Below the pieces are notes generated by a model, which worked only from the letters and a program-made list of their open reading frames with translations, was not told the origin of the DNA and made no database searches. Shown one piece after another: positions 1 to 64,000 of a stretch of DNA of 64,000 nucleotides. The DNA comes from Bacteroidales bacterium (lineage in GTDB: Bacteria; Bacteroidota; Bacteroidia; Bacteroidales; Muribaculaceae). The translations under genes and the position numbers were made by a program. The stretch spans positions 1 through 64,000 of the forward strand of contig CAJTFH010000009.1 in the NCBI GenBank assembly GCA_910575545.1, written 5' to 3'. Position 1 is the first letter of the stretch. Every line of letters starts with the position of its first letter.

Positions 1-2
1 CC

Positions 3-44
3 GAGGCCTCCGGAGCGCCTCCCGAACCGTCACTGTTTGACTGA
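3..44 (+). CDS. C-terminal tail of an unidentified protein (partial)
   Basis: Frame 3 is open from the window edge and ends at a TGA at 42-44, giving the tail EASGAPPEPSLFD. A hairpin that could terminate transcription follows 27 bases later, which fits a gene end. Frame 1 is also open, to 84, so the reading frame is not certain. The fragment is too short to identify; no function is proposed. Confidence 0.25.
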   Translation, partial: EASGAPPEPSLFD

Positions 45-70
45 GGGGGCTTGTAAAGTAAAAAAGAAGA

Positions 71-98
71 CTCGAACACCGTAAAATCAGCGTTCGAG
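71..98. terminator. Hairpin between the partial gene and nfo
   Basis: Arms CTCGAAC (71-77) and GTTCGAG (92-98) pair perfectly around a 14-nt loop. It lies between a plus-strand gene end and the end of the minus-strand nfo gene, so it could serve both. There is no clear U-run, so the call is moderate. Confidence 0.4.
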
Positions 99-168
99 CC
101 ATACTTTATTGCGCTATTTGAGTTTTATCGGACAGCAATAATATAATGTAAGTGGGAGCGCGCGATAG

Positions 169-1017
169 CTATTGTGCGCCTTGCAGGGAATATAGCCATC
201 TGACTTCTTCAGGCCATATGGCCTCATCTGGAGTTTCGAGAATCAGCGGGATATTGTTCATGCGCTGGTCGGCCATGAGCATTGCGAAAAAGTTGCTGCC
301 GAGTTCTCCTTTGCCGAGTGGAGCGTGGCGGTCGACTCTCGATCCGAGCCCTTTTTTTGAGTCGTTGAGGTGCATTCCTTTCAGATACGGAAATCCGATA
401 ATACTGTCAAATTCCCGCCAGGTGTTTTCGTATCCTTCAGGTGTTGCTATGTCGTAGCCGGCTGCAAAAGTGTGGCATGTATCCACACACACACCTACGC
501 GGCTTTTGTCTTCAACCTTGTCGATTATTGCTGCGATTTGTTCAAACTTGAATCCGAGATTTGAACCTTGCCCTGCGGTTGATTCTATCACGGCCATCAC
601 TCCGGTTGTTTTGTCGAGGGTGATGTTGATTGATTCGGCGATTGTGCGTATGCATTCATCCTCATCAATAAGGTTGAGGTGTGATCCGGGATGGAAGTTG
701 AGCATTGTCAGGCCGAGTTGCTGGCACCGCTTCATTTCATCGAGGAATGCCGCCCGTGACATTTCCAGTTTGGCGGCATCAGGGGCTCCGAGGTTAATCA
801 GGAAACTGTCGTGTGGCAGAATCTTGTCGGGTGTGAAACCCAGCGATGCGCAGCGCTCGCGGAAATTGTCGGCTTCTTTAGCCGTAATCGGCGCTGATTT
901 CCATCGTGACGGGTTACGGGTGAAGAGTGCGAATGCTTTCATATTCATTTCGGCGGCACGGAGCGGCGCGTTAGCAACGCCTCCGTCGACCGACACATGT
1001 GCTCCTATGTATTTCAT
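169..1017 (-). CDS. nfo: Deoxyribonuclease IV (AP endonuclease, Nfo)
   Basis: A 282-residue protein of the endonuclease IV family, which cuts the DNA backbone 5' of abasic sites in base-excision repair in the cytoplasm. It begins [14 protein letters not shown], the typical N-terminus, and shows the TIM-barrel metal-binding segments in order: NFHPGSH near residue 105, VIESTAGQG near 143, [14 protein letters not shown] near 177, [23 protein letters not shown] near 217 to 239, and LILETP near the C-terminus. These carry the His, Glu and Asp ligands of the trinuclear zinc site. Length matches the family (about 280). The ATG start lies about 60 bases below a TATCTTTG promoter box on the minus strand. 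It stands alone, divergent from the Fur-family gene. Identification is firm. Confidence 0.97.
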
Positions 1018-1080
1018 CGGTTATTCTGTGGATGATGTAAGTAGATTGGCGCCACAATGCTTGGGCTGTCAGATTTGACA

Positions 1081-1088
1081 CAAAGATA
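1081..1088 (-). promoter_or_regulatory. Bacteroidota -7 promoter box for nfo
   Basis: On the minus strand this reads TATCTTTG, matching TAnnTTTG, the -7 box of the primary sigma factor in Bacteroidota. It is about 64 bases upstream of the nfo ATG. A clear -33 TTG is not visible. Confidence 0.6.
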
Positions 1089-1151
1089 CGAATTTTCCCT
1101 GGAAAGAGTGGATAATAAGGGTTTAAACAATGCAGGAGGGAGCTTTTTTCG

Positions 1152-1159
1152 TAACTTTG
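1152..1159 (+). promoter_or_regulatory. Bacteroidota -7 promoter box for the Fur-family gene
   Basis: TAACTTTG matches TAnnTTTG and lies 72 bases upstream of the ATG at 1232. No convincing -33 element is seen. With the opposite-facing box at 1081-1088 it makes a compact divergent promoter region. Confidence 0.6.
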
Positions 1160-1231
1160 TGACTGATAATCTACACAAGGCCCTTTAGATATGAAACTTG
1201 TAGATTTGTAGGTGTTATTAGTGATCTGCTT

Positions 1232-1663
1232 ATGAATAAAAACGAGATAGTGGGAATGTTGGAACAGGCCGGCATAAAACCCACGCCGAACCGCATATTG
1301 GTGCTGAGCGACATCGTGTCGAGCGACCGGCCTCTTAGCCTTTCGGATATTGAGGTAAAGCTGGAATCGCTCGAGAAATCAAGTGTTTTCCGGGTGCTGA
1401 CCCTTCTGCTTGATGCAGGAATAATACATGCTGTGGAAGACGGGCGTGGGATTGTAAGATATGAAATATGCCGGGGAGAAGGGAGTTGTGCCTCAGAGAA
1501 TCTTCATGTTCATTTCTATTGCGAATCATGTAATGAGGTGTCATGTTTCGAGTCGATTCAGACGCCTGTGGTGAATCTGCCGGAGGGCTATGCCGTCCAT
1601 TCAATAAATTATATGATCAAGGGGATATGTCCGGCCTGCCGGAGAAAAAGCGGCGCAATCTGA
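1232..1663 (+). CDS. Fur-family metal-responsive transcriptional regulator
   Basis: A 143-residue DNA-binding regulator of the Fur/Zur/PerR family. The N-terminal winged helix spans about residues 1 to 80 (the MLEQAGIKPTPNRILVLSDI start is typical). The metal-binding and dimerisation half carries HVHFYCESCNEVSC near residue 90 to 105 and a second CPAC pair near the C-terminus, the structural zinc site. Family members repress metal uptake or oxidative-stress genes when bound to Fe, Zn or peroxide-sensing metal; the specificity cannot be read here. It lies 86 bases upstream of a metal-efflux operon with its own promoter box between them, so a regulatory link is plausible but inferred. The name fur or zur is withheld for that reason. 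Confidence 0.9.
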   Translation: MNKNEIVGMLEQAGIKPTPNRILVLSDIVSSDRPLSLSDIEVKLESLEKSSVFRVLTLLLDAGIIHAVEDGRGIVRYEICRGEGSCASENLHVHFYCESCNEVSCFESIQTPVVNLPEGYAVHSINYMIKGICPACRRKSGAI

Positions 1664-1719
1664 ATAGCGCCAAAGAGAATCCATGCAGTTTTTGACACCA
1701 GGTTGCACGACTGAATTCC

Positions 1720-1727
1720 TAACTTTG
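1720..1727 (+). promoter_or_regulatory. Bacteroidota -7 promoter box for the metal efflux operon
   Basis: TAACTTTG lies 22 bases before the ATG at 1750, so the 5' leader would be short. Candidate TTG triplets upstream (1692-1694, 1703-1705) are not at the usual 19 to 21 base spacing. Confidence 0.6.
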
Positions 1728-1749
1728 CGAAAAATCAAATGAAGGAAAC

Positions 1750-2937
1750 ATGAACAGACGATTTTTCATAGGAGTGGCCAGCGCCGTCATACTGACCGGG
1801 TGTCATCATAAGCATGAAGAAGGCCATGACCATAGCCATGACCATAGCCATGATACAGTTAAAACAGAAGAAGCCCGGGAGGGTGATGAACACGAGGAAT
1901 CTCATGAGCATTCTTCCGATGTCATTGTTCTCGAACCGGAGAAGGCAGAAGCCGCCGGTGTCAAGGCCGATACAATAACTCCAGGCGCTTTCCATGGCGT
2001 TATCACCACAGGTGGGAAAATATTGTCGGCCTCAGGCGATGAAACCACTATTGTGGCAACATCAGCCGGTGTGGTTTCGTTATCAAGGCCTGTGACAGAA
2101 GGTATGGCAGTTGGTCAAGGCTCAACAATCTTCTCAATCACATCGTCGGGACTGCAAGACGGCGATGTTTCGCAGCGTGCACGGATTACGTATGAGACTG
2201 CAAAGAGCGAATATGAGAGGGCTCAGAAACTGATTGCCGACAAAATCATAACAGAAAAAGAGTATCTCGCGGCCAAAGCTGATTTTGAGAATGCGGAACT
2301 GGCATATAAGGCAGTCGGTGGCGGCAACGGTAGCAAGGGGGTTGCTGTGAAATCGCCAGCCGGAGGTTATGTGAAGGAATGTTTGGTTAAGGCCGGCGAC
2401 TACGTTGAGGTGGGGCAGCCTATGATGGTGGTGACCCAGAACAGGCATCTGTATCTCCGGGCTGAAGTGCCTGAACGTGATTATGCGGCTATCAACCAGG
2501 TTTCATCGGCGAAATTCAAGACCTCTTACAGTGATAAGGTATATGATATCAAGGATTTGAACGGGCGTTTGTTGTCGTATGGCAAAACGTCAGGTTCGTC
2601 ATCGTCGTTTATTCCGGTGACATTTGAATTTGATAATGCCAGCGGCCTTATTCCCGGGGCTTTCGCAGAAGTTTATCTTTTGACCAACGACCGCAGCAAT
2701 GTGATCAGTGTTCCCGTGTCGGCTCTGACTGAGGAACAAGGGGTGCATTTTGTCTATATCCGTGAGGATGAAGAGTGCTACCGCAAGCAGGAGGTGCGTC
2801 TTGGTGCTTCAGACGGCCAACAGACTGAAATAACCGAGGGTTTGAAAGGTGGTGAGGTTCTTGTGACCGAGGGCGCCATACATGTGAAACTGGCTTCTGC
2901 CGGTAAGAGCATCCCCGGACATACCCACAATCATTAA
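1750..2937 (+). CDS. RND efflux periplasmic adaptor lipoprotein, His-rich (CusB/CzcB type)
   Basis: A 395-residue membrane-fusion protein that links an inner-membrane RND pump to the outer-membrane channel. A lipoprotein signal ends at Cys18 (VILTGC). Directly after it comes a His/Asp/Glu-rich stretch, about residues 19 to 57, containing HDHSHDHSHD, and the C-terminus ends GHTHNH; both are likely metal-binding. The barrel-sandwich and hairpin regions follow, with an alpha-helical segment near 135 to 180 and the lipoyl-like half KSPAGGYV near 200. The His stretch is encoded partly by a 12-bp tandem DNA repeat near 1826-1852. It heads an operon with the pump and the channel (14-base gap, then a 4-base overlap). 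Metal identity is not certain; see the pump. Confidence 0.92.
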   Translation: MNRRFFIGVASAVILTGCHHKHEEGHDHSHDHSHDTVKTEEAREGDEHEESHEHSSDVIVLEPEKAEAAGVKADTITPGAFHGVITTGGKILSASGDETTIVATSAGVVSLSRPVTEGMAVGQGSTIFSITSSGLQDGDVSQRARITYETAKSEYERAQKLIADKIITEKEYLAAKADFENAELAYKAVGGGNGSKGVAVKSPAGGYVKECLVKAGDYVEVGQPMMVVTQNRHLYLRAEVPERDYAAINQVSSAKFKTSYSDKVYDIKDLNGRLLSYGKTSGSSSSFIPVTFEFDNASGLIPGAFAEVYLLTNDRSNVISVPVSALTEEQGVHFVYIREDEECYRKQEVRLGASDGQQTEITEGLKGGEVLVTEGAIHVKLASAGKSIPGHTHNH

Positions 2938-2951
2938 AGCCCCATTTTGCC

Positions 2952-5900
2952 ATGTTGAATAGAATAATCAGGTTTTCATTGCAGAACCGCCTGTTTGTGT
3001 TGATAGGGGCGGTGTTGCTCGTTATAGGCGGTCTATACACTGCCCACAATGCTGAAATTGATGTTTTCCCTGACCTGAATGCCCCGACGGTGGTTGTCAT
3101 GACAGAAGCCAACGGCATGGCGGCGGAAGAAGTGGAACAATTGGTTACCTTTCCGATAGAGACGGCTGTGAACGGCGCGACCGGAGTGCGCAGGGTGAGG
3201 TCGTCGTCAACCACAGGATTCTCGGTGGTATGGGTTGAGTTCGACTGGGGGACGGATATTTATCTCGACCGGCAGATTGTGTCGGAGAAATTGGCGACAA
3301 TCGGCGATGCGTTGCCTGAAAATGTTGGTCAGCCTACACTCGGCCCGCAGTCGTCGATTTTGGGAGAACTGCTCATTGTGGGGCTTACGGCCGACAGCAC
3401 GTCGATGCTTGACCTTCGCACTTTGGCCGATTGGACTATACGTCCGCGTCTGTTGTCGACAGGTGGTGTGGCCCAGGTTGCCGTGATAGGTGGCGACCTG
3501 AAAGAATACCAGATACTGCTCGACCCCGACAAAATGAAGCATTACGGCATAAGCCTCGCTGAGGTTATGGCCGTTACCCGGGGAATGAACCGCAGCACCA
3601 ACGGGGGGGTTATCTACGAATATGGCAATGAATACATATTACGCGGTGTGGTATCGGCTGATGCAGTGAACCGTATTTCAAAGTCGGTTGTGAAGATGGC
3701 CAACGGCAGCCCTGTGAAATTGGCAGATATAGCGGAGATTAAAATTGGGCCGGAAAGCCCCAAGTTAGGTGTGGCATCTGAAAGGGGGAAACCGGCTGTA
3801 TTGCTGACCGTTACCAAACAGCCGAACACAGGCACAATCGAACTGACCGAGAAGTTGGAGGCCGCAATCGCCGACCTTAAGAAAAACATCCCGGCAGATG
3901 TGCATGTCTCGACCGACATATTCCGTCAGTCGCGGTTCATAGAGAGTTCTGTCGACAATGTGAAAGATTCCCTTTTTGAGGGGGCTATATTTGTTGTCAT
4001 AATCCTGTTCCTGTTTCTTGCCAACGTTAGAACCACGGTTATCTCGTTGATAACCATCCCGCTGTCGTTGCTTGTGTCGCTGTTGGTGCTTTATTATATG
4101 GGGTTGAGCATCAACACCATGAGCCTTGGCGGCATGGCAATCGCTATCGGTTCGCTCGTCGACGATGCCATTGTCGATGTCGAGAATGTATGGAAGAAGC
4201 TTCGTGAAAACCGACAGCTGCCTGAGGCAGAGCGCAGACCGGTTGTGCATGTGGTCTATGATGCTTCAAGAGAAGTGCGTATGCCGATTCTCAACTCCAC
4301 CCTGATTATCATAGTCAGCTTCATGCCGCTGTTTTTCTTAAGCGGAATGGAGGGGCGTATGTTGATTCCGCTTGGCATTGCGTTTATTGTGGCACTGTTT
4401 GCTTCCACCGTGGTTGCTCTTACCCTGACCCCGGTTCTGTGCAGCTATCTTTTAAAAGGGAAAGCGGTTGACAAAGGGTTGGCCAAAGAGGCTTTTCTGA
4501 CCGTATGGATAAAGAAATACTATCGTGTAAGTCTGCTTTGGGTTCTCAGTCATAAGAAACCTGTTATCCTTGCCACCCTTGCATTATTTGTGGGGACGAT
4601 AGGGGTGTTTTTCACATTGGGCCGCAGTTTCCTTCCGCCATTCAACGAAGGGTCGTTCACCATCAACGTCAGCTCGTTGCCGGGCATCTCATTGGAAGAA
4701 TCCGATAAAATCGGGCGTCAGGCAGAAGAATTGCTGCTGACAATTCCTGAAATCAAGACTGTTGCCCGCAAAACCGGACGCGCAGAACTCGACGAACATG
4801 CCTTAGGGGTAAATGTTTCGGAGATAGAAGCCCCCTTTGAACTTGATGGCCGCAGCCACCAGGAACTGCTTGAAGAGGTGCGCCACAAACTGTCGGTGAT
4901 TGTAGGTGCCAATATCGAGATAGGCCAACCGATAAGCCACCGCATCGATGCCATGTTAAGCGGCACGCAAGCTAACATAGCAATAAAGTTGTTTGGCGAT
5001 GACCTCAACAAGATGTTTACCTTGGGCAATAGAATTAAGGATGCGGTTCAATCGGTAGAGGGTATAGCCGATCTTAACGTGGAGCAGCAGATTGAGCGCC
5101 CTGAGCTGAAAATCATTCCACGTCCTGAGATGCTGTCGCGCTATGGCATATCCGAACCGGAGTTCAACGAGTTCATATCTGTGATGCTGGCAGGGGAAAC
5201 GGTGTCGCAGGTTTATGAGGGCAACAAGAATTTCAATCTTGTTGTGCGGGCTTCGGAAAAGAGCCGCAAAACGATAGAAGATATACGACGTATGCTCATC
5301 GATACTTCCGAAGGATTGAAGATACCTTTGGCCAATGTTGCCGATGTGGTTTCGGCTGCCGGCCCCAACACTGTAAACCGCGAGAATGTGAAGCGCAAAA
5401 TTGTGATATCGGCCAATACGAGCGGCCGCGACCTGCGCAGCGTTGTCAATGACATACGCCGGCGGGTAGATGAACAGATACAGCTGCCCGAAGGTTATCA
5501 TATTGAATACGGAGGCCAGTTCGAGAGTGAACAGGCTGCCAGCCGCACGTTGCTGCTGGCGTCGTTGGTCAGCATCCTTGTGATTTACCTGTTGCTGTAT
5601 ATGCAGTTTAAAAACGCAGTTGAGAGTGGTGTTATTCTTCTGAACCTGCCGTTTGCCCTTATCGGAGGTGTGCTTGTGTTGAGATTCACATCGGGCGAGA
5701 TAAGCATCCCTGCAATAATCGGCTTCATATCGCTGTTCGGCATAGCCACACGCAATGGCATGTTGTTGATAACAAGATATGACAATCTGCGCAGTGAAGA
5801 GGGGCTGCCGGTGCATGAGAGCATTGTCAGGGGATCGTTGGATCGTCTGAACCCTATCCTTATGACGGCGTTGACCTCAGCTTTGGCATTGTTCCCGCTA

Positions 5901-6071
5901 GCGTTGAGGGGAGATTTGCCGGGAAATGAGATTCAGAGCCCCATGGCCACTGTCATATTGGGCGGATTGCTGACATCTACGCTTCTGAATGCGTTTATAG
6001 TTCCGATAGTTTATGAATGGATGCATCGTAAAAGCCCTAATAAAATAACTATAGAAGACAATATAGAATGA
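2952..6071 (+). CDS. Heavy-metal RND efflux pump, CusA/CzcA family
   Basis: A 1039-residue inner-membrane proton antiporter that exports metal ions through the adaptor and outer-membrane channel. The length and 12-helix RND layout are normal: helix 1 near residue 10 to 30, a first large periplasmic domain, a helix block near 340 to 520, a second periplasmic domain, and a final helix block near 860 to 1025. Helix 4 carries AIAIGSLVDDAIVDVEN. Its pattern is closer to the CusA form (AIG-x-x-VD-x-AIV-x-x-EN) than to the CzcA form, which suggests monovalent Cu or Ag, but this is inference from memory of the families. The stop overlaps the start of the next gene by 4 bases, indicating translational coupling. 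Confidence 0.95.
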   Translation: MLNRIIRFSLQNRLFVLIGAVLLVIGGLYTAHNAEIDVFPDLNAPTVVVMTEANGMAAEEVEQLVTFPIETAVNGATGVRRVRSSSTTGFSVVWVEFDWGTDIYLDRQIVSEKLATIGDALPENVGQPTLGPQSSILGELLIVGLTADSTSMLDLRTLADWTIRPRLLSTGGVAQVAVIGGDLKEYQILLDPDKMKHYGISLAEVMAVTRGMNRSTNGGVIYEYGNEYILRGVVSADAVNRISKSVVKMANGSPVKLADIAEIKIGPESPKLGVASERGKPAVLLTVTKQPNTGTIELTEKLEAAIADLKKNIPADVHVSTDIFRQSRFIESSVDNVKDSLFEGAIFVVIILFLFLANVRTTVISLITIPLSLLVSLLVLYYMGLSINTMSLGGMAIAIGSLVDDAIVDVENVWKKLRENRQLPEAERRPVVHVVYDASREVRMPILNSTLIIIVSFMPLFFLSGMEGRMLIPLGIAFIVALFASTVVALTLTPVLCSYLLKGKAVDKGLAKEAFLTVWIKKYYRVSLLWVLSHKKPVILATLALFVGTIGVFFTLGRSFLPPFNEGSFTINVSSLPGISLEESDKIGRQAEELLLTIPEIKTVARKTGRAELDEHALGVNVSEIEAPFELDGRSHQELLEEVRHKLSVIVGANIEIGQPISHRIDAMLSGTQANIAIKLFGDDLNKMFTLGNRIKDAVQSVEGIADLNVEQQIERPELKIIPRPEMLSRYGISEPEFNEFISVMLAGETVSQVYEGNKNFNLVVRASEKSRKTIEDIRRMLIDTSEGLKIPLANVADVVSAAGPNTVNRENVKRKIVISANTSGRDLRSVVNDIRRRVDEQIQLPEGYHIEYGGQFESEQAASRTLLLASLVSILVIYLLLYMQFKNAVESGVILLNLPFALIGGVLVLRFTSGEISIPAIIGFISLFGIATRNGMLLITRYDNLRSEEGLPVHESIVRGSLDRLNPILMTALTSALALFPLALRGDLPGNEIQSPMATVILGGLLTSTLLNAFIVPIVYEWMHRKSPNKITIEDNIE

Positions 6072-7243
6072 ACAGAGCATATTTGGCCGTGGCTGTCGCG
6101 GCATTGTCATACGGAATGATGGATGCCGGGGATATAGACCCGGTTCTTCAGGAAATTGAACGGAATAATCTTGAGCTTAAGGCGCTCCGGAGTGAAAACC
6201 GGGCTTCGGTGCTTGATATGAAAGGGGAGAACAGTCTCGAAGCCCCGTCGGTTGAATATAGTCCGTTTTTCAGAAACGGGGTATCAGGGGTTGCAAGTTC
6301 CGAGCTTGTCGTGTCGCAGGAATTTGATTTCCCGACTCTGTATGCCGCCCGGAATAAATCGGTGAAGCTGCAGCAGGAGGCTCTTGACTATGAGTACCAG
6401 GCAGCAAGGAGGAATGTGCTTCTGACTGCGAAGCAGAAATGTTTTGACCTGGTGATGCTTGACCATATGCGAGGTGTTCTTGACGAGCGCATGGCCAATG
6501 CTGATGAACTGTTAGTGATGTATGAGAAGAAATTTGCCGAGGGTGGTGCCACCAGCATAGAGCTGAACCGTATCAAAATGGAGCGCATGGATTTGCAGGC
6601 CGAATTGCTGCAGAATGAGACACTGCGGAAGAAAACCGTGCAGGAACTGTCGCTTTTGAACGGTGAGCAGCCTCTGTCGGTCGGATCACTTTATTATCCC
6701 GAAATAAAAGCGGTAGAGAGTATTGAGGCATTACGCAAAGAGATTGTCGATAATGATGCCGGGGTTCATGCTGCAGAGGCTTCTGTTGCCCTGTCGCAGC
6801 AGGAAATCAGGGTTAACAAGCAGGGGTGGATTCCTAAACTTTCGGTGGGTTACCGTCGTAATACCGACATGAGTGAGGCGAGCAACGGTTTTCTGGTCGG
6901 TGCTTCTTTCCCGATTTTTTCAAACAGAAATAAAGTGAAAGCCTCCCGGGCGAAACATGCGGCCGCACAGCTGAATCTCGACAACACCCGTTTACAAGTA
7001 GAAAGCGAGGCAGAGCAACAGCTTCAGGAACTTCAACGTCTGCATAAGGCTATTGGAATCTATGATCTCGACCTGTTGAGGCAATCGCTCTTGTTGCTGA
7101 AGAAAGCGGTTATGGCCGGTTCGATGTCGCTGGTTGACTATTACACCGAAGCCGACCGCATCTATCAGAAATGGCAGACGTATCTGACGCTTGAAAACCA
7201 GTATCATAATTTGTGGGCTACGCTTAACCGCAACAGTCTGTAG
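6068..7243 (+). CDS. TolC-family outer-membrane efflux channel (CusC/CzcC type)
   Basis: A 391-residue outer-membrane factor that completes the tripartite metal pump. It shows the long amphipathic helices of the TolC family in two repeats (about residues 25 to 200 and 215 to 390), with the family-typical NNLELKALRSE near the N-terminus and GWIPKLSVGYRR with GASFPIF in the second half. The N-terminus MNRAYLAVAVAALSYG looks like a signal peptide. It starts inside the stop codon of the pump gene (ATGA overlap). A strong terminator follows, so it is the last gene of the operon. Confidence 0.93.
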   Translation: MNRAYLAVAVAALSYGMMDAGDIDPVLQEIERNNLELKALRSENRASVLDMKGENSLEAPSVEYSPFFRNGVSGVASSELVVSQEFDFPTLYAARNKSVKLQQEALDYEYQAARRNVLLTAKQKCFDLVMLDHMRGVLDERMANADELLVMYEKKFAEGGATSIELNRIKMERMDLQAELLQNETLRKKTVQELSLLNGEQPLSVGSLYYPEIKAVESIEALRKEIVDNDAGVHAAEASVALSQQEIRVNKQGWIPKLSVGYRRNTDMSEASNGFLVGASFPIFSNRNKVKASRAKHAAAQLNLDNTRLQVESEAEQQLQELQRLHKAIGIYDLDLLRQSLLLLKKAVMAGSMSLVDYYTEADRIYQKWQTYLTLENQYHNLWATLNRNSL

Positions 7244-7284
7244 TCGAAAACTGAGCATATCGGATTTATTGTTAGGTGAGGCAG

Positions 7285-7326
7285 CGCCTGTGTTGATTCT
7301 CCAGAACGACACAGGCGTTTGTTTTT
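7285..7326 (+). terminator. Rho-independent terminator after the efflux operon
   Basis: Arms CGCCTGTGT (7285-7293) and ACACAGGCG (7309-7317) pair perfectly, followed by TTTGTTTTT. It lies 41 bases after the TolC-family stop codon. Confidence 0.85.
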
Positions 7327-7403
7327 ATGCCTGATGGCTGCCGTTATAGACATAATTCCATATAATCGGGACATATTTGCTAATGCGGCAACTGATGTTT
7401 AAG

Positions 7404-7411
7404 TAATTTTG
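7404..7411 (+). promoter_or_regulatory. Promoter box for the sulfatase operon
   Basis: TAATTTTG matches TAnnTTTG and lies 45 bases before the first sulfatase ATG. A TTTG at 7376-7379 is 24 bases upstream, a little longer than the usual spacer. Confidence 0.5.
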
Positions 7412-7456
7412 CCGACGTATATCAACAAATCATATTTCTGACCTTAAATCCTGCAG

Positions 7457-9112
7457 ATGAAACTAAAACGACAGGCTATAGGAACTGTTATGGCGCTTAC
7501 GGCCTCAATGGCGACACAAGCCCATGAGAAACCAAACATTCTGGTGATATTGGCTGATGACCTCGGGTATTCGGATCTGGGGTGTTACGGTAGCGAAATC
7601 CATACCCCTAATCTTGACCGACTGGCATACAATGGTGTGCGTTTCACACGGTTCTACAATGCCAGCCGCAGTTGTCCCACGCGAGCCTCATTATTGACAG
7701 GGTTATATCAACATCAGGCTGGGATAGGGAGAATGACATTCGATACGGGGCTGCCCGGATATCGCGGCACCCTTTCACGTGACGCAGTCACAATTCCGGA
7801 GGTACTGAAAACCGCAGGTTACCGCACTTCGATGGTGGGGAAATGGCATATCGCTGAAACGCCTTTGCGCCAAGATCAGCGTGACTGGTTGAATCACCAG
7901 GTTGAACATGACACTTTTTCCGACCTTTGCCATTATCCGGTTAACCGGGGATTCGATACCCATTACGGCACAATTTATGGTGTGGTTGACTATTTCGACC
8001 CTTTCAGCCTGGTTGAAGGTGAAGTGCCGGTGAAAGATATCCCCGAAGGTTATTATATTACCGACGCTCTATCAGACCGTGCGGCCAGGGAGATTGCAGC
8101 AAGTGACAACACTCCGTTTTTCATGTATCTTGCATATACGGCTCCGCATTGGCCTTTACATGCTTTGCCTGAAGATATAGCGAAATATGAAGACACCTAT
8201 AAGGTGGGTTGGGAGGCTATCCGGCAGGCCCGTTATGAACGGATGCAGGAGTTGGGCATATTCGGCAACAGTCGTGATTTTCTGACAGACCGCCAATTTG
8301 ATAGTTCGTGGGCCGATAATCCCACGGCAGAATGGGACGCCCGTGCCATGGCGGTTCACGCCGCCATGATAGAATGCATGGATCGCGGAATCGGCAGGGT
8401 TATTGACGCTTTGCGGGAGAGCGGTAAACTCGACAATACATTGATTCTTTTCCTATCCGATAACGGATGCTCGCCCGAAGAATGCCAGAAAATGATTCCA
8501 GGTGAGAACGACCGTCCGGATATGACACGCGACGGGCGACAGATTGTATATGCACGAAACAAGGAGGTGTTGCCCGGCCCGGAGACTACCTATGCCGCCC
8601 TTGGCCCGGAGTGGGCGAATGTGGCAAACACACCGTTCCGTTATTGGAAGGCCAAGGCATATGAAGGTGGAATTTGCACACCTTGCATTGCCCATTGGCC
8701 GAAGGGAATGAAAGGGGTGCGTGGCGGATTTTCGCAGGAACTGTGCCATGTGATTGATATAATGGCAACCTGTATTGATTTGGCCGGGGCGGAATATCCC
8801 GAATCGTTCAAAGGCCACAGTATTATTCCGCTTGAAGGGAAAAGCCTTCAACCGGTGTTTACGGGGATGCAGCGCGTTGGCCACGACTATTTGGGATTCG
8901 AGCACTTTAATGAAGCGGCTTTGATTAGCCGCGACGGCTGGAAGATTGTGAGGCCGGGAGAAAATGTTCCATGGGAGTTGTATGACCTGAATTCCGACCG
9001 CACCGAGCGTCATAATGTTGCCCGGCAGCATCCGCAAAGAGTGGCGGAAATGGTTAAAGATTATGAATCGTGGGAGCAACGATGCATGGTGCTTCCTAAA
9101 CCAAAACATTGA
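7457..9112 (+). CDS. Secreted sulfatase, serine-type active site (S1 family)
   Basis: A 551-residue sulfatase that removes sulfate esters, probably from host or dietary glycans, in the periplasm. A signal peptide covers about residues 1 to 22. The metal ligands appear in NILVILADDLGYSD. The sulfatase signature is S-C-P-T-R-A-S-L-L-T-G, with the residue to be oxidised to formylglycine at Ser72, codon AGT; Cys73 occupies the variable position. GKWHIAE near 131 and the FLSDNG metal-binding segment near 333 are also present. Ser-type enzymes need an anSME for activation, and one is encoded two genes downstream. The substrate cannot be told from sequence. It is 21 bases from the second sulfatase, in one operon. 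Confidence 0.93.
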   Translation: MKLKRQAIGTVMALTASMATQAHEKPNILVILADDLGYSDLGCYGSEIHTPNLDRLAYNGVRFTRFYNASRSCPTRASLLTGLYQHQAGIGRMTFDTGLPGYRGTLSRDAVTIPEVLKTAGYRTSMVGKWHIAETPLRQDQRDWLNHQVEHDTFSDLCHYPVNRGFDTHYGTIYGVVDYFDPFSLVEGEVPVKDIPEGYYITDALSDRAAREIAASDNTPFFMYLAYTAPHWPLHALPEDIAKYEDTYKVGWEAIRQARYERMQELGIFGNSRDFLTDRQFDSSWADNPTAEWDARAMAVHAAMIECMDRGIGRVIDALRESGKLDNTLILFLSDNGCSPEECQKMIPGENDRPDMTRDGRQIVYARNKEVLPGPETTYAALGPEWANVANTPFRYWKAKAYEGGICTPCIAHWPKGMKGVRGGFSQELCHVIDIMATCIDLAGAEYPESFKGHSIIPLEGKSLQPVFTGMQRVGHDYLGFEHFNEAALISRDGWKIVRPGENVPWELYDLNSDRTERHNVARQHPQRVAEMVKDYESWEQRCMVLPKPKH

Positions 9113-9133
9113 AAGATAACAGATATTTTCCTG

Positions 9134-10681
9134 ATGAGAAAGATAATATTCACTGTGGCCGGTCTTTTCATGGCTGTTCTGGCAGGAGGATGCCGGGGCG
9201 ATAGGAAAACTGCCGCCACGCCACCGAACATTATAATCGTTCTTGCTGATGACCTCGGATTTGGCGATGTCAGTTTCTACGGGTCTAAAACAATTTCAAC
9301 CCCGAATATCGACAGTCTTGCCCGCGGAGGAGTGTGTTTCAATAACGGCTATGCCTCTTCATCAACTTCGACCCCTAGCCGTTATGCGTTGCTGACAGGT
9401 ATGTATCCATGGCGCAATGATGTTAAGATTCTGCCTGGCGACGCGCCGTTGGTTATTTCTCCCGACCAGGAAACTCTTCCGAAGATGATGCAGAAGGCTG
9501 GATATACTACCGGTGCTATCGGTAAATGGCATCTCGGTATGGGTAACGGCAATGTTGACTGGAATGACACCATCCGTCCGGGTGCCCGTGAAATCGGATT
9601 CGATTATTCGTGTATCATTGCCGCAACTAATGACCGGGTCCCCACAGTATTTGTGGAGAACGGCGGAGTGGTGGGGCTTGAACCCGATGACCCGATATTT
9701 GTTGATTATGAGAAAAATTTTGAGGGGGAGCCGACGGCTCTCGATCACCCGGAGATGCTGAAAATGCAGTGGGCGCACGGCCATAATAATTCCATCATCA
9801 ACGGAATCCCACGAATCGGCTATATGAAGGGCGGCAAGAATGCACGGTGGATTGACGAGGATATGGCCGGTTATTTCGTGGATAAGGTGAAAGGTTTCAT
9901 AAAGGATAACAGAGACAAACCGTTTTTTCTGTATTACGGGCTTCATGAGCCGCATGTGCCGCGTGTGCCGAATGGGAGGTTTGTCGGTGCAACCGGCATG
10001 GGGCCGCGCGGAGATGCCATTGTTGAAGCAGACTGGTGCGTCGGAGAACTCATCAAGGAGCTCCGCAGGCTGGATTTGTTAGATAACACGATGATTGTTT
10101 TCACGAGCGATAACGGCCCGGTGCTGAACGACGGATATAAAGATGGCGCTCAGGAACTTGCTGCTGAATGCGGGCATCTCCCGGCTGGTGGATTGCGGGG
10201 TGGGAAATACAGCCTGTTTGATGGTGGTACGCATATTCCGCTATGTGTTTATTGGAAAGGACATATAAAGCCGGTTGTCAGCGATGCTCTTATCAGCCAG
10301 ATGGATATTTTCGCGTCGGTGGCTGAATTGGTAGGAGGTGAGGTCTCCGACACGCTCGACAGCCGCCCTATGCTGCCGGTGCTACTTGGCCGTGACCTTG
10401 CCGGACGTAATGAGCTGGTTATCGAGAACCAGGGTAAATTAGGCTTGCGTATAGGCGACTATGCATTTATGCCTCCCTACGAGGGGCCGCAGACGAACCT
10501 AACAGGCAACGAATTGGGGAATCTTGGCGAATACGGGTTGTTCAATCTGAAAAAAGATCCTGGTCAGCAGAAAAATATCGCTGAATCAGACACATCGGCT
10601 CTTTCCGAGGCCAAAAAGGTGTTTACACGCGAAACCGACGGTTTCTACCGCCCGTTTGTTGAAGAAGTAGAGCTTAAGTAA
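9134..10681 (+). CDS. Lipoprotein sulfatase, serine-type active site (S1 family)
   Basis: A 515-residue sulfatase with a lipoprotein signal ending at Cys20 (LAGGC), so it is probably membrane-anchored. It has IIIVLADDLGFGD for metal binding and the signature S-T-P-S-R-Y-A-L-L-T-G with catalytic Ser79; other conserved points are GKWHLGMG near 133 and FTSDNGP near 325. It resembles the preceding sulfatase only over the family core, so the two probably attack different sulfated sugars (inference). It ends 9 bases before the maturase gene, which supports joint expression and maturation. Confidence 0.93.
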   Translation: MRKIIFTVAGLFMAVLAGGCRGDRKTAATPPNIIIVLADDLGFGDVSFYGSKTISTPNIDSLARGGVCFNNGYASSSTSTPSRYALLTGMYPWRNDVKILPGDAPLVISPDQETLPKMMQKAGYTTGAIGKWHLGMGNGNVDWNDTIRPGAREIGFDYSCIIAATNDRVPTVFVENGGVVGLEPDDPIFVDYEKNFEGEPTALDHPEMLKMQWAHGHNNSIINGIPRIGYMKGGKNARWIDEDMAGYFVDKVKGFIKDNRDKPFFLYYGLHEPHVPRVPNGRFVGATGMGPRGDAIVEADWCVGELIKELRRLDLLDNTMIVFTSDNGPVLNDGYKDGAQELAAECGHLPAGGLRGGKYSLFDGGTHIPLCVYWKGHIKPVVSDALISQMDIFASVAELVGGEVSDTLDSRPMLPVLLGRDLAGRNELVIENQGKLGLRIGDYAFMPPYEGPQTNLTGNELGNLGEYGLFNLKKDPGQQKNIAESDTSALSEAKKVFTRETDGFYRPFVEEVELK

Positions 10682-10690
10682 TATTGCCGT

Positions 10691-11950
10691 ATGCCGAACC
10701 CTGACCAGAATAAGGTGCCTTTTGACGGGTTGCCGGTTGGCGAGCCGTTTTCTGCTCCGCTCTATATCATGGCAAAGCCGGTGGGGGCTGCCTGTAATCT
10801 CGCTTGCGATTATTGCTACTATCTTGATAAGAAGCACCTCTATCCTGATGCAGGGAAGATGTTTATGAGCGATGCGACTTTGGAGAGGTATATAAAGGCA
10901 TATATAGAGGCGCAGACGACCCCGCATGTGGAGTTTGTGTGGCACGGCGGGGAAGCTACCATGCGTAATCTGGAGTTTTTCCGCAAGGCTATGGCGCTTC
11001 AACGGCAATATGCCGCCGGGCGGGAAATCTCAAATTGCCTGCAGACCAACGGAACGCTGCTGACTTCGGAATGGTGCCGTTTTTTGAGGGAGAACCAATG
11101 GCTCGTTGGAATTTCCATAGACGGCCCTCAAATGTTCCACGACGAATACCGCCACACAGTTTCCGGCAAGCCTACCTTTATGAATGTGATGAGGGGCATC
11201 AATCTGCTGCGGCAGCATCATGTGGAATGGAATGCCATGGCTGTTATAAATGATTATAATGCAGATCATCCTATTGAGTTCTACCGTTTCTTCAAAAACA
11301 TAGGATGCCGCTACATCCAATTCACACCGATTGTTGAGCGTGTCAAGGCTGACGGACGCCTGGCATCACCTCTTGACATCGAGGGGAGTGTCACATCTAT
11401 GTCGGTCAGCCCCGGTCAGTGGGGGGAATTCCTGTGTGCCGTGTTTGATGAATGGGTAGAGAATGATGTCGGAAGCATTTTTGTGCAGCTGTTCGACGCC
11501 ACATTGGCCAATTGGGTGGGGGTGCGGCCGGGAGTGTGCACAATGGATGCGAATTGCGGCCATGCCGCCGTTATGGAGCATAACGGAGATGTGTATTCAT
11601 GTGACCATTTTGTTTTCCCTCAATACCTTCTGGGCAATATACATCGCGATTCGGTCATAAATATGATGGGGAGCAAGCGGCAGCTTGATTTCGGAATGGC
11701 GAAGAGCAATAGTCTGCCCGGACAATGCCGTAGTTGCAGGTGGCTTTTCGCCTGTCACGGGGAATGCCCTAAGAACCGGTTTGCAACAACAGCCGATGGT
11801 GAGAGGGGGCTGAACTACCTTTGTGATGGCTACCGCCGTTTTTTTAGCCATGCGGCTCCATACATGGAGTTCATGAAGTGTGAACTTGAAAACGGCCGCC
11901 CCCCGGCAAATGTGATGCGGGCGGTGTCTCTGAAGCCTGGAAGCCGTTGA
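10691..11950 (+). CDS. Anaerobic sulfatase-maturating enzyme (radical SAM, SPASM)
   Basis: A 419-residue radical SAM enzyme that converts the active-site Ser or Cys of sulfatases to formylglycine in the cytoplasm before export. The [4Fe-4S]-SAM motif is Cys35-x3-Cys39-x2-Cys42 in CNLACDYCYY. The usual downstream features are present: WHGGEATMRNLEFF, QTNGTLL, and GISIDGPQMFHDEYR. The C-terminal SPASM region carries the Cys set for two auxiliary clusters: CTMDANCGHAAVMEHNGDVY, then SCDH, then CRSCRWLFACHGECPKNR. It is the third gene of the sulfatase operon and explains how the two Ser-type sulfatases upstream are activated without oxygen. Anaerobic life of the host is implied. Confidence 0.95.
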   Translation: MPNPDQNKVPFDGLPVGEPFSAPLYIMAKPVGAACNLACDYCYYLDKKHLYPDAGKMFMSDATLERYIKAYIEAQTTPHVEFVWHGGEATMRNLEFFRKAMALQRQYAAGREISNCLQTNGTLLTSEWCRFLRENQWLVGISIDGPQMFHDEYRHTVSGKPTFMNVMRGINLLRQHHVEWNAMAVINDYNADHPIEFYRFFKNIGCRYIQFTPIVERVKADGRLASPLDIEGSVTSMSVSPGQWGEFLCAVFDEWVENDVGSIFVQLFDATLANWVGVRPGVCTMDANCGHAAVMEHNGDVYSCDHFVFPQYLLGNIHRDSVINMMGSKRQLDFGMAKSNSLPGQCRSCRWLFACHGECPKNRFATTADGERGLNYLCDGYRRFFSHAAPYMEFMKCELENGRPPANVMRAVSLKPGSR

Positions 11951-12008
11951 TTCTTATTAACGGTATTGAAAAATATCCCGGTAGGTTTTATGGAATCTGA
12001 AAAAAGTG

Positions 12009-12016
12009 TAACTTTG
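12009..12016 (+). promoter_or_regulatory. Promoter box for aroE
   Basis: TAACTTTG lies 48 bases before the ATG at 12065. Its position inside the longer open frame that begins at 11966 argues that translation starts at 12065. Confidence 0.65.
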
Positions 12017-12064
12017 CGGGAAATCGAAGCCACCGTCATATTTAACTCTATAACCACTTTTGCC

Positions 12065-12832
12065 ATGAAACCCCAAGATGAAAAGATTTACGGACTGATA
12101 GGTTTTCCGTTGACGCATTCGTTTTCTAAAGTGTTTTTCAACCAGAAATTCCAGGCGGAGGGAATCAATGCCCGTTATATCAATTTTGAATTGCCTGATA
12201 TAGGCGATTTGATGGAGGTCTTTTCAGAATATCCGGCTATCGACGGGCTTAATGTCACCATACCCTATAAACAGCAGATTATGCCGTATCTCAGCGATAT
12301 CGACCCGGTGGCGCAGAGGATAGGTGCTGTCAATGTTGTGCAGGTTATCCGTGGTAAATCAAGCAATGATTTCAAACTTGTGGGGTTCAACAGCGATATG
12401 GCCGGCTTTGTCAATTCAATCAGGCCGATGTTGAAGCCGTGTCATAAGGGGGCTTTGGTTCTGGGATCGGGCGGCGCGTCGAGGGCTGTGTGCTGCGGGC
12501 TTGAAGACTTGGGGGTTACCCCTCTTGTGGTGTCGCGCACCAAACGCGATGGTATGATCACCTACGATGAGATTACGCCTGACATTATGGATAGCCACAA
12601 GGTTATTGTCAACACCACTCCATTGGGCATGTACCCCCATGTTGATGAGTGCCCGCAGATTCCATATGAACTGATGAACGGTGATTTCTTGGCCTATGAC
12701 CTCCTTTACAATCCGGATGTGACGTTGTTTATGAAACGCAGTGCCGAGCAAGGGGCTGAGACGAAGAACGGGTTGGAGATGCTGCTGCTGCAGGCGTTTG
12801 AATCGTGGGAAATATGGACGGCGAGGAAATAA
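12065..12832 (+). CDS. aroE: Shikimate dehydrogenase
   Basis: A 255-residue enzyme that reduces 3-dehydroshikimate to shikimate with NADPH in aromatic amino acid synthesis. It starts MKPQDEKIYGLIGFPLTHSFSK; the SFSK motif binds shikimate, NVTIPYK carries the catalytic Lys, and VLGSGGASRAV is the dinucleotide-binding loop. TTPLGMYP and NGLEMLLLQAF near the C-terminus are also family marks. An upstream in-frame start at 11966 would add 33 residues with no family similarity and lies before the promoter box, so it is rejected. Bacteroidota forms are slightly shorter than the E. coli enzyme (272). Confidence 0.95.
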   Translation: MKPQDEKIYGLIGFPLTHSFSKVFFNQKFQAEGINARYINFELPDIGDLMEVFSEYPAIDGLNVTIPYKQQIMPYLSDIDPVAQRIGAVNVVQVIRGKSSNDFKLVGFNSDMAGFVNSIRPMLKPCHKGALVLGSGGASRAVCCGLEDLGVTPLVVSRTKRDGMITYDEITPDIMDSHKVIVNTTPLGMYPHVDECPQIPYELMNGDFLAYDLLYNPDVTLFMKRSAEQGAETKNGLEMLLLQAFESWEIWTARK

Positions 12833-12866
12833 GTCAGATGCCTGCGGAATGCTGTTATAGCAAGCC

Positions 12867-14390
12867 ATGAGGATTGGCGGGATGAACCTCTCGGGTGTGC
12901 CTTTGCTGCCGGTTCTGGCAGCTATGGTGGCCGGGGAATTGTGTGCTTTGTCTCTTCCGGATCTGATTGTATGGTTTGCCGCCGCATGTCTGGTGCTGTG
13001 TGTTGCGGGGATTTTATCAAGACGGTATTTTGCCGCAGTTATGGCGGCTTTCGGTTGTGTGGGTGTAATGGCCATGTGGATTGCCACCCCCTATGTCAAC
13101 CCTTATCTGGGGATGGAAGGCCGGTATTCCGGCCGTGTGACGGAGGTCGTGGCCAGGCCTCTGAGCCAACGGTTCGTGTTTGAGGCCTACCGGTGCAATG
13201 GCTCATATGGCAAACAGGAATATGCCGGAAAAACGGTGGTCTATCTCGGCAGTCCGTTGCCTGTAGTGGAAAAGGGGGATGTGGTAGTGGTTGACGGTAT
13301 GATGTTAGAGGCTTTCGAGTCTCCAAAGCCCGGAGGTTGGTCGATGGAGCATTTCGTGAGGCGCAGGGGAATTTCAGGACGTATGAAGGTATGGGAAGAT
13401 GATGTGGCTGTTGTTGCCCCGGCATCGGGACGGTATGCCGTGATTGATAAGATGCGGCGGAAATTTTCAGATGCGGTGTTTTATAGCGGCGTGTCATCTT
13501 CAGCTGCTTCTGTGCTTGATGCGCTGCTGCTGGGGAATGTGCAGGATCTTGACGAAGGCTTGCGCGACAGTTTTGCGAAAGCGGGTCTGTCGCATGTGCT
13601 GGCTCTTAGCGGTGCCCATGTCGGAGTGATAGCGTTGATGGTGTCTATTCTGTTTTTCCCGTTGCGCATGGCGGGGCGCAGAAAGTGGGGGATGGCGTGT
13701 GTTGTTGTCTGTCTGTGGTTCTATGCATTGTTGACAGGAGGCTCCCCCTCGGTTGTGAGGGCTGTTATTATGGCCACGGTGGTTTCTGTGGCTGGTATGT
13801 CGGAGCGAAACTATAATCCGATGAACTCATTATGTGCGGCTGCGGTGCTGATTCTGCTGTTTGACCCTCTGGCGGTTATTGCGCCGGGGTTCCAGCTGTC
13901 GTTTCTTGCAGTTGCCGGCATACTGATGTTCGCTCCTTTGCTGACGTGGGGGCGTGGCTTTGTCAGAACCATCACCCAGTGGGTAGGGGTGAGTTTCGGG
14001 GCAGTGGTCATGACCGCTCCTTTGGCCGCGTGGCATTTTCATATCATCCCGTTTTATTTTCTGTTGGCCAATATGGTTGTGGCTTTTCTGTTGCCGTGGT
14101 TTATGGGTGGAGCTGTAGTGTTGCTGATATTTAACCTCACACCGGTTCCTGCGGGGTGGCTGTGCCGGGCTTTAGATGTCATATATGGGGTTATGACGGA
14201 TGCATCGTCGGTTGTCTCAGGATTGCCCGGAGCTTATGTGGAGGGTCTGGATTTTTCCGTTTGGTCGTTGCCTGCGTGGTATGCCGTTGTGCTTTCAGGA
14301 TGGGTGGCATTGAAGACCCGAAGGATTGCTTATATAGCCGCATGTGGCATGTTGGCGTTGTTTGCCACGGGGGTCACCATCCTTCTATGA
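12867..14390 (+). CDS. ComEC/Rec2-family membrane protein lacking the beta-lactamase-like domain
   Basis: A 507-residue polytopic inner-membrane protein of the ComEC competence family, which in naturally transformable bacteria forms the channel for single-stranded DNA. Several N-terminal helices (about residues 10 to 75) are followed by a soluble OB-like part with the YSGRVTEV segment near 90, then the competence core beginning LLLGNVQDLDEGLRDSF near 210 with LALSGAHVGVIA. The last helices end near residue 507. The C-terminal metallo-beta-lactamase-like domain of the Bacillus protein is absent. Whether the cell is competent cannot be told. The gene overlaps the convergent folK-like gene by 6 bases. 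An internal ATG at 12882 is an alternative start. Confidence 0.88.
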   Translation: MRIGGMNLSGVPLLPVLAAMVAGELCALSLPDLIVWFAAACLVLCVAGILSRRYFAAVMAAFGCVGVMAMWIATPYVNPYLGMEGRYSGRVTEVVARPLSQRFVFEAYRCNGSYGKQEYAGKTVVYLGSPLPVVEKGDVVVVDGMMLEAFESPKPGGWSMEHFVRRRGISGRMKVWEDDVAVVAPASGRYAVIDKMRRKFSDAVFYSGVSSSAASVLDALLLGNVQDLDEGLRDSFAKAGLSHVLALSGAHVGVIALMVSILFFPLRMAGRRKWGMACVVVCLWFYALLTGGSPSVVRAVIMATVVSVAGMSERNYNPMNSLCAAAVLILLFDPLAVIAPGFQLSFLAVAGILMFAPLLTWGRGFVRTITQWVGVSFGAVVMTAPLAAWHFHIIPFYFLLANMVVAFLLPWFMGGAVVLLIFNLTPVPAGWLCRALDVIYGVMTDASSVVSGLPGAYVEGLDFSVWSLPAWYAVVLSGWVALKTRRIAYIAACGMLALFATGVTILL

Positions 14391-14765
14391 CACATCAATC
14401 AGATGGCTCAACCCTTTTTTGAAATATGGCGCGGAGAAGTCTGTGGGGCGTAATACATTTCCGTTTAACACAACCAGGTCGAGGTCTATGGCAACCTCTT
14501 CATGGCTCCCATGAATTCGGCCATGTGCGGTTTCATAGTCTTTAAACATCTCATAAATCTGTTTCTCTTCGAGTGGGATGTTTCCGGTGGCCACCGCATT
14601 GAAATATTGGCGTGCAGCAGATGCATTCCCATAGGGCGTGGTTGGGTAAGGCCCGTAGGATTTGCATGTGGAAAAGAGGCTTGACAGCCACGATAGAGCC
14701 TCGTCGACTTTATCGTAACCATCGGGTGCGTTACTCCCTATACATACAGTTATGATGTTAGCCAT
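14385..14765 (-). CDS. HPPK-like protein (divergent 6-hydroxymethyl-dihydropterin pyrophosphokinase)
   Basis: A 126-residue protein resembling FolK, which transfers pyrophosphate from ATP to the pterin in folate synthesis. The N-terminal pattern (VCIGSN, then a helix ending in LSSLF, and YFNAVATGNIP) fits, and the metal-binding pair Asp94-Leu-Asp96 is kept in AIDLDLVVLNG. However the usual Gly-Pro-Arg before this pair reads Glu-Glu-Val, so the conserved Arg is missing, and the protein is about 30 residues shorter than E. coli FolK. It is therefore either a divergent enzyme or a relative with another role; the symbol is withheld. The start is 2 bases after the tex stop, in one operon. Confidence 0.75.
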   Translation of the reverse strand: MANIITVCIGSNAPDGYDKVDEALSWLSSLFSTCKSYGPYPTTPYGNASAARQYFNAVATGNIPLEEKQIYEMFKDYETAHGRIHGSHEEVAIDLDLVVLNGNVLRPTDFSAPYFKKGLSHLIDVS

Positions 14766-14767
14766 TA

Positions 14768-16930
14768 CTATTCCACATCTCTTAATGTCAGTGCAATACG
14801 TCCCCGTTTCAGGTCAACTTCAAGCACCTTGACTTTTACCTGCTGGTGTAGACGGAGCACCTGCGACGGGTTTGCTATCCGTTTGTCGGAAATCTGCGAT
14901 ATGTGAATCAAACCGCTTTTATGCACACCCAGGTCTACGAAAGCTCCGAAATCGGTGATATTATTGATGATTCCCGGTAGAACCATCCCCGGTTTAAGGT
15001 CGGTTATGTCGTTGACCGATTCATCAAACTCCATCACGGTGGCTTTCTGCCGTGGGTCACGTCCTGGTTTCTCGAGCTCGAGAATTATGTCGCTCAATGT
15101 TGATAGTCCGGTGTTTTCGTCAACATACCTGTTGAGGTCGATTTTTTTCAGTATTTCGGGATTGCTGACAATCTCCTGTATTGACAGTCCGAGATCTGAG
15201 GCCATCTGCCTCACGAGGGGGTAGCGCTCGGGGTGTACTGCCGTGTGGTCGAGAATGTCGGCACCGGTTGGCACGCGCAGGAATCCTGCGCATTGCTCGA
15301 AGGCTTTAGGTCCCATTCGTGGCACTTTCTTCAATGCATCGCGCGATGGGAAATCGCCGTTTGCGGCTCTGTAGGCCACGATATTTCCGGCAAGGGTGTC
15401 GCCGATGCCCGACACATAGGCCAGCAACTGGCGCGATGCGGTGTTGACATCCACGCCCACAGAGTTTACGCATGACATGACCGTCATGTCGAGCGACGCT
15501 TTCAACCGCGACTGGTCAACATCGTGTTGGTATTGCCCGACCCCTATGGCTTTGGGGTCGATTTTCACGAGTTCCGCCAGCGGATCCATCAACCGCCGGC
15601 CTATGGATACGGCTCCACGCACAGTTACGTCGTAGTCGGGGAATTCATCGCGTGCGGTTTTAGATGCGGAATAAACCGATGCTCCGTTTTCGCTGACCAC
15701 AAACACATCCACAGGGCGCGGGTAGCGCATGTTTTTAAGGAAGCGTTCAGTTTCGCGGCTGGCCGTGCCGTTGCCGAGCGATATGGCGTCGATTTTATAT
15801 GCCTCCACCAGATATGATATCTTCCGGGCCGCTCCGGTTATGTCGCTTTTTGGGGGAGTGGGGTAGATCACATCGTTGTGGAGCAGGTTGCCGTTGGCGT
15901 CGAGACAGACCACCTTGCAGCCGGTGCGGAATCCCGGATCGATGGCGAGTATCCTTTTCGACCCGAGCGGCGGGGCAAGCAGAAGCTGGCGCAGGTTATT
16001 TGAGAATGTGTCGATGGCAGTTGTGTCGGCTTTCACTTTGGCTTCTGACGCCATTTCGTTTTCTATGGCAGGTCGGGTGAGGCGCTTGTAGCCGTCGGCC
16101 ACAGCATCGCTGATGAAATCAGCAACATCTGCCGGAGCGTGGCGGCGCACGAACAGGGGGATAAGGCGGTTGAGTGTGCGCTCATCATCGACATCGATGC
16201 TGACGCGGAGCATTCCTTCGGTTTCTCCGCGCCTCATGGCCAGGTAATTGTGGGATGAGCAACGCGCCAACGGGACTGAAAAATCGAAATAGGTCTCGTA
16301 GTTTGCCGCGTCGTCAATCTTTGCTTTGACTGCTTTTGAACTTATGGTGGCGAAGCGGCGGAACTGGTCGCGGACTCGCGCGCGTGCTTCCTCGCTTTCG
16401 TTGACCCATTCGGCGATTATGTCGGAAGCTCCATTCAGGGCATCGTCGGCCGATGGCACTTTTTCAGATATGAATGAGGATGCGCGGCCAAGTGCACCGT
16501 CGCGCTGGGCCATGATGATTTTGGCAAGCGGCTCAAGCCCGTTTTCGCGGGCAATCTGTGCGCGTGTGCGTCGTTTGGGTTTGAACGGCAGGTATATGTC
16601 TTCGAGCGCTGCGGCATCGGTGCAATTTTCAATCCTTTCGCGCAGTTCATCGGTCAGTGAGTTCTGCGCATCAATGGTCGAGAGAATATATTCTTTGCGT
16701 TTCGCCATCCCGGATAGCTCTTCGGCTCGGGTTGAGATGTTGAAAATCGCAATTTCATCGAGCCCGCCTGTTGCCTCTTTGCGGTAACGGGAGATAAATG
16801 GTATGGTGGCACCGTCGGCGAGCAAGCCGAGTGTGGCTGAAATCTGCCGTGGAGATATACCCGTTTCACGGGCAATGACTGCAACGTCGTGGTTGTTACC
16901 GTCGGGTTGCCGTTCAGAAGTGGTGGTCAT
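14768..16930 (-). CDS. tex: Tex family RNA-binding protein with S1 domain
   Basis: A 720-residue cytoplasmic nucleic-acid-binding protein of the Tex family, linked to transcription and RNA handling. The N-terminal Tex domain (TLGLLADGATIPFISRYRKEA is split over residues 30 to 50) is followed by a YqgF/RNase H-like domain starting near ILAIDPGFRTGCKVV at 325, helix-hairpin-helix repeats near 480 to 560, and a C-terminal S1 domain near 645 to 717 (GIINNITDFGAFVDLGVHKSG, then GLIHISQ). Length is somewhat under the E. coli form (773). Its ATG overlaps the stop of the upstream phosphoesterase gene (ATGA), so the two are coupled. Confidence 0.94.
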   Translation of the reverse strand: MTTTSERQPDGNNHDVAVIARETGISPRQISATLGLLADGATIPFISRYRKEATGGLDEIAIFNISTRAEELSGMAKRKEYILSTIDAQNSLTDELRERIENCTDAAALEDIYLPFKPKRRTRAQIARENGLEPLAKIIMAQRDGALGRASSFISEKVPSADDALNGASDIIAEWVNESEEARARVRDQFRRFATISSKAVKAKIDDAANYETYFDFSVPLARCSSHNYLAMRRGETEGMLRVSIDVDDERTLNRLIPLFVRRHAPADVADFISDAVADGYKRLTRPAIENEMASEAKVKADTTAIDTFSNNLRQLLLAPPLGSKRILAIDPGFRTGCKVVCLDANGNLLHNDVIYPTPPKSDITGAARKISYLVEAYKIDAISLGNGTASRETERFLKNMRYPRPVDVFVVSENGASVYSASKTARDEFPDYDVTVRGAVSIGRRLMDPLAELVKIDPKAIGVGQYQHDVDQSRLKASLDMTVMSCVNSVGVDVNTASRQLLAYVSGIGDTLAGNIVAYRAANGDFPSRDALKKVPRMGPKAFEQCAGFLRVPTGADILDHTAVHPERYPLVRQMASDLGLSIQEIVSNPEILKKIDLNRYVDENTGLSTLSDIILELEKPGRDPRQKATVMEFDESVNDITDLKPGMVLPGIINNITDFGAFVDLGVHKSGLIHISQISDKRIANPSQVLRLHQQVKVKVLEVDLKRGRIALTLRDVE

Positions 16931-18135
16931 GGTCTGTTTTTGATTGTCCGTTGCAGTTTCAGCAAGGTGATTTCGGGGGTGGCACCTACGCGCATAGGCA
17001 GTCCGACTGTGCCACAGCCGATGTTGACATATAGTTTCTTACTATCTGGGGAGTTGCCGCTATCGGTGTAGAGGCCTCCCCATGTGGGGTAGCGCCATGC
17101 AGCCGGAGACACTCGTCCCGCCGCCATCTGCATGGCGTGGGTGTGGCCGGAGAGGGTAAGATGGATATTGGCATGGCTGTTGCCGGCGATTGAGTCGACC
17201 CAGTGCTGTGGATTGTGCGACAATAATATTTTTATATTCCCGTCGGAGATATCAGGATAGGACATAGGCAATGAGCCGTAGATTTTAAATGGCGGGTCAC
17301 CGATATTCTCAACCCCGATGAGTGCAATTGAGTCGTTTCCATTTCGGAGCCACCTGGTTTCATTGAGCAGCAGGTCGATTCCCATCTTGGCGAATTCATC
17401 GCGTAAAAGGTCTGAATCAGCTTTTTTTTCGGCCGGTGAATCCCATTGGCGGTAGTCGCCGTAGTCATGATTGCCCAGTATGGCATAGACGCCCATGCGG
17501 GCGTGTAGGCGTGAAAGCGTTTGGATAAACGGTATGGCTTCGTCGGCCTGGCGGTTCACTATATCGCCGGTGAAGGCTATGCAGTCGGGTTTCAGGGCGT
17601 TTATTCTGTCAACGAGGCGGCCGACAAAAGCGGTATCGGTGCCGAAAGTTCCCGTATGTAGGTCTGAGAACTGTGCTATCGTCATGCCGTTGAATTCTTC
17701 CGGCAGATCGGGGATTTCAATTACAACCTCGTTAACGTTGATATTGAAGCGGTTTATCAATGCCCCCCACCACATTGCGCAAAAAGCTGTTGATGCCAGG
17801 ATGATTCCGGCAGTTGTCAGCGGTTTGAAGCGGCGTTTGTGCCACAATTTAGGCACATTCGCCAACAGGTCGAAAATAATCCCGATATATTTGGGGATGT
17901 AGACTGAAAGATATGCGAATAGAGTCCACATCTTGGCCGCGAGCATCTGTTGCGAACCGCTCCTGGCCGGTAGTGCCATGGCAACGATAAGCACTGCCAT
18001 GCATATTACCGCTGTTACTGCTTGTAGCCTTTTCCAGAACCCGTTGTGGCAACGGCGTGTCCGGCGGTAGATGTATATATCTGCCGGCAAGTTGACTACC
18101 AGCAGAATCAGCAGGATTATAAGCGGTGCTCTCAT
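16927..18135 (-). CDS. Membrane-anchored metallophosphoesterase
   Basis: A 402-residue calcineurin-like phosphoesterase of the YkuE/YaeI type. About four hydrophobic segments precede the catalytic domain (roughly residues 1 to 20, 38 to 55, 68 to 95, 105 to 125). The domain shows all metal motifs in order: QFSDLHTGTFG near 155, FTGDIVNRQ near 192, LGNHDYGDY near 220, and SGHTHAMQM near 333. Relatives act on lipid or nucleotide phosphates outside the membrane; the substrate here is unknown. It lies between a phospholipid-type acyltransferase (17 bases upstream) and tex, which may hint at lipid work but could be chance. Confidence 0.88.
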   Translation of the reverse strand: MRAPLIILLILLVVNLPADIYIYRRTRRCHNGFWKRLQAVTAVICMAVLIVAMALPARSGSQQMLAAKMWTLFAYLSVYIPKYIGIIFDLLANVPKLWHKRRFKPLTTAGIILASTAFCAMWWGALINRFNINVNEVVIEIPDLPEEFNGMTIAQFSDLHTGTFGTDTAFVGRLVDRINALKPDCIAFTGDIVNRQADEAIPFIQTLSRLHARMGVYAILGNHDYGDYRQWDSPAEKKADSDLLRDEFAKMGIDLLLNETRWLRNGNDSIALIGVENIGDPPFKIYGSLPMSYPDISDGNIKILLSHNPQHWVDSIAGNSHANIHLTLSGHTHAMQMAAGRVSPAAWRYPTWGGLYTDSGNSPDSKKLYVNIGCGTVGLPMRVGATPEITLLKLQRTIKNRP

Positions 18136-18152
18136 TAAGTAAGGGGCGTGTG

Positions 18153-19325
18153 TCAGGATGTTGGCTCTTGGCTGGAGGCCATGAGTTTATTATGCAAAGG
18201 ATTTGAATACATCACCAGAATCTGCTGGCGCATGAATCCGCGTTCTTCTTCGGTTATATCTGGCAAATCCACTTTATCGAGCTGCCGGTTTATATATTCG
18301 TCGAACCGTGTCACATCTTCAGTGGTGTATTCTGAAGAGAATTTTCCGGTGCCGTTCAGTTCATCATATGCTATATAGTTGACCGGATAGATGTGGTAAC
18401 CGGAATGTATTTCATTGTCAATCAAGGCGCATACACGGCGCACAATCTCAACCTTGTCAGTCATGCCGAGCATTTCGGCCAGTCGGGGGTTGATGCAATG
18501 GCCTATGGCGAAATGCACGCTTCCTTTGAACTGTAGAATGCCGGTTTCCATGCTGAACAGGTCGTCGCGTTGCGATTTCTTAAATTCAGGGTCGCGTCTG
18601 CGGGCAAGGAATTCACGTGCCTTCAGATAATCGTTGGGGTCGTATTCATATGAGATGGCTGTTGGCGTTATGTTTAGTTCCATCAGGCGCTCAACCAGCG
18701 ATGCTTTCTCGCCACCAAGCCCAAGCATCTTTATCACGCTCTCCTGGGTTACATCGTTTGAGTCTTTTGCGCGTCCTTCGCGTTGGGCAATCCACACGCT
18801 TTCATGTTTCTGTGTTATGCAATAGTGGATATATCCCGATAATTGCTTGGCTGCTTCCAGGGCTTTCGTCAGCCGAAGGTTGCGTTTTACTATGATTCCT
18901 TTGTTGAGGCGAACCAGGTCTTCAATCCAGTCATAAATAAGTAGATTGTCGCCCAAGGCAACTTCCTGGGCAGGAAGGCCGCGCCTGATCATTGCCAGCC
19001 CGAGAAAGGATGCGTCGAGAACTATGTCGCGGTGGTTGGTGATGAACAGCACATTACGCGACGGATCGAGGTTTTCGAATCCTGAATCGGTCACACCTGA
19101 TGTTGTTTTGCTCTCGAGCAATTTCAGAATCCCCAGCATTATTTTCTGCTGGAACTCGTTTTTACTCTCGATTTTCTGCAGGTTTTCAGCCAGTTGCTTG
19201 AAATCGGCATCGGGCATGACATATCTGATTGCGTTTTCAAAACCGGGTTCTTTGACCAGACGGGCCATAGCGGTTTGAAACGCACTGTCGTCGTAAGGGG
19301 CTATTTCCTTGAATTCTTCCTTCAT
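18153..19325 (-). CDS. PlsC-type 1-acyl-glycerol-3-phosphate acyltransferase-like protein
   Basis: A 390-residue acyltransferase of the PlsC/GPAT superfamily, probably acting at the inner face of the membrane on a lipid acceptor. The catalytic block is FITNHRDIVLDASFLG: His98 and Asp104 are separated by five residues, not the usual four. The second block, WIAQREGRAKDSNDV, resembles the phosphate-binding FPEG-R region. No transmembrane helix is evident. A different, standard PlsC lies at 54808. The ATG at 19325 is preferred because residues before it (from 19361) look unrelated; a promoter box lies at 19457-19464. First gene of the run acyltransferase, phosphoesterase, tex, folK-like. Confidence 0.82.
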   Translation of the reverse strand: MKEEFKEIAPYDDSAFQTAMARLVKEPGFENAIRYVMPDADFKQLAENLQKIESKNEFQQKIMLGILKLLESKTTSGVTDSGFENLDPSRNVLFITNHRDIVLDASFLGLAMIRRGLPAQEVALGDNLLIYDWIEDLVRLNKGIIVKRNLRLTKALEAAKQLSGYIHYCITQKHESVWIAQREGRAKDSNDVTQESVIKMLGLGGEKASLVERLMELNITPTAISYEYDPNDYLKAREFLARRRDPEFKKSQRDDLFSMETGILQFKGSVHFAIGHCINPRLAEMLGMTDKVEIVRRVCALIDNEIHSGYHIYPVNYIAYDELNGTGKFSSEYTTEDVTRFDEYINRQLDKVDLPDITEEERGFMRQQILVMYSNPLHNKLMASSQEPTS

Positions 19326-19456
19326 CTTGATAACTCGCCTTGATTGGAAAATTCCAGACAAATTTATGATTGTGTTGAAACGATGACAAAACCCTCCACT
19401 CTGCCGGTTATGTATTGGCCGGCGGAAGCAGGGTTATGTTCTTAGGTAATTTAGGG

Positions 19457-19464
19457 CAAAGTTA
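19457..19464 (-). promoter_or_regulatory. Promoter box for the acyltransferase-tex operon
   Basis: On the minus strand this reads TAACTTTG, a perfect TAnnTTTG box, about 132 bases upstream of the ATG at 19325. No -33 element is at the normal spacing. Confidence 0.55.
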
Positions 19465-19520
19465 GGCAATAAAACACAATCTGTAAAATTAAATTGGCCG
19501 ACGTGCTCTATTTTAGGTTA

Positions 19521-19554
19521 AATTAAGAGTGCGTTTGAATTAAGAGTGCGTTTG
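19521..19554. repeat. Exact 17-bp tandem duplication
   Basis: The unit AATTAAGAGTGCGTTTG occurs twice in direct succession (19521-19537 and 19538-19554). It contains GTTTGAATT across the junction, a string also seen in the inverted repeats at 49176-49229 and 51245-51341. It lies between the groEL terminator and the acyltransferase promoter. Confidence 0.9.
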
Positions 19555-19568
19555 GAAATGAAACGAAA

Positions 19569-19609
19569 GCCCGGACTTAACTCCGATATCGGTTGAGTCA
19601 AATCCGGGC
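19569..19609 (-). terminator. Terminator after groEL
   Basis: Arms of 15 bases at 19569-19583 and 19595-19609 pair at 13 positions (core GCCCGGA with TCCGGGC), and on the minus strand the stem is followed by TTTCGTTT. It lies 32 bases after the groEL stop. Confidence 0.8.
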
Positions 19610-19641
19610 ATAAGCTTATTTAACCGAAATGGGGCGATTTT

Positions 19642-21599
<1,958 letters not shown>

Positions 21600-21683
21600 G
21601 TGTTGATATGTTTTAAGTTGTTTTTATTTTAATTTTCCTGGAAGACGGATTGCGTTTCCGGTCATAAGAAATAACACAATCCA

Positions 21684-21745
21684 TGCCAATATCGGAAGAA
21701 TGGCAGTTTCTGCCATTTATAAATGCCAAAAGTGACAAACTGGCA
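21684..21745. promoter_or_regulatory. Candidate heat-shock control region upstream of groES
   Basis: Within the 384-base gap 21600-21983, five TGCCA or TGGCA half-sites fall in 62 bases: 21684, 21701, 21711, 21724 and 21741. Two of them make the perfect inverted repeat ATGGCAG-TTT-CTGCCAT (21700-21716). They lie about 85 to 145 bases upstream of the groES ATG. Neither a HrcA/CIRCE site nor the usual -7 box is present, so an alternative factor is possible. The rest of the gap holds only the OmpA-type gene's terminator and short, unsupported open frames. Function is inferred. Confidence 0.35.
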
Positions 21746-21927
21746 TATCGACGCTCTCGGGCGTCAGTCTGTTTTGTCATTCTGTAGAACAAATCCCACC
21801 GTGAAAAGTTCTTCCATGTGTGATGGCGTTGCAAGAATTTCGTTAGCATAGCCAGGCCGGGGTGGCTGCTGACCTGGCTATGAAAAACAAGATGACTTCA
21901 GTGTCCTCCCGTTATGTAAGGGCATAA

Positions 21928-21960
21928 AAAACGGGGCATATTGAAGTGATGCCCCGTTTC
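21928..21960 (-). terminator. Terminator after the OmpA-type lipoprotein gene
   Basis: Arms AAACGGGGCAT and ATGCCCCGTTT pair fully around a 9-base loop, and the minus strand continues into a T-run (GTTTTTTATG). It lies 23 bases after the stop codon. Confidence 0.88.
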
Positions 21961-21983
21961 TTATGTATTTGAAAGTGTCCGGA

Positions 21984-22679
21984 TTACTGGAGGGTTCCGG
22001 CTTCGGCCTGCTGGATCATGGTTTTGTCGGCAGTAATGTAGATTTCAACGCGACGGTTCTGGGCACGGCCGGCGGCGGTGTCGTTTGAGGCCACATAGTC
22101 GGCCATCGGTATGCCTTGGGCGGAAAGACGTGTGGGAGCGATGCCGCTATTGGCAAGGAAGCTCTCAACGGCGGCGGAACGGCCGTTGGCCACTCGTGTG
22201 TTGACCTCCATGGAACCGGTGTTGTCGGTGAAACCGTAGATTTGCACGTCGGTGTTGGGATTGTTGCGGAGCGAGTTGGCGAACTGGGCGAGTTCGGTTT
22301 TAGCGCTTGCGCTGAGCGATGTTCCGTTGGTGGGGAATAGGATGCCGCCGGGGAATGTAACCTTGATGGCTTGCAGACCGTTCTGGTCTGTAACAGTTTC
22401 CACGTCTGCTTCGGCAAGCTGCTGTTTCAACTCGGCAGCCTGTTTATCCATTTTCTTGCCGATTAGTGCACCTGCGCCGGCACCAACAGCAGCGCCGACA
22501 GCCGATCCTATAGCAGCGCCTTTTCCGCCGCCGATAAGTGCTCCGATACCTGCGCCGAGTGCGCCACCGCCTCCACCGCCGATGAGTGCGCCCTTTCCGG
22601 TGTTGGTCATTGAGCTACAGCCTGTCATGAGCATACATGCGGCTATTGCCGCGCAGCATAAAGTCTTAAATGATTTCAT
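21984..22679 (-). CDS. OmpA-family lipoprotein with glycine zipper
   Basis: A 231-residue outer-membrane lipoprotein. The signal ends at Cys21 (MLMTGC). A glycine-zipper region spans about residues 28 to 75, with repeated GALIGGG, GAGIGALIGGGKG and GAAVGAGAGALIGKK patterns, and would insert in or lie on a membrane. The C-terminal OmpA domain (about 110 to 220) has the peptidoglycan-binding segments IYGFTDNTG and NGRSAAVESFLANSG followed by GRAQNRRVEI. Such proteins tie the outer membrane to the cell wall. It is a single-gene unit with its own promoter box and terminator. Confidence 0.93.
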   Translation of the reverse strand: MKSFKTLCCAAIAACMLMTGCSSMTNTGKGALIGGGGGGALGAGIGALIGGGKGAAIGSAVGAAVGAGAGALIGKKMDKQAAELKQQLAEADVETVTDQNGLQAIKVTFPGGILFPTNGTSLSASAKTELAQFANSLRNNPNTDVQIYGFTDNTGSMEVNTRVANGRSAAVESFLANSGIAPTRLSAQGIPMADYVASNDTAAGRAQNRRVEIYITADKTMIQQAEAGTLQ

Positions 22680-22726
22680 CTCTTATATGGGTTAAGTTAA
22701 TAGTGTTAATTTCTGTGTTACGGATG

Positions 22727-22734
22727 CAAAGATA
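22727..22734 (-). promoter_or_regulatory. Promoter box for the OmpA-type lipoprotein
   Basis: Minus strand TATCTTTG, a TAnnTTTG match, 48 bases upstream of the ATG. Confidence 0.65.
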
Positions 22735-22824
22735 GTATATTTACCCGAAACTTGTTCACATCATATTATACAACTGCATAAGATATATTGTTGTGATATG
22801 TCTGAAAAATTATGTATGGCGGGA

Positions 22825-22854
22825 TTGCAAATCAGGAAAAAATATGTAAATTCG
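22825..22854 (+). promoter_or_regulatory. Candidate promoter for the EamA transporter
   Basis: A TTG (22825-22827) is followed after 19 bases by TAAATTCG (22847-22854), one base off TAnnTTTG. The spacing is as expected for Bacteroidota promoters. Confidence 0.45.
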
Positions 22855-22926
22855 CAACATAATAGCATGGAAAATCTCGGCTATGAGGCCGACAACGGGT
22901 GTGGGGAGTAATAAAATGTGTCATTT

Positions 22927-23886
22927 ATGGCTTATAGAATGTTAAAAAGCAATTCGCGTAAGAAGCTGTTGCTGTGCCATCTCGGGGCATTGCTGGTTGT
23001 GACGATGTGGGGGGGCTCTTTTGTGAGCACCAAGGTGCTTATCAACCATCATCTGGGTCCCGTGGAGATTTATATCTATCGTTTTGTAATGGCTTATCTG
23101 CTTGTATTGGCTATGTGCCACAAGAAGATTCTTGCCAATAACTGGCGCGACGAGTTTCTGTTTCTTGTTTGCGGGCTTTGTGGCAGCTCCATATATTTCA
23201 TTGCTGAAAACAACGCGGTTAACTACACGAGGGTTTCCGACGTGTCGATGATAACCACACTTTCGCCTTTGCTGACGACGTTGCTGATCGGGGCGCTGTA
23301 TAAGAATGAGCGTCCGGGCAGGTGGACGTATATCAGTTCTGTTATAGCATTTCTCGGGGTGGGGTGCATCATTTTTAAAGACGGATTCACTTCAATGGCA
23401 GATGCATCCGGCCCTGATGCCTTGAGCACGGCTATCGGAGACCTGCTGGCATTGGGCGCGGCTTTTTCGTGGGCGATTTATGCCGTTGTGCTGCGCAAGC
23501 TCAATGTGACTTATTCTGCACAGTTTGTCACCCGCAAGACTTTTTTCTATGGCCTGGTGACGGCTCTGCCGTTTTGGGCGATTTCGGCAGAACCGGTTTC
23601 TCCGTTATCGCAGCTTATGTCGGCCGAGGTTATCGGCAATCTGCTGTTCCTTGGATTGTTCTGCTCAATGATAGCGTATATAATCTGGTCGGCGGTGATG
23701 AATCCGTTAGGAGCCATAACGGCTAACAATTATCTTTATGTGCAGCCTATATGCACCATGATCATCGCCGCAATACTTTTCGACAATGATCCGATAACAG
23801 CCATGGGCTGTTTCGGGGCGGCATTGATTATCGGCGGCCTTTGGTTCGGTGATTATATGAACCGGCGTGAGTCTGCGCGTAGCTGA
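22927..23886 (+). CDS. EamA/DMT-family membrane transporter
   Basis: A 319-residue inner-membrane protein of the drug/metabolite transporter superfamily with about ten hydrophobic segments in two EamA repeats (roughly residues 15 to 150 and 165 to 310). The first repeat shows TMWGGSFVSTKVL and the second AAFSWAIYAVVLRKLNV, both typical. Members export metabolites such as amino acids; the substrate is not visible. An in-frame GTG at 22918 is possible, but the ATG at 22927 is preferred; a further ATG is at 22939. Confidence 0.9.
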   Translation: MAYRMLKSNSRKKLLLCHLGALLVVTMWGGSFVSTKVLINHHLGPVEIYIYRFVMAYLLVLAMCHKKILANNWRDEFLFLVCGLCGSSIYFIAENNAVNYTRVSDVSMITTLSPLLTTLLIGALYKNERPGRWTYISSVIAFLGVGCIIFKDGFTSMADASGPDALSTAIGDLLALGAAFSWAIYAVVLRKLNVTYSAQFVTRKTFFYGLVTALPFWAISAEPVSPLSQLMSAEVIGNLLFLGLFCSMIAYIIWSAVMNPLGAITANNYLYVQPICTMIIAAILFDNDPITAMGCFGAALIIGGLWFGDYMNRRESARS

Positions 23887-23907
23887 CATCGGCTTTTTTA
23901 GTGAGGG

Positions 23908-24077
23908 TGTGTCATAATGGCTCATCTGGGTCGTCGCCCGAGGGCTTCGGGTTCGGTCATTGACCTTAGTCAACTCCCTTCACCCTCACCCTCAGGCTCC
24001 TACCATCTGAACCATTCTGACAGCACCCTCTCCATCCGGATGCCAAAAAGGCGTTGGTCGAATTTCGACACAACGCC
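23908..24077 (+). repeat. 170-bp intergenic repeat, copy A
   Basis: This segment is nearly identical, in reverse complement, to 37626-37795. The first 133 or so bases match without a difference that I could find; the last part, a hairpin, differs at a few positions. The hairpin end (GGCGTTGGTCGAAT with ACAACGCC) faces obg and, read on the minus strand, is followed by TTTTT, so it can act as the obg terminator. Its two ends share TGTGTC in inverted orientation, a hint of terminal repeats like those of a small non-autonomous element. It encodes no protein. Confidence 0.92.
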
Positions 24078-24107
24078 ATCTATCGGTTGATGCCGTGTAG
24101 GTTGTTT

Positions 24108-25307
24108 TTATGGTTCAGGGTTGCCGTATTCCCATTCGTAGTCGGTATCGTCGGGGAGTTCATCCGGGTCGAATCCTTCATCGTCTAGGGTTACAAATTC
24201 GTCGTCTTCATCAAGAGCCGGCACGTTCTCGAAGATGAACTCGTCTTCTTCGCGCACTCGATGGTGGCCGTCGAGCGGTCGGTGTGTGATAGGCATTTCT
24301 TCGGTGCGGTTGGCATCGTCGGTTATTGCTTTCCAGAGTGCATCTTTCAGCTCGATGAGGCCCTCACCTGATACGGCTGAGATGAACACGGCCGGAAGGT
24401 CTGTCGGGAGATGGGGGCGGATTTCGGCTTTAAGTTCCTCATCGAGCATGTCGCATTTGGATATGGCGAGAACCCGCTGTTTGTCCATCAGCTGGGGATT
24501 GAAACGGCGCAGTTCTTCAAGCAGGATTTCATATTGCGCTTTAATGTCGTCGGCATCGGCAGGAACCATAAAGAGCAACACGGCGTTGCGCTCGATATGG
24601 CGCAGGAACCTCAGCCCTAACCCTTTCCCTTCGCTTGCGCCTTCGATTATGCCCGGAATGTCGGCCATGACAAACGACCGGTTGCCACGATATTCAACGA
24701 TTCCCAACTGCGGTTCCATGGTGGTGAACGGGTAATCGGCAATTTTAGGGCGAGCGGCCGACACTGATGACAGCAGTGTTGATTTCCCGGCATTGGGGAA
24801 TCCCACCAGACCTACGTCGGCAAGGAGTTTCAGTTCAAGGATAATGCTTTTTTCTATGGCCGGTTCGCCGGGCTGGGCGTAGCGGGGGGTGCGGTTTGTG
24901 GGTGATTTGAAGTTCCAGTTGCCAAGGCCTCCGCGTCCACCGCGCAGGAGCTTTATCTCCTGGGAATCTTCGGTGACTTCGCAGAGATATTCTCCGGTTT
25001 CGGCATCGAAAACCACAGTCCCGCACGGCACTTCGATAATCTGGTCTTCACCGTCGCGTCCGGAGCTGCGCCCGGCCGACCCTGCCTGTCCGTTGCCGGC
25101 ATATATGTGTCGGCGGTAACGCAAAGGCAATAGGGTCCACATGTTTTTGTTGCCCCGGAGTATGATGTGGCCTCCGCGGCCTCCGTCGCCTCCGTCCGGG
25201 CCTCCTTTGGGAACATATTTTGCACGGTGGAAATGGAGCGAACCTGCTCCGCCTTTGCCTGAGCGGCAAAGTATTTTCACATAATCGATGAAGTTTGAGT
25301 CAGCCAT
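24108..25307 (-). CDS. obg: GTPase Obg (CgtA)
   Basis: A 399-residue GTPase involved in 50S ribosome assembly and stress control. The glycine-rich Obg fold covers residues 1 to 158 ([18 protein letters not shown]). The GTPase domain follows with GFPNAGKST (G1) near 168, [12 protein letters not shown] (G2), [16 protein letters not shown] (G3) and SKCDML (G4). After residue 330 there is an acidic tail rich in Asp and Glu, of the kind often seen in Bacteroidota Obg. The start [12 protein letters not shown] matches the family. The gene follows the ptmE-like gene by 64 bases on the same strand. Copy A of the 170-bp repeat lies just beyond its stop. Confidence 0.97.
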
Positions 25308-25371
25308 AGTCTTATTGGTTGTCGGCGTTGTTTTTTATTTTGTTGACCAACTTATGTTGAAATCGTGAGGA

Positions 25372-26433
25372 TTATTTTGAGCTGTTGAGAGAGTGGTGGT
25401 GGCGCATGAGTTCGCGTGCATGGCGGAAATCGGCGGGTGATCCGATGTCAATCCATGTGCCGTTGATGGGATAATATGTAACGGTCATCTGCTGGTTCAT
25501 AGCTGCTTCAATCAATTCGGTGGCATCGGTATGCTCGTCGGGGCTTAATGCCGACAGAACGCGGTTTGAGAAGATGTAGATTCCTGCATTGGCCATATGG
25601 GAATAGGTGGGTTTTTCCTCCAGTGCTGTGACTTTAGTCCCTTCGGTTGAAAGTATCGCATAGGGAACGGAAACCGTGTAGGGGATTGCGGCGATGGTTA
25701 TGTCGGCATTCTCTTCAATATGGCGCAGATACATCTCTTCAAGATTAACGGTTGTGAGAAGGTCTGAGTTCATCACCAGGGTGTCGCCCTGGAGAGTGCG
25801 TGGCACGAGGGCTGCCGATCCTATTGTGCCGAGAGGGGTTGTCTCCTCAACGCATTTGACTCTTAATCCGTGGCGCGGGGTGGCGAAATAATCTTTTATC
25901 TGGGAAGCAAGATACCGCACGGTCACCCATACGTCGGTGATACCTGCGCGGGCGAGGCGCTCGATGTTATAGTCTATTATTGGGCGTCCGTCGATTTCAA
26001 GAAGCGGCTTTGGGGTGGTAAGAGTGAGCGGACGCAGACGTTCCCCCTGTCCTCCGGCCATCAGAATGGCTGTCAGAGGGAGGAGTGTGTCGGTGCGGTT
26101 GAGGTTGATAAGGCGGTTGATTGTTCCGTCAGGCCGCAGTTCCGGCAGCAGGGCTATCCCTTTTTTCCGGGCTTGCCGAAGGGTGTTTATCCGTTCTAAA
26201 GGCTTTTGGCCTGTGTGGATTGCCATGAAACCGGTGTGGATAACGCGGTCGATGAGGTCGGCCGGGGTGACACCGTTGAGCAGTCCGCGGCGAATGTCGC
26301 CGTCGGTGACAGTGCCGAGCATCCGGTTTGATTCATCGGTGACAATCAAGGTCATTACGTCGCCTGAAAGCTCGTTTAGACGGCGCAGGGCTTCAATGAT
26401 TGTTGCGTATTGATGGATTATATGTCGGTTCAT
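25372..26433 (-). CDS. Sugar-1-phosphate nucleotidyltransferase with N-terminal CBS pair (PtmE-like)
   Basis: A 353-residue enzyme that joins a sugar-1-phosphate to a nucleotide. Residues 1 to about 112 are a CBS domain pair (with GTVTDGDIRRGLLNG). From residue 122 comes the nucleotidyltransferase fold: ILMAGGQGERLRPLT, then TPKPLLEIDGRPII, and later MNSDLLTTVN with metal ligands. In Campylobacter the same CBS-nucleotidyltransferase architecture in PtmE makes GDP-glucosamine for legionaminic acid. Here it sits 12 bases after a CMP-sugar synthetase of the NeuA/LegF type and two genes after a NeuC/LegG-type epimerase, the same company as in Campylobacter, so a GDP-sugar role is likely but inferred. 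An alternative is a general mannose- or glucose-1-phosphate transferase. Confidence 0.85.
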   Translation of the reverse strand: MNRHIIHQYATIIEALRRLNELSGDVMTLIVTDESNRMLGTVTDGDIRRGLLNGVTPADLIDRVIHTGFMAIHTGQKPLERINTLRQARKKGIALLPELRPDGTINRLINLNRTDTLLPLTAILMAGGQGERLRPLTLTTPKPLLEIDGRPIIDYNIERLARAGITDVWVTVRYLASQIKDYFATPRHGLRVKCVEETTPLGTIGSAALVPRTLQGDTLVMNSDLLTTVNLEEMYLRHIEENADITIAAIPYTVSVPYAILSTEGTKVTALEEKPTYSHMANAGIYIFSNRVLSALSPDEHTDATELIEAAMNQQMTVTYYPINGTWIDIGSPADFRHARELMRHHHSLNSSK

Positions 26434-26445
26434 GTCAGTTGCGGA

Positions 26446-27162
26446 TTATTTTGGGTTGTTGTGTTGAATTATCGCCTCTGCAATAGCCCAGTCGAGGGGG
26501 GTGTCGAGGTCGATTGAACGTGACGCTGGCATCTCATATGGTATGCGTCGGGGAAATGCTCCGAGGGGCATTGACCTTATGGCTTCAGGGGATATTACAT
26601 AGACGGCTCCGTTGAATTCCCATGCTTTGGGGGCGTCCTGACGTCGGGTCAGCAAACCGTCGCCTTTCGAGATGTATAGGTTGCCTGAAGTCGGGTCTGT
26701 CTCGAAGCAGTTGTAGTATGGGTTGGCTGTCGCTTCTTTCACGCTGACCACCATGTCGGGAGATTTTGACTTGAAAAGATTAAGGCAACCTTCAACGTCG
26801 GCCGTGGTGCGGAATGGTGAGGTTGGCTGGAGCAGCAACACACAGTCGTAGAAAATTCCGTGGTTTTCGGCCCAATCCATCGCGTCGATTATTACTTCGC
26901 GAGAACCTGCTGTGTCTGTTGCCAGTTCCGGGGGGCGTCGGTAGGGTACGGCCACACCACAGGATTCAGCAACGGCTGCGATTTCATTATCGTCGGTCGA
27001 CACGAGAATGTTGCCCGCTGGCAACGACATTTTGCCGGCAATATCGCTGGCAACATCAAGGGTGTAGGAAATCAACGGTTTACCGGCGAGTTCCTTTATG
27101 TTTTTCCGGGGGATTCCTTTGCTGCCTCCCCTGGCCGGAATGACAATCAACGGTTTCATCAT
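26446..27162 (-). CDS. CMP-nonulosonate cytidylyltransferase (NeuA/LegF type)
   Basis: A 238-residue enzyme that activates a sialic-acid-like sugar (N-acetylneuraminate, legionaminate or pseudaminate) with CTP. It begins IVIPARGGSKGIPRKNIKEL, the CTP-binding loop of the family, and continues with LQPTSPFRTTADVEGCL near residue 110 and the C-terminal SIDLDTPLDWAIAE. The middle gene of a three-gene unit. The neighbouring PtmE-like gene favours legionaminic acid (inference). The start codon is 30 bases after the upstream epimerase stop. Confidence 0.9.
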   Translation of the reverse strand: MMKPLIVIPARGGSKGIPRKNIKELAGKPLISYTLDVASDIAGKMSLPAGNILVSTDDNEIAAVAESCGVAVPYRRPPELATDTAGSREVIIDAMDWAENHGIFYDCVLLLQPTSPFRTTADVEGCLNLFKSKSPDMVVSVKEATANPYYNCFETDPTSGNLYISKGDGLLTRRQDAPKAWEFNGAVYVISPEAIRSMPLGAFPRRIPYEMPASRSIDLDTPLDWAIAEAIIQHNNPK

Positions 27163-27192
27163 AATCAGCGGTCTGTTTTTTTATTAAACACC

Positions 27193-28383
27193 CTATTGGC
27201 TTGAAATCGCGTTAAGTGGGAGGTGGTCGATGAATTTTTTAGATTTCAGAGATTCCATGGGGGTGGCGGCAATTGCATCGACTATCAGTTGCAGAGTGTC
27301 TGGTTTGCAATATGGATTGGATGCGTTTTTTGCCATCGATATACCTTTGTGAGAGAGTGCCAGGGCAATGGCCAGGGCAATGGCCCCGGCATCAGGGGCG
27401 CAATGAATTACAGATTCGGATGCGAGCCTTCCCTGTTGCCTCATACCTATGTCGACGGTGGGGATATGGGCTGACGGAACTTCAACGATTCCGCTTGATG
27501 AGTTCCCGACCACGGCTGCCACATAGTGCAGTGCCGACAAGTAGCGTTTGCGTCCAAGCGAAGGGATGGCGATGCATCTGCCTGGGTGCATGTCCACATA
27601 ACGGTTGACGCTTTCGATTATAACGCTCCCTTCCGGATCGTTGTTTGGATAGGTGAAGATTATGTGTGAGGCAGGGAAACGGTCAAGGGCCGCAAGTAAT
27701 GCTTTGATGCGGCTTGCTACGGGTTCGGTGTCGAGTGTTGCCGGATGGAGCGTCACCAACAGTGTTTCCGGAGTGATTTCCATGCCGATAGAATGCTCAA
27801 GCTCGGTTTTCGACATGGGTGTTTCGTTGGCCATGTTCCAGACCCCGATCGCCCCGGTGTTGATTACCATACTTTCATTCTCACCCATAGAGATTACACG
27901 TTGACGGTATGGTTCTGTGGCCGTAAGATGCAGAGATGAAAGTTTGGTTATGGCGTGGCGGATGGAGTCGTCGAATGCCCCTTCGGAAATTTCCCCTCCG
28001 GCTATGTGTACGATGGGTATTCGCATGATTGTTGCCGCAGTGGCCACGGTCAGCATTTCGTAGCGGTCGCCTAACAGCACGGTTAAGTCGGGCCTGACTG
28101 CATCGAAAGCCCTGGCGAATCCGTCGAGGCATCTGGCGGCGGCCAAAGCCGTGTGGAGATGTGAGTCGCTTTCTGCTGCCATTTCAACACGGTGTGCCAC
28201 CTCGAAGCCGTCGGCCTCGATTTCATTGACGGTCATGCCGTAGCGGGGGTCGAGATGCATGTTGCCGGCGATTATGGTCACCCGGCAGTCGTTGCGCTCT
28301 TTTAACGCCTTTGCTATGGGACTGAGCAACCCCCAGTCGGCGCGGGTTGTTGTGGCGATTGCTATTTTCCGTAGGGTTTGCAT
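27193..28383 (-). CDS. UDP/GDP-N-acetylglucosamine 2-epimerase, hydrolysing (NeuC/LegG type)
   Basis: A 396-residue enzyme that hydrolyses and epimerises a nucleotide-GlcNAc-type sugar to the free ManNAc-type sugar for nonulosonic acid synthesis. It starts MQTLRKIAIATTTRADWGLLSP; the family segments VLLGDRYEMLTVATAA, HIAGGEISEGAFDDSIRHA and GNSSSGIVEVPS are clear. The ATG at 28383 is chosen because a TACCTTTG promoter box lies only 5 to 12 bases before it; a TTG start at 28434 would lie upstream of the promoter. The cassette lacks a nonulosonate synthase (NeuB/LegI), so that gene must be elsewhere or absent. Confidence 0.9.
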   Translation of the reverse strand: MQTLRKIAIATTTRADWGLLSPIAKALKERNDCRVTIIAGNMHLDPRYGMTVNEIEADGFEVAHRVEMAAESDSHLHTALAAARCLDGFARAFDAVRPDLTVLLGDRYEMLTVATAATIMRIPIVHIAGGEISEGAFDDSIRHAITKLSSLHLTATEPYRQRVISMGENESMVINTGAIGVWNMANETPMSKTELEHSIGMEITPETLLVTLHPATLDTEPVASRIKALLAALDRFPASHIIFTYPNNDPEGSVIIESVNRYVDMHPGRCIAIPSLGRKRYLSALHYVAAVVGNSSSGIVEVPSAHIPTVDIGMRQQGRLASESVIHCAPDAGAIALAIALALSHKGISMAKNASNPYCKPDTLQLIVDAIAATPMESLKSKKFIDHLPLNAISSQ

Positions 28384-28387
28384 GGTG

Positions 28388-28395
28388 CAAAGGTA
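28388..28395 (-). promoter_or_regulatory. Promoter box for the nonulosonic acid cassette
   Basis: Minus strand TACCTTTG, a TAnnTTTG match, ending 4 bases before the neuC-type ATG. A start site about 7 bases downstream would make the message leaderless or nearly so. Confidence 0.6.
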
Positions 28396-28414
28396 AGCAA
28401 AATAGGGGAAGTTG

Positions 28415-28472
28415 CGAAGTGAACCGCATCTCAAAAGTCCGTTGCAAAACTTTTGAGGTGCGGTTCACTTCG
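28415..28472 (-). terminator. Large hairpin after hom
   Basis: Arms of 24 bases (28415-28438 and 28449-28472) are complementary except for one T opposite G, around a 10-base loop. It lies 11 bases after the hom stop and ahead of the neuC-type promoter. No U-run follows on the minus strand, so it may protect RNA ends or end transcription by another route. Confidence 0.65.
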
Positions 28473-28483
28473 TGATATTCCTG

Positions 28484-29689
28484 TTATTCTTCAAAGAATA
28501 TGGGGATATTGGCGAGGAATGTGTCGGGAGAGGATAGGAGTGGGCGGTTTGCAATCAGGTCGCTCAGGAGGATGTCGCCGATTACATAATTGCTTTCGTC
28601 GGAGATGTATTTCTCGCGGATGCGGGTGAATGGCAGTAGCGATGGGATATCTGTGGTTGAATAACGCACATAGACTCGTAGTGTTATATCTGTCGAATAC
28701 TCCGGACGGTCGGGATAGGCCATTTTTTTGTATTCATACCGGTAGTCGTGCTGCCTGGCCATAATGTCGCTGAGAATTGATGATGCGGTAGGAAGGCTCC
28801 CCGCACCTTTCCCGAACATGAATTGCCGGTCGTAGCACTCGCCGCGTATAACAACGCCGTTGTATTCGTCGTCAACGCTGTAGATATAGCGTGAAGGGCT
28901 GACGAATTCAGGCATAACGAACATTGTGAAAGTCAATGGTGACACCTTCACAACCTGGGCAACGAGTTTGATTTTCACACGTTTCTCGCGTGCATACCGT
29001 ATGTCGGAATCATGGATATTGGTGATGCCATAAGTGAATATGTCTGTAGGGGGGACATAGACGCCGAGAGCGTGGACGGTGATGATTATCAGCTTGAACA
29101 GTGAGTCGAACCCCTCGATGTCGAAGGAGGGGTCGCTTTCGGCGAATCCGAGCTGCTGGGCGCGGCGGAGTGCTTCGTCGTAGGGTTCCCCATGGTCGAA
29201 CACACGCGACAGGATGTAGTTCGACGAACCGTTGAGTATTCCTTTCACTTCAAGCAGCAGGTCGTTGTCGTAGTATTCCTCAAGGTTGCGGATTACGGGA
29301 ATCGAGCCGCAGGATGATGCATCGTAGAGCAGTGCGGTGTTGTGTCGTCTCTGTAGAGCTATGAGTTCGGGCAGATGCCTGGCTATCATGGCCTTGTTGC
29401 CGGAGACCACCGGTATGCCGCGCCGCAGGGCTGATGTGACTATGCCATAGGATGCTTCGGCGTTGTCGACTACCTCCACAATCAGGTTTATATCGGAGTC
29501 AAGGAGGATTTCGTCGGGATTATCAGTGAGTATCGAGCTGTCTATGCTGATGTCACGCGGCTTTGTCAAGTCGCGCACGCATATGCGCTTTATCTCGGCA
29601 TGGGCGTTTTTGGCACGGGCCATGACGCTCACGATTCCTTGTCCGACTACTCCTAGCCCGAACAACCCGATGTTGATGTTTTGTTGCAT
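28484..29689 (-). CDS. hom: Homoserine dehydrogenase
   Basis: A 401-residue monofunctional enzyme that reduces aspartate semialdehyde to homoserine, the branch point to methionine and threonine. The NAD(P)-binding loop GLFGLGVVGQGIV opens the protein; SGNKAMIARHLPEL, the catalytic-core KGILNGSSNYILSRV, GFAESDPSFDIEGFDSLFK (split across 150 to 215) are typical. A short C-terminal part follows without a clear ACT domain. It is the last gene of metY-metX-hom, 7 bases after metX, so homoserine supply is tied to methionine demand. Confidence 0.96.
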   Translation of the reverse strand: MQQNINIGLFGLGVVGQGIVSVMARAKNAHAEIKRICVRDLTKPRDISIDSSILTDNPDEILLDSDINLIVEVVDNAEASYGIVTSALRRGIPVVSGNKAMIARHLPELIALQRRHNTALLYDASSCGSIPVIRNLEEYYDNDLLLEVKGILNGSSNYILSRVFDHGEPYDEALRRAQQLGFAESDPSFDIEGFDSLFKLIIITVHALGVYVPPTDIFTYGITNIHDSDIRYAREKRVKIKLVAQVVKVSPLTFTMFVMPEFVSPSRYIYSVDDEYNGVVIRGECYDRQFMFGKGAGSLPTASSILSDIMARQHDYRYEYKKMAYPDRPEYSTDITLRVYVRYSTTDIPSLLPFTRIREKYISDESNYVIGDILLSDLIANRPLLSSPDTFLANIPIFFEE

Positions 29690-29696
29690 AAGATGG

Positions 29697-30713
29697 TTAT
29701 TGGGATAACATGAACGGGGTTAGTATTTCGTTGAGTTGCGAGTGTTCCACCAGGAAGCCGTCGTGGCCGAATGGGGAGGATATTTCACGGTATACCGCTC
29801 CCGGAATCCTGGCGGCAAGCTGCCGCATTTCCGGCGGAGTGAAGATTATATCCGTGGTCAGACCTATGACTATTGTGGAGGCAGTGATGCGCTGCAGGGC
29901 GTTGTCAACTCCTCCACGGCCACGGCCCACATTGTGGGTATCGAATGCATCGAGTATGGCCACGTATGAATAGGCGTTGTAGCGGCGGCAGAGTTTTTCG
30001 CCTTGGTATTGTTGGTAGGAACATGCCCGATGGGTCTGTGGCAGCTGGTCTGACGGGTTTTGCTGGGTGATGTTGTAGCCGTCAGGCCCCCGGTAGGTCA
30101 GCAGCCCGATTGCTCGTGCGGCTGCCAGACCGGCCATGGCTGCGTCGGGTCGATGTTCGCCATATGTCTTGTCAGCGAGGATTGCCATGCGTTGGGTTTC
30201 GTCGATAGCTATAGTCCATGGCGACGCTTTTGCGTCGGTGGCGATTAGAATCAGTTTGTCGAACCTGGAAGGCTCTTCGACAGCCCATTCTGTTGCCTGG
30301 AAACCACCCACGCTGCTCCCCACCAGGGCATGGATTCTTCCTATGCCGAGGCTGTCGGCGAGGAGGGCATGGGCATGAGCCATGTCGCGGATGGTGAACC
30401 GTGGAAAATCATTGTAGTATGGTTTTCCGGTGTTGGGATTAACGGATAGCGGCCCTGTGGTGCCGTAGTGGGATCCAAGGATGTTTGCGCACACCACAAA
30501 CCATTTGTTTGGGTCGAGGAAGCATCCCCCCTCAACTGTGTGTGGCCACCAGTCGGCCACGTCGCTGTTGGCGGTGAGGGCATGGCAGACCCACACAACG
30601 TTGTCGTGTGAGCTGTTGAGTGTGCCGTATGTGTGGTAGGCGATGGTCAACTCCGGCAGTTCCCCTCCGAGTTCGAGGGGGAACGGGTCGGAGTGTCGGT
30701 AATATTGTGTCAT
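29697..30713 (-). CDS. metX: Homoserine O-acetyltransferase
   Basis: A 338-residue alpha/beta-hydrolase-fold enzyme that activates homoserine with an acyl group from acyl-CoA for methionine synthesis. Marks are TYGTLN near the start, VVCANILGSHYGTTGP, the nucleophile elbow VGSSVGGFQATEW with the catalytic Ser, and the late Asp and His (GHDGFLVEH). A TTG start at 30764 would overlap metY by 29 bases and adds residues unlike the family; the ATG at 30713 begins MTQYYRHSDPFPLELG and leaves a 22-base gap. Acetyl rather than succinyl is inferred from the partner MetY, which uses O-acetylhomoserine. Confidence 0.95.
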   Translation of the reverse strand: MTQYYRHSDPFPLELGGELPELTIAYHTYGTLNSSHDNVVWVCHALTANSDVADWWPHTVEGGCFLDPNKWFVVCANILGSHYGTTGPLSVNPNTGKPYYNDFPRFTIRDMAHAHALLADSLGIGRIHALVGSSVGGFQATEWAVEEPSRFDKLILIATDAKASPWTIAIDETQRMAILADKTYGEHRPDAAMAGLAAARAIGLLTYRGPDGYNITQQNPSDQLPQTHRACSYQQYQGEKLCRRYNAYSYVAILDAFDTHNVGRGRGGVDNALQRITASTIVIGLTTDIIFTPPEMRQLAARIPGAVYREISSPFGHDGFLVEHSQLNEILTPFMLSQ

Positions 30714-30735
30714 GTTTGCCTTTGCAGTGGGGATG

Positions 30736-32022
30736 TTATTCAACGTGTGTGAATGCCTGTTCAAAGTCGTCGATTATATCGTCGACATCCTCAAGCCCGA
30801 GTGATATTCGGAGGAGTGTCGGGGTGACACCGGCGGCTTTGAGATCGGCTTCGCTGAGCTGTTTATGGGTTGTTGAGGCCGGATGGGTCACAACTGTTAT
30901 CGAGTCGCCGATCATGGTCATGTGGGCGGCGAGTCTGAGAGCCTCGACAAACCTTACGGTGCTTTCGAGTGAGCCTTTCAATTCAACATTAAGCACAGCC
31001 GATGCACCGTGGCGGAAATATTTCTTTGCGTTTTCATAGCCGGGATGGTCCGGGAAGCCGACATAGCTGACCCTCTCTACTTTCGGATGGTTTTTGAGAT
31101 GCTCGGCCAGAAGGCGGGTTGATTCCACTTCGTGGCGCACGCGCAGTGAGAGGGTTTCGAGACCGAGCGCCATAAGGTAGCTGTCGAAGGCCGACGGTGA
31201 TGCACCAAGGTCGCGCAGTCCGTCAACACGGCATTTCACAATGAAAGCTGCGTTGCCGAATGCTTCGTAGAGGTTTAGTCCGTGGTACCCTTCCGACGGG
31301 CCGTCGATTCCAGGGAATCTGCCGCAATCCCAAGGGAAATTACCTCCGTCTATAATCACACCACCCATCGCGGTGCCGTGGCCGTTAATCCATTTTGTGG
31401 CCGAATCGACAACGATGTTCGCGCCCCAGTCGAAGGGGTTGCACAGATATCCTCCCGCACCGAAAGTGTTGTCGACAATCAGGGGCACGTTGTTTTCACG
31501 GGCTACTTTGGCAATCCCCTCGATGTCGGGAACTATGCATGTCGGGTTACCCATGCTTTCGATAAACATGGCGCGGGTGCGGTTATCGATGAGCGATGCG
31601 AAATCTTCGGGTGATTCAGAAGGTGCGATTCTTACTTCGATGCCGAGGCGGCGCAGGGTGTGGCGGAACTGGTTGTATGTGCCACCGTATAGAAACGGTG
31701 AGGCCACTATGTTGTCGCCGGCTGAAGCAAGGGCCGTTATGGTAATCAGTATCGCAGACATGCCTGAAGCTACCGCTAATGCTCCTACTGCGCCGTAAAG
31801 GGCTGCTATGCGCTCTTCATAGGCAGAAGTTGTTGGGTTCTGGAGGCGGGTGTAGATGTTGCCACCTTCAGACAGTTCAAACAGACGGGCTGCATAATCG
31901 CATGTCTTGAACCGGTAGGCTGCAGTGGGGTAGATTGCCATGCCGCGTGAACCTGTCGGTTCGGCAGGATTAAGTCCGGCATGAATCTGGCGTGTGGCAA
32001 AACGAAGTTTATTGAAATCCAT
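30736..32022 (-). CDS. metY: O-acetylhomoserine sulfhydrylase (aminocarboxypropyltransferase)
   Basis: A 428-residue PLP enzyme that makes homocysteine from O-acetylhomoserine and sulfide. It has the family start FATRQIHAGLNPAEPTGSRG, YTRLQNPTTSAYEERIAAL, the PLP-Lys in DSATKWINGHGT and the late SLGLEDVDDIIDDFEQA. It is the first gene of metY-metX-hom. The transcript begins about 270 bases upstream and carries a Met-rich leader ORF and a strong hairpin, a likely attenuator. Confidence 0.96.
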   Translation of the reverse strand: MDFNKLRFATRQIHAGLNPAEPTGSRGMAIYPTAAYRFKTCDYAARLFELSEGGNIYTRLQNPTTSAYEERIAALYGAVGALAVASGMSAILITITALASAGDNIVASPFLYGGTYNQFRHTLRRLGIEVRIAPSESPEDFASLIDNRTRAMFIESMGNPTCIVPDIEGIAKVARENNVPLIVDNTFGAGGYLCNPFDWGANIVVDSATKWINGHGTAMGGVIIDGGNFPWDCGRFPGIDGPSEGYHGLNLYEAFGNAAFIVKCRVDGLRDLGASPSAFDSYLMALGLETLSLRVRHEVESTRLLAEHLKNHPKVERVSYVGFPDHPGYENAKKYFRHGASAVLNVELKGSLESTVRFVEALRLAAHMTMIGDSITVVTHPASTTHKQLSEADLKAAGVTPTLLRISLGLEDVDDIIDDFEQAFTHVE

Positions 32023-32094
32023 TTTAGTTATCTATAATAAGTTTGTTTATTTGTCGCAATTAGTCCTTATTTCTCAGATTCGAGAACTTTCAGG

Positions 32095-32142
32095 TTATAG
32101 ACAGACGGCTTTCGCAGTGTTGCGGAAGCCGTCTGTCTATAA
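32095..32142 (-). terminator. Attenuator-like hairpin in the metY leader
   Basis: Two 22-base arms (32142 to 32121 and 32116 to 32095, minus strand) pair at 21 positions around a 4-base loop ACAC. It lies between the leader ORF stop and the metY ATG. The part CGGCTTCC of its 5' arm (32124-32131) is an exact complement of GGAAGCCG at the end of the leader ORF (32173-32180), giving a possible alternative fold. No U-run follows, so termination, if it occurs, may be Rho-linked or unusual. Confidence 0.65.
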
Positions 32143-32165
32143 GGTCAATATGATATATGACAATT

Positions 32166-32267
32166 TTACACCCGGCTTCCTCGGTTGCACATGCACATCA
32201 TCTCCATCATCATGCCTTGTGGCTTGATGTTAATTGGCAAGTTATATGCAGGATAGAGATTAGCCAT
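32166..32267 (-). CDS. Met/Cys-rich leader peptide of the metY-metX-hom operon
   Basis: A 33-codon ORF (ATG at 32267, TAA at 32166-32168) lies in the transcribed leader of the methionine operon. Residues 19 to 27 read MMMEMMCMC: six Met and two Cys in nine codons. The last codons, GGA-AGC-CGG, contain the sequence that can pair with the 5' arm of the downstream hairpin. A ribosome slowed at Met codons would leave this segment free; one that reaches the stop would cover it. This is the classical attenuator design, so the peptide itself probably has no function beyond being translated. No ribosome binding site is obvious, as is usual in Bacteroidota. Translation is inferred, not shown. Confidence 0.75.
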   Translation of the reverse strand: MANLYPAYNLPINIKPQGMMMEMMCMCNRGSRV

Positions 32268-32298
32268 AGGTGTTTGGCGTTTTGTTATTAATTTCTTG

Positions 32299-32329
32299 CA
32301 AAGTTAATCGTTTTCTTCAAATCTGCAAA
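32299..32329 (-). promoter_or_regulatory. Promoter of the metY-metX-hom operon
   Basis: On the minus strand a TTTG (32326-32329) is followed after 19 bases by TAACTTTG (32299-32306), a full Bacteroidota promoter. The start site would be near 32293, about 26 bases before the leader-peptide ATG and about 270 before metY. The gap 32023-32353 is accounted for by this promoter, the leader ORF and the hairpin. Confidence 0.82.
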
Positions 32330-32353
32330 ATTAAAAATAGGAAAGCGCAGGAG

Positions 32354-33709
32354 TCAAGAGCGCGTCCAGCGGAATCTGTGGTGGAAAAAGATATGGAGAA
32401 CGCGTACGGTGAGATAAGACAGCATGGCACATAAGGCAAGAGGCAAAAGCAGCACACTTCCTCCGGAAGCCATCTCGGCTGTTAGGAAAACTGCCATCAG
32501 AGGGGCCTGGATTGCACCGGCCATCACTGCTGCCATGCCTAAGAATACGAAAATGCCGATAGGTAGGCCTGACATGAAGAAGGTGTTGAACGTGGCGGCA
32601 AACAGGAATCCTGCAACCGCTCCGGCGAACAGCGTGGGTGCGAAATCTCCGGCTACCCCGCCTCCGCTATTGGTTGAGGATGTTGCAAAAGCTTTAACTG
32701 CCAATATGCCTGCCGCCATAAGAATCGGTGTCATGGTTTGGGCGCCGTCGGATGCAAACAGGCTGAAATTGGTGAAATCGCCACCATCGCCGGAGAGGAG
32801 TTTGTCGATGAACCCGTAGCCTTCGCCATATAGCGGAGGGAAGAGGAAGACCGCCACTGCAATTATGCTGCCTGCGATGATGTTTTTTGCCCATGGATTT
32901 CCCATTGTTGAATACCAATGGGTCATAAACCTCATGATGTGGGAATAATAGGCTGAATACAAGCCGCAGAACAGGCCGAGAACAACCACATAAGGCATCC
33001 ATCCCCACTGCATCGGTGCAATTGATTCAAACCGTATGTCGGGTGTGCATCCCGACCAGACATATGCTGTGAGAGCCGCTGTGACTGAGGAGGTGAACAC
33101 TGCGATTACAGCGACAGCCGACAGGCCCATGCAAAGCACTTCGATGGAAAATAGGGCTCCACCTACCGGAGCTTTAAATATGCCTGCGATTCCGGCTGAT
33201 GCTCCGCAGGCAATCATCACTTTCGTCAAGGCCGGGGTTATGCCGAACAGCCGCCCTATATTGCTGCCGATTGCCGCTCCGGCATATGCAATAGGGCCTT
33301 CTGACCCGGCTGACCCTCCGAACCCCAATGTTATTGAGCTGGCGAGAATCGGTGAATATGTCAGGTCTGTGGGTAGATGGTATCTATGATGTGCCAGGCT
33401 TTTGCTTAGGCGGTCGACTCCGTGGAAGATTTCCCGCTGTAATATATATCGTTGGAAAATGCCTGTGAGAAGTATTCCCAAAATGGGTGAAATCAAAAGG
33501 GTATAGTTGGCATTGTCGGGATTCAGCCCGTCGGTCATCGGCCCCGATACCCATGCAACCAGGCATTTGAGCAGATGCGCACCACTGCCGGTTATCAATC
33601 CTGTAATGACCGCGAGTATGATAATCAGCACCTTCGACGGCAGATGTTGGCGACATGAAGCGGTGAAACCGTTCCATGCCGCATATTTCATATGTATGTC
33701 TTTTCTCAT
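32354..33709 (-). CDS. ClC-family chloride channel or H+/Cl- antiporter
   Basis: A 451-residue membrane protein with about ten hydrophobic segments. The ion-pathway motifs are present: GSAGSEGPIAYAGAAIG with the gating Glu near residue 140, a GVAGDFAPTLFAGAVAG segment (GxFxP-like) near 355, and a helix-N region late in the chain. No CBS domains follow, as in ClcA. Whether it is an exchanger or a channel cannot be decided. The ATG at 33709 is used; a TTG at 33736 and an ATG at 33691 (MKYAAW) are alternatives. It diverges from the nfnA gene. Confidence 0.9.
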   Translation of the reverse strand: MRKDIHMKYAAWNGFTASCRQHLPSKVLIIILAVITGLITGSGAHLLKCLVAWVSGPMTDGLNPDNANYTLLISPILGILLTGIFQRYILQREIFHGVDRLSKSLAHHRYHLPTDLTYSPILASSITLGFGGSAGSEGPIAYAGAAIGSNIGRLFGITPALTKVMIACGASAGIAGIFKAPVGGALFSIEVLCMGLSAVAVIAVFTSSVTAALTAYVWSGCTPDIRFESIAPMQWGWMPYVVVLGLFCGLYSAYYSHIMRFMTHWYSTMGNPWAKNIIAGSIIAVAVFLFPPLYGEGYGFIDKLLSGDGGDFTNFSLFASDGAQTMTPILMAAGILAVKAFATSSTNSGGGVAGDFAPTLFAGAVAGFLFAATFNTFFMSGLPIGIFVFLGMAAVMAGAIQAPLMAVFLTAEMASGGSVLLLPLALCAMLSYLTVRVLHIFFHHRFRWTRS

Positions 33710-33800
33710 GTGGCAATCATCCCTGTTCTCTCTCAATTATATAACTTTATGGGTAATAATAAGGTTTTGGCCGGCGGGGATAAAAAACATGATTATGAAG

Positions 33801-33831
33801 TTTGCCGCCACGCAAGAATTGACTACCTTTG
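33801..33831 (+). promoter_or_regulatory. Promoter of the nfnAB pair
   Basis: TTTG at 33801-33804, 19 bases, then TACCTTTG at 33824-33831. It lies inside the longer open frame that starts at 33829, and so supports the ATG at 33883 as the true start. Confidence 0.8.
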
Positions 33832-33882
33832 CGTTACTTGAAATCTATTGCCGAGTCAACGAAAACAACTAAAAACAGTTCA

Positions 33883-34674
33883 ATGAACAAAATATTAGAG
33901 AAGAAGTATTTCTCGGAAAAGGTGGTGCAGCTGATAGTGGAGGCTCCTATGATTGCACGCTCCCGCAAACCGGGTCACTTCGTTATAGTTATCTGCGATG
34001 AAAAAGGGGAACGCATTCCGCTGACTATAGCTGATGCGGATGAGGCCCGCGGCACCATCACACTGATTGTGCAGGCAGTGGGTGAGTCGACCCGTGCTAT
34101 CTGTGCCAAAGAAGCCGGAGAATATCTCCGCGATGTGGTAGGGCCGTTGGGGCGTGCGACCGATATCGCCAATTACGGCACAGTGGTGTGTTGTGGCGGT
34201 GGTGTGGGGGTGGCTCCTCTTCTTCCGATTCTGAAAGCCATGAAGGCTGCCGGAAACAGGGTTATATCCATTCTTGCGGCTCGCACTAAGGATTTGATTA
34301 TCCTCGAAGACCAGGTGCGCGAGCATTCCGATGAAGTTGTTATAATGACTGACGACGGTTCATATGGTCAGAAAGGATTGGTGACAGACGGATTGGAAGC
34401 GGTTATTATCCGCGAGAAGGTAGACCTGGTCTGCACCATAGGCCCGGCTATAATGATGAAGTTCGTGGCATTGCTGACAAAAAAATATGAGGTTCCGACC
34501 ATCTGCTCGCTTAATACCATAATGGTTGACGGCACGGGGATGTGCGGGGCTTGTCGTGTAACTGTAGATGGCAAGATGCGATTCGTTTGTGTCGACGGCC
34601 CTGAATTCGATGCCCATAAGGTCGATTTCGACGAGATGCTTATGCGGCTACGTCCGCTTCCGCCTAATTCCTGA
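33883..34674 (+). CDS. NfnA-type FAD/NAD-binding, [2Fe-2S] subunit (ferredoxin-NADP oxidoreductase small subunit)
   Basis: A 263-residue flavoprotein of the dihydroorotate dehydrogenase electron-transfer (PyrK-like) family. The FAD-binding barrel spans about residues 1 to 95 and the NAD-binding domain about 97 to 205 (VVCCGGGVGVAPLLPIL). The C-terminal iron-sulfur site is MVDGTGMCGACRV with Asp216, Cys221, Cys224 and Cys236; the family is known for an Asp plus three Cys around its [2Fe-2S] cluster. Adjacent to a GltD-like partner, it matches the NfnA (NfnS) subunit of electron-bifurcating NADH-dependent ferredoxin:NADP+ oxidoreductase. An older name would be sulfide dehydrogenase or PyrK-like subunit; no dihydroorotate dehydrogenase gene is nearby. 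Confidence 0.85.
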   Translation: MNKILEKKYFSEKVVQLIVEAPMIARSRKPGHFVIVICDEKGERIPLTIADADEARGTITLIVQAVGESTRAICAKEAGEYLRDVVGPLGRATDIANYGTVVCCGGGVGVAPLLPILKAMKAAGNRVISILAARTKDLIILEDQVREHSDEVVIMTDDGSYGQKGLVTDGLEAVIIREKVDLVCTIGPAIMMKFVALLTKKYEVPTICSLNTIMVDGTGMCGACRVTVDGKMRFVCVDGPEFDAHKVDFDEMLMRLRPLPPNS

Positions 34675-34709
34675 TGTGGGATAGGCGATTTTATGGGGCA
34701 TAAATCAAG

Positions 34710-34759
34710 GGATTGCCTGGAAAACAACAGAGAATCTCGTTGAAAAAGGTTGGCAATCC
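34710..34759 (+). other. Inverted repeat between nfnA and nfnB
   Basis: GGATTGCC (34710-34717) and GGCAATCC (34752-34759) are perfect complements 34 bases apart. Without a U-run it is not a clear terminator; it may modulate the ratio of the two subunits. Weakly supported. Confidence 0.3.
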
Positions 34760-34810
34760 ATGAGTTTAATTCAGAAGTCAAGATGACTTCACAATCCGCA
34801 AAATATAACC

Positions 34811-36274
34811 ATGACTACAATATCACCTCGTGATGCTGCATGGCGTGAGGAGCTCCGCAAGGCCCATAGCCCTAAGGAGCGCACTGCTATTCCGCGCGCG
34901 AAAATGACAGAACTATCCCCGGCTTACCGTGTGACCTGCAATGAAGAGGTCAACCAAGGGCTCTCCCGGGAACAGGCCGTTGTTGAGGCAACACGCTGCC
35001 TCGACTGTCCCGATCCGCAATGTGTTACGGGATGTCCTGTGGGAATCAATATCCCCGGATTCATCAAGAATATAGAGCGGGGCAACTTTTCAGAGGCCGC
35101 CATTGTGCTAAAAGAGACCTCTGCGCTTCCTGCAGTGTGCGGGCGTGTGTGCCCGCAGGAGCGGCAGTGTGAATCTAAATGTATCTACAACAAAATGCAC
35201 CGCGAACCGGTTGCGATAGGCTATCTTGAGCGTTTTGCAGCCGACACGGAGCGTTTGTCGGGTGATGCGGCTTTGCCTCCCCGTATGGCTGAAAACGGCA
35301 TTAAAGTAGCTGTTGTAGGCTCCGGCCCTGCTTCGCTGTCGTTTGCCGGAGATATGGCCAAACGTGGTTTCGAGGTGCATGTGTTCGAGGCGCTGCATGA
35401 AATCGGCGGGGTGCTGAAATATGGCATACCTGAATTCCGTCTGCCCAATGAAGTTGTGGATGTTGAAATCCGCGCCCTTGAGAAGATGGGCGTCAAGTTC
35501 CTGACAGACTGTGTGGTGGGTAAAACTCTTTCCTACGATGACCTGCTTGAGCAAGGCTTTAAAGGCGTTTTTGTGGCTTCAGGAGCGGGGTTGCCAAGGT
35601 TTATGGGTATTCCCGGAGAGAACTGCATAGGGGTGATGTCGTCGAATGAGTATCTTACCCGAGTGAATCTTATGGGGGCCGGGCGTGAAGGATGGGCAAC
35701 TCCGGTCATAAAGGGCAAGCATGTGGCTGTTGTCGGTGGTGGCAATACCGCGATGGATTCATGCCGCACGGCGCGCCGCATGGGTGCTGAGAAAGTATAT
35801 ATCGTTTACCGTCGCAGCGAGGCCGAGATGCCGGCACGTGTTGAAGAGGTTCGACATGCCAAAGAGGAAGGGGTGACTTTCCTGACCCTGCATAATCCGG
35901 TTGAATATCTTGCCGATGAGAATGGCCGCGTAAGGGCTATGCGTCTTCAGCGCATGGAGCTTGGAGAACCCGATGCTTCAGGTCGCCGCTCACCGGTGCC
36001 AGTTGAAGGCGATGTGGTTGAAATGCCTGTTGACGAAGTTATCGTGAGCGTCGGGGTGTCGCCCAATCCGTTGATCCCTAACAGCATTTCCGGACTTGAA
36101 GTTACGCGCCGCGGCACCTTGGTTGTCAATGACGACACTTTGTGCACATCGCTCCCGATGTTGTATGCCGGGGGTGATATTGTTCGCGGAGGGGCCACGG
36201 TGATACTCGCCATGGGCGACGGGCGCAGGGCCGCATCGGCGATGGCGGAAGCGCTTCTTGCTCAGAATAATTAA
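34811..36274 (+). CDS. NfnB-type glutamate synthase-like flavoprotein with two [4Fe-4S] clusters
   Basis: A 487-residue protein of the GltD/NfnB family. The N-terminal ferredoxin-like part has Cys63, Cys66, Cys71 and Cys75 (CLDCPDPQCVTGC) and Cys110, Cys114, Cys120 and Cys124 (CGRVCPQERQCESKC). Then come the FAD loop VAVVGSGPASLSFAGDMAKR and the NADP loop VAVVGGGNTAMDSCRTARR, and the late YAGGDIVRGGATVI. With the adjacent [2Fe-2S] subunit this fits NfnAB, which couples NADPH oxidation to NAD+ and ferredoxin reduction, or the reverse. The alternative is the small subunit of glutamate synthase, but no large GltB gene is in the window. Confidence 0.88.
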   Translation: MTTISPRDAAWREELRKAHSPKERTAIPRAKMTELSPAYRVTCNEEVNQGLSREQAVVEATRCLDCPDPQCVTGCPVGINIPGFIKNIERGNFSEAAIVLKETSALPAVCGRVCPQERQCESKCIYNKMHREPVAIGYLERFAADTERLSGDAALPPRMAENGIKVAVVGSGPASLSFAGDMAKRGFEVHVFEALHEIGGVLKYGIPEFRLPNEVVDVEIRALEKMGVKFLTDCVVGKTLSYDDLLEQGFKGVFVASGAGLPRFMGIPGENCIGVMSSNEYLTRVNLMGAGREGWATPVIKGKHVAVVGGGNTAMDSCRTARRMGAEKVYIVYRRSEAEMPARVEEVRHAKEEGVTFLTLHNPVEYLADENGRVRAMRLQRMELGEPDASGRRSPVPVEGDVVEMPVDEVIVSVGVSPNPLIPNSISGLEVTRRGTLVVNDDTLCTSLPMLYAGGDIVRGGATVILAMGDGRRAASAMAEALLAQNN

Positions 36275-36340
36275 GAGACCGTTTGAATTTTATTGAATCG
36301 GATTTAAGCAGTTTATAAGGATTTCAAAATATTTCAGAAT

Positions 36341-37543
36341 ATGGCAGAATTAAGCATTGGAGAAGTCTACCGTGCACAGATGGTTCTAAAAGACGTTGCA
36401 CGTCATCCGAAAATAATCGGGCCTACCGACTTCAGCGACAATTGCCGCATTTATCTCAAACCTGAAAACCTACAGCACACAGGTTCGTTCAAACTCAGAG
36501 GGGCGTATTATAAGATTTCGCAGCTCAGTCCGGAGGAGAAGAGCCGTGGTGTCATTGCATGTTCGGCCGGCAACCATGCCCAGGGGGTTGCTCTTGGAGC
36601 TACCCATAACGGCATAAAATCGCTGATATGCCTTCCGGCAGGTGCCCCCATTTCAAAGATAGAGGCTACGAAACGCCTTGGCGCTGAAGTCTGTCTGGTG
36701 CCGGGTGTTTACGACGATGCCTACCGCAAGGCTTTGGAGTTGCGCGATGAGCATGGCTACACGTTTGTGCATCCTTTCGATGATCCGCTGGTGATTGCCG
36801 GTCAAGGCACGATAGGGCTTGAGATTCTCGAGGAGATGCCGGATGTAGAGGCTATCGTCGTGCCTGTAGGCGGCGGCGGCCTGGTGTCGGGAGTGGCATT
36901 TGCTGTTAAGACATTGCGCCCTGATATTAAAGTTTATGGTGTGCAGGCCGCCGGCGCTCCTTCGATGGAGCATTCGTTGCGCGACGGAAAGATAGAACGC
37001 CTCGAAAAGGTTGCGACGATTGCCGACGGCATCGCTGTTAAAGAACCGGGGGTTAATACCTTCGACCTTTGCCAGAAATATGTCGATGAGATTGTGACGG
37101 TCAACGACGACGAGATTGCTGCTGCTATCCTGGCTTTGATTGAGAAACAGAAACTTGTGGCAGAGGGGGCAGGTGCAGCCGCTGTCGCCGCTGCGATGTA
37201 TGGCAAGCTGCCATTGAAAGGAATGAAGGTTGTCTGTCTGGTTTCCGGTGGCAATATCGACGTTAACATGCTCAACCGCATCATCAACCGTGGGCTGGCC
37301 AAAAAAGGTCGCCTATGTCAGCTTGAATTGGAACTCCAGGATAAGCCGGGCACTTTGTCGGCCGTGTTGAAGATTGTGGCTGACGCGGGGGGGAATATCC
37401 TTGCGGTTAACCATGAACGAGTGGGCGCACCCACAGAAATCAATTCCTGTCTGCTGCATCTGGAGCTTGAAACTCTTAATGATGCTCATATACAGAGCAT
37501 CCGCACGGCTCTTGCTGATGCCGGTTTTAAATTGCTGTCATAG
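36341..37543 (+). CDS. ilvA: Threonine ammonia-lyase (threonine deaminase) with ACT domain
   Basis: A 400-residue PLP enzyme that turns threonine into 2-oxobutyrate, the first step to isoleucine. The PLP-Lys is in HTGSFKLRGAYYK; SAGNHAQGVALGA, the glycine-rich PVGGGGLVSGVAF loop and LVSGGNIDVNML follow. The last 80 residues (QLELELQDKPGTLSAVLK and so on) are an ACT domain. The length is that of the short, TdcB-like or Bacteroidota IlvA class, not of the E. coli biosynthetic enzyme (514). Because of this a catabolic role is also possible. A hairpin and then copy B of the 170-bp repeat follow. Confidence 0.92.
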   Translation: MAELSIGEVYRAQMVLKDVARHPKIIGPTDFSDNCRIYLKPENLQHTGSFKLRGAYYKISQLSPEEKSRGVIACSAGNHAQGVALGATHNGIKSLICLPAGAPISKIEATKRLGAEVCLVPGVYDDAYRKALELRDEHGYTFVHPFDDPLVIAGQGTIGLEILEEMPDVEAIVVPVGGGGLVSGVAFAVKTLRPDIKVYGVQAAGAPSMEHSLRDGKIERLEKVATIADGIAVKEPGVNTFDLCQKYVDEIVTVNDDEIAAAILALIEKQKLVAEGAGAAAVAAAMYGKLPLKGMKVVCLVSGGNIDVNMLNRIINRGLAKKGRLCQLELELQDKPGTLSAVLKIVADAGGNILAVNHERVGAPTEINSCLLHLELETLNDAHIQSIRTALADAGFKLLS

Positions 37544-37559
37544 ATTGTGTTAATTTAAG

Positions 37560-37601
37560 AGATTGTCTGAAATTTTTTCCAAAAGATTTTTTAGACAATC
37601 T
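37560..37601 (+). terminator. Hairpin after ilvA
   Basis: AGATTGTCT (37560-37568) and AGACAATCT (37593-37601) pair fully, with further A/T pairing within. It starts 17 bases after the ilvA stop. A second, stronger hairpin with a T-run lies in the adjoining repeat (37626-37659). Confidence 0.6.
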
Positions 37602-37625
37602 TTAAAACGCACTTCCTTAGAAACA

Positions 37626-37795
37626 GGCGCTGTGTCGAAATTCGACCAACGCCTTTTTTACATCCGGATGGAGAGGGTGCTGTCAGAATGGTTCAGATGG
37701 TAGGAGCCTGAGGGTGAGGGTGAAGGGAGTTGACTAAGGTCAATGACCGAACCCGAAGCCCTCGGGCGACGACCCAGATGAGCCATTATGACACA
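37626..37795 (-). repeat. 170-bp intergenic repeat, copy B (inverted relative to copy A)
   Basis: Reverse complement of 23908-24077 with only a few differences, all seen near the hairpin end. The hairpin GGCGCTGTGTCGAA with ATTCGACCAACGCC is followed by TTTTTT on the plus strand and so can terminate ilvA transcription. In both copies the hairpin end lies next to the 3' end of the neighbouring gene. The gap 37544-37845 holds this repeat, the ilvA hairpin and the end of ribBA; no gene is seen in it. Confidence 0.92.
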
Positions 37796-37845
37796 GCCTC
37801 CTTTTATTTAGGGGCTTTGCAAAACCCGACTGGTCTGCTTCCTGG

Positions 37846-39096
37846 TCAGTCAACGCGGCGGAGCGTGTGGCCCATGCGGTGTTTCTTTGTCGACATGTAG
37901 AAGCGGTCATATTCGTTAGGCTCGATTTCGATAGGCACGTTTTCAACCACTTCGAGACCATAGCCTTCAAGCCCGATTCTTTTCACCGGATTGTTGGTCA
38001 TGAGCCTCATTTTCCTGATGCCGAGTGAGTGGAGAATCTGTGCTCCCACGCCATAATCGCGCTCGTCGGCTTTGTGGCCGAGATGGAGGTTGGCCTCAAC
38101 AGTGTCCATCCCCTCTTCCTGGAGTTTGTAGGCTTTGATTTTATCCATCAGGCCGATTCCTCGCCCTTCCTGTGAAAGATAGACAACGGCTCCGCGCCCC
38201 TCTTTCTCAATCATGCGCAGGGCCTGGTGGAGCTGTTCGCCGCAGTCGCATCGCATAGATCCGAATATGTCGCCTGTGGCGCATGATGAGTGCACCCTCA
38301 CCATCACCGGTTCATCGGTGTGGAGGTCTCCCTTGAAAATGGCCACATGTTCCAGTCCGTTGCTTTTCTGGCGGAACGGGATGAGGCGGAAATGTCCGTA
38401 GGCTGTGGGCAGGTCGACTTCGACTCCTTCCTCTACAAGCGATTCCTGTTTGAGCCTGTAGGCAATCAGGTCGGCTATGGAGATAAGTTTAAGTCCCCAC
38501 TGGTCAGCGCGCTCCCGCAGTTCGGGCAATCGGGCCATCGTGCCGTCGTCGCTCATTATTTCCATGAGTGCTGCAGCAGGTTGCAGACCGGCCAGGCGCG
38601 CCAGGTCAACGGCAGCTTCGGTGTGTCCGCTCCGGCGCAGAACCCCTTGGTCTTGCGCATACAGTGGGTTTATATGACCCGGACGGCCGAATGTGGCTGG
38701 AACCGATGCCGGGTCGGCCAAAGCCCTGATTGTGGCGCAACGGTCGTGGATTGATACCCCCGTGGAGCATCCTTCGAGTTTGTCGACGGTTACGGTGAAG
38801 GGGGTGCCGAGCACCGAGGTGTTGTCGGTCACCTGCGGCATCAGGTCGAGCTCCTTGCAGCGGGAGATGGTGAGCGGTGCGCAGAGCACCCCGCGTGCGT
38901 TTTTGAGCATGAAGTTGACCTGCTCGGGGGTTATCTTTTCAGCGGCAACAATCAGGTCGCCTTCGTTTTCGCGGTCTTCGTCATCGACCACAATAACCAT
39001 TTTCCCTTCGCGGAAATCGACGAGGGCGCTTTCTATTGAGTCGAGCCTGACGGTTGCGGTGTCGGGAGTGGCTGCTGTTTGGGCGGTTTGTGTCAT
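37846..39096 (-). CDS. ribBA: Bifunctional DHBP synthase / GTP cyclohydrolase II (RibBA)
   Basis: A 416-residue enzyme supplying both precursors for riboflavin. The N-terminal half (about residues 20 to 220) makes 3,4-dihydroxy-2-butanone 4-phosphate from ribulose 5-phosphate, with [18 protein letters not shown] and [14 protein letters not shown]. The C-terminal half (about 225 to 405) is GTP cyclohydrolase II with the zinc site [35 protein letters not shown] and [16 protein letters not shown]. The fusion is common in Bacteroidota. It follows the Lpt permease gene by 27 bases on the same strand. Confidence 0.96.
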
Positions 39097-39123
39097 TGTT
39101 GTCAGAATTTATGGTTGTGAATC

Positions 39124-40959
39124 TCAGGTGGCTTCATGGGCATCGGCTTCCGTTGCCCGCGCCATCTCATTTTCAAACAAATTAATCAGTGAGTATGTTG
39201 CCGACAGGGTGTCGCTGACGTTGCGCACTGTCAGCTGGAATGGGAACGTGTTTACCAATCGGATTACGTTTTTCTGGCGAGTGTTCGACAGGTAGTCGAC
39301 CGCATCGTTTAGCGCTCCTTGTGCGTTGTCGCGGAGCGGGAAGCGGCGGAAGAGATAATAGATTTTCTTGGGCAGCTTCATCGAGGAATACTCCTTCGAC
39401 AGTTCTGTGGCTGACGATTGCAGCACCCGCAGCAATTCCAACGCCTCTTGCGGCTCAACTTCCTGCATTGTGAATTCCTTGACTTCCAGCTCCCGTTTCA
39501 TTTTGCCGGTTATGCGGCGGAAGAAGTTCTTATAAGCGTCGATGTCGAACACTGCCGAATCTTTCATTGCCTTATAGGTGAAGAAAACTCCTAACGGGGT
39601 CAGCACAGCAGCCGATAGCCACATGCCTTGCCACACGGCCAGTTTTCCGTCGCGTGCCATCTTGTAGCCGGTGTTGTCGATTATGTAGTAGACTATGAAG
39701 AGGAACACGGAAATAACCAGCGGTGTTCCAAGTCCACCTTTGCGGATAATCGCTCCCAGGGGCGCTCCGATGAAGAAGAATATCAGACAGGCAAACGACA
39801 GGGTGAATTTCTTCTGCATCTCGATGCCGTGGCGGCGGATGGTCTTGCGGTAATCATCCATCTGGTAGCTCTTGAACTCATAATCCTGCTTCACCCGCTG
39901 GGCTTTCAGCAGGGCCTGGGCAAGATATGAGGGTGTCATGCCGGGACGCTCCTTGTAAAAGATTGAATCGACAGGCATAGGTTCTTTCATGGCCACGGGT
40001 TGTTGCGGCTCCTGAACGCGCTGATTGTCGACAACGCGGTCGCGATAGTAGGGGATACGCAGATAGGGGCTTTCTTTAAGTTCTTTGGCATAAATGGCTC
40101 CGATTGAGTCAACCTTTTCAGAGACTGAATCGATTGTGGCCTGAAGCTCGGCGATGTTTTTGCCGACATACTGGTTGCGCATTCCTGATTCATCCATGCG
40201 GTTGAAGTTGGCATCGAATGCCAGCAGGATTTCTTTCAGCTTGAACGATTCGCGGCGGTATGGTTGGTTTTGCGACTGCCCTCCGGCGCTGTTCTCGCGC
40301 AGGTTCTCGAACTGTTCACCCGAATGGAGCTGTAGGAAGAGGTGCTCCTTGTCGTCGGCCAGTTTCAGATGGCCTGAGTCGGCCAGGATGATGCGTGCGT
40401 TTTCAAATCCGCGCGACACGTCGTAAATCATCATGTCGTAGAGAGCGCCGCTTTCGCGGTCTTTCTCTTCGACATAGAAGTTGTAGCCGGGAATCTGGTC
40501 GTAGAACACCCCTTCGGGAATTTCCAGCTCGGGCGATTTTTGGCGCACGGAGTAGAGCAGCGTCCACATCTTAGTCTGCGCCACCGGCAGCACATAGTTC
40601 TGGAAAAAAAACGCACCTATGGCCACGAGTATGATAAACACTATCAACGGGCGCATCGACTTAATCAGTGATATGCCCGAAGCCTTCATGGCGGTCAGTT
40701 CGAACCGTTCCCCGAGGTTTCCGAATGTCATCAGCGACGCCAGCAGTATGGCCAGCGGCAATGCCATCGGCACCATCGTCAGGGCCGCATAGAAAAAAAG
40801 CTCCCCTATAACGTGGATTTCAAGCCCCTTGCCAACAAGGTCGTCGATATACTTCCATAGAAACTGCATCAACACTATGAAGAGGCATATGAAGAAGGTC
40901 ATAAGGAATAGCGGCAGGAAGCTCTGCAGCATAAACCGGTAAAGACGTTTCACTATCAT
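39124..40959 (-). CDS. LptF/LptG-family lipopolysaccharide export permease
   Basis: A 611-residue inner-membrane protein of the YjgP/YjgQ family, which together with LptB and the Lpt bridge extracts lipopolysaccharide from the inner membrane. Three N-terminal helices (about residues 12 to 32, 55 to 80 and 100 to 122) precede a large periplasmic beta-jellyroll domain. Three further helices lie near 395 to 500, and a soluble extension of about 110 residues ends the protein, longer than the E. coli forms (about 360). Bacteroidota versions are commonly extended. Whether it is LptF or LptG is not decided. A TAACTTTG box lies 35 bases upstream. Confidence 0.9.
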   Translation of the reverse strand: MIVKRLYRFMLQSFLPLFLMTFFICLFIVLMQFLWKYIDDLVGKGLEIHVIGELFFYAALTMVPMALPLAILLASLMTFGNLGERFELTAMKASGISLIKSMRPLIVFIILVAIGAFFFQNYVLPVAQTKMWTLLYSVRQKSPELEIPEGVFYDQIPGYNFYVEEKDRESGALYDMMIYDVSRGFENARIILADSGHLKLADDKEHLFLQLHSGEQFENLRENSAGGQSQNQPYRRESFKLKEILLAFDANFNRMDESGMRNQYVGKNIAELQATIDSVSEKVDSIGAIYAKELKESPYLRIPYYRDRVVDNQRVQEPQQPVAMKEPMPVDSIFYKERPGMTPSYLAQALLKAQRVKQDYEFKSYQMDDYRKTIRRHGIEMQKKFTLSFACLIFFFIGAPLGAIIRKGGLGTPLVISVFLFIVYYIIDNTGYKMARDGKLAVWQGMWLSAAVLTPLGVFFTYKAMKDSAVFDIDAYKNFFRRITGKMKRELEVKEFTMQEVEPQEALELLRVLQSSATELSKEYSSMKLPKKIYYLFRRFPLRDNAQGALNDAVDYLSNTRQKNVIRLVNTFPFQLTVRNVSDTLSATYSLINLFENEMARATEADAHEAT

Positions 40960-40993
40960 ATGGGCTTTCTCTTTTTCGTGTTGGATGTTTCTG

Positions 40994-41001
40994 CAAAGTT
41001 A
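40994..41001 (-). promoter_or_regulatory. Promoter box for the lptF/G-ribBA unit
   Basis: Minus strand TAACTTTG, a TAnnTTTG match, 35 bases upstream of the permease ATG. A TTG on the minus strand at 41024-41026 is 22 bases away. Confidence 0.6.
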
Positions 41002-41017
41002 CGCATTTTTTTGCAAG

Positions 41018-41190
41018 AAGAAGCAAGAAGCTGGAAGTGAGAAGTCAGAAATAAGAAGTCAGAAGCCGCAAGCAGGGCGGAGGTCGGCTGTTGTGCCGTC
41101 TGACCTGTCGGACTTGTTTGACAGGTCGCCTCATTTTCTGCTTGCGACTTCTGACTTGCGGCTTCTGACTTGCGGCTTCTGACTTCTATA
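41018..41190. repeat. Short-unit repeats forming a long imperfect inverted repeat
   Basis: The left side (about 41035-41080) carries GAAGTCAGAA units and AGAAGTCAGAAGCCGCAAG; the right side (about 41141-41188) carries two CTTGCGGCTTCTGACTT units and a related CTTGCGACTTCTGACTT. The two sides are reverse complements of each other in pieces. A smaller stem, GACCTGTC with GACAGGTC, lies in the middle near 41102-41127. It sits just past the end of the lipoprotein operon on the minus strand, so it may form the 3' end of that transcript. Confidence 0.8.
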
Positions 41191-41192
41191 AA

Positions 41193-43418
41193 CTAATACA
41201 CCAGCTCGAAATCGTCAATCCACATGGTTGAGTTGCCGCCTACGAAATAGTCGCCGGCTTTGGATGCGGAGCATACAATCAGGATGTTGGCGGCCTTGCG
41301 GTCGTAGTGGCGATATTCCAACGGGATTTCGAATGGAATCAGGCCGTCTCCGGCAGTAGCTGATTCAAATACCTTTTCTCCGTATGCGATGACGTGAGTG
41401 TTGGTGGCCTGGTCGAACAGATGGAGGTTGGCTTTCTTGGTCTGCACCACAAACGGCCATTCTTCGTTGTTATAGGTCTCTCTGGCTTCGCTGTCGAGAA
41501 TGGCAATGTAGATGATGCCTTTGTCGGTGTCGCCTTTCTGCACCGACGGGTAATCCGGGCTGATGTGTTCAACCGTACCGGGCTGATAGCGCACATAACC
41601 TCTCAGGGCTTTGGGGCGCGATGTGAACGGACGGCCGAAGCCGAGAACCCCATCAGTGCCGTCGGTCTTGATATATTTCCCCACAAAGATGTTGCCTGCG
41701 GCGAATTTGCCCATTCCCAAGACTGCGGCTTTCTGGCTGGCGAGTTTGGCGGAGTAGTTGCCTGAATGCTTTATGCTCGAATCGGGAGTGGTAAGGTCGA
41801 TGCCCACCATTTTCGAGCCATGATTGCCAGAATCCCAGAACATCTCGCCGCCGTCGGCATAAACGAGCTGCGGTTTGGTTGATGAACTCCAATTTTCAAA
41901 CCCTGCATTTTCAAGCTGTCGGCCGGCCTCGGTTGTCGTTGTGGAGATCGCTGATGTGAAACCGTCGCATATTGCCTGGTATTCATAGGTGGTGCCGGGT
42001 TTCAGGCCGTTGATTACAATTGAATAGGTAGAGCCTACTTCAAGCGCCCGTGGAGCCATACGGCTACGTGCCTGTTGCGATTCGTTGTAAAGAATAGTCT
42101 CCCATTGCTGGGTGCCCTGCTCGCGGTAGTTGAACCCGACGTTTGCTGCATCTGTTTTCAGCACAGTTCCGGTGAGGGTTATGGATGTTGCCCATGTGGT
42201 CGGGGCATCGGCCGGGGTTTCAACCGGAAGCACCGGTGCGTCAGTAAGCACCAGATTGATTACAGTTGTGGTTGTGAGGCCGTTGCTATCGGTGGCGGTA
42301 ATGGTTATGGCGTGCTCACCTTCAGGAATCACGTTGAGGAACGCATCGCCGAACACGAGTTTCATCTCTTCAAAATCGGGGTTCAGCTCTTCTCCCTTAT
42401 GTTGAATATGGATTTTAGTGAACCCTTTAGTTTCGAGCGTTGCCTCAAATGACGGATCCATGCCGAGAAGCTCAATCATCGGTTTGATGCCGAGGGCTTC
42501 GTTAAACGAAGAGCAGTCGATTTGCACTGTCTTTAACGGAGAGGTGCTCTGAATCCAAAGTTTCTTTTCAGTGAGTTTGCCCGGCTCGCCGGTAACAGGC
42601 TTGTCGCTTTCAAAATTCAGCGCGGTGATTACCGGTGCGGCCACAATCTCAACGCGGTCTTCAATGAGAATCTCGGTCTCATCAACTTCTATACTTATCT
42701 GACCGGCTCCGATTTCGGGGTTTTCACCGGTTGTAGGGTTGTATTTGACGTTTATCACATATTTCGTGGCCGGTTTGGCGTTGGCGATAGTGCCCGAAAA
42801 CGACACGTCTCCACCATCGGCCGTTTTACCCGCCAGGGTGTATGCCAGGTCTTTGTCGAAAGAAGGCATCATGAAGTAGCCGGTTTTCTGCCCGCTGTTG
42901 CGGTCGCCATAGGTTAGCGAACCGGCCTGGTGGCTCACAGTGACGGTGTAGTCGCTCAGGGCATTGTCGATGGCATCGTCATAGCGTATCTCCACCACAA
43001 CGTTGGCAATCATACACTCTATGTCGACCTGCATTGTCTGGCCGTTGGTGATTGAGAATGATTCCCGCCCTTTGAAATATTTTTTGTCGAAAGCGGCCGG
43101 CACGGAGTCTCCGGCCCATGCCTCGGCGATGTAGTTGTCGCATGTCAGCCAGATACCGTTGGCCGGGATTTCGCTGATGCCGTTATATTTCCTGACGACC
43201 CCTTTCGAGTTTGAAATCCATATCAGGGTATTGGCAGCCAGGGCATCGTCGGTTACTGCGGCTCGCGACGTGGCTTTGACATCGTTGTTGAGCGTGGCGC
43301 CAAGGAGTATGCGCCCCTCACCCGCGCCGGTATCGTAGGTTATGTCATCGGTGCAGCCGCTGAAAGAGAGCGATGCCAGTGTGGCTGCGCAGATGAAAAA
43401 TATGTTTTTCGTTTTCAT
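41193..43418 (-). CDS. Surface lipoprotein: DUF4493-like, Ig-like, FN3-like and PCMD-like carbohydrate-binding domains
   Basis: A 741-residue lipoprotein; the signal ends at Cys22 (LSFSGC) and is followed by TDD, an acidic start like the Bacteroides surface-export signal. Residues about 30 to 255 resemble DUF4493 (GEGRILLGATL, then FSITNGQTMQVDIECMIANV). Next come an Ig-like part shared with its neighbours (about 262 to 392), a fibronectin-III-like part (about 405 to 490, with LKPGTTYEYQAICDGF), and a C-terminal sandwich (about 500 to 741) with GFENWSS, GDYF and the ending WIDDFELVY, the pattern of PCMD domains. The role is unknown; glycan or mucin binding on the cell surface is an inference. 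It is the third gene of a three-gene operon, 16 bases after the second. Confidence 0.8.
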   Translation of the reverse strand: MKTKNIFFICAATLASLSFSGCTDDITYDTGAGEGRILLGATLNNDVKATSRAAVTDDALAANTLIWISNSKGVVRKYNGISEIPANGIWLTCDNYIAEAWAGDSVPAAFDKKYFKGRESFSITNGQTMQVDIECMIANVVVEIRYDDAIDNALSDYTVTVSHQAGSLTYGDRNSGQKTGYFMMPSFDKDLAYTLAGKTADGGDVSFSGTIANAKPATKYVINVKYNPTTGENPEIGAGQISIEVDETEILIEDRVEIVAAPVITALNFESDKPVTGEPGKLTEKKLWIQSTSPLKTVQIDCSSFNEALGIKPMIELLGMDPSFEATLETKGFTKIHIQHKGEELNPDFEEMKLVFGDAFLNVIPEGEHAITITATDSNGLTTTTVINLVLTDAPVLPVETPADAPTTWATSITLTGTVLKTDAANVGFNYREQGTQQWETILYNESQQARSRMAPRALEVGSTYSIVINGLKPGTTYEYQAICDGFTSAISTTTTEAGRQLENAGFENWSSSTKPQLVYADGGEMFWDSGNHGSKMVGIDLTTPDSSIKHSGNYSAKLASQKAAVLGMGKFAAGNIFVGKYIKTDGTDGVLGFGRPFTSRPKALRGYVRYQPGTVEHISPDYPSVQKGDTDKGIIYIAILDSEARETYNNEEWPFVVQTKKANLHLFDQATNTHVIAYGEKVFESATAGDGLIPFEIPLEYRHYDRKAANILIVCSASKAGDYFVGGNSTMWIDDFELVY

Positions 43419-43434
43419 TTCAGTTTACTGCTGT

Positions 43435-44811
43435 TTAAGATTTCAGTTTGAGTGTTACTTCCTCAACTGTGCCGTCTGCATCGGTAACAGTGAGGATGAA
43501 GTTGTGGTTGCCTTCGCCCAGCATCACAAGCAGCGGCATGAAGTTGGTGATGTTGAATTCCACCTCTGTTCTAGCAACAACGTTTTCTTTTATTGGAAAC
43601 TTCAGGTTAGTAAGGGCTTCGGTGAGATCGATGTCATATGTGTGTGTGTCATCGTTGTAGCCCATGGCTGTGTCGAGATAGAATTTGGCTGCCAGACCCA
43701 CGCCGCTGAGTTCGTCGGCAGAAAGTGTGCTTGAGTCGATAGTCACATGGAGTGTCTTGATTCCTTTCTCGGCAGTGATGTTGATTATGGCAGGTTTAGT
43801 TTCAGGCCCGTATTCATCACAGTTGTAAGTGCGGTTGAAGTCGGGGAACGATTCGCCGCCGGAGATTTCAACCTTTCCTTCAGATGGGGTGGGGGGGGTG
43901 GGTTCGTCGCCTCCGCCTACCTCCTGGCCGGGGCGGTCATCGGCGTTGCCTGGAGTTTCCTCAACCTCAAGATTGGCGGTCATATCCTCTTGTTTCACGC
44001 TGAAGTCAACGTTGACCCCTTCGCCGTCTACTTTGATATTGCCGGTTTCATCGGCAGGGCGGTTGGGGTTGGTTTTTAGCGCCATGGTGATGTGGCGGTG
44101 CTGTCCGGCGGTAACGTTGGTCAGCACGGCTGTGGTGTTTTCAAGACTTCCTGACACCGTTCCGGTGAAAACTACCGACATGGTGGAAAGCCCTTCCGTA
44201 GCCTCGAAGTAGCCTGAGCGGTTTTCTTCAGGTGTGAAGGTCAATGTGTTGCCGGGAGTGGATGTAACTGTGATTTTGAAGTCGGCGCCATTGTTGCCTG
44301 AGGCCGCAAGGAGCTTTTTGTCGAAATCTACCGACACTCGTATGTTGGCCAGCTTGCAGACAACGGTCTCCACGCTTGTGAGCTGCCCTTGGGTAATCGA
44401 GAAAGATTGCGACCCTAAGAAATAGGGGGCGTTCCAGGCGGCAGGTTCAACATCGTGGGAGCGGACGGTCACTGTGTAGTCGCCTACCGGGAATGTCGGG
44501 AGCGACGGCATGGCGTTGAGCTTCCATGAAGCCGCAGGTGTGCCGTCGGTTTTGGCAACGTCGACGATGAAGTTCGAGAGGTCTATCGTTGAGCGTGACT
44601 GCGTTTTGGCGGGGGCTTTCTGCGCGCCTCTGATTTCTTCAACAAACAGCTCTTCGTTGGTGACGGTGGGCAGGATGGAGGCCGTGTTCAGGCGTCCTTC
44701 CCCTTTGCCTTCCCCCTCGGCGTCGGCCGTCCAGTTGTCGCTGCACGAAACCGCAATGGTCGCCAGTGCCGCGTATGCCATATATGATAATATGTTGGTC
44801 TTCATAATCAT
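43435..44811 (-). CDS. Surface lipoprotein: DUF4493-like protein without the binding sandwich
   Basis: A 458-residue lipoprotein, the middle gene of the operon. The signal ends at Cys23 (TIAVSC) and is followed by SD. The DUF4493-like domain covers about residues 33 to 300 (GEGRLNTASILPTV, FSITQGQLTSVETVVCKLANIRV). A linker rich in Gly, Pro and Thr (GGGDEPTPPTPSEGK) follows, then one Ig-like domain related to those of the flanking proteins, ending in EEVTLKLKS. The fibronectin-like and PCMD-like parts of its neighbours are lacking, so it may be a partner or scaffold. A second ATG at 44805 is an alternative start. The spacing of 32 bases to the first gene suggests cotranscription. Confidence 0.78.
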   Translation of the reverse strand: MIMKTNILSYMAYAALATIAVSCSDNWTADAEGEGKGEGRLNTASILPTVTNEELFVEEIRGAQKAPAKTQSRSTIDLSNFIVDVAKTDGTPAASWKLNAMPSLPTFPVGDYTVTVRSHDVEPAAWNAPYFLGSQSFSITQGQLTSVETVVCKLANIRVSVDFDKKLLAASGNNGADFKITVTSTPGNTLTFTPEENRSGYFEATEGLSTMSVVFTGTVSGSLENTTAVLTNVTAGQHRHITMALKTNPNRPADETGNIKVDGEGVNVDFSVKQEDMTANLEVEETPGNADDRPGQEVGGGDEPTPPTPSEGKVEISGGESFPDFNRTYNCDEYGPETKPAIINITAEKGIKTLHVTIDSSTLSADELSGVGLAAKFYLDTAMGYNDDTHTYDIDLTEALTNLKFPIKENVVARTEVEFNITNFMPLLVMLGEGNHNFILTVTDADGTVEEVTLKLKS

Positions 44812-44843
44812 CTGTTTCTTTTCTTCTTTAGGTGATATAAAGT

Positions 44844-47231
44844 TTAGTAGGTCAAAGAAATATCGTCAATCAGCAGCTGGCTGCCCACATGCTGGGATCC
44901 TTTGTTAAGGTTATCTGTAGTAATGCATGCAGGATTGGCACTTGATACGAATTTAACGTAAATCTGCGCAGCTTTTTCACAATTTTCGGTATAATGCAAT
45001 GGTATGATTGTACGGGTGTAATTGCTGGATTCAAGTTTAGTCGTGCCACTTGCGATTATATTGCCTTCTGCATCTTTTACCCATATCACCGCTTCACCAT
45101 AATCTGCGCTATTTTTCTTGGTATATTTATGGTAGAACGTGATGTTGGTCGGACGTGATGCGAAAGCCATTCCTTCAGAAAGATTGTCAGATTTGTTTGT
45201 GCGGTTGCTACCGAGGTGCAAAAGACCTTCTGCCACATTTCTTACGATGCTCAATGCACCGGCATTTGTGTTATGGCCATATCCAACAGTTCTGATTAAT
45301 GCGGCTTTTGAACCTGAAGACCCCGGGTATTTATCGTTGGAATCTGTTGTGCCGGATATTCTGCAATAACCTACATTCATGCCGATTGATGTTGTCATTT
45401 TATTAGCGGTACCCCATGGGGTGTTTTCTTGGCCGGGAATCTTTTCGTTGTACTGACTTCCGTCTCTCCATTCTTCCATCCCTGAATTGGGTAGCTGTGT
45501 GGCAGCCTCTGTGGTAAATTCAAGGATTTTGGATTCGCCTTCATGTGCGTTGACTTTTACATAGTACTTTGTTGCGGGTTTTAAGCCGGTTAAAGTAATA
45601 TTTACACCATCAGTTGATTTAGAGGTGTATTCGGTGAAATTTGTGCCGTCGGTTGATATAAGTACCGTAGAGTTTCCAGCATGGTCAGTGGTATTATGTC
45701 CGCATCTTACGGAGAATGTCGTATGGGTTGCAAAAACGTTTCGATTATCAAGACGAGCAGCAACACCACTCCTGGTTATTGTATAAATATCCGATGGAAG
45801 GGCGTTATTTGCATTGGCTCGAATATTTATAGGCAATTCATTTGCCGGTACGGGAACACTTACATGATAAAGATTTTCTGTGGAAGTATCTTTTTCAATT
45901 TTGGTGCCGATAACTTGGCGGAAAATGCCTTGTTCATTTTTGCATTCAAAAGTCACCTTGTCAATCGGTCCGTTGCATTCAAAATCGAAATTCAAAACAG
46001 TTGCATCTACATTTAAAGGTTGGATATTTATTATATTCATCATCATTTCGCTGATGTTGAATGTCACTGTGAGAGGTGCACTTGTCTTGGCGTTTTTGTC
46101 TTTGCCTACGAGCGTGAATGAGACGGTGTTATCACCATCGGGCAGGTATGGCAGGAATTGAGGAATGGCGGTAAATCCCACAAATGCCATATTACTTTTT
46201 ATTCCATCGAATCCTGCCGTTCCTAATCCGTTATGCCGTAAAAACGCTTTTGTCGTTTCATCTGCATTGGCAAGGTCAACAGTTTCGGGCCATCCGCGGG
46301 CAACGAGAGAAGGGGAACAGGTTAGTATTCCTGTTTCCACAATGCCTGCGGCGGTTATTGCCATGCGGATAACATCTGTTGGCAGAGATCCTTCAATTAG
46401 GTTGATAGGTTCGCCGGGGGTGAAGCCGATGGGGGAGATTGTCGGGGCGTCGGCTGAGAGAACCTGGTCGCTGATGTCGAGATCGACTGTCTCCTCAACC
46501 ACGTCGGAGTTGAAGGTGACATTGAGCGCTCCGCCACCGACGTTGCCGTTGTTGACTGTGACGTCAATAACGTAATGATGTGCGGCCTCGGCCTGGAAAT
46601 CGATGGCGTTGAGTTTGCCTGTCACACCGTTGGGCTTGGTGACGTTGATGTTGAGCGAAACGCGGCCGGGCACCACATAGAGCGTGCGCATCTCCTCGGG
46701 AGAATAGACGTAGCTCGACGTTCCGGCTGTTACTTCACCGGAATATTCAGTGAAATACTGGTTCATCGCCTCGGAGTAGCGCACCGTCACCATGGCGTTG
46801 CAGAGCTTTGCGGTGATGTTGACCGGGGTGGTTTTGTTTTCGAGAACAGTCAGCGGGGTTGAACCGAAATAGTAAGGTTTGTTGAACCCTCCGAATTTCG
46901 GGTCGCCATATGAAACCTCGAAAGTGTAGGCTCCGACGGGGAAGTTCTCGGCAGTGTTGAATTCAGTCAAGGATGCCCAACTGCGCTCCAGAGAGCCGTC
47001 GTTGGCAGAAAGTTTCAATGTCAGATCGTTGGCGCTGATTTCCAGTGCCTGACCGGAGGCTCTTGATGCAGCTTTGGCCGGTGCCGAGGGTGCGGCAACC
47101 GAAGGGTCGACGCCTACGGTTGGCAAGATGCGGCCTTCGCAATCACTTGTGGGGTTGAAAGTGTCGCTACATGCCGGTAAAATCACCAGTCCCGTAGCAG
47201 CGATTGCCCCAAATAGCAATCTTTTCATCAT
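44844..47231 (-). CDS. Surface lipoprotein: DUF4493-like, Ig-like, FN3-like and PCMD-like domains (first gene)
   Basis: A 795-residue lipoprotein that opens the operon. The signal ends at Cys21 (VILPAC). The DUF4493-like part covers about residues 30 to 260, the shared Ig-like part about 270 to 395, a second region with INIQPLNVDATVL, a fibronectin-like part near 505 to 585 (LTGLKPATKYYVKVNAHEG), and the PCMD-like sandwich at 590 to 795 (NSGMEEWRDGS at its start, LLIDDISLTY at its end). The 3' half is visibly poorer in G+C than the 5' half, by about 15 points in sampled lines, a sign of domain exchange. No enzyme motif is seen. The function is unknown; binding of surface glycans is an inference. 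Confidence 0.8.
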   Translation of the reverse strand: MMKRLLFGAIAATGLVILPACSDTFNPTSDCEGRILPTVGVDPSVAAPSAPAKAASRASGQALEISANDLTLKLSANDGSLERSWASLTEFNTAENFPVGAYTFEVSYGDPKFGGFNKPYYFGSTPLTVLENKTTPVNITAKLCNAMVTVRYSEAMNQYFTEYSGEVTAGTSSYVYSPEEMRTLYVVPGRVSLNINVTKPNGVTGKLNAIDFQAEAAHHYVIDVTVNNGNVGGGALNVTFNSDVVEETVDLDISDQVLSADAPTISPIGFTPGEPINLIEGSLPTDVIRMAITAAGIVETGILTCSPSLVARGWPETVDLANADETTKAFLRHNGLGTAGFDGIKSNMAFVGFTAIPQFLPYLPDGDNTVSFTLVGKDKNAKTSAPLTVTFNISEMMMNIINIQPLNVDATVLNFDFECNGPIDKVTFECKNEQGIFRQVIGTKIEKDTSTENLYHVSVPVPANELPINIRANANNALPSDIYTITRSGVAARLDNRNVFATHTTFSVRCGHNTTDHAGNSTVLISTDGTNFTEYTSKSTDGVNITLTGLKPATKYYVKVNAHEGESKILEFTTEAATQLPNSGMEEWRDGSQYNEKIPGQENTPWGTANKMTTSIGMNVGYCRISGTTDSNDKYPGSSGSKAALIRTVGYGHNTNAGALSIVRNVAEGLLHLGSNRTNKSDNLSEGMAFASRPTNITFYHKYTKKNSADYGEAVIWVKDAEGNIIASGTTKLESSNYTRTIIPLHYTENCEKAAQIYVKFVSSANPACITTDNLNKGSQHVGSQLLIDDISLTY

Positions 47232-47366
47232 CTTATTGGTTTAATTACTAATATTCTTACTGTTGAAAATTTGAAAACCTGTTGTTGCGCGATGCCCTCT
47301 AAGTTTATGAATGCTAAAATAAGGCATCGATATAATACACCACATGGGAAATATCAAAAATTACCG

Positions 47367-47374
47367 CAAATTTA
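47367..47374 (-). promoter_or_regulatory. Candidate promoter box for the lipoprotein operon
   Basis: Minus strand TAAATTTG, matching TAnnTTTG, 136 bases upstream of the first ATG. Between them lies a 7-bp stem CGATGCC with GGCATCG (about 47290-47330). The gap 47232-47532 holds only this and the guaB promoter. Confidence 0.45.
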
Positions 47375-47490
47375 CGAAAAAAAGTCTTAAAATGTTCTGA
47401 TATATTCCAAGAAAATCTTATTTAGGCGAAAAACCGGCGAATAAAATCGCTGAAAGTGCGAATTGTTATGCCTAAGCGAAAAAAGTTTTG

Positions 47491-47498
47491 TATCTTTG
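47491..47498 (+). promoter_or_regulatory. Promoter box for guaB
   Basis: TATCTTTG, a TAnnTTTG match, 35 bases before the guaB ATG. A TTG at 47463-47465 is 25 bases upstream, longer than usual. Confidence 0.65.
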
Positions 47499-47529
47499 CG
47501 TGCAATAAAGTAACGTTCCTTATATATAA

Positions 47530-49014
<1,485 letters not shown>

Positions 49015-49095
49015 TAGAAAAAGGCAATCTAAGACTGGAATAGCCATTATGGCCATAATAGCTATCATAGCCTTTATGTTTGATAAAGTAAAAGA

Positions 49096-49125
49096 CCGCT
49101 CCCTGTCATGGGAGCGGCTTTTTTT
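49096..49125 (+). terminator. Rho-independent terminator after guaB
   Basis: CCGCTCCC (49096-49103) pairs with GGGAGCGG (49110-49117) around a 6-base loop, followed by CTTTTTTTG. It lies 81 bases past the guaB stop. Confidence 0.9.
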
Positions 49126-49175
49126 GTGGGGTGCGATAATAAACGGCTTTGAAATGCGTTATTCTCTTAGGATAT

Positions 49176-49229
49176 GTCTGAATTTAACACATTAACAGTT
49201 AATCGGGTGATATTGAGTTAAATTCAAAC
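49176..49229. repeat. Inverted repeat of the GTTTGAATT family
   Basis: GTCTGAATTTAAC (49176-49188) and GTTAAATTCAAAC (49217-49229) are complementary at 12 of 13 positions. The same arm sequence occurs in the inverted repeat at 51245-51341. The gap 49015-49319 contains the guaB terminator, this repeat and a weak TAACTTTA box at 49295-49302 for the next gene. Confidence 0.75.
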
Positions 49230-49319
49230 GTGTTTTTAGTGTAGAACCTGTTTATCACTTGGAGGCCGTAAAGGCTTCATTCTGAAAGAAATTGTAACTT
49301 TATAAGCTATAAACCACTC

Positions 49320-51245
49320 ATGAAAAAAGGACTATTGTCACTGGCCCTGGTCTTGGCATCGGTTGCCGTGGTTCAGGCCAAAGGCTCTAAAGATCCGGAG
49401 CTGATGACTATCAATGGCAAGGCTGTGACCCTTGGCGAATTTGAATATCTCTATCACAAAAACAACAGTCAGCAGCTCGCACCTCAGACTATCGACGAAT
49501 ATCTCGACATGTTTGTCACCTATAAACAGAAGGTGGCTGATGCTGAATCTGAGGGAATCGACAATACGGAGGCTTTCAAAAACGAGTTCGACGGCTACCG
49601 AAGAGAGCTTGCCGAGCCGTATCTCCGCAATAAGGAGATGGAAGACAGCATTATCCGCGCGGTATATTCCCACATGCAGGAAGATGTCGATGTGAGCCAC
49701 ATCATGCTGGCAAGCAAAGGCCCCGGAATTGATGCCGAAGCCCAGAAGCACACCCTCGATTCAATCCGCACGGCAATTCTCAACGGCGCTGATTTCGCGG
49801 CACTCGCCCGCCAATATTCTATCGACCGCGCAGCCCGGAAAAACGGTGGCCGCATGGGCTTCATCCCGGTGGGTCGTCTGCCTTACACTTTCGAGGATGC
49901 CGCCTATAACACCAAAGCCGGTGAGATCTCACCTGTTGTTGAGACTCCTTTCGGATTCCATATCGTTAAAGTGAATGCCCGTCGTCCGGCCCGTGGCCAG
50001 GTTCTTGCCCAGCACATACTGAAACTCACCCAGGGGCTGAGCGAGGAGGATGCCGCAAAGAAAAAAGCCGAAATCGATTCGATCGGCGCCCTGCTGGCTG
50101 CAGGTGCCGATTTCGAGGAGATTGCCAAGAAAGAATCGGAAGACCCCGGGTCGCAGCGTAACGGCGGGCGTCTCAACTGGTTCGGTGCAGGGCAGATGGT
50201 GCCTGAATTTGAAGAAGCCGCTTTCTCGCTGCAGAACGGTGAGGTGTCAGCCCCGTTCAAGACCTCTTATGGCTATCACATCGTGAAACGTCTCGACTGG
50301 AAACCTGTTGACTCATTCGAGACCATGGAACCGATGATTAAGAATGTAATCCAGCGTGATGAACGTGGTCAGATGCCCCGCAAACGGAAAATCGCTGAAT
50401 TGCGCCGCAAATTCAAAGCCGGTGTCAACGCGGCAAATCTGGCGCTGGTGAAAAATGAAATCGTGAAAAACGGCGGTCTCGACAGTGCTTTGATTGAAAA
50501 ATATATCGTCAGCGAGATGGAAGTTGCCTCTATGGGCAAACAGAAAATACTGCTCTCAGAGGTCGTGTCGGAAATCGGCGCCCCGTTGGCCGGCACTCCC
50601 GAGCGTCAGGCCGCCCAGTTTGAGGAGCGTGTAAACCTTTCGCTTGATAATGCAGTGACAGAGGCAGAACGTCAGGATCTGGCGGTCAATAATGCTGACT
50701 ACCGCAACCTGCTCAACGAATACCGCGACGGTATGCTGCTGTTTGAGGTTTCTGACCGGAAGGTGTGGACAAAAGCCAAACAGGATAAAGAAGGGCTCGA
50801 GAACTATTTCCGCACCCATCGCGACAAATATAAATGGGAAAAGCCCAAATTCAAATCATATGTGGTGTTTGCCACAAGCGATTCTATTATGCAGCTTGCA
50901 AAGGGCTATCTCGAATCGACCGACATACCCGGCGATTCCCTTGCAACCGATTTGCGCAAGAAGTTCGGCAAAGATGTGAAAATCGAAAAGGTTATTGCCG
51001 CACAGGGTGAGAACAACATCACCGACTATCTTGGTTTCGGTGCTGAGAAGCCTGAGGCCAAAGGGAAGTGGGCATGGTATTTCCCCTATCGTGGCAAGAT
51101 TCTCAACGCCCCCGAAGAGGCTGCCGATGTGCGCGGTGCAGTTACCGGAGACTACCAGGGTGAGCTTGAAGAAGCATGGGTGGCCGGATTGAAACAGAAA
51201 TTCCCAGCCAAAATCAATAAAAAAACATTGAAAAAAGCGAAGTAA
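49320..51245 (+). CDS. Periplasmic peptidyl-prolyl isomerase, SurA/PpiC type, two parvulin domains
   Basis: A 641-residue envelope chaperone. The signal peptide spans about residues 1 to 20. Parvulin domain 1 (about 120 to 220) has DVSHIMLASKGP, RQYSIDRAARKNGGRMGFIPVGRLP and VVETPFGFHIVKV; domain 2 (about 225 to 335) has AQHILKLTQG, KKESEDPGSQRNGGRLNWFGAGQMVPEFEEA in pieces, and TSYGYHIVKRL. The long C-terminal region, about 300 residues, has no identified motif. Proteins of this design fold outer-membrane proteins in the periplasm. A weak TAACTTTA box lies 17 bases upstream. It is a single-gene unit. Confidence 0.9.
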   Translation: MKKGLLSLALVLASVAVVQAKGSKDPELMTINGKAVTLGEFEYLYHKNNSQQLAPQTIDEYLDMFVTYKQKVADAESEGIDNTEAFKNEFDGYRRELAEPYLRNKEMEDSIIRAVYSHMQEDVDVSHIMLASKGPGIDAEAQKHTLDSIRTAILNGADFAALARQYSIDRAARKNGGRMGFIPVGRLPYTFEDAAYNTKAGEISPVVETPFGFHIVKVNARRPARGQVLAQHILKLTQGLSEEDAAKKKAEIDSIGALLAAGADFEEIAKKESEDPGSQRNGGRLNWFGAGQMVPEFEEAAFSLQNGEVSAPFKTSYGYHIVKRLDWKPVDSFETMEPMIKNVIQRDERGQMPRKRKIAELRRKFKAGVNAANLALVKNEIVKNGGLDSALIEKYIVSEMEVASMGKQKILLSEVVSEIGAPLAGTPERQAAQFEERVNLSLDNAVTEAERQDLAVNNADYRNLLNEYRDGMLLFEVSDRKVWTKAKQDKEGLENYFRTHRDKYKWEKPKFKSYVVFATSDSIMQLAKGYLESTDIPGDSLATDLRKKFGKDVKIEKVIAAQGENNITDYLGFGAEKPEAKGKWAWYFPYRGKILNAPEEAADVRGAVTGDYQGELEEAWVAGLKQKFPAKINKKTLKKAK

Positions 51246-51341
51246 GAGTGTGTTTGAATTCAACTCAAATCCGCTCAAGGAATATTTGAAATGATTCAAT
51301 CGCCCTATTCATTGTGAATATGTTAAATCCAAACACACTCT
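51245..51341. repeat. Inverted repeat of the GTTTGAATT family
   Basis: Arms at 51245-51264 and 51322-51341 (AGAGTGTGTTTGRATTYAAC) match at 18 of 20 positions, 57 bases apart. It begins directly at the parvulin gene's stop codon and precedes that gene's T-tailed terminator. It shares the core arm with 49176-49229 and resembles the tandem repeat at 19521-19554. Confidence 0.8.
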
Positions 51342-51366
51342 AAGGCAATGAGCCTTGATTAAAGAT

Positions 51367-51404
51367 AGCCGTTGTGTCGCATATGCCGACGCAACGGCTT
51401 TTTT
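51367..51404 (+). terminator. Rho-independent terminator after the parvulin gene
   Basis: A 13-bp stem with one T-G pair (AGCCGTTGTGTCG at 51367-51379 with CGACGCAACGGCT ending at 51399) has a 7-base loop and is followed by TTTTT. Confidence 0.88.
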
Positions 51405-51471
51405 GTTGAACACGTATAAAATTTTTAGATTACTTCATTGTGAAAAATTTTAGACAGTCTCCAAATTTGTT

Positions 51472-51479
51472 TATCTTTG
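51472..51479 (+). promoter_or_regulatory. Promoter box for pyrB-pyrI
   Basis: TATCTTTG, a TAnnTTTG match, 27 bases before the pyrB ATG. The leader would be too short for attenuation like that of E. coli pyrB. Confidence 0.65.
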
Positions 51480-51506
51480 CATTGAACTAAACAAACAAGA
51501 AAGCAG

Positions 51507-52430
51507 ATGAATCCAAACAGCCTGGTTTCAATCGACGGCCTGACGAAGGAACAGATTCTCGACCTTCTGCAGACGGCGCGTTATTTCGAGGAGCATCCCA
51601 ACCACAAAATTCTTGACGGGAAAGTGGTTGCGACGCTTTTTTTTGAACCCTCCACCCGCACGAGATTGAGTTTTGAGACAGCGGTCAACCGCCTTGGCGG
51701 CCGCGTAATAGGGTTCTCCGACGCTTCAACAACATCATCCTCGAAAGGGGAGACCCTAAAGGATACCATCAAGATGGTCAGCAATTATGTAGACCTTATA
51801 ATAATGCGCCATTATCTTGAAGGGGCTGCCCGATATGCCACTGAAGTGACAGATGTGCCTGTTGTCAATGCAGGCGACGGAGCAAACCAGCACCCGTCGC
51901 AGACTATGCTCGACCTCTATTCGATTCTCAAGACCCAGGGAACGCTTGAAAACCTAACCATAACCATGGTAGGTGACCTCAAATACGGGCGCACTGTGCA
52001 TTCGTTGCTGATGGCGATGAAATATTTCAACCCCACGTTCCGTTTTGTGGCGTGCGACGAGCTTAAGATGCCGCGCGAGTATGTCGAGTTCTGCCGCAAG
52101 CAGGGCATCGCATTTGAAGAGCATACTGATTTCTCACGCGATGTGATTGATTCGAGCGACATAATCTACATGACCCGTGTGCAGCGCGAGCGTTTCTCCG
52201 ACATAATGGAATACGAGAAGGTGAAAGACCTATACACTCTCCGAAATTCGATGCTCGACACATCGAAAGAGAATCTGCGCATCCTGCATCCGCTGCCGCG
52301 TGTGAATGAAATCAACCAGGATGTCGACGACAATCCGAAAGCCTATTATTTCGACCAGGCGCGCAACGGCCTTTATGCCCGTCAGGCAATTATTTGCCGC
52401 GCCCTCGGCATTTCACCCGAAAAGATTTGA
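51507..52430 (+). CDS. pyrB: Aspartate carbamoyltransferase, catalytic subunit
   Basis: A 307-residue enzyme that makes carbamoyl-aspartate for pyrimidine synthesis. The carbamoyl-phosphate loop is [15 protein letters not shown] near residue 47; [10 protein letters not shown], the aspartate-binding [14 protein letters not shown] near 262, and [12 protein letters not shown] at the end are typical. It is followed after 7 bases by the regulatory chain pyrI, so the enzyme is the PyrBI holoenzyme. Promoter and gene order point to an operon pyrB-pyrI-flavin reductase-glyA-plsC. Confidence 0.98.
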
Positions 52431-52437
52431 CCCAGCT

Positions 52438-52899
52438 ATGGCTACAGATAAAAGAGAACTCGCGGTAGCCGCCCTGCAGTGCGGCACGGTGATTGACCAC
52501 ATCCCCTCTGAAGCGCTTTTCAAATGCGTCAAAATCCTTGGCATTGAAACGATGCCTCACAAGTTGACCATAGGTAACAACCTTGAGAGTAAACGGTTGG
52601 GGACAAAGGGGATAATAAAGGTGGCCGATACATTCTTTCCCGAAGCCACGCTTAACCGCATAGCGCTCATAGCCCCTTCGGCTGTGGTAAATATCATCCG
52701 CGACTATGAGGTCGTGGAGAAGCGGCGTGTGGAACTGCCGAAGGTTATAAAAGGGATTGTGAAATGCGACAACCCAAAATGCATAACAAACAATGAGCCT
52801 ATGGCAACAGTGTTTGAGGTTGTTGACGGTGCTGAGAACCTTATCCGTTGCCATTACTGTAACCATACGGTGGCCAACGGGAAAGCCAATATCCTGTGA
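52438..52899 (+). CDS. pyrI: Aspartate carbamoyltransferase, regulatory subunit
   Basis: A 153-residue nucleotide-binding chain that lets CTP or ATP control PyrB. The ATG at 52438 ([20 protein letters not shown]) is used; the longer frame from 52306 overlaps pyrB and adds unrelated residues. The zinc site that joins the chains has Cys110, Cys115, Cys138 and Cys141 (KCDNPKC and CHYCN). The length is that of E. coli PyrI. Confidence 0.97.
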
Positions 52900-52920
52900 G
52901 CCTATAATTGCAAGAAGCCT

Positions 52921-53496
52921 ATGAAGAGGTCGATGCGCCCCGGAACGATGATTTCCCCGTTGCCGGCGATTATCGTGAGCTGCGGCAGTTCTATCGAAAA
53001 CTCAAATCTGATTACGGTGGCCTGGGTGGGAACAATCTGTTCCGACCCGGCAATGTGCTACATCTCGGTGCGCCCTTCGCGCCATTCTTATGGCTTGATT
53101 AAGGAGAACATGCAGTTCACTTTGAACCTTACCACGGCCGAAATGGCCAAGGCAACCGACTGGATCGGGGTGAAATCGGGGCGCGACTATGACAAGTGGA
53201 AAGAGACAGGCCTGACCCCTGTTGCGGGTGTTGCTGTCAGCTGTCCCCACATAGCGGAGTCGCCTGTAAGCATAGAATGCCGTGTGAAAACCGTGATGCC
53301 GCTCGGCAGCCACGACATGTTTATTGCAGAAGTTGTCAATGTGCTTGCCAAAGAGAGTCTGTTCGACCCTGAGACAGATGCATTCATGCTTGAAAAAGCT
53401 GGGTTGATCAACTACACCCATGGCCATTATTATACCCAGGGTGAGCCGTTGGGCCGTTTCGGCTTTTCGGTTATGAAAAAGAAAAAGAATCACTAA
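52921..53496 (+). CDS. Flavin reductase family protein (FMN-binding split barrel)
   Basis: A 191-residue protein of the flavin reductase-like / split-barrel family. It shows PLPAIIVSCGS near the start, NLITVAWVGTICSDPAMCYISVRPSRHS (in pieces, residues 28 to 55), the FTLNLTT segment, and HDMFIAEVV near 130. Members bind FMN and reduce it or act as FMN-dependent enzymes. Its place between pyrI and glyA is a frequent arrangement in Bacteroidales, as I recall, and its function is unknown. The spacing is 21 bases to pyrI and 12 to glyA. Confidence 0.88.
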   Translation: MKRSMRPGTMISPLPAIIVSCGSSIENSNLITVAWVGTICSDPAMCYISVRPSRHSYGLIKENMQFTLNLTTAEMAKATDWIGVKSGRDYDKWKETGLTPVAGVAVSCPHIAESPVSIECRVKTVMPLGSHDMFIAEVVNVLAKESLFDPETDAFMLEKAGLINYTHGHYYTQGEPLGRFGFSVMKKKKNH

Positions 53497-53508
53497 TTAT
53501 AAAATATT

Positions 53509-54789
53509 ATGCAACGCGACAGCCAAATTTTCGACATTATCAACCGTGAGCATCAGCGCCAGAAGAAAGGTATCGAACTGATTGCTTCGGAAAACTTCGT
53601 GTCTGACCAGGTTATGGAGGCCATGGGTTCGTGTCTGACCAATAAATATGCCGAGGGCTATCCCGGCCATCGTTACTATGGTGGTTGCCAGGTGGTTGAT
53701 GAGGCAGAGCAGCTGGCCATCGACCGACTGAAGCAGATTTTCAATGCCGAATATGCCAATGTGCAGCCACATTCAGGTGCCCAGGCAAACATGGCGGTGT
53801 TTATGACAGTGCTGAAACCCGGCGACACCTTCATGGGTATGAACCTTGACCATGGCGGTCATCTGTCGCACGGAAGCCCGGTTAATTTCTCTGGTCTGAT
53901 GTTCCGTGCCCTCGGCTACAATGTGAAGGAGGAGACCGGAATGGTTGATTATGACGAGATGGAGGAAATCGCCCTCCGCGAGCGTCCGCGTCTGATTGTG
54001 GGTGGTGCAAGTGCCTATTCGCGTGAATGGGACTATGCCCGTATGCGCAAGATTGCCGATGAAATCGGTGCCATATTCATGGTCGATATGGCGCATCCCG
54101 CAGGTCTGATAGCTGCCGGATTGCTTGATAACCCGTTGAAATATGCCCATATCGTAACATCAACCACCCACAAGACTCTCCGCGGCCCGCGCGGCGGTGT
54201 GATTCTGATGGGCAAGGATTTCGATAACCCATTCGGGAAAACGACTAAAAAGGGTGAAATCCGCAAAATGTCGTCGTTGCTCGATTCCGCTGTGTTCCCC
54301 GGAGTGCAGGGTGGGCCGCTCGAGCATGTCATTGCCGCAAAAGCTGTGGCTTTCGGCGAGGCTTTGACCCCGGAATATAAGGAATACCAGACCCAGGTGA
54401 AAAAGAATGCCGCTGTGATGGCTCAGGCTCTTATCGATAAAGGCTATAAGATTATTTCGGGTGGCACAGACAACCATTGCATGTTGGTTGACCTGCGCAC
54501 GAAATTCCCCGACCTGACAGGTAAAGTGGCAGAGCGCGTGCTTGTCGAAGCCGACATTACAGCCAATAAGAATATGGTGCCCTTTGACAGTCGCTCGGCT
54601 TTCCAGACCTCCGGAATCCGCCTGGGCACACCCGCTATAACCACACGTGGAGTGAAAGAAGACGCCATGGGCGACATTGTAGAGATGATCGACACCGTGC
54701 TGTCTAATCCTGAAAACCCCGCAGTGATAGCATCAGTGCGTGAAAAGGTCAACGCAATGATGACCGACAAACCCATGTTCGCCTGGTAA
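53509..54789 (+). CDS. glyA: Serine hydroxymethyltransferase
   Basis: A 426-residue PLP enzyme that interconverts serine and glycine and loads tetrahydrofolate with a one-carbon unit. [19 protein letters not shown] and [16 protein letters not shown] lie at the N-terminus; the PLP-Lys is in [14 protein letters not shown] near 225; [14 protein letters not shown] and [14 protein letters not shown] are later marks. The length is normal. It is within the pyrB operon, and its stop is followed after 18 bases by plsC. Confidence 0.98.
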
Positions 54790-54807
54790 TTGATTGAGAA
54801 AAGACAG

Positions 54808-55542
54808 ATGATGTTCAAACTGATTCTCTATAGGGTTTTCCAGTTGTTTGTCACATTGCCGGTGATGGTGGTTGCCACAGTGGTTGCAGGTCTCATCACC
54901 GTTCTGGGCTCATGGCTCGGCAGCAGCAGGTGGTGGGGCTATTGGCCTCCACACTATTGGGCGCGTATATGCCTCGCCGTGTCGTTGGTGAAAATCAAGG
55001 TGAAAGGCCGTGGGAATATCGACAAAGACACATCATATGTTTTTGTGGCCAACCACCAGGGGGCATACGACATTTTTGCAGTCTATGGCTATCTCAACCA
55101 CAATTTCAAGTGGATGATGAAGAAAGAGCTGCTGAAATTCCCCATTGTAGGATTCAGTTGTGCCGCCGCAGGCCATATTTTTGTTGACAACTCATCGCCT
55201 GCGGCAGTTAGGAAGACGATGGCGAAGGCGGAAAGCACGTTGCAGCGCGGGATGTCGCTTGTGGTGTTTCCCGAAGGTTCGCGCTCGTTTACCGGTAAGA
55301 TGCGTCCTTTCCGCAAAGGTGCCTATCAGCTGGCTATGGAATTCAATCTGCCGGTAGTGCCTGTGACTATCGACGGTGCGTTTGATGTTATGCCTCGAAC
55401 CGCCAAACTGCCACGTTGGGGCACCATAAACCTCACCATCCATCCCCCGGTGTCAGCTCCGGCAGATGAAGCCGACCGCACCCGCGTAATAGCGGAATCC
55501 TATGAAGCCGTTCATTCGGCTCTCCCTCCCCGCCATCAATAA
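54808..55542 (+). CDS. plsC: 1-acyl-sn-glycerol-3-phosphate acyltransferase
   Basis: A 244-residue membrane-associated enzyme that makes phosphatidic acid from lysophosphatidic acid. A hydrophobic N-terminal segment covers about residues 8 to 36. The catalytic block is ANHQGAYDIFAVYGYL with His83 and Asp88 (H-x4-D), and the phosphate-binding block is VVFPEGSRSFTGKMRPFRKG. VPVTIDGAFDVMP follows. An in-frame TTG at 54790 is possible, and ATGs occur at 54808 and 54811. A perfect palindromic terminator begins at its stop codon. Confidence 0.93.
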   Translation: MMFKLILYRVFQLFVTLPVMVVATVVAGLITVLGSWLGSSRWWGYWPPHYWARICLAVSLVKIKVKGRGNIDKDTSYVFVANHQGAYDIFAVYGYLNHNFKWMMKKELLKFPIVGFSCAAAGHIFVDNSSPAAVRKTMAKAESTLQRGMSLVVFPEGSRSFTGKMRPFRKGAYQLAMEFNLPVVPVTIDGAFDVMPRTAKLPRWGTINLTIHPPVSAPADEADRTRVIAESYEAVHSALPPRHQ

Positions 55543-55599
55543 ATCTATTGGCATAAAAAAAATGAGGCCGACGGCCTCATTTTTTTTATGCCAATAGAT
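55543..55599. terminator. Perfect 28-bp palindrome, two-way terminator
   Basis: Arms of 28 bases each side of a single centre base pair without a mismatch. The inner part GAGGCCG with CGGCCTC is flanked by runs of eight A and eight T, so each strand gives a G+C stem followed by a T-run. It begins one base after the plsC stop and ends 10 bases before the trxA stop, serving both convergent genes. Confidence 0.95.
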
Positions 55600-55609
55600 G
55601 ATAGAAATA

Positions 55610-55933
55610 TCAGAGGGCGAGGAGTTCTTTGATTTTGGCCTCTACGGTTGCGCGGGGTTGTGAACCGGCAAGGCGGATAGAGGTCTTTTCCCCGTTCTTG
55701 AAGAAGAGGATGGTGGGAATCGACATGATGCGGTACTGGGAGCTGAGGTCACCCTCTTCGTCAACATTGTATTTGCCGATTATAACCTGGCCTTCATATT
55801 CTGTGGCCAGTTCGTCGATGATGGGCGACATGGCCACGCAGGGGCCGCACCATGTGGCCCAGAAGTCGATGATGACAGGTTTGCCTGAGGCAATCAGTTC
55901 TTTCGCATTAGCGTCGGTGATTGTAAGTGCCAT
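55610..55933 (-). CDS. trxA: Thioredoxin
   Basis: A 107-residue cytoplasmic disulfide reductant. The active site is FWATWCGPC with Cys29 and Cys32; PIIDELATEYEGQV, the cis-Pro loop SIPTILFFKNGE and the C-terminal helix follow. The ATG at 55933 starts MALTITDANAKEL; a longer frame from 56044 adds residues unlike thioredoxin. It lies 91 bases after the dnaE stop on the same strand and may be cotranscribed. Confidence 0.97.
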   Translation of the reverse strand: MALTITDANAKELIASGKPVIIDFWATWCGPCVAMSPIIDELATEYEGQVIIGKYNVDEEGDLSSQYRIMSIPTILFFKNGEKTSIRLAGSQPRATVEAKIKELLAL

Positions 55934-56024
55934 AATAGATTTAGAATTTTGTTGATATTGTGATAATATTAGTTGGTATTTAAGTGATATTGTCAGTATT
56001 ACGTTTGGGTTGCGTATGACAGGC

Positions 56025-59000
56025 CTAAGCCACGTTGAAATCAAACTTTATATCAAGAGATTCAAGCATCTTGGCCAGCTCCCTGTCAAGCGGCACCTGG
56101 TAGCCTGAGGTCATTTTTATCCATCTGTTGGCCGCCTGGTCAAAAATCCGGATATTTAGGAATCCTTTGTTTGAACCTGACGAGGTCAGATGTTCTTTCA
56201 TGAGCTCGCCGAAGTTGGAATTGATGTCTTGCGGCTCGAGTTCTATTGTCACACCTCTTATGAGGTTGCCTTTGACATCGTTCAGCAAGCGGATGCGAAG
56301 CACTTCAAAACTGATTTCACCGTTGTAGCGGCGCTCGAACCGCCCGCTGACTATAATCGGTGTGCCCGGTTTGCCATAGTTGGCGAAATCGATATATTTC
56401 TGTCCGAACAGCCGCAGTTCGCATGTGCCGGTGTAGTCTTCCATCGCCATTATGCCGAAGTTACCTCCACGCCGCGACGGTCTTGACTCGAATTTGGTGA
56501 CCATGCCGCCGAAGCTGAGTTCGCGGCCATCTTCAGGCGCAGTTTCATTGAACTGCTTGATTGAGGTCATGCCGTAGTTCAGCTCCATATAATAGGGGTC
56601 GAGAGGGTGGGCTGAGAGATACATCCCGACCAGCTCACGTTCTTTTTCGAGTTTCACGGCATCGACCCATGGCACGGCGGAGCGCACCTGTGGCCGGCCG
56701 GCGGTGTTGAGCTCGGCATCCATGTCGCCGAAGAGCGAAGCGCTCTGGTCGCGCGAGGCGTTCTGATATGAGTTGCCATAGCGGAGCAGCTGTTCCGAAA
56801 ATGTCTCATCGCGGTTATTCTTTTCGAAATAGTCCTCGCGTTTTATCTCCGTATACCAGTCGAAGGCTCCGGCAAGCACGAGGTTATCGAAGGTGCGGCG
56901 GTTTATGACCGATGAGGGCACGCGCTCCACGAAATCATAGGGGCTTTCAAAACGCCCACCCTCGTTGCGGACCTTGATGATGGCCGCAACAACGTTGTCG
57001 CCGACCCCTTTCACGGCTGCCAGTCCGAATCTGATATCGCCGTTGCTGTTAACACCGAAATCGTTGAACGATTCGTTGACATCGGGGCCTTTTACCGGGA
57101 TTTTCATCGCCTTGCATTCGTCCATGAAGTTGGTCAGTTTCGTTATGTCTGACCGGTTGCGGCTCAGCACCGCGGCCATGTATTCTGCGGGGTAGTTGGC
57201 TTTCAGGTATGCGGTTTGGAAGGCTACCCAGCTGTAGCATGTGGCGTGGCTCTTGTTGAAAGCATATGAGGCGAATTTTTCCCAGTCGGCCCAGATTTTT
57301 TCGAGCACTTTAGGGTTGTGGCCGTTTGCCTGGCCACCTTCAAGGAATTTCCCTTTCAGGTGGTTCATCTTGTCGATGAGTTTCTTACCCATGGCTTTGC
57401 GCAGGGTGTCGCTTTCGCCTCTGGTGAAGTTGGCAAGCAGTCTCGACAGCAACATGACCTGCTCCTGGTAGACCGTCACCCCGTAGGTGTCTTTCAGATA
57501 TTTCTCCATTTCGGGAATATCGTAGACGATGGGTGCTTTGCCATGTTTTCGGGCGATGAAGTCGGGTATATAATCCATCGGCCCGGGACGGTAAAGGGCG
57601 TTCATGGCAATCAGGTCTTCAAAAGTGGATGGCTGCAGTTCGCGGAGATATTTCTGCATACCTGCCGACTCGAACTGGAAGGTGCCGATAGTGCGCCCTT
57701 CGCAATAGAGTTTATATGTGAGAGGGTCGTCGATAGGGATTTTCTCCATATCGACGTCGATGCCGCGTGTTAGTTTGATGTTTCTCACTGCATCCATGAT
57801 TATCGATAGGGTTTTCAAGCCCAGGAAGTCCATTTTGATCAGTCCGGTCTCTTCAATAACCCGCCCTTCATACTGGGTTACGAGCAGTTTCCCTTCGAGT
57901 TTATCGACAGCGGTGCTCACCGGCACCCAGTCGGAAATTTTGTCGCGGCATATGATCACTCCACAGGCATGCACACCGGTGCCGCGCACGTTGCCTTCGA
58001 GTTTTTCGGCATATTTCAGCGTTTCGCGTATCAGCGGGTTTGGATTCTGCTGCTCAGCCTTGAACTCAGGCACGAGTTTCAGGCAGTTGGTGAGGTTCAT
58101 CTTGGCTTCTTTGCCGTTTACCTCGGGCATATGCCTGGGCAGCAGTTTCACCAGCCTGTCGCTTTCGGGAATCGGAAGCCCTTCGACACGTGCCACATCT
58201 TTCAAGGCCATCTTGGTGGCCATAGTGCCGTAGGTAATGATATGGGCAACGTTGTCGGCTCCGTATTTTTCAGTAACGTATTGTAACACGCGGGCACGGC
58301 CGTCGTCGTCGAAGTCCACATCGATATCCGGCAGGGAGATTCGGTCGGGGTTTAGGAAACGCTCAAAAAGAAGGTCGTATTTGATGGGGTCGATCTGGGT
58401 TATGCCAAGGCAGTAGGCCACACATGAGCCTGCAGCAGATCCACGTCCCGGCCCTACGCTCACCCCGAGCCTTTCTCTCGACACATTAATGAAATCCTGC
58501 ACTATCAGGAAGTAACCCGGGAATCCCATGGTTTTCATGATGTGGAGCTCGAACTTTATGCGTTCCTCCAGTTCGGGCGTCAGCGGGGTGCCATATCTTT
58601 TCACAGCTCCTTCATATGCGAGCTTTTTCAGGTAATCGGCCTCGAATTTTATGCGGTAGAGCTTGTCATATCCGCCGAGTTTCTTTATTTTTTTCTCAGC
58701 TTCTTCTTGCGACAGCACGACGTTGCCGTTTTCATCGCGTGTGAATTCGTCGAACAGCTCCTGCTCGGTGATGCGCGAGCGGTATTCCTCTTCTGTGCCG
58801 AATTCTTCCGGGATGGCGAAGAAGGGCATGATAGGTGCATGGTCGATTTCGTAGAATTCAACCTTGTCGGCAATCTCAAGCGTGTTTTCAATCGCCTCGG
58901 GGATGTCGGCGAATATGCCGGCCATCTCAGAGGTGGTTTTCAGCCACTCCTGTTTGCTGTAGAGCATCCGGTTCTCATCGGCGATTTTCTTGTTGGTCGA

Positions 59001-59816
59001 CAGGCAAATCAGGCGCTCGTGGGCTTCGGCATCATCTTCGTTGACAAAATGCACGTCGTTGGTGCATATGAGCTTGATGTCGAATTTACGGGCTATGCGT
59101 ATCAGTTCCTCGTTTACCCTCTGCTGCAGCGGGAATGTCTCATGGTTGGCGCGCGGCACTGTGGCTTTGTGCCGCTGCAGTTCGAGATAATAATCGTCGC
59201 CGAAGGTATCTTTCCACCATTTCACCCGTTTTTCAGCCTCATCAATCTGTCCGGCTGATATCAGGCGCGGAATTTCGCCACCGAGACATGCCGAGCAGAC
59301 TATGAGCCCTTCCTTATGGGCCTCGATGTCGGCTTTGTCGGTTCGCGGGTGGCTGTAGAAACCTTCCGTCCATGCCCTCGAAACGATTTTAACGAGGTTA
59401 TGGTAGCCCTTTTCGTTTTTTGCAAGAAGAATGAGGTGGCGGCCCGTGTCGTGTTTGTCGACATGTGTCAGCAACGATTCATTGGCCACGTAGACCTCGC
59501 ATCCCAGTATGGGTTTGAAGATTTTCCCCTTAAGTTCATCTGCTTCCCTGTGTTTTTCCTCCGCCAGGGCGATGTCTCCGGCCGTTTCAGCCTCTTTGGC
59601 GGCTGCTTCTGCCTCTTTGATCGCCCCTTTGGTTTTGGAGTTCTTTTTCGATACGTAATTGAAAAACTCCTTTATCCCGAACATGTTTCCGTGGTCGGTG
59701 ATTGCAAGAGCAGGCATTCCATCGGCCATGGCCTTGTCAACAAGGGCGTTGATAGAAGCCTGGCCGTCGAGAATCGAATATTGGGTATGGACGTGGAGAT
59801 GGACGAATTTGCTCAT
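56025..59816 (-). CDS. dnaE: DNA polymerase III, alpha subunit
   Basis: A 1263-residue replicative polymerase. The PHP domain opens the protein (FVHLHVHTQYSILDGQ), the palm carries LPDIDVDFDDDGRARVLQYV with metal-binding Asp residues near 500, the fingers and helix-hairpin-helix follow (with GLAAVKGVGDNVV near 970), and an OB fold lies near 1110 to 1190. The start at 59816 (MSKFVHLHVHTQYS) is supported by a TAACTTTG box at 59850-59857 that would lie in the coding region of the longer frame from 59852; an ATG at 59834 remains possible. The length is normal for Bacteroidota DnaE. Confidence 0.97.
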   Translation of the reverse strand: MSKFVHLHVHTQYSILDGQASINALVDKAMADGMPALAITDHGNMFGIKEFFNYVSKKNSKTKGAIKEAEAAAKEAETAGDIALAEEKHREADELKGKIFKPILGCEVYVANESLLTHVDKHDTGRHLILLAKNEKGYHNLVKIVSRAWTEGFYSHPRTDKADIEAHKEGLIVCSACLGGEIPRLISAGQIDEAEKRVKWWKDTFGDDYYLELQRHKATVPRANHETFPLQQRVNEELIRIARKFDIKLICTNDVHFVNEDDAEAHERLICLSTNKKIADENRMLYSKQEWLKTTSEMAGIFADIPEAIENTLEIADKVEFYEIDHAPIMPFFAIPEEFGTEEEYRSRITEQELFDEFTRDENGNVVLSQEEAEKKIKKLGGYDKLYRIKFEADYLKKLAYEGAVKRYGTPLTPELEERIKFELHIMKTMGFPGYFLIVQDFINVSRERLGVSVGPGRGSAAGSCVAYCLGITQIDPIKYDLLFERFLNPDRISLPDIDVDFDDDGRARVLQYVTEKYGADNVAHIITYGTMATKMALKDVARVEGLPIPESDRLVKLLPRHMPEVNGKEAKMNLTNCLKLVPEFKAEQQNPNPLIRETLKYAEKLEGNVRGTGVHACGVIICRDKISDWVPVSTAVDKLEGKLLVTQYEGRVIEETGLIKMDFLGLKTLSIIMDAVRNIKLTRGIDVDMEKIPIDDPLTYKLYCEGRTIGTFQFESAGMQKYLRELQPSTFEDLIAMNALYRPGPMDYIPDFIARKHGKAPIVYDIPEMEKYLKDTYGVTVYQEQVMLLSRLLANFTRGESDTLRKAMGKKLIDKMNHLKGKFLEGGQANGHNPKVLEKIWADWEKFASYAFNKSHATCYSWVAFQTAYLKANYPAEYMAAVLSRNRSDITKLTNFMDECKAMKIPVKGPDVNESFNDFGVNSNGDIRFGLAAVKGVGDNVVAAIIKVRNEGGRFESPYDFVERVPSSVINRRTFDNLVLAGAFDWYTEIKREDYFEKNNRDETFSEQLLRYGNSYQNASRDQSASLFGDMDAELNTAGRPQVRSAVPWVDAVKLEKERELVGMYLSAHPLDPYYMELNYGMTSIKQFNETAPEDGRELSFGGMVTKFESRPSRRGGNFGIMAMEDYTGTCELRLFGQKYIDFANYGKPGTPIIVSGRFERRYNGEISFEVLRIRLLNDVKGNLIRGVTIELEPQDINSNFGELMKEHLTSSGSNKGFLNIRIFDQAANRWIKMTSGYQVPLDRELAKMLESLDIKFDFNVA

Positions 59817-59849
59817 TTCAGGTCGGTTGCTCATAAGAAAACAGAGATT

Positions 59850-59857
59850 CAAAGTTA
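59850..59857 (-). promoter_or_regulatory. Promoter box for dnaE
   Basis: Minus strand TAACTTTG, a TAnnTTTG match, 33 bases upstream of the ATG at 59816. It fixes the start of translation downstream of 59850. Confidence 0.65.
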
Positions 59858-60004
59858 CGGAATATTTTCGGATTGCCCATGCCGCATCCCCCTTTGTGGA
59901 AAACTTTTTTCACAAAGTCTGACGATAAGCGGCAGAAGTTGCCGGTGGTGTCGGCCAACCGGTGGTGCAACACGCATAAATATGATGAAATAGGGGTGTG
60001 GGGG

Positions 60005-60035
60005 TTGTGTGTGCAGGGAATTTTAACTAACTTTG
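60005..60035 (+). promoter_or_regulatory. Promoter of carA-carB
   Basis: TTG at 60005-60007, 20 bases, then TAACTTTG at 60028-60035: a complete Bacteroidota promoter. It lies inside the longer open frame from 59873 and so supports the ATG at 60080. Confidence 0.8.
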
Positions 60036-60079
60036 TGCAGTGCAAACAAGCCAGTATTCCCACGCTTTCAAGTAAACAT

Positions 60080-61156
60080 ATGCGACAGACACGCAACGCC
60101 GTTCTCATGCTGGAAGACGGCACATGCTTTTCAGGAAAATCGTTTGGCTACGAGGCGCCCACGGCCGGTGAAGTAGTGTTCAACACCGCCATGACAGGCT
60201 ATCCCGAGAGCTTAACCGACCCTTCATATGAAGGGCAGATTCTCGTAACTACCTATCCGATTCTCGGCAATTACGGAGTGCCCCCGGAAACCGTTAAAGA
60301 TGATGTCAGCGAGTTTTTAGAGAGTTCTCGCATCCATTGCCGGGCAATAATAGCCCAGGATTATTCCTGGGAACCGAGCCATTGGCTTTCGACCCGCTCG
60401 CTCCACCAATGGCTGCGTGATGAGAAAATCCCCGGTTTATATGGCATTGACACCCGTGCACTCACGAAGCATCTTCGCGAAAAAGGTTCTATGTTGGGGA
60501 AAATCTATTTTGAAAGCCCCGATGAGGTTGATTTCGACGACCCCAATGCCGAAAACCTGATTGCCAAGGTCAGCTGCCGTGAGCCAGAGGTGCATGGAGA
60601 GGGAGGTCGCACTGTGGTGCTGGTTGACTGCGGCACAAAATTCAATATTATCAGATGTCTTACCCGCCGCGGAGTGAAGGTTGTCAGGGTTCCCTGGGAC
60701 TATGACTTTAACCAGATTCCGTTTGACGGGCTGTTTATATCCAATGGCCCCGGAAACCCGGATTTCGCCACCGTCACAGTGGAAAACATCCGCAAGGCCA
60801 TGGCTACATGCAAGCCGATTTGTGGCATATGCATGGGTAACCAGTTGCTTGCAAAGGCAGCCGGCGCCACTACATACAAATTGAAATATGGCCACCGCAG
60901 CCATAACCAGCCGGTGCGCATGGTCGGAACAGACACATGCTACGTTACTTCACAAAACCACGGTTATGCAGTCGACGGCAGCGCGTTGGGAGAGGATTGG
61001 GAACCTCTGTTCGTTAACATGAACGACGGGACCAATGAGGGAATCAGGCATAAATCACTGCCATTCTTTTCGGCGCAGTTCCACCCTGAGGCGTCTTCCG
61101 GTCCGCGCGACACTGAATTCATTTTCGACCAGTTCATCGATTTACTGAAAAAATGA
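60080..61156 (+). CDS. carA: Carbamoyl-phosphate synthase, small (glutaminase) subunit
   Basis: A 358-residue amidotransferase that hydrolyses glutamine and passes ammonia to CarB for pyrimidine and arginine synthesis. The N-terminal half has FNTAMTGYPESLTDPSY and ITTYPILGNYG-like text (VTTYPILGNYG). The class I glutaminase half has FISNGPGNPDF, the nucleophile PICGICMGNQLLAKAAG, NHGYAVD and the His-Glu pair in QFHPEASSGPRD. The frame from 59873 would add 69 residues unlike the family, so the ATG at 60080 is used. carB follows after 102 bases. Confidence 0.97.
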   Translation: MRQTRNAVLMLEDGTCFSGKSFGYEAPTAGEVVFNTAMTGYPESLTDPSYEGQILVTTYPILGNYGVPPETVKDDVSEFLESSRIHCRAIIAQDYSWEPSHWLSTRSLHQWLRDEKIPGLYGIDTRALTKHLREKGSMLGKIYFESPDEVDFDDPNAENLIAKVSCREPEVHGEGGRTVVLVDCGTKFNIIRCLTRRGVKVVRVPWDYDFNQIPFDGLFISNGPGNPDFATVTVENIRKAMATCKPICGICMGNQLLAKAAGATTYKLKYGHRSHNQPVRMVGTDTCYVTSQNHGYAVDGSALGEDWEPLFVNMNDGTNEGIRHKSLPFFSAQFHPEASSGPRDTEFIFDQFIDLLKK

Positions 61157-61258
61157 ACAGTCCCGTTGTCTGCCGGTATTATGACTGACAGGCACATACG
61201 GTATAGGCAAACATCACTTGACCAATTTATATAGCTTATAGCAACCATATAATCCGGC

Positions 61259-64000
61259 ATGGAAAAAATTAATAAAGTTCTACTTCTTGGAAGCGGCGCA
61301 CTGAAAATCGGTGAGGCCGGCGAATTCGACTACTCCGGTTCACAGGCTCTGAAGGCCATGAAAGAGGAGGGCATAAACACCGTGCTTATCAACCCGAATA
61401 TTGCAACGGTGCAGACTTCCGAGGGGTTTGCCGACAAAATCTATTTCCTTCCCGTCACACCTTATTTCGTTGAGCGGGTTATTGAGAAAGAACGTCCCGA
61501 CGGAATCCTTCTGTCATTCGGCGGCCAGACCGCGCTCAACTGCGGGGTTGAACTGTTTGAGTCAGGTGTGCTTGAGAAATATGGGGTAAAGGTGCTAGGC
61601 ACCCCCGTGCAGGCAATCAAAGACACCGAAGACCGCGAGCTGTTTGTCAGGAAACTCGATGAGATTGAGGTTAAGACAATAAAAAGCGAGGCGGTTGAAA
61701 CCATACAGGAGGCTTTGGCGGCGGCCGACAGGCTCGGCTATCCGGTGATAGTTCGTGCCGCGTATGCACTCGGCGGGTTGGGAAGCGGATTCTGCGACAA
61801 TGCCGAAGAGCTGACCGCCCTGACAGAGAAAGCGTTTTCATTCTCTCCCCAGGTGCTCGTTGAGAAATCGCTGAAAGGTTGGAAAGAGGTTGAGTATGAG
61901 GTGGTGCGCGACCGTTTCGACAACTGCATAACCGTCTGCAACATGGAGAATTTCGACCCGTTGGGTATCCACACCGGAGAAAGTATCGTTGTGGCTCCGT
62001 CGCAGACACTTTCAAACGATGATTATCATTTTCTGCGCCAGCTGGCCATCAAGATAATACGTCATATAGGCATAGTAGGCGAGTGTAATGTGCAATATGC
62101 CTACGATCCCGATTCGATGGATTACCGCGTAATCGAGGTGAATGCCCGTCTGAGCCGCTCGTCGGCACTGGCATCCAAGGCCACCGGTTATCCTTTGGCT
62201 TTCGTGGCTGCCAAACTCGGTCTGGGTTACGGATTGTTTGAACTGAAGAACTCTGTTACCAAAGAGACATCAGCATTCTTTGAACCTGCCCTCGATTACA
62301 TCGTATGCAAGATACCACGGTGGGACCTTGGTAAATTCCATGGTGTGCGCCGGGAAATCGGCTCATCGATGAAATCGGTCGGTGAGGTGATGGCTATCGG
62401 CCGCACTTTCGAGGAGGTTATCCAGAAGGGTCTGCGCATGATAGGGCAGGGAATGCACGGTTTTGTAGGCAACCGCGAGCTGAAAATCGATGATATGGAT
62501 AAGGCTTTGAAAGAACCTACGGATAAACGTATTTTCGTGGTTGCCAAAGCCCTCAGTGAAGGCTACACGGTTGAGCGCATACATGAGCTCACTAAAATAG
62601 ACCGTTGGTTCCTTCAGAAACTCCAGAACATAATCGACACAGAGCGCCAGCTCAAACAGCACGCAGAGATAGAAAAGATTCCCGAAATGTTGCTTAGAAC
62701 CGCCAAACAACAGGGATTCAGCGATTTCCAGATTGCACGTGCGATAAAAGGAAGCGCTCTTGATGTCAGCGGTGCCGATAATGCCAAAGTCCGCACCTAC
62801 CGTAAGGGGCTGGGTATCGTGCCGGTGGTGAAGCAGATTGATACCCTTGCTGCGGAATATCCGGCGCAGACAAATTATCTCTATCTGACCTATAACGGTA
62901 GTGAAAACGATGTTCAGTATCTCCATGACCACCGCTCGGTGGTGGTGCTCGGTTCGGGTGCCTACCGTATCGGAAGCTCGGTGGAGTTCGACTGGTGTTC
63001 GGTCAATGCTCTGATGACCGTGAAGCAGCAGGGTTGGCGCTCGGTGATGATTAACTACAACCCTGAAACGGTGTCGACCGACTATGATATGTGCGACCGT
63101 CTCTATTTCGACGAATTGACATTCGAGAGGGTTCTGGATATTCTTGAGTTAGAATCTCCCCATGGTGTAATTCTATCCGTGGGCGGACAGATTCCGAACA
63201 ACCTCGCAACGCGCCTCGATGATGCAGGGGTTAATATTCTCGGCACAACAGCCCAAAGCATAGACAATGCTGAAGACCGTCATAAATTCTCGGCCATGCT
63301 CGACCGCCTGGGTATCGACCAGCCCCGTTGGCGTGAGCTGACCAGCTTTGCCGATATCGACGACTTCATCCGCGAAGTCGGTTTCCCGGTGCTGGTGCGT
63401 CCGAGCTATGTGCTGTCGGGGGCTGCAATGAATGTTTGCAGTAATGAAGAGGAACTTCACCGTTTCTTGCGGCTTGCCGCCAATGTGTCGAAACAGCATC
63501 CGGTGGTGGTGTCGGAGTTTATCCAGAATGCCAAAGAGATAGAGATGGATGCCGTGGCCCAGGACGGTGAGATAAAACTCTATGCCATATCTGAGCATAT
63601 CGAGTTCGCAGGTGTCCATTCAGGCGACGCCACCATACAGTTCCCTCCGCAGAAACTTTATGTCGAGACTATGCGCCGCATCAAGAAGGTTTCTGCCCAG
63701 ATTGCAAAGGCGCTGAAAATATCAGGCCCGTTCAATATCCAGTTCCTGGCGAAAAACAATGACATCAAGGTGATAGAGTGCAACCTGCGTGCATCGCGCA
63801 GTTTCCCGTTTGTGTCGAAGGTGTTGAAAATAAACTTCATCGACTTAGCCACAAGGGTTATGCTTGGAGAGCATGTTGAGAAACCGAGTAAAACGCTTTT
63901 CGACCTTGACTATGTAGGGATAAAAGCGTCGCAGTTCAGCTTCTCACGTTTGCAGGGTGCTGACCCCGTGCTTGGTGTTGACATGGCCTCTACCGGTGAG
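61259..64000 (+). CDS. carB: Carbamoyl-phosphate synthase, large subunit (partial, 3' end beyond window)
   Basis: The ATG at 61259 opens a frame of 914 codons that runs off the window; the full enzyme is about 1070 residues. It starts [26 protein letters not shown] (in pieces). The first ATP-grasp half has [18 protein letters not shown] near residue 165 and [22 protein letters not shown] near 292; the second half begins near 560 with [22 protein letters not shown] and has [16 protein letters not shown] near 705 and [15 protein letters not shown] near 845. The internal duplication of the family is clear. The allosteric C-terminus is not included. Confidence 0.97.

Follow-up and report, generated by a model that had tools for sequence, protein, structure and literature searches.

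Organization of the locus

The window, that is, the whole analysed stretch of 64,000 nucleotides of contig CAJTFH010000009.1 from a Bacteroidales bacterium of the Muribaculaceae, contains on its minus strand the methionine genes metY-metX-hom. The gene metY (30736-32022) encodes O-acetylhomoserine aminocarboxypropyltransferase (TIGR01326, 560.9 bits against a cut-off of 495.1), metX (29697-30764) encodes homoserine O-acetyltransferase (TIGR01392, 336 bits, E 2.5e-100, under the model cut-off of 500) and hom (28484-29689) encodes homoserine dehydrogenase (NF004976, 300.1 bits against a cut-off of 205). These identities were assigned using NCBIfam models. Reading of the minus strand revealed a promoter, a Met-rich ORF and a strong hairpin in front of these genes, the hairpin being located between an upstream chloride-channel-like gene and metY.

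The promoter (32299-32329, minus strand) consists of TTTG at 32329-32326, a spacer of 19 nt and TAACTTTG at 32306-32299, an arrangement which we take to be the Bacteroidales promoter consensus. Direct reading found it exactly where the first-pass annotation of this DNA had placed it. The leader ORF (32166-32267, minus strand; MANLYPAYNLPINIKPQGMMMEMMCMCNRGSRV) comprises 33 codons (33 aa and a stop codon), and its translation contains the block MMMEMMCMC at 32213-32187, as had also been reported. The tail of the ORF, GGAAGCCG (32173-32180, minus strand), is the putative antiterminator strand. It was claimed earlier to be an exact complement of CGGCTTCC (32124-32131, minus strand), and this was borne out for all eight positions (32180-32173 with 32131-32124). 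According to covariation and folding, the latter strand is shared: the terminator-type hairpin takes its 5' arm from it, and the ORF tail pairs with it. A search of the window with Rfam at the gathering score gave zero matches, including none to the covariance models for SAM riboswitches and T-boxes.

Distribution of the leader in related genomes

The window MetY was searched against 198 genomes of the family and against the genome_contigs collection (one genome per species, best 80 loci). In the family sample, 17 of the 20 near-full-length metY orthologs with at least 70% identity were preceded by a Met-rich ORF and then a hairpin; the leader was absent at L015, L019 and L022. A partial MetY match, L025, also has the leader, and two further partial matches (L023 and L024) were left unjudged. 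Among the best 80 genome_contigs loci, those that were near-full-length with at least 70% identity (L033-L055) had the leader in 6 of 23 cases and lacked it in 17. Two of these six, L036 and L041, are titled Alistipes. Note that another of the six, L033, has the same match place as L004 and corresponds to G073 of the window's family; its record names Porphyromonadaceae bacterium UBA7042 (Porphyromonadaceae), a group which presumably belongs to Muribaculaceae in GTDB.

Two alignments were built. The first (A1) contains 23 leaders found in front of metY before any model was made, the choice resting on a short ORF rich in Met/Cys and on a tail resembling GCCGG. The full alignment (A2) contains 40 distinct leaders, the remaining 17 having been chosen with a model containing the terminator pairs. 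Because the leaders were selected partly by these features, the presence of a Met-rich ORF, a tail and a terminator in all 40 is not independent evidence. Excluded were rows duplicating others (L118, repeating L034; L120, repeating L049; other model-derived loci repeating those of the MetY search) and rows judged to be non-leaders (L165, L170, L171 and L172).

A covariance model containing the terminator pairs only (R1) was run on 397 genomes of the family using Infernal with stricter filters. It gave 38 matches at E ≤2.2e-6, one of which (L165 in G329) was rejected, no such leader being found there on reading; 37 leaders in 36 of the 397 genomes were accepted. Judged by position, all 37 precede methionine genes, namely metY (30), metX directly (6) or a MetY-like gene (1). 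This last gene, encoding a PLP enzyme in G264, passes no NCBIfam cut-off shown, and the same genome also has a copy of the leader before metX. Weaker R1 matches among those listed, many of which cover the terminator part only, were excluded from the counts. At an E-value of 0.01, R1 found no match in 22 loci taken as leaderless (L015, L019, L022, L024, the 17 genome_contigs loci and L059), the best value being 0.11.

In G308 (L123, G308:C12:6621-9738, after 1618), an intact leader is followed by a metY that an internal deletion has reduced to a 106-aa frame, with metX directly behind it. A fragment in G182 (L168/L176, G182:C1:139800-143000, near 2010) resembles a leader in its Met codons and shares its tail with L035; the stretch matched by the model lacks a terminator, and the large ORFs listed near it at L176 are on the opposite strand. 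Possibly a remnant, it is not among the 40 leaders.

Occurrence more widely in the order was rejected: R1 run on 295 genomes gave strong matches only in the window's family (G000 and G022). Three of the weaker matches were judged to be non-leaders: the ATG-rich stretch in G431 is an acidic C-terminus in another frame, which ends there, that in G421 overlaps the end of a longer frame, and G681 has no short ORF. A further copy in the window's own genome was also rejected, since only the match in the window was strong among the three R1 matches listed. Three other ATGATGNNNATGATG sites are present in this genome, one within a frame of at least 369 codons and two at the starts of ORFs of 39 and 32 aa.

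The Met-rich ORF was found at the same place in relatives, an outcome in favour of the first-pass proposal. Internal Met makes up about 20% of residues, with 3-10 per ORF in the 40 leaders, Met richness having been one selection criterion. For L163 and L025, the ORF was taken from an upstream ATG that is possibly not the real start, and the leaders of L035 and L141 end at a contig boundary. The element TANNTTTG was found no more than 220 nt upstream in 34/40 leaders, two of the six misses having almost no upstream sequence; TTTG was present 17-23 nt before TANNTTTG in 20/40 (raw count).

Terminator-type hairpin

The terminator-type hairpin (32095-32142, minus strand) is supported by folding and covariation. 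The fold of 32141-32096 contains 16 + 4 bp with one C/A mismatch, and its energy is -32.4 kcal/mol (z -10.7 against 200 shuffles). The hairpin of the first-pass annotation is thus real; its length of 22 bp was amended to 21 bp, the outer U-A pair included. In the window, the lower part of the stem could still pair when the upper 5' arm is bound by the tail.

As had been noted from the start, no U-run follows the stem in the window. Over the 18 nt that follow the core of the 3' arm, the longest T run has a length of 1, and a terminator scan found no terminator. A U-run of at least four follows the stem in 35/40 leaders; five, including the window, have no run of four. In the window species, the ORF, the tail and the spacing are kept, the U-run is absent and the stem flanks are extended instead; L025, the sister of the window and its nearest relative on the tree, retains the U-run TTTTTCTTT. 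Termination is therefore the least certain step in the window species. The short T run, the empty scan and the intact run of L025 could indicate that the output in the window is something other than intrinsic termination, with the long hairpin acting via Rho, pausing or mRNA stability, or that the switch is decaying. This explanation is considered unlikely, as the ORF, the tail pairing and the spacing of the window are intact, and four other leaders also have a U-run shorter than four, so that its loss may be tolerated variation.

Alternative pairing and covariation

Folding of the window transcript cut before the 3' arm showed that the 8-nt pairing between the ORF tail and the 5' arm is formed; the fold as a whole had a z of -1.94, and 9/200 shuffles were equally good. 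In A1, 89.9% of 207 terminator cells were paired and 31 cells were changed on both sides, compared with 12.4 in shuffles. For the tail with the 5' arm, 78.3% of 249 cells were paired, with 23 cells changed on both sides against 9.1 in shuffles, and there were 16 further pair types, a number matched by 76/500 shuffles. Both pairings dropped when slid by 1 to 3 columns.

In A2, the alternative pairing was present in 83.5% of 394 cells (21-49% in slid controls); 7/10 pairs were changed on both sides, a level reached by 2/500 shuffles, and 19 further types were found, reached by 0/500. The terminator was paired in 89.5% of 354 cells (26-54% in slid controls), with 18 further types (1/500 shuffles) and six pairs changed on both sides, a level met by 69/500 shuffles. 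In columns 56-60, the three strands can pair both ways in 35-40 of the 40 rows, and in the four flanking columns in 14-30. The terminator and the antiterminator are therefore mutually exclusive, both covarying with the common 5' arm in columns 115-125. RNAalifold applied to columns 1-130 reported the helix of the tail with the arm as the only helix.

A tree of MetY/MetX was constructed for 39 leaders; L162, with neither gene in its stretch, was left out. Independent contrasts on supported branches revealed no opposite changes for the pairs 54/125, 56/121, 125/144 and 116/151, the contrasts being too few for significance. The first-pass annotation had named covariation in the hairpin and in the alternative pairing as a check on its proposal; it was present in both, in the 23-leader as well as the 40-leader alignment. 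The recurrence of the ORF, the tail pairing and the hairpin in relatives with compensatory changes indicates that the pattern in the window is more than chance.

Geometry of the leader ORF

Measured from its first base, the final Met codon of the block is 14 nt ahead of the alternative strand in 36/40 leaders, the others having 13, 13, 17 and 18 nt. The count falls to 35/40 when an additional Met within the L012 tail is included. The end of the stop codon is located 10 nt past column 56 in 33/40 leaders and at or before column 56 in 4/40. A ribosome with a Met codon in the A site covers approximately 12 nt beyond that codon. Given the 14-nt spacing, a ribosome stalled at the last Met codon would end just short of the tail, and a ribosome at the stop codon would cover it. 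By geometry, most of the 40 leaders thus fit a leader attenuator, in which a stall would free the antiterminator strand and a ribosome at the stop codon would mask it. The fit of Met codons, tail and stop that had been described for the window holds, its spacing being intact.

Then, truncated leaders were folded with masking up to the front edge of the stalled ribosome. The helix of the tail with the arm had a probability of more than 0.5 in 39/40 leaders. The exception, L010, has the core pairs, yet its alternative pairing was below 0.1. Note that in the state with the ribosome at the stop codon the probability of this helix is zero by construction.

Candidate protector hairpin and cysteine codons

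Column pairing points, with moderate support, to a third hairpin in the end of the ORF, absent from the first-pass annotation. This candidate protector (32167-32189, minus strand) would pair 32189-32183 with 32173-32167, part of the stop codon included. In the alignment, it would join columns 34-37 and 48-49, in the codons that follow the Met block, to columns 59-60 and 62-65, in the tail and the stop codon. In the 40 leaders, 89.5% of 239 cells were paired; three pairs were changed on both sides (79/500 shuffles as high) and 11 further types were found (24/500). The outer pair, column 34 with 65, is UA in 18 leaders, CG in 10, UG in 5 and other in 7 (n = 40). The association between these columns gave a Fisher p of 0.008 (38 rows, U/C by A/G, uncorrected for kinship), and tree contrasts gave on average 3.2 changes in the same direction, 0.2 opposite and 3.6 with no difference. 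Against the protector, RNAalifold does not recover its helix in the 40-leader alignment, and the fold of the window's own ORF end is no better than shuffles (z -0.04). When truncated leaders were folded unmasked, 29/40 favoured the alternative pairing. RNAalifold gave no helix joining the Met block to the sequence after the stop (columns 1-100), and such a pairing was rejected.

The protector columns bear on the suggestion in the first-pass annotation that charged Cys-tRNA is sensed as well as Met-tRNA. At least one Cys codon is present in 34/40 leaders and none in 6/40, and the name of the MetY family model includes cysteine synthase activity. However, the last Met of the block is followed by Cys in 20 leaders, by Arg in 16 and by another residue in 4 (n = 40), and the conserved run of Cys codons expected of a cysteine attenuator was not found in the 40 leaders. 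In addition, the base that distinguishes UGC from CGC covaries with the stop codon (the Fisher test given above), which suggests RNA pairing as the cause. Since the choice of a Cys or an Arg codon is linked to that of the stop codon, the Cys codons appear to serve pairing, and the sensing of Cys-tRNA is now regarded as improbable.

Proposed mechanism

The comparison of the leaders establishes the ORF, the Met block, the spacing, the terminator-type hairpin, the alternative pairing and the gene context. On these sequence grounds, the element before metY-metX-hom is very probably a trp-type ribosome-mediated transcription attenuator for methionine. The attenuator reading of the first-pass annotation is supported, both points on which sequence comparison bears, the conservation of the ORF and the covariation, having come out in its favour.

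In the proposed mechanism, RNA polymerase would start at the promoter and a ribosome would translate the leader ORF. We infer that charged elongator Met-tRNA is the signal. When it is scarce, the ribosome would halt at the Met block with its front edge just before the ORF tail; the freed tail would pair with the 5' arm of the terminator, the hairpin would be blocked and metY-metX-hom would be transcribed. When it is plentiful, the ribosome would reach the stop codon and cover the tail, and the terminator hairpin would form, with termination presumably following in the cell. Without a ribosome, the weak hairpin formed by the codons after the Met block with the tail and the stop codon may sequester the tail, in favour of termination, like the 1:2 hairpin of trp.

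Arrest peptides of the TnaC type exist, and the tail peptide is often alike (xRxSRV), so the C-terminus might itself stall the ribosome on free methionine or SAM rather than on uncharged tRNA at the Met codons. Such peptides call for C-terminal amino acids conserved regardless of the RNA, which were not found in the 40 leaders: the tail residues vary (RSRV, RQRRM, RPNRM, RMVRV, SDRS), and the usual tail peptide is missing in the four leaders whose stop ends at or before column 56. Three of these (L013, L141 and L167) still form the alternative pairing when folded; the fourth, L010, does not. An arrest peptide is therefore considered highly unlikely. That the hairpin, lying between the chloride-channel-like gene and metY, is a plain terminator of this upstream gene with an accidental Met-rich ORF can practically be dismissed, as a promoter separates the gene from the ORF, and relatives repeat all three elements, the ORF, the hairpin and the pairing, in front of metY or metX.

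An attenuator reading Met codons raises a question that is particular to this amino acid, namely how a translation-dependent switch copes when methionine is also needed to start translation. Methionine is special in that a lack of it starves initiation as well; the switch must therefore answer rightly even when the leader is poorly translated.

Other candidate leaders upstream of metY

In six loci whose titles name Alistipes, Rikenellaceae or Avirikenella, metY was seen to follow a different uORF, ending in MRMCR (L038:2845-3000, L039:1824-1975, L045:2830-3000, L048:2838-3000, L055:2840-3000 and L059:2863-3000). The sequence ATGCGAATGTGCCGNTAGGCAC is invariant across the six but for one base. 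GUGCC-GNUA-GGCAC has the stop codon of the uORF in its loop and is followed by stretches that look like hairpins by eye. A cmscan of L038, L048, L055 and L059 gave no Rfam match to this element. When 295 genomes of the order were searched for MRMCR, four matches in three genomes were obtained and taken for chance (the context being the first following ORF). The uORF is possibly another Met/Cys leader switch, independent of the first; if true, the presence of an unrelated leader before metY in Rikenellaceae-type genomes would mean repeated use of leader peptides in Bacteroidota.

In L059, a SAM-I riboswitch (RF00162, 60.5 bits) was found at 2682-2777, upstream of the uORF, which may give this metY two consecutive sensors. 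In L095 (Mucilaginibacter), a short ORF ending in NCLCMCCCR, with its end at 2855, precedes metY and is a candidate Cys-rich leader.

Significance and comparison with known systems

SAM riboswitches, T-boxes or repressors are usually regarded as the regulators of methionine genes. With a conserved leader reading Met codons directly, this Bacteroidales family would have a sensor of its own, in line with the count of RF00162 (SAM-I), which was found in 0/198 family genomes with stricter filters; in a control search, it was found in 3/14 known genomes. A broader view is conceivable, and we offer it as tentative: that the locus holds a complete Met-tRNA-reading attenuator whose last codons and stop codon are both protector and antiterminator strand, and that, if the Rikenellaceae-type leader is a second and unrelated one, Bacteroidota repeatedly use leader peptides where SAM riboswitches are used in other phyla.

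The SAM-I riboswitch (S-box) controls methionine genes by premature termination. The present leader would share with it the control of methionine genes, but no aptamer match was found at the window leader. The leader-peptide attenuators of trp, his, thr and leu have a run of codons for the product of the pathway and a terminator before the first gene. Among the matches listed in the open PMC literature, none was recognised as a leader attenuator for methionine biosynthesis. Most likely, the mechanism is a classic one, and a complete Met-codon switch before methionine biosynthesis genes was not found in the literature searched.

The metL leader of S. lividans, located before metNIQ, contains Met and Cys codons and was proposed to be Met-dependent, a typical Rho-independent terminator being reported as missing (PMC8079986). 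That system is actinobacterial and belongs to a transporter operon, whereas here a full switch is proposed before biosynthesis genes. Actinobacterial cysteine leaders, as reported in PMC1262725, have a Cys run near the stop codon and no conserved terminator hairpin. They resemble the present leader in concerning a sulfur amino acid and in having the codon run near the stop, and differ from it in that a Met block and a terminator-type hairpin are found here.

Within the phylum, a Flavobacterium paper gives clues for leader attenuation before amino-acid operons (PMC9723704), and a Bacteroides transcriptome paper describes leader-like sORFs in long 5' UTRs (PMC7366714); in the relevant main text of both, no methionine leader is named. 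A 2010 comparative survey by Lopatovskaya and colleagues, as cited in PMC4833913, could contain related predictions.

A close likeness is to the trp, his, thr and leu leaders, with which the proposed switch shares the codon run, the stall that would expose an antiterminator strand, the stop position that would cover it and a terminator-type hairpin before the first gene. It differs from them in having no Rfam match in the window, in a candidate protector that includes the stop codon, in its Met codons and Bacteroidales host, and in an antiterminator strand that lies inside the last codons of the ORF.
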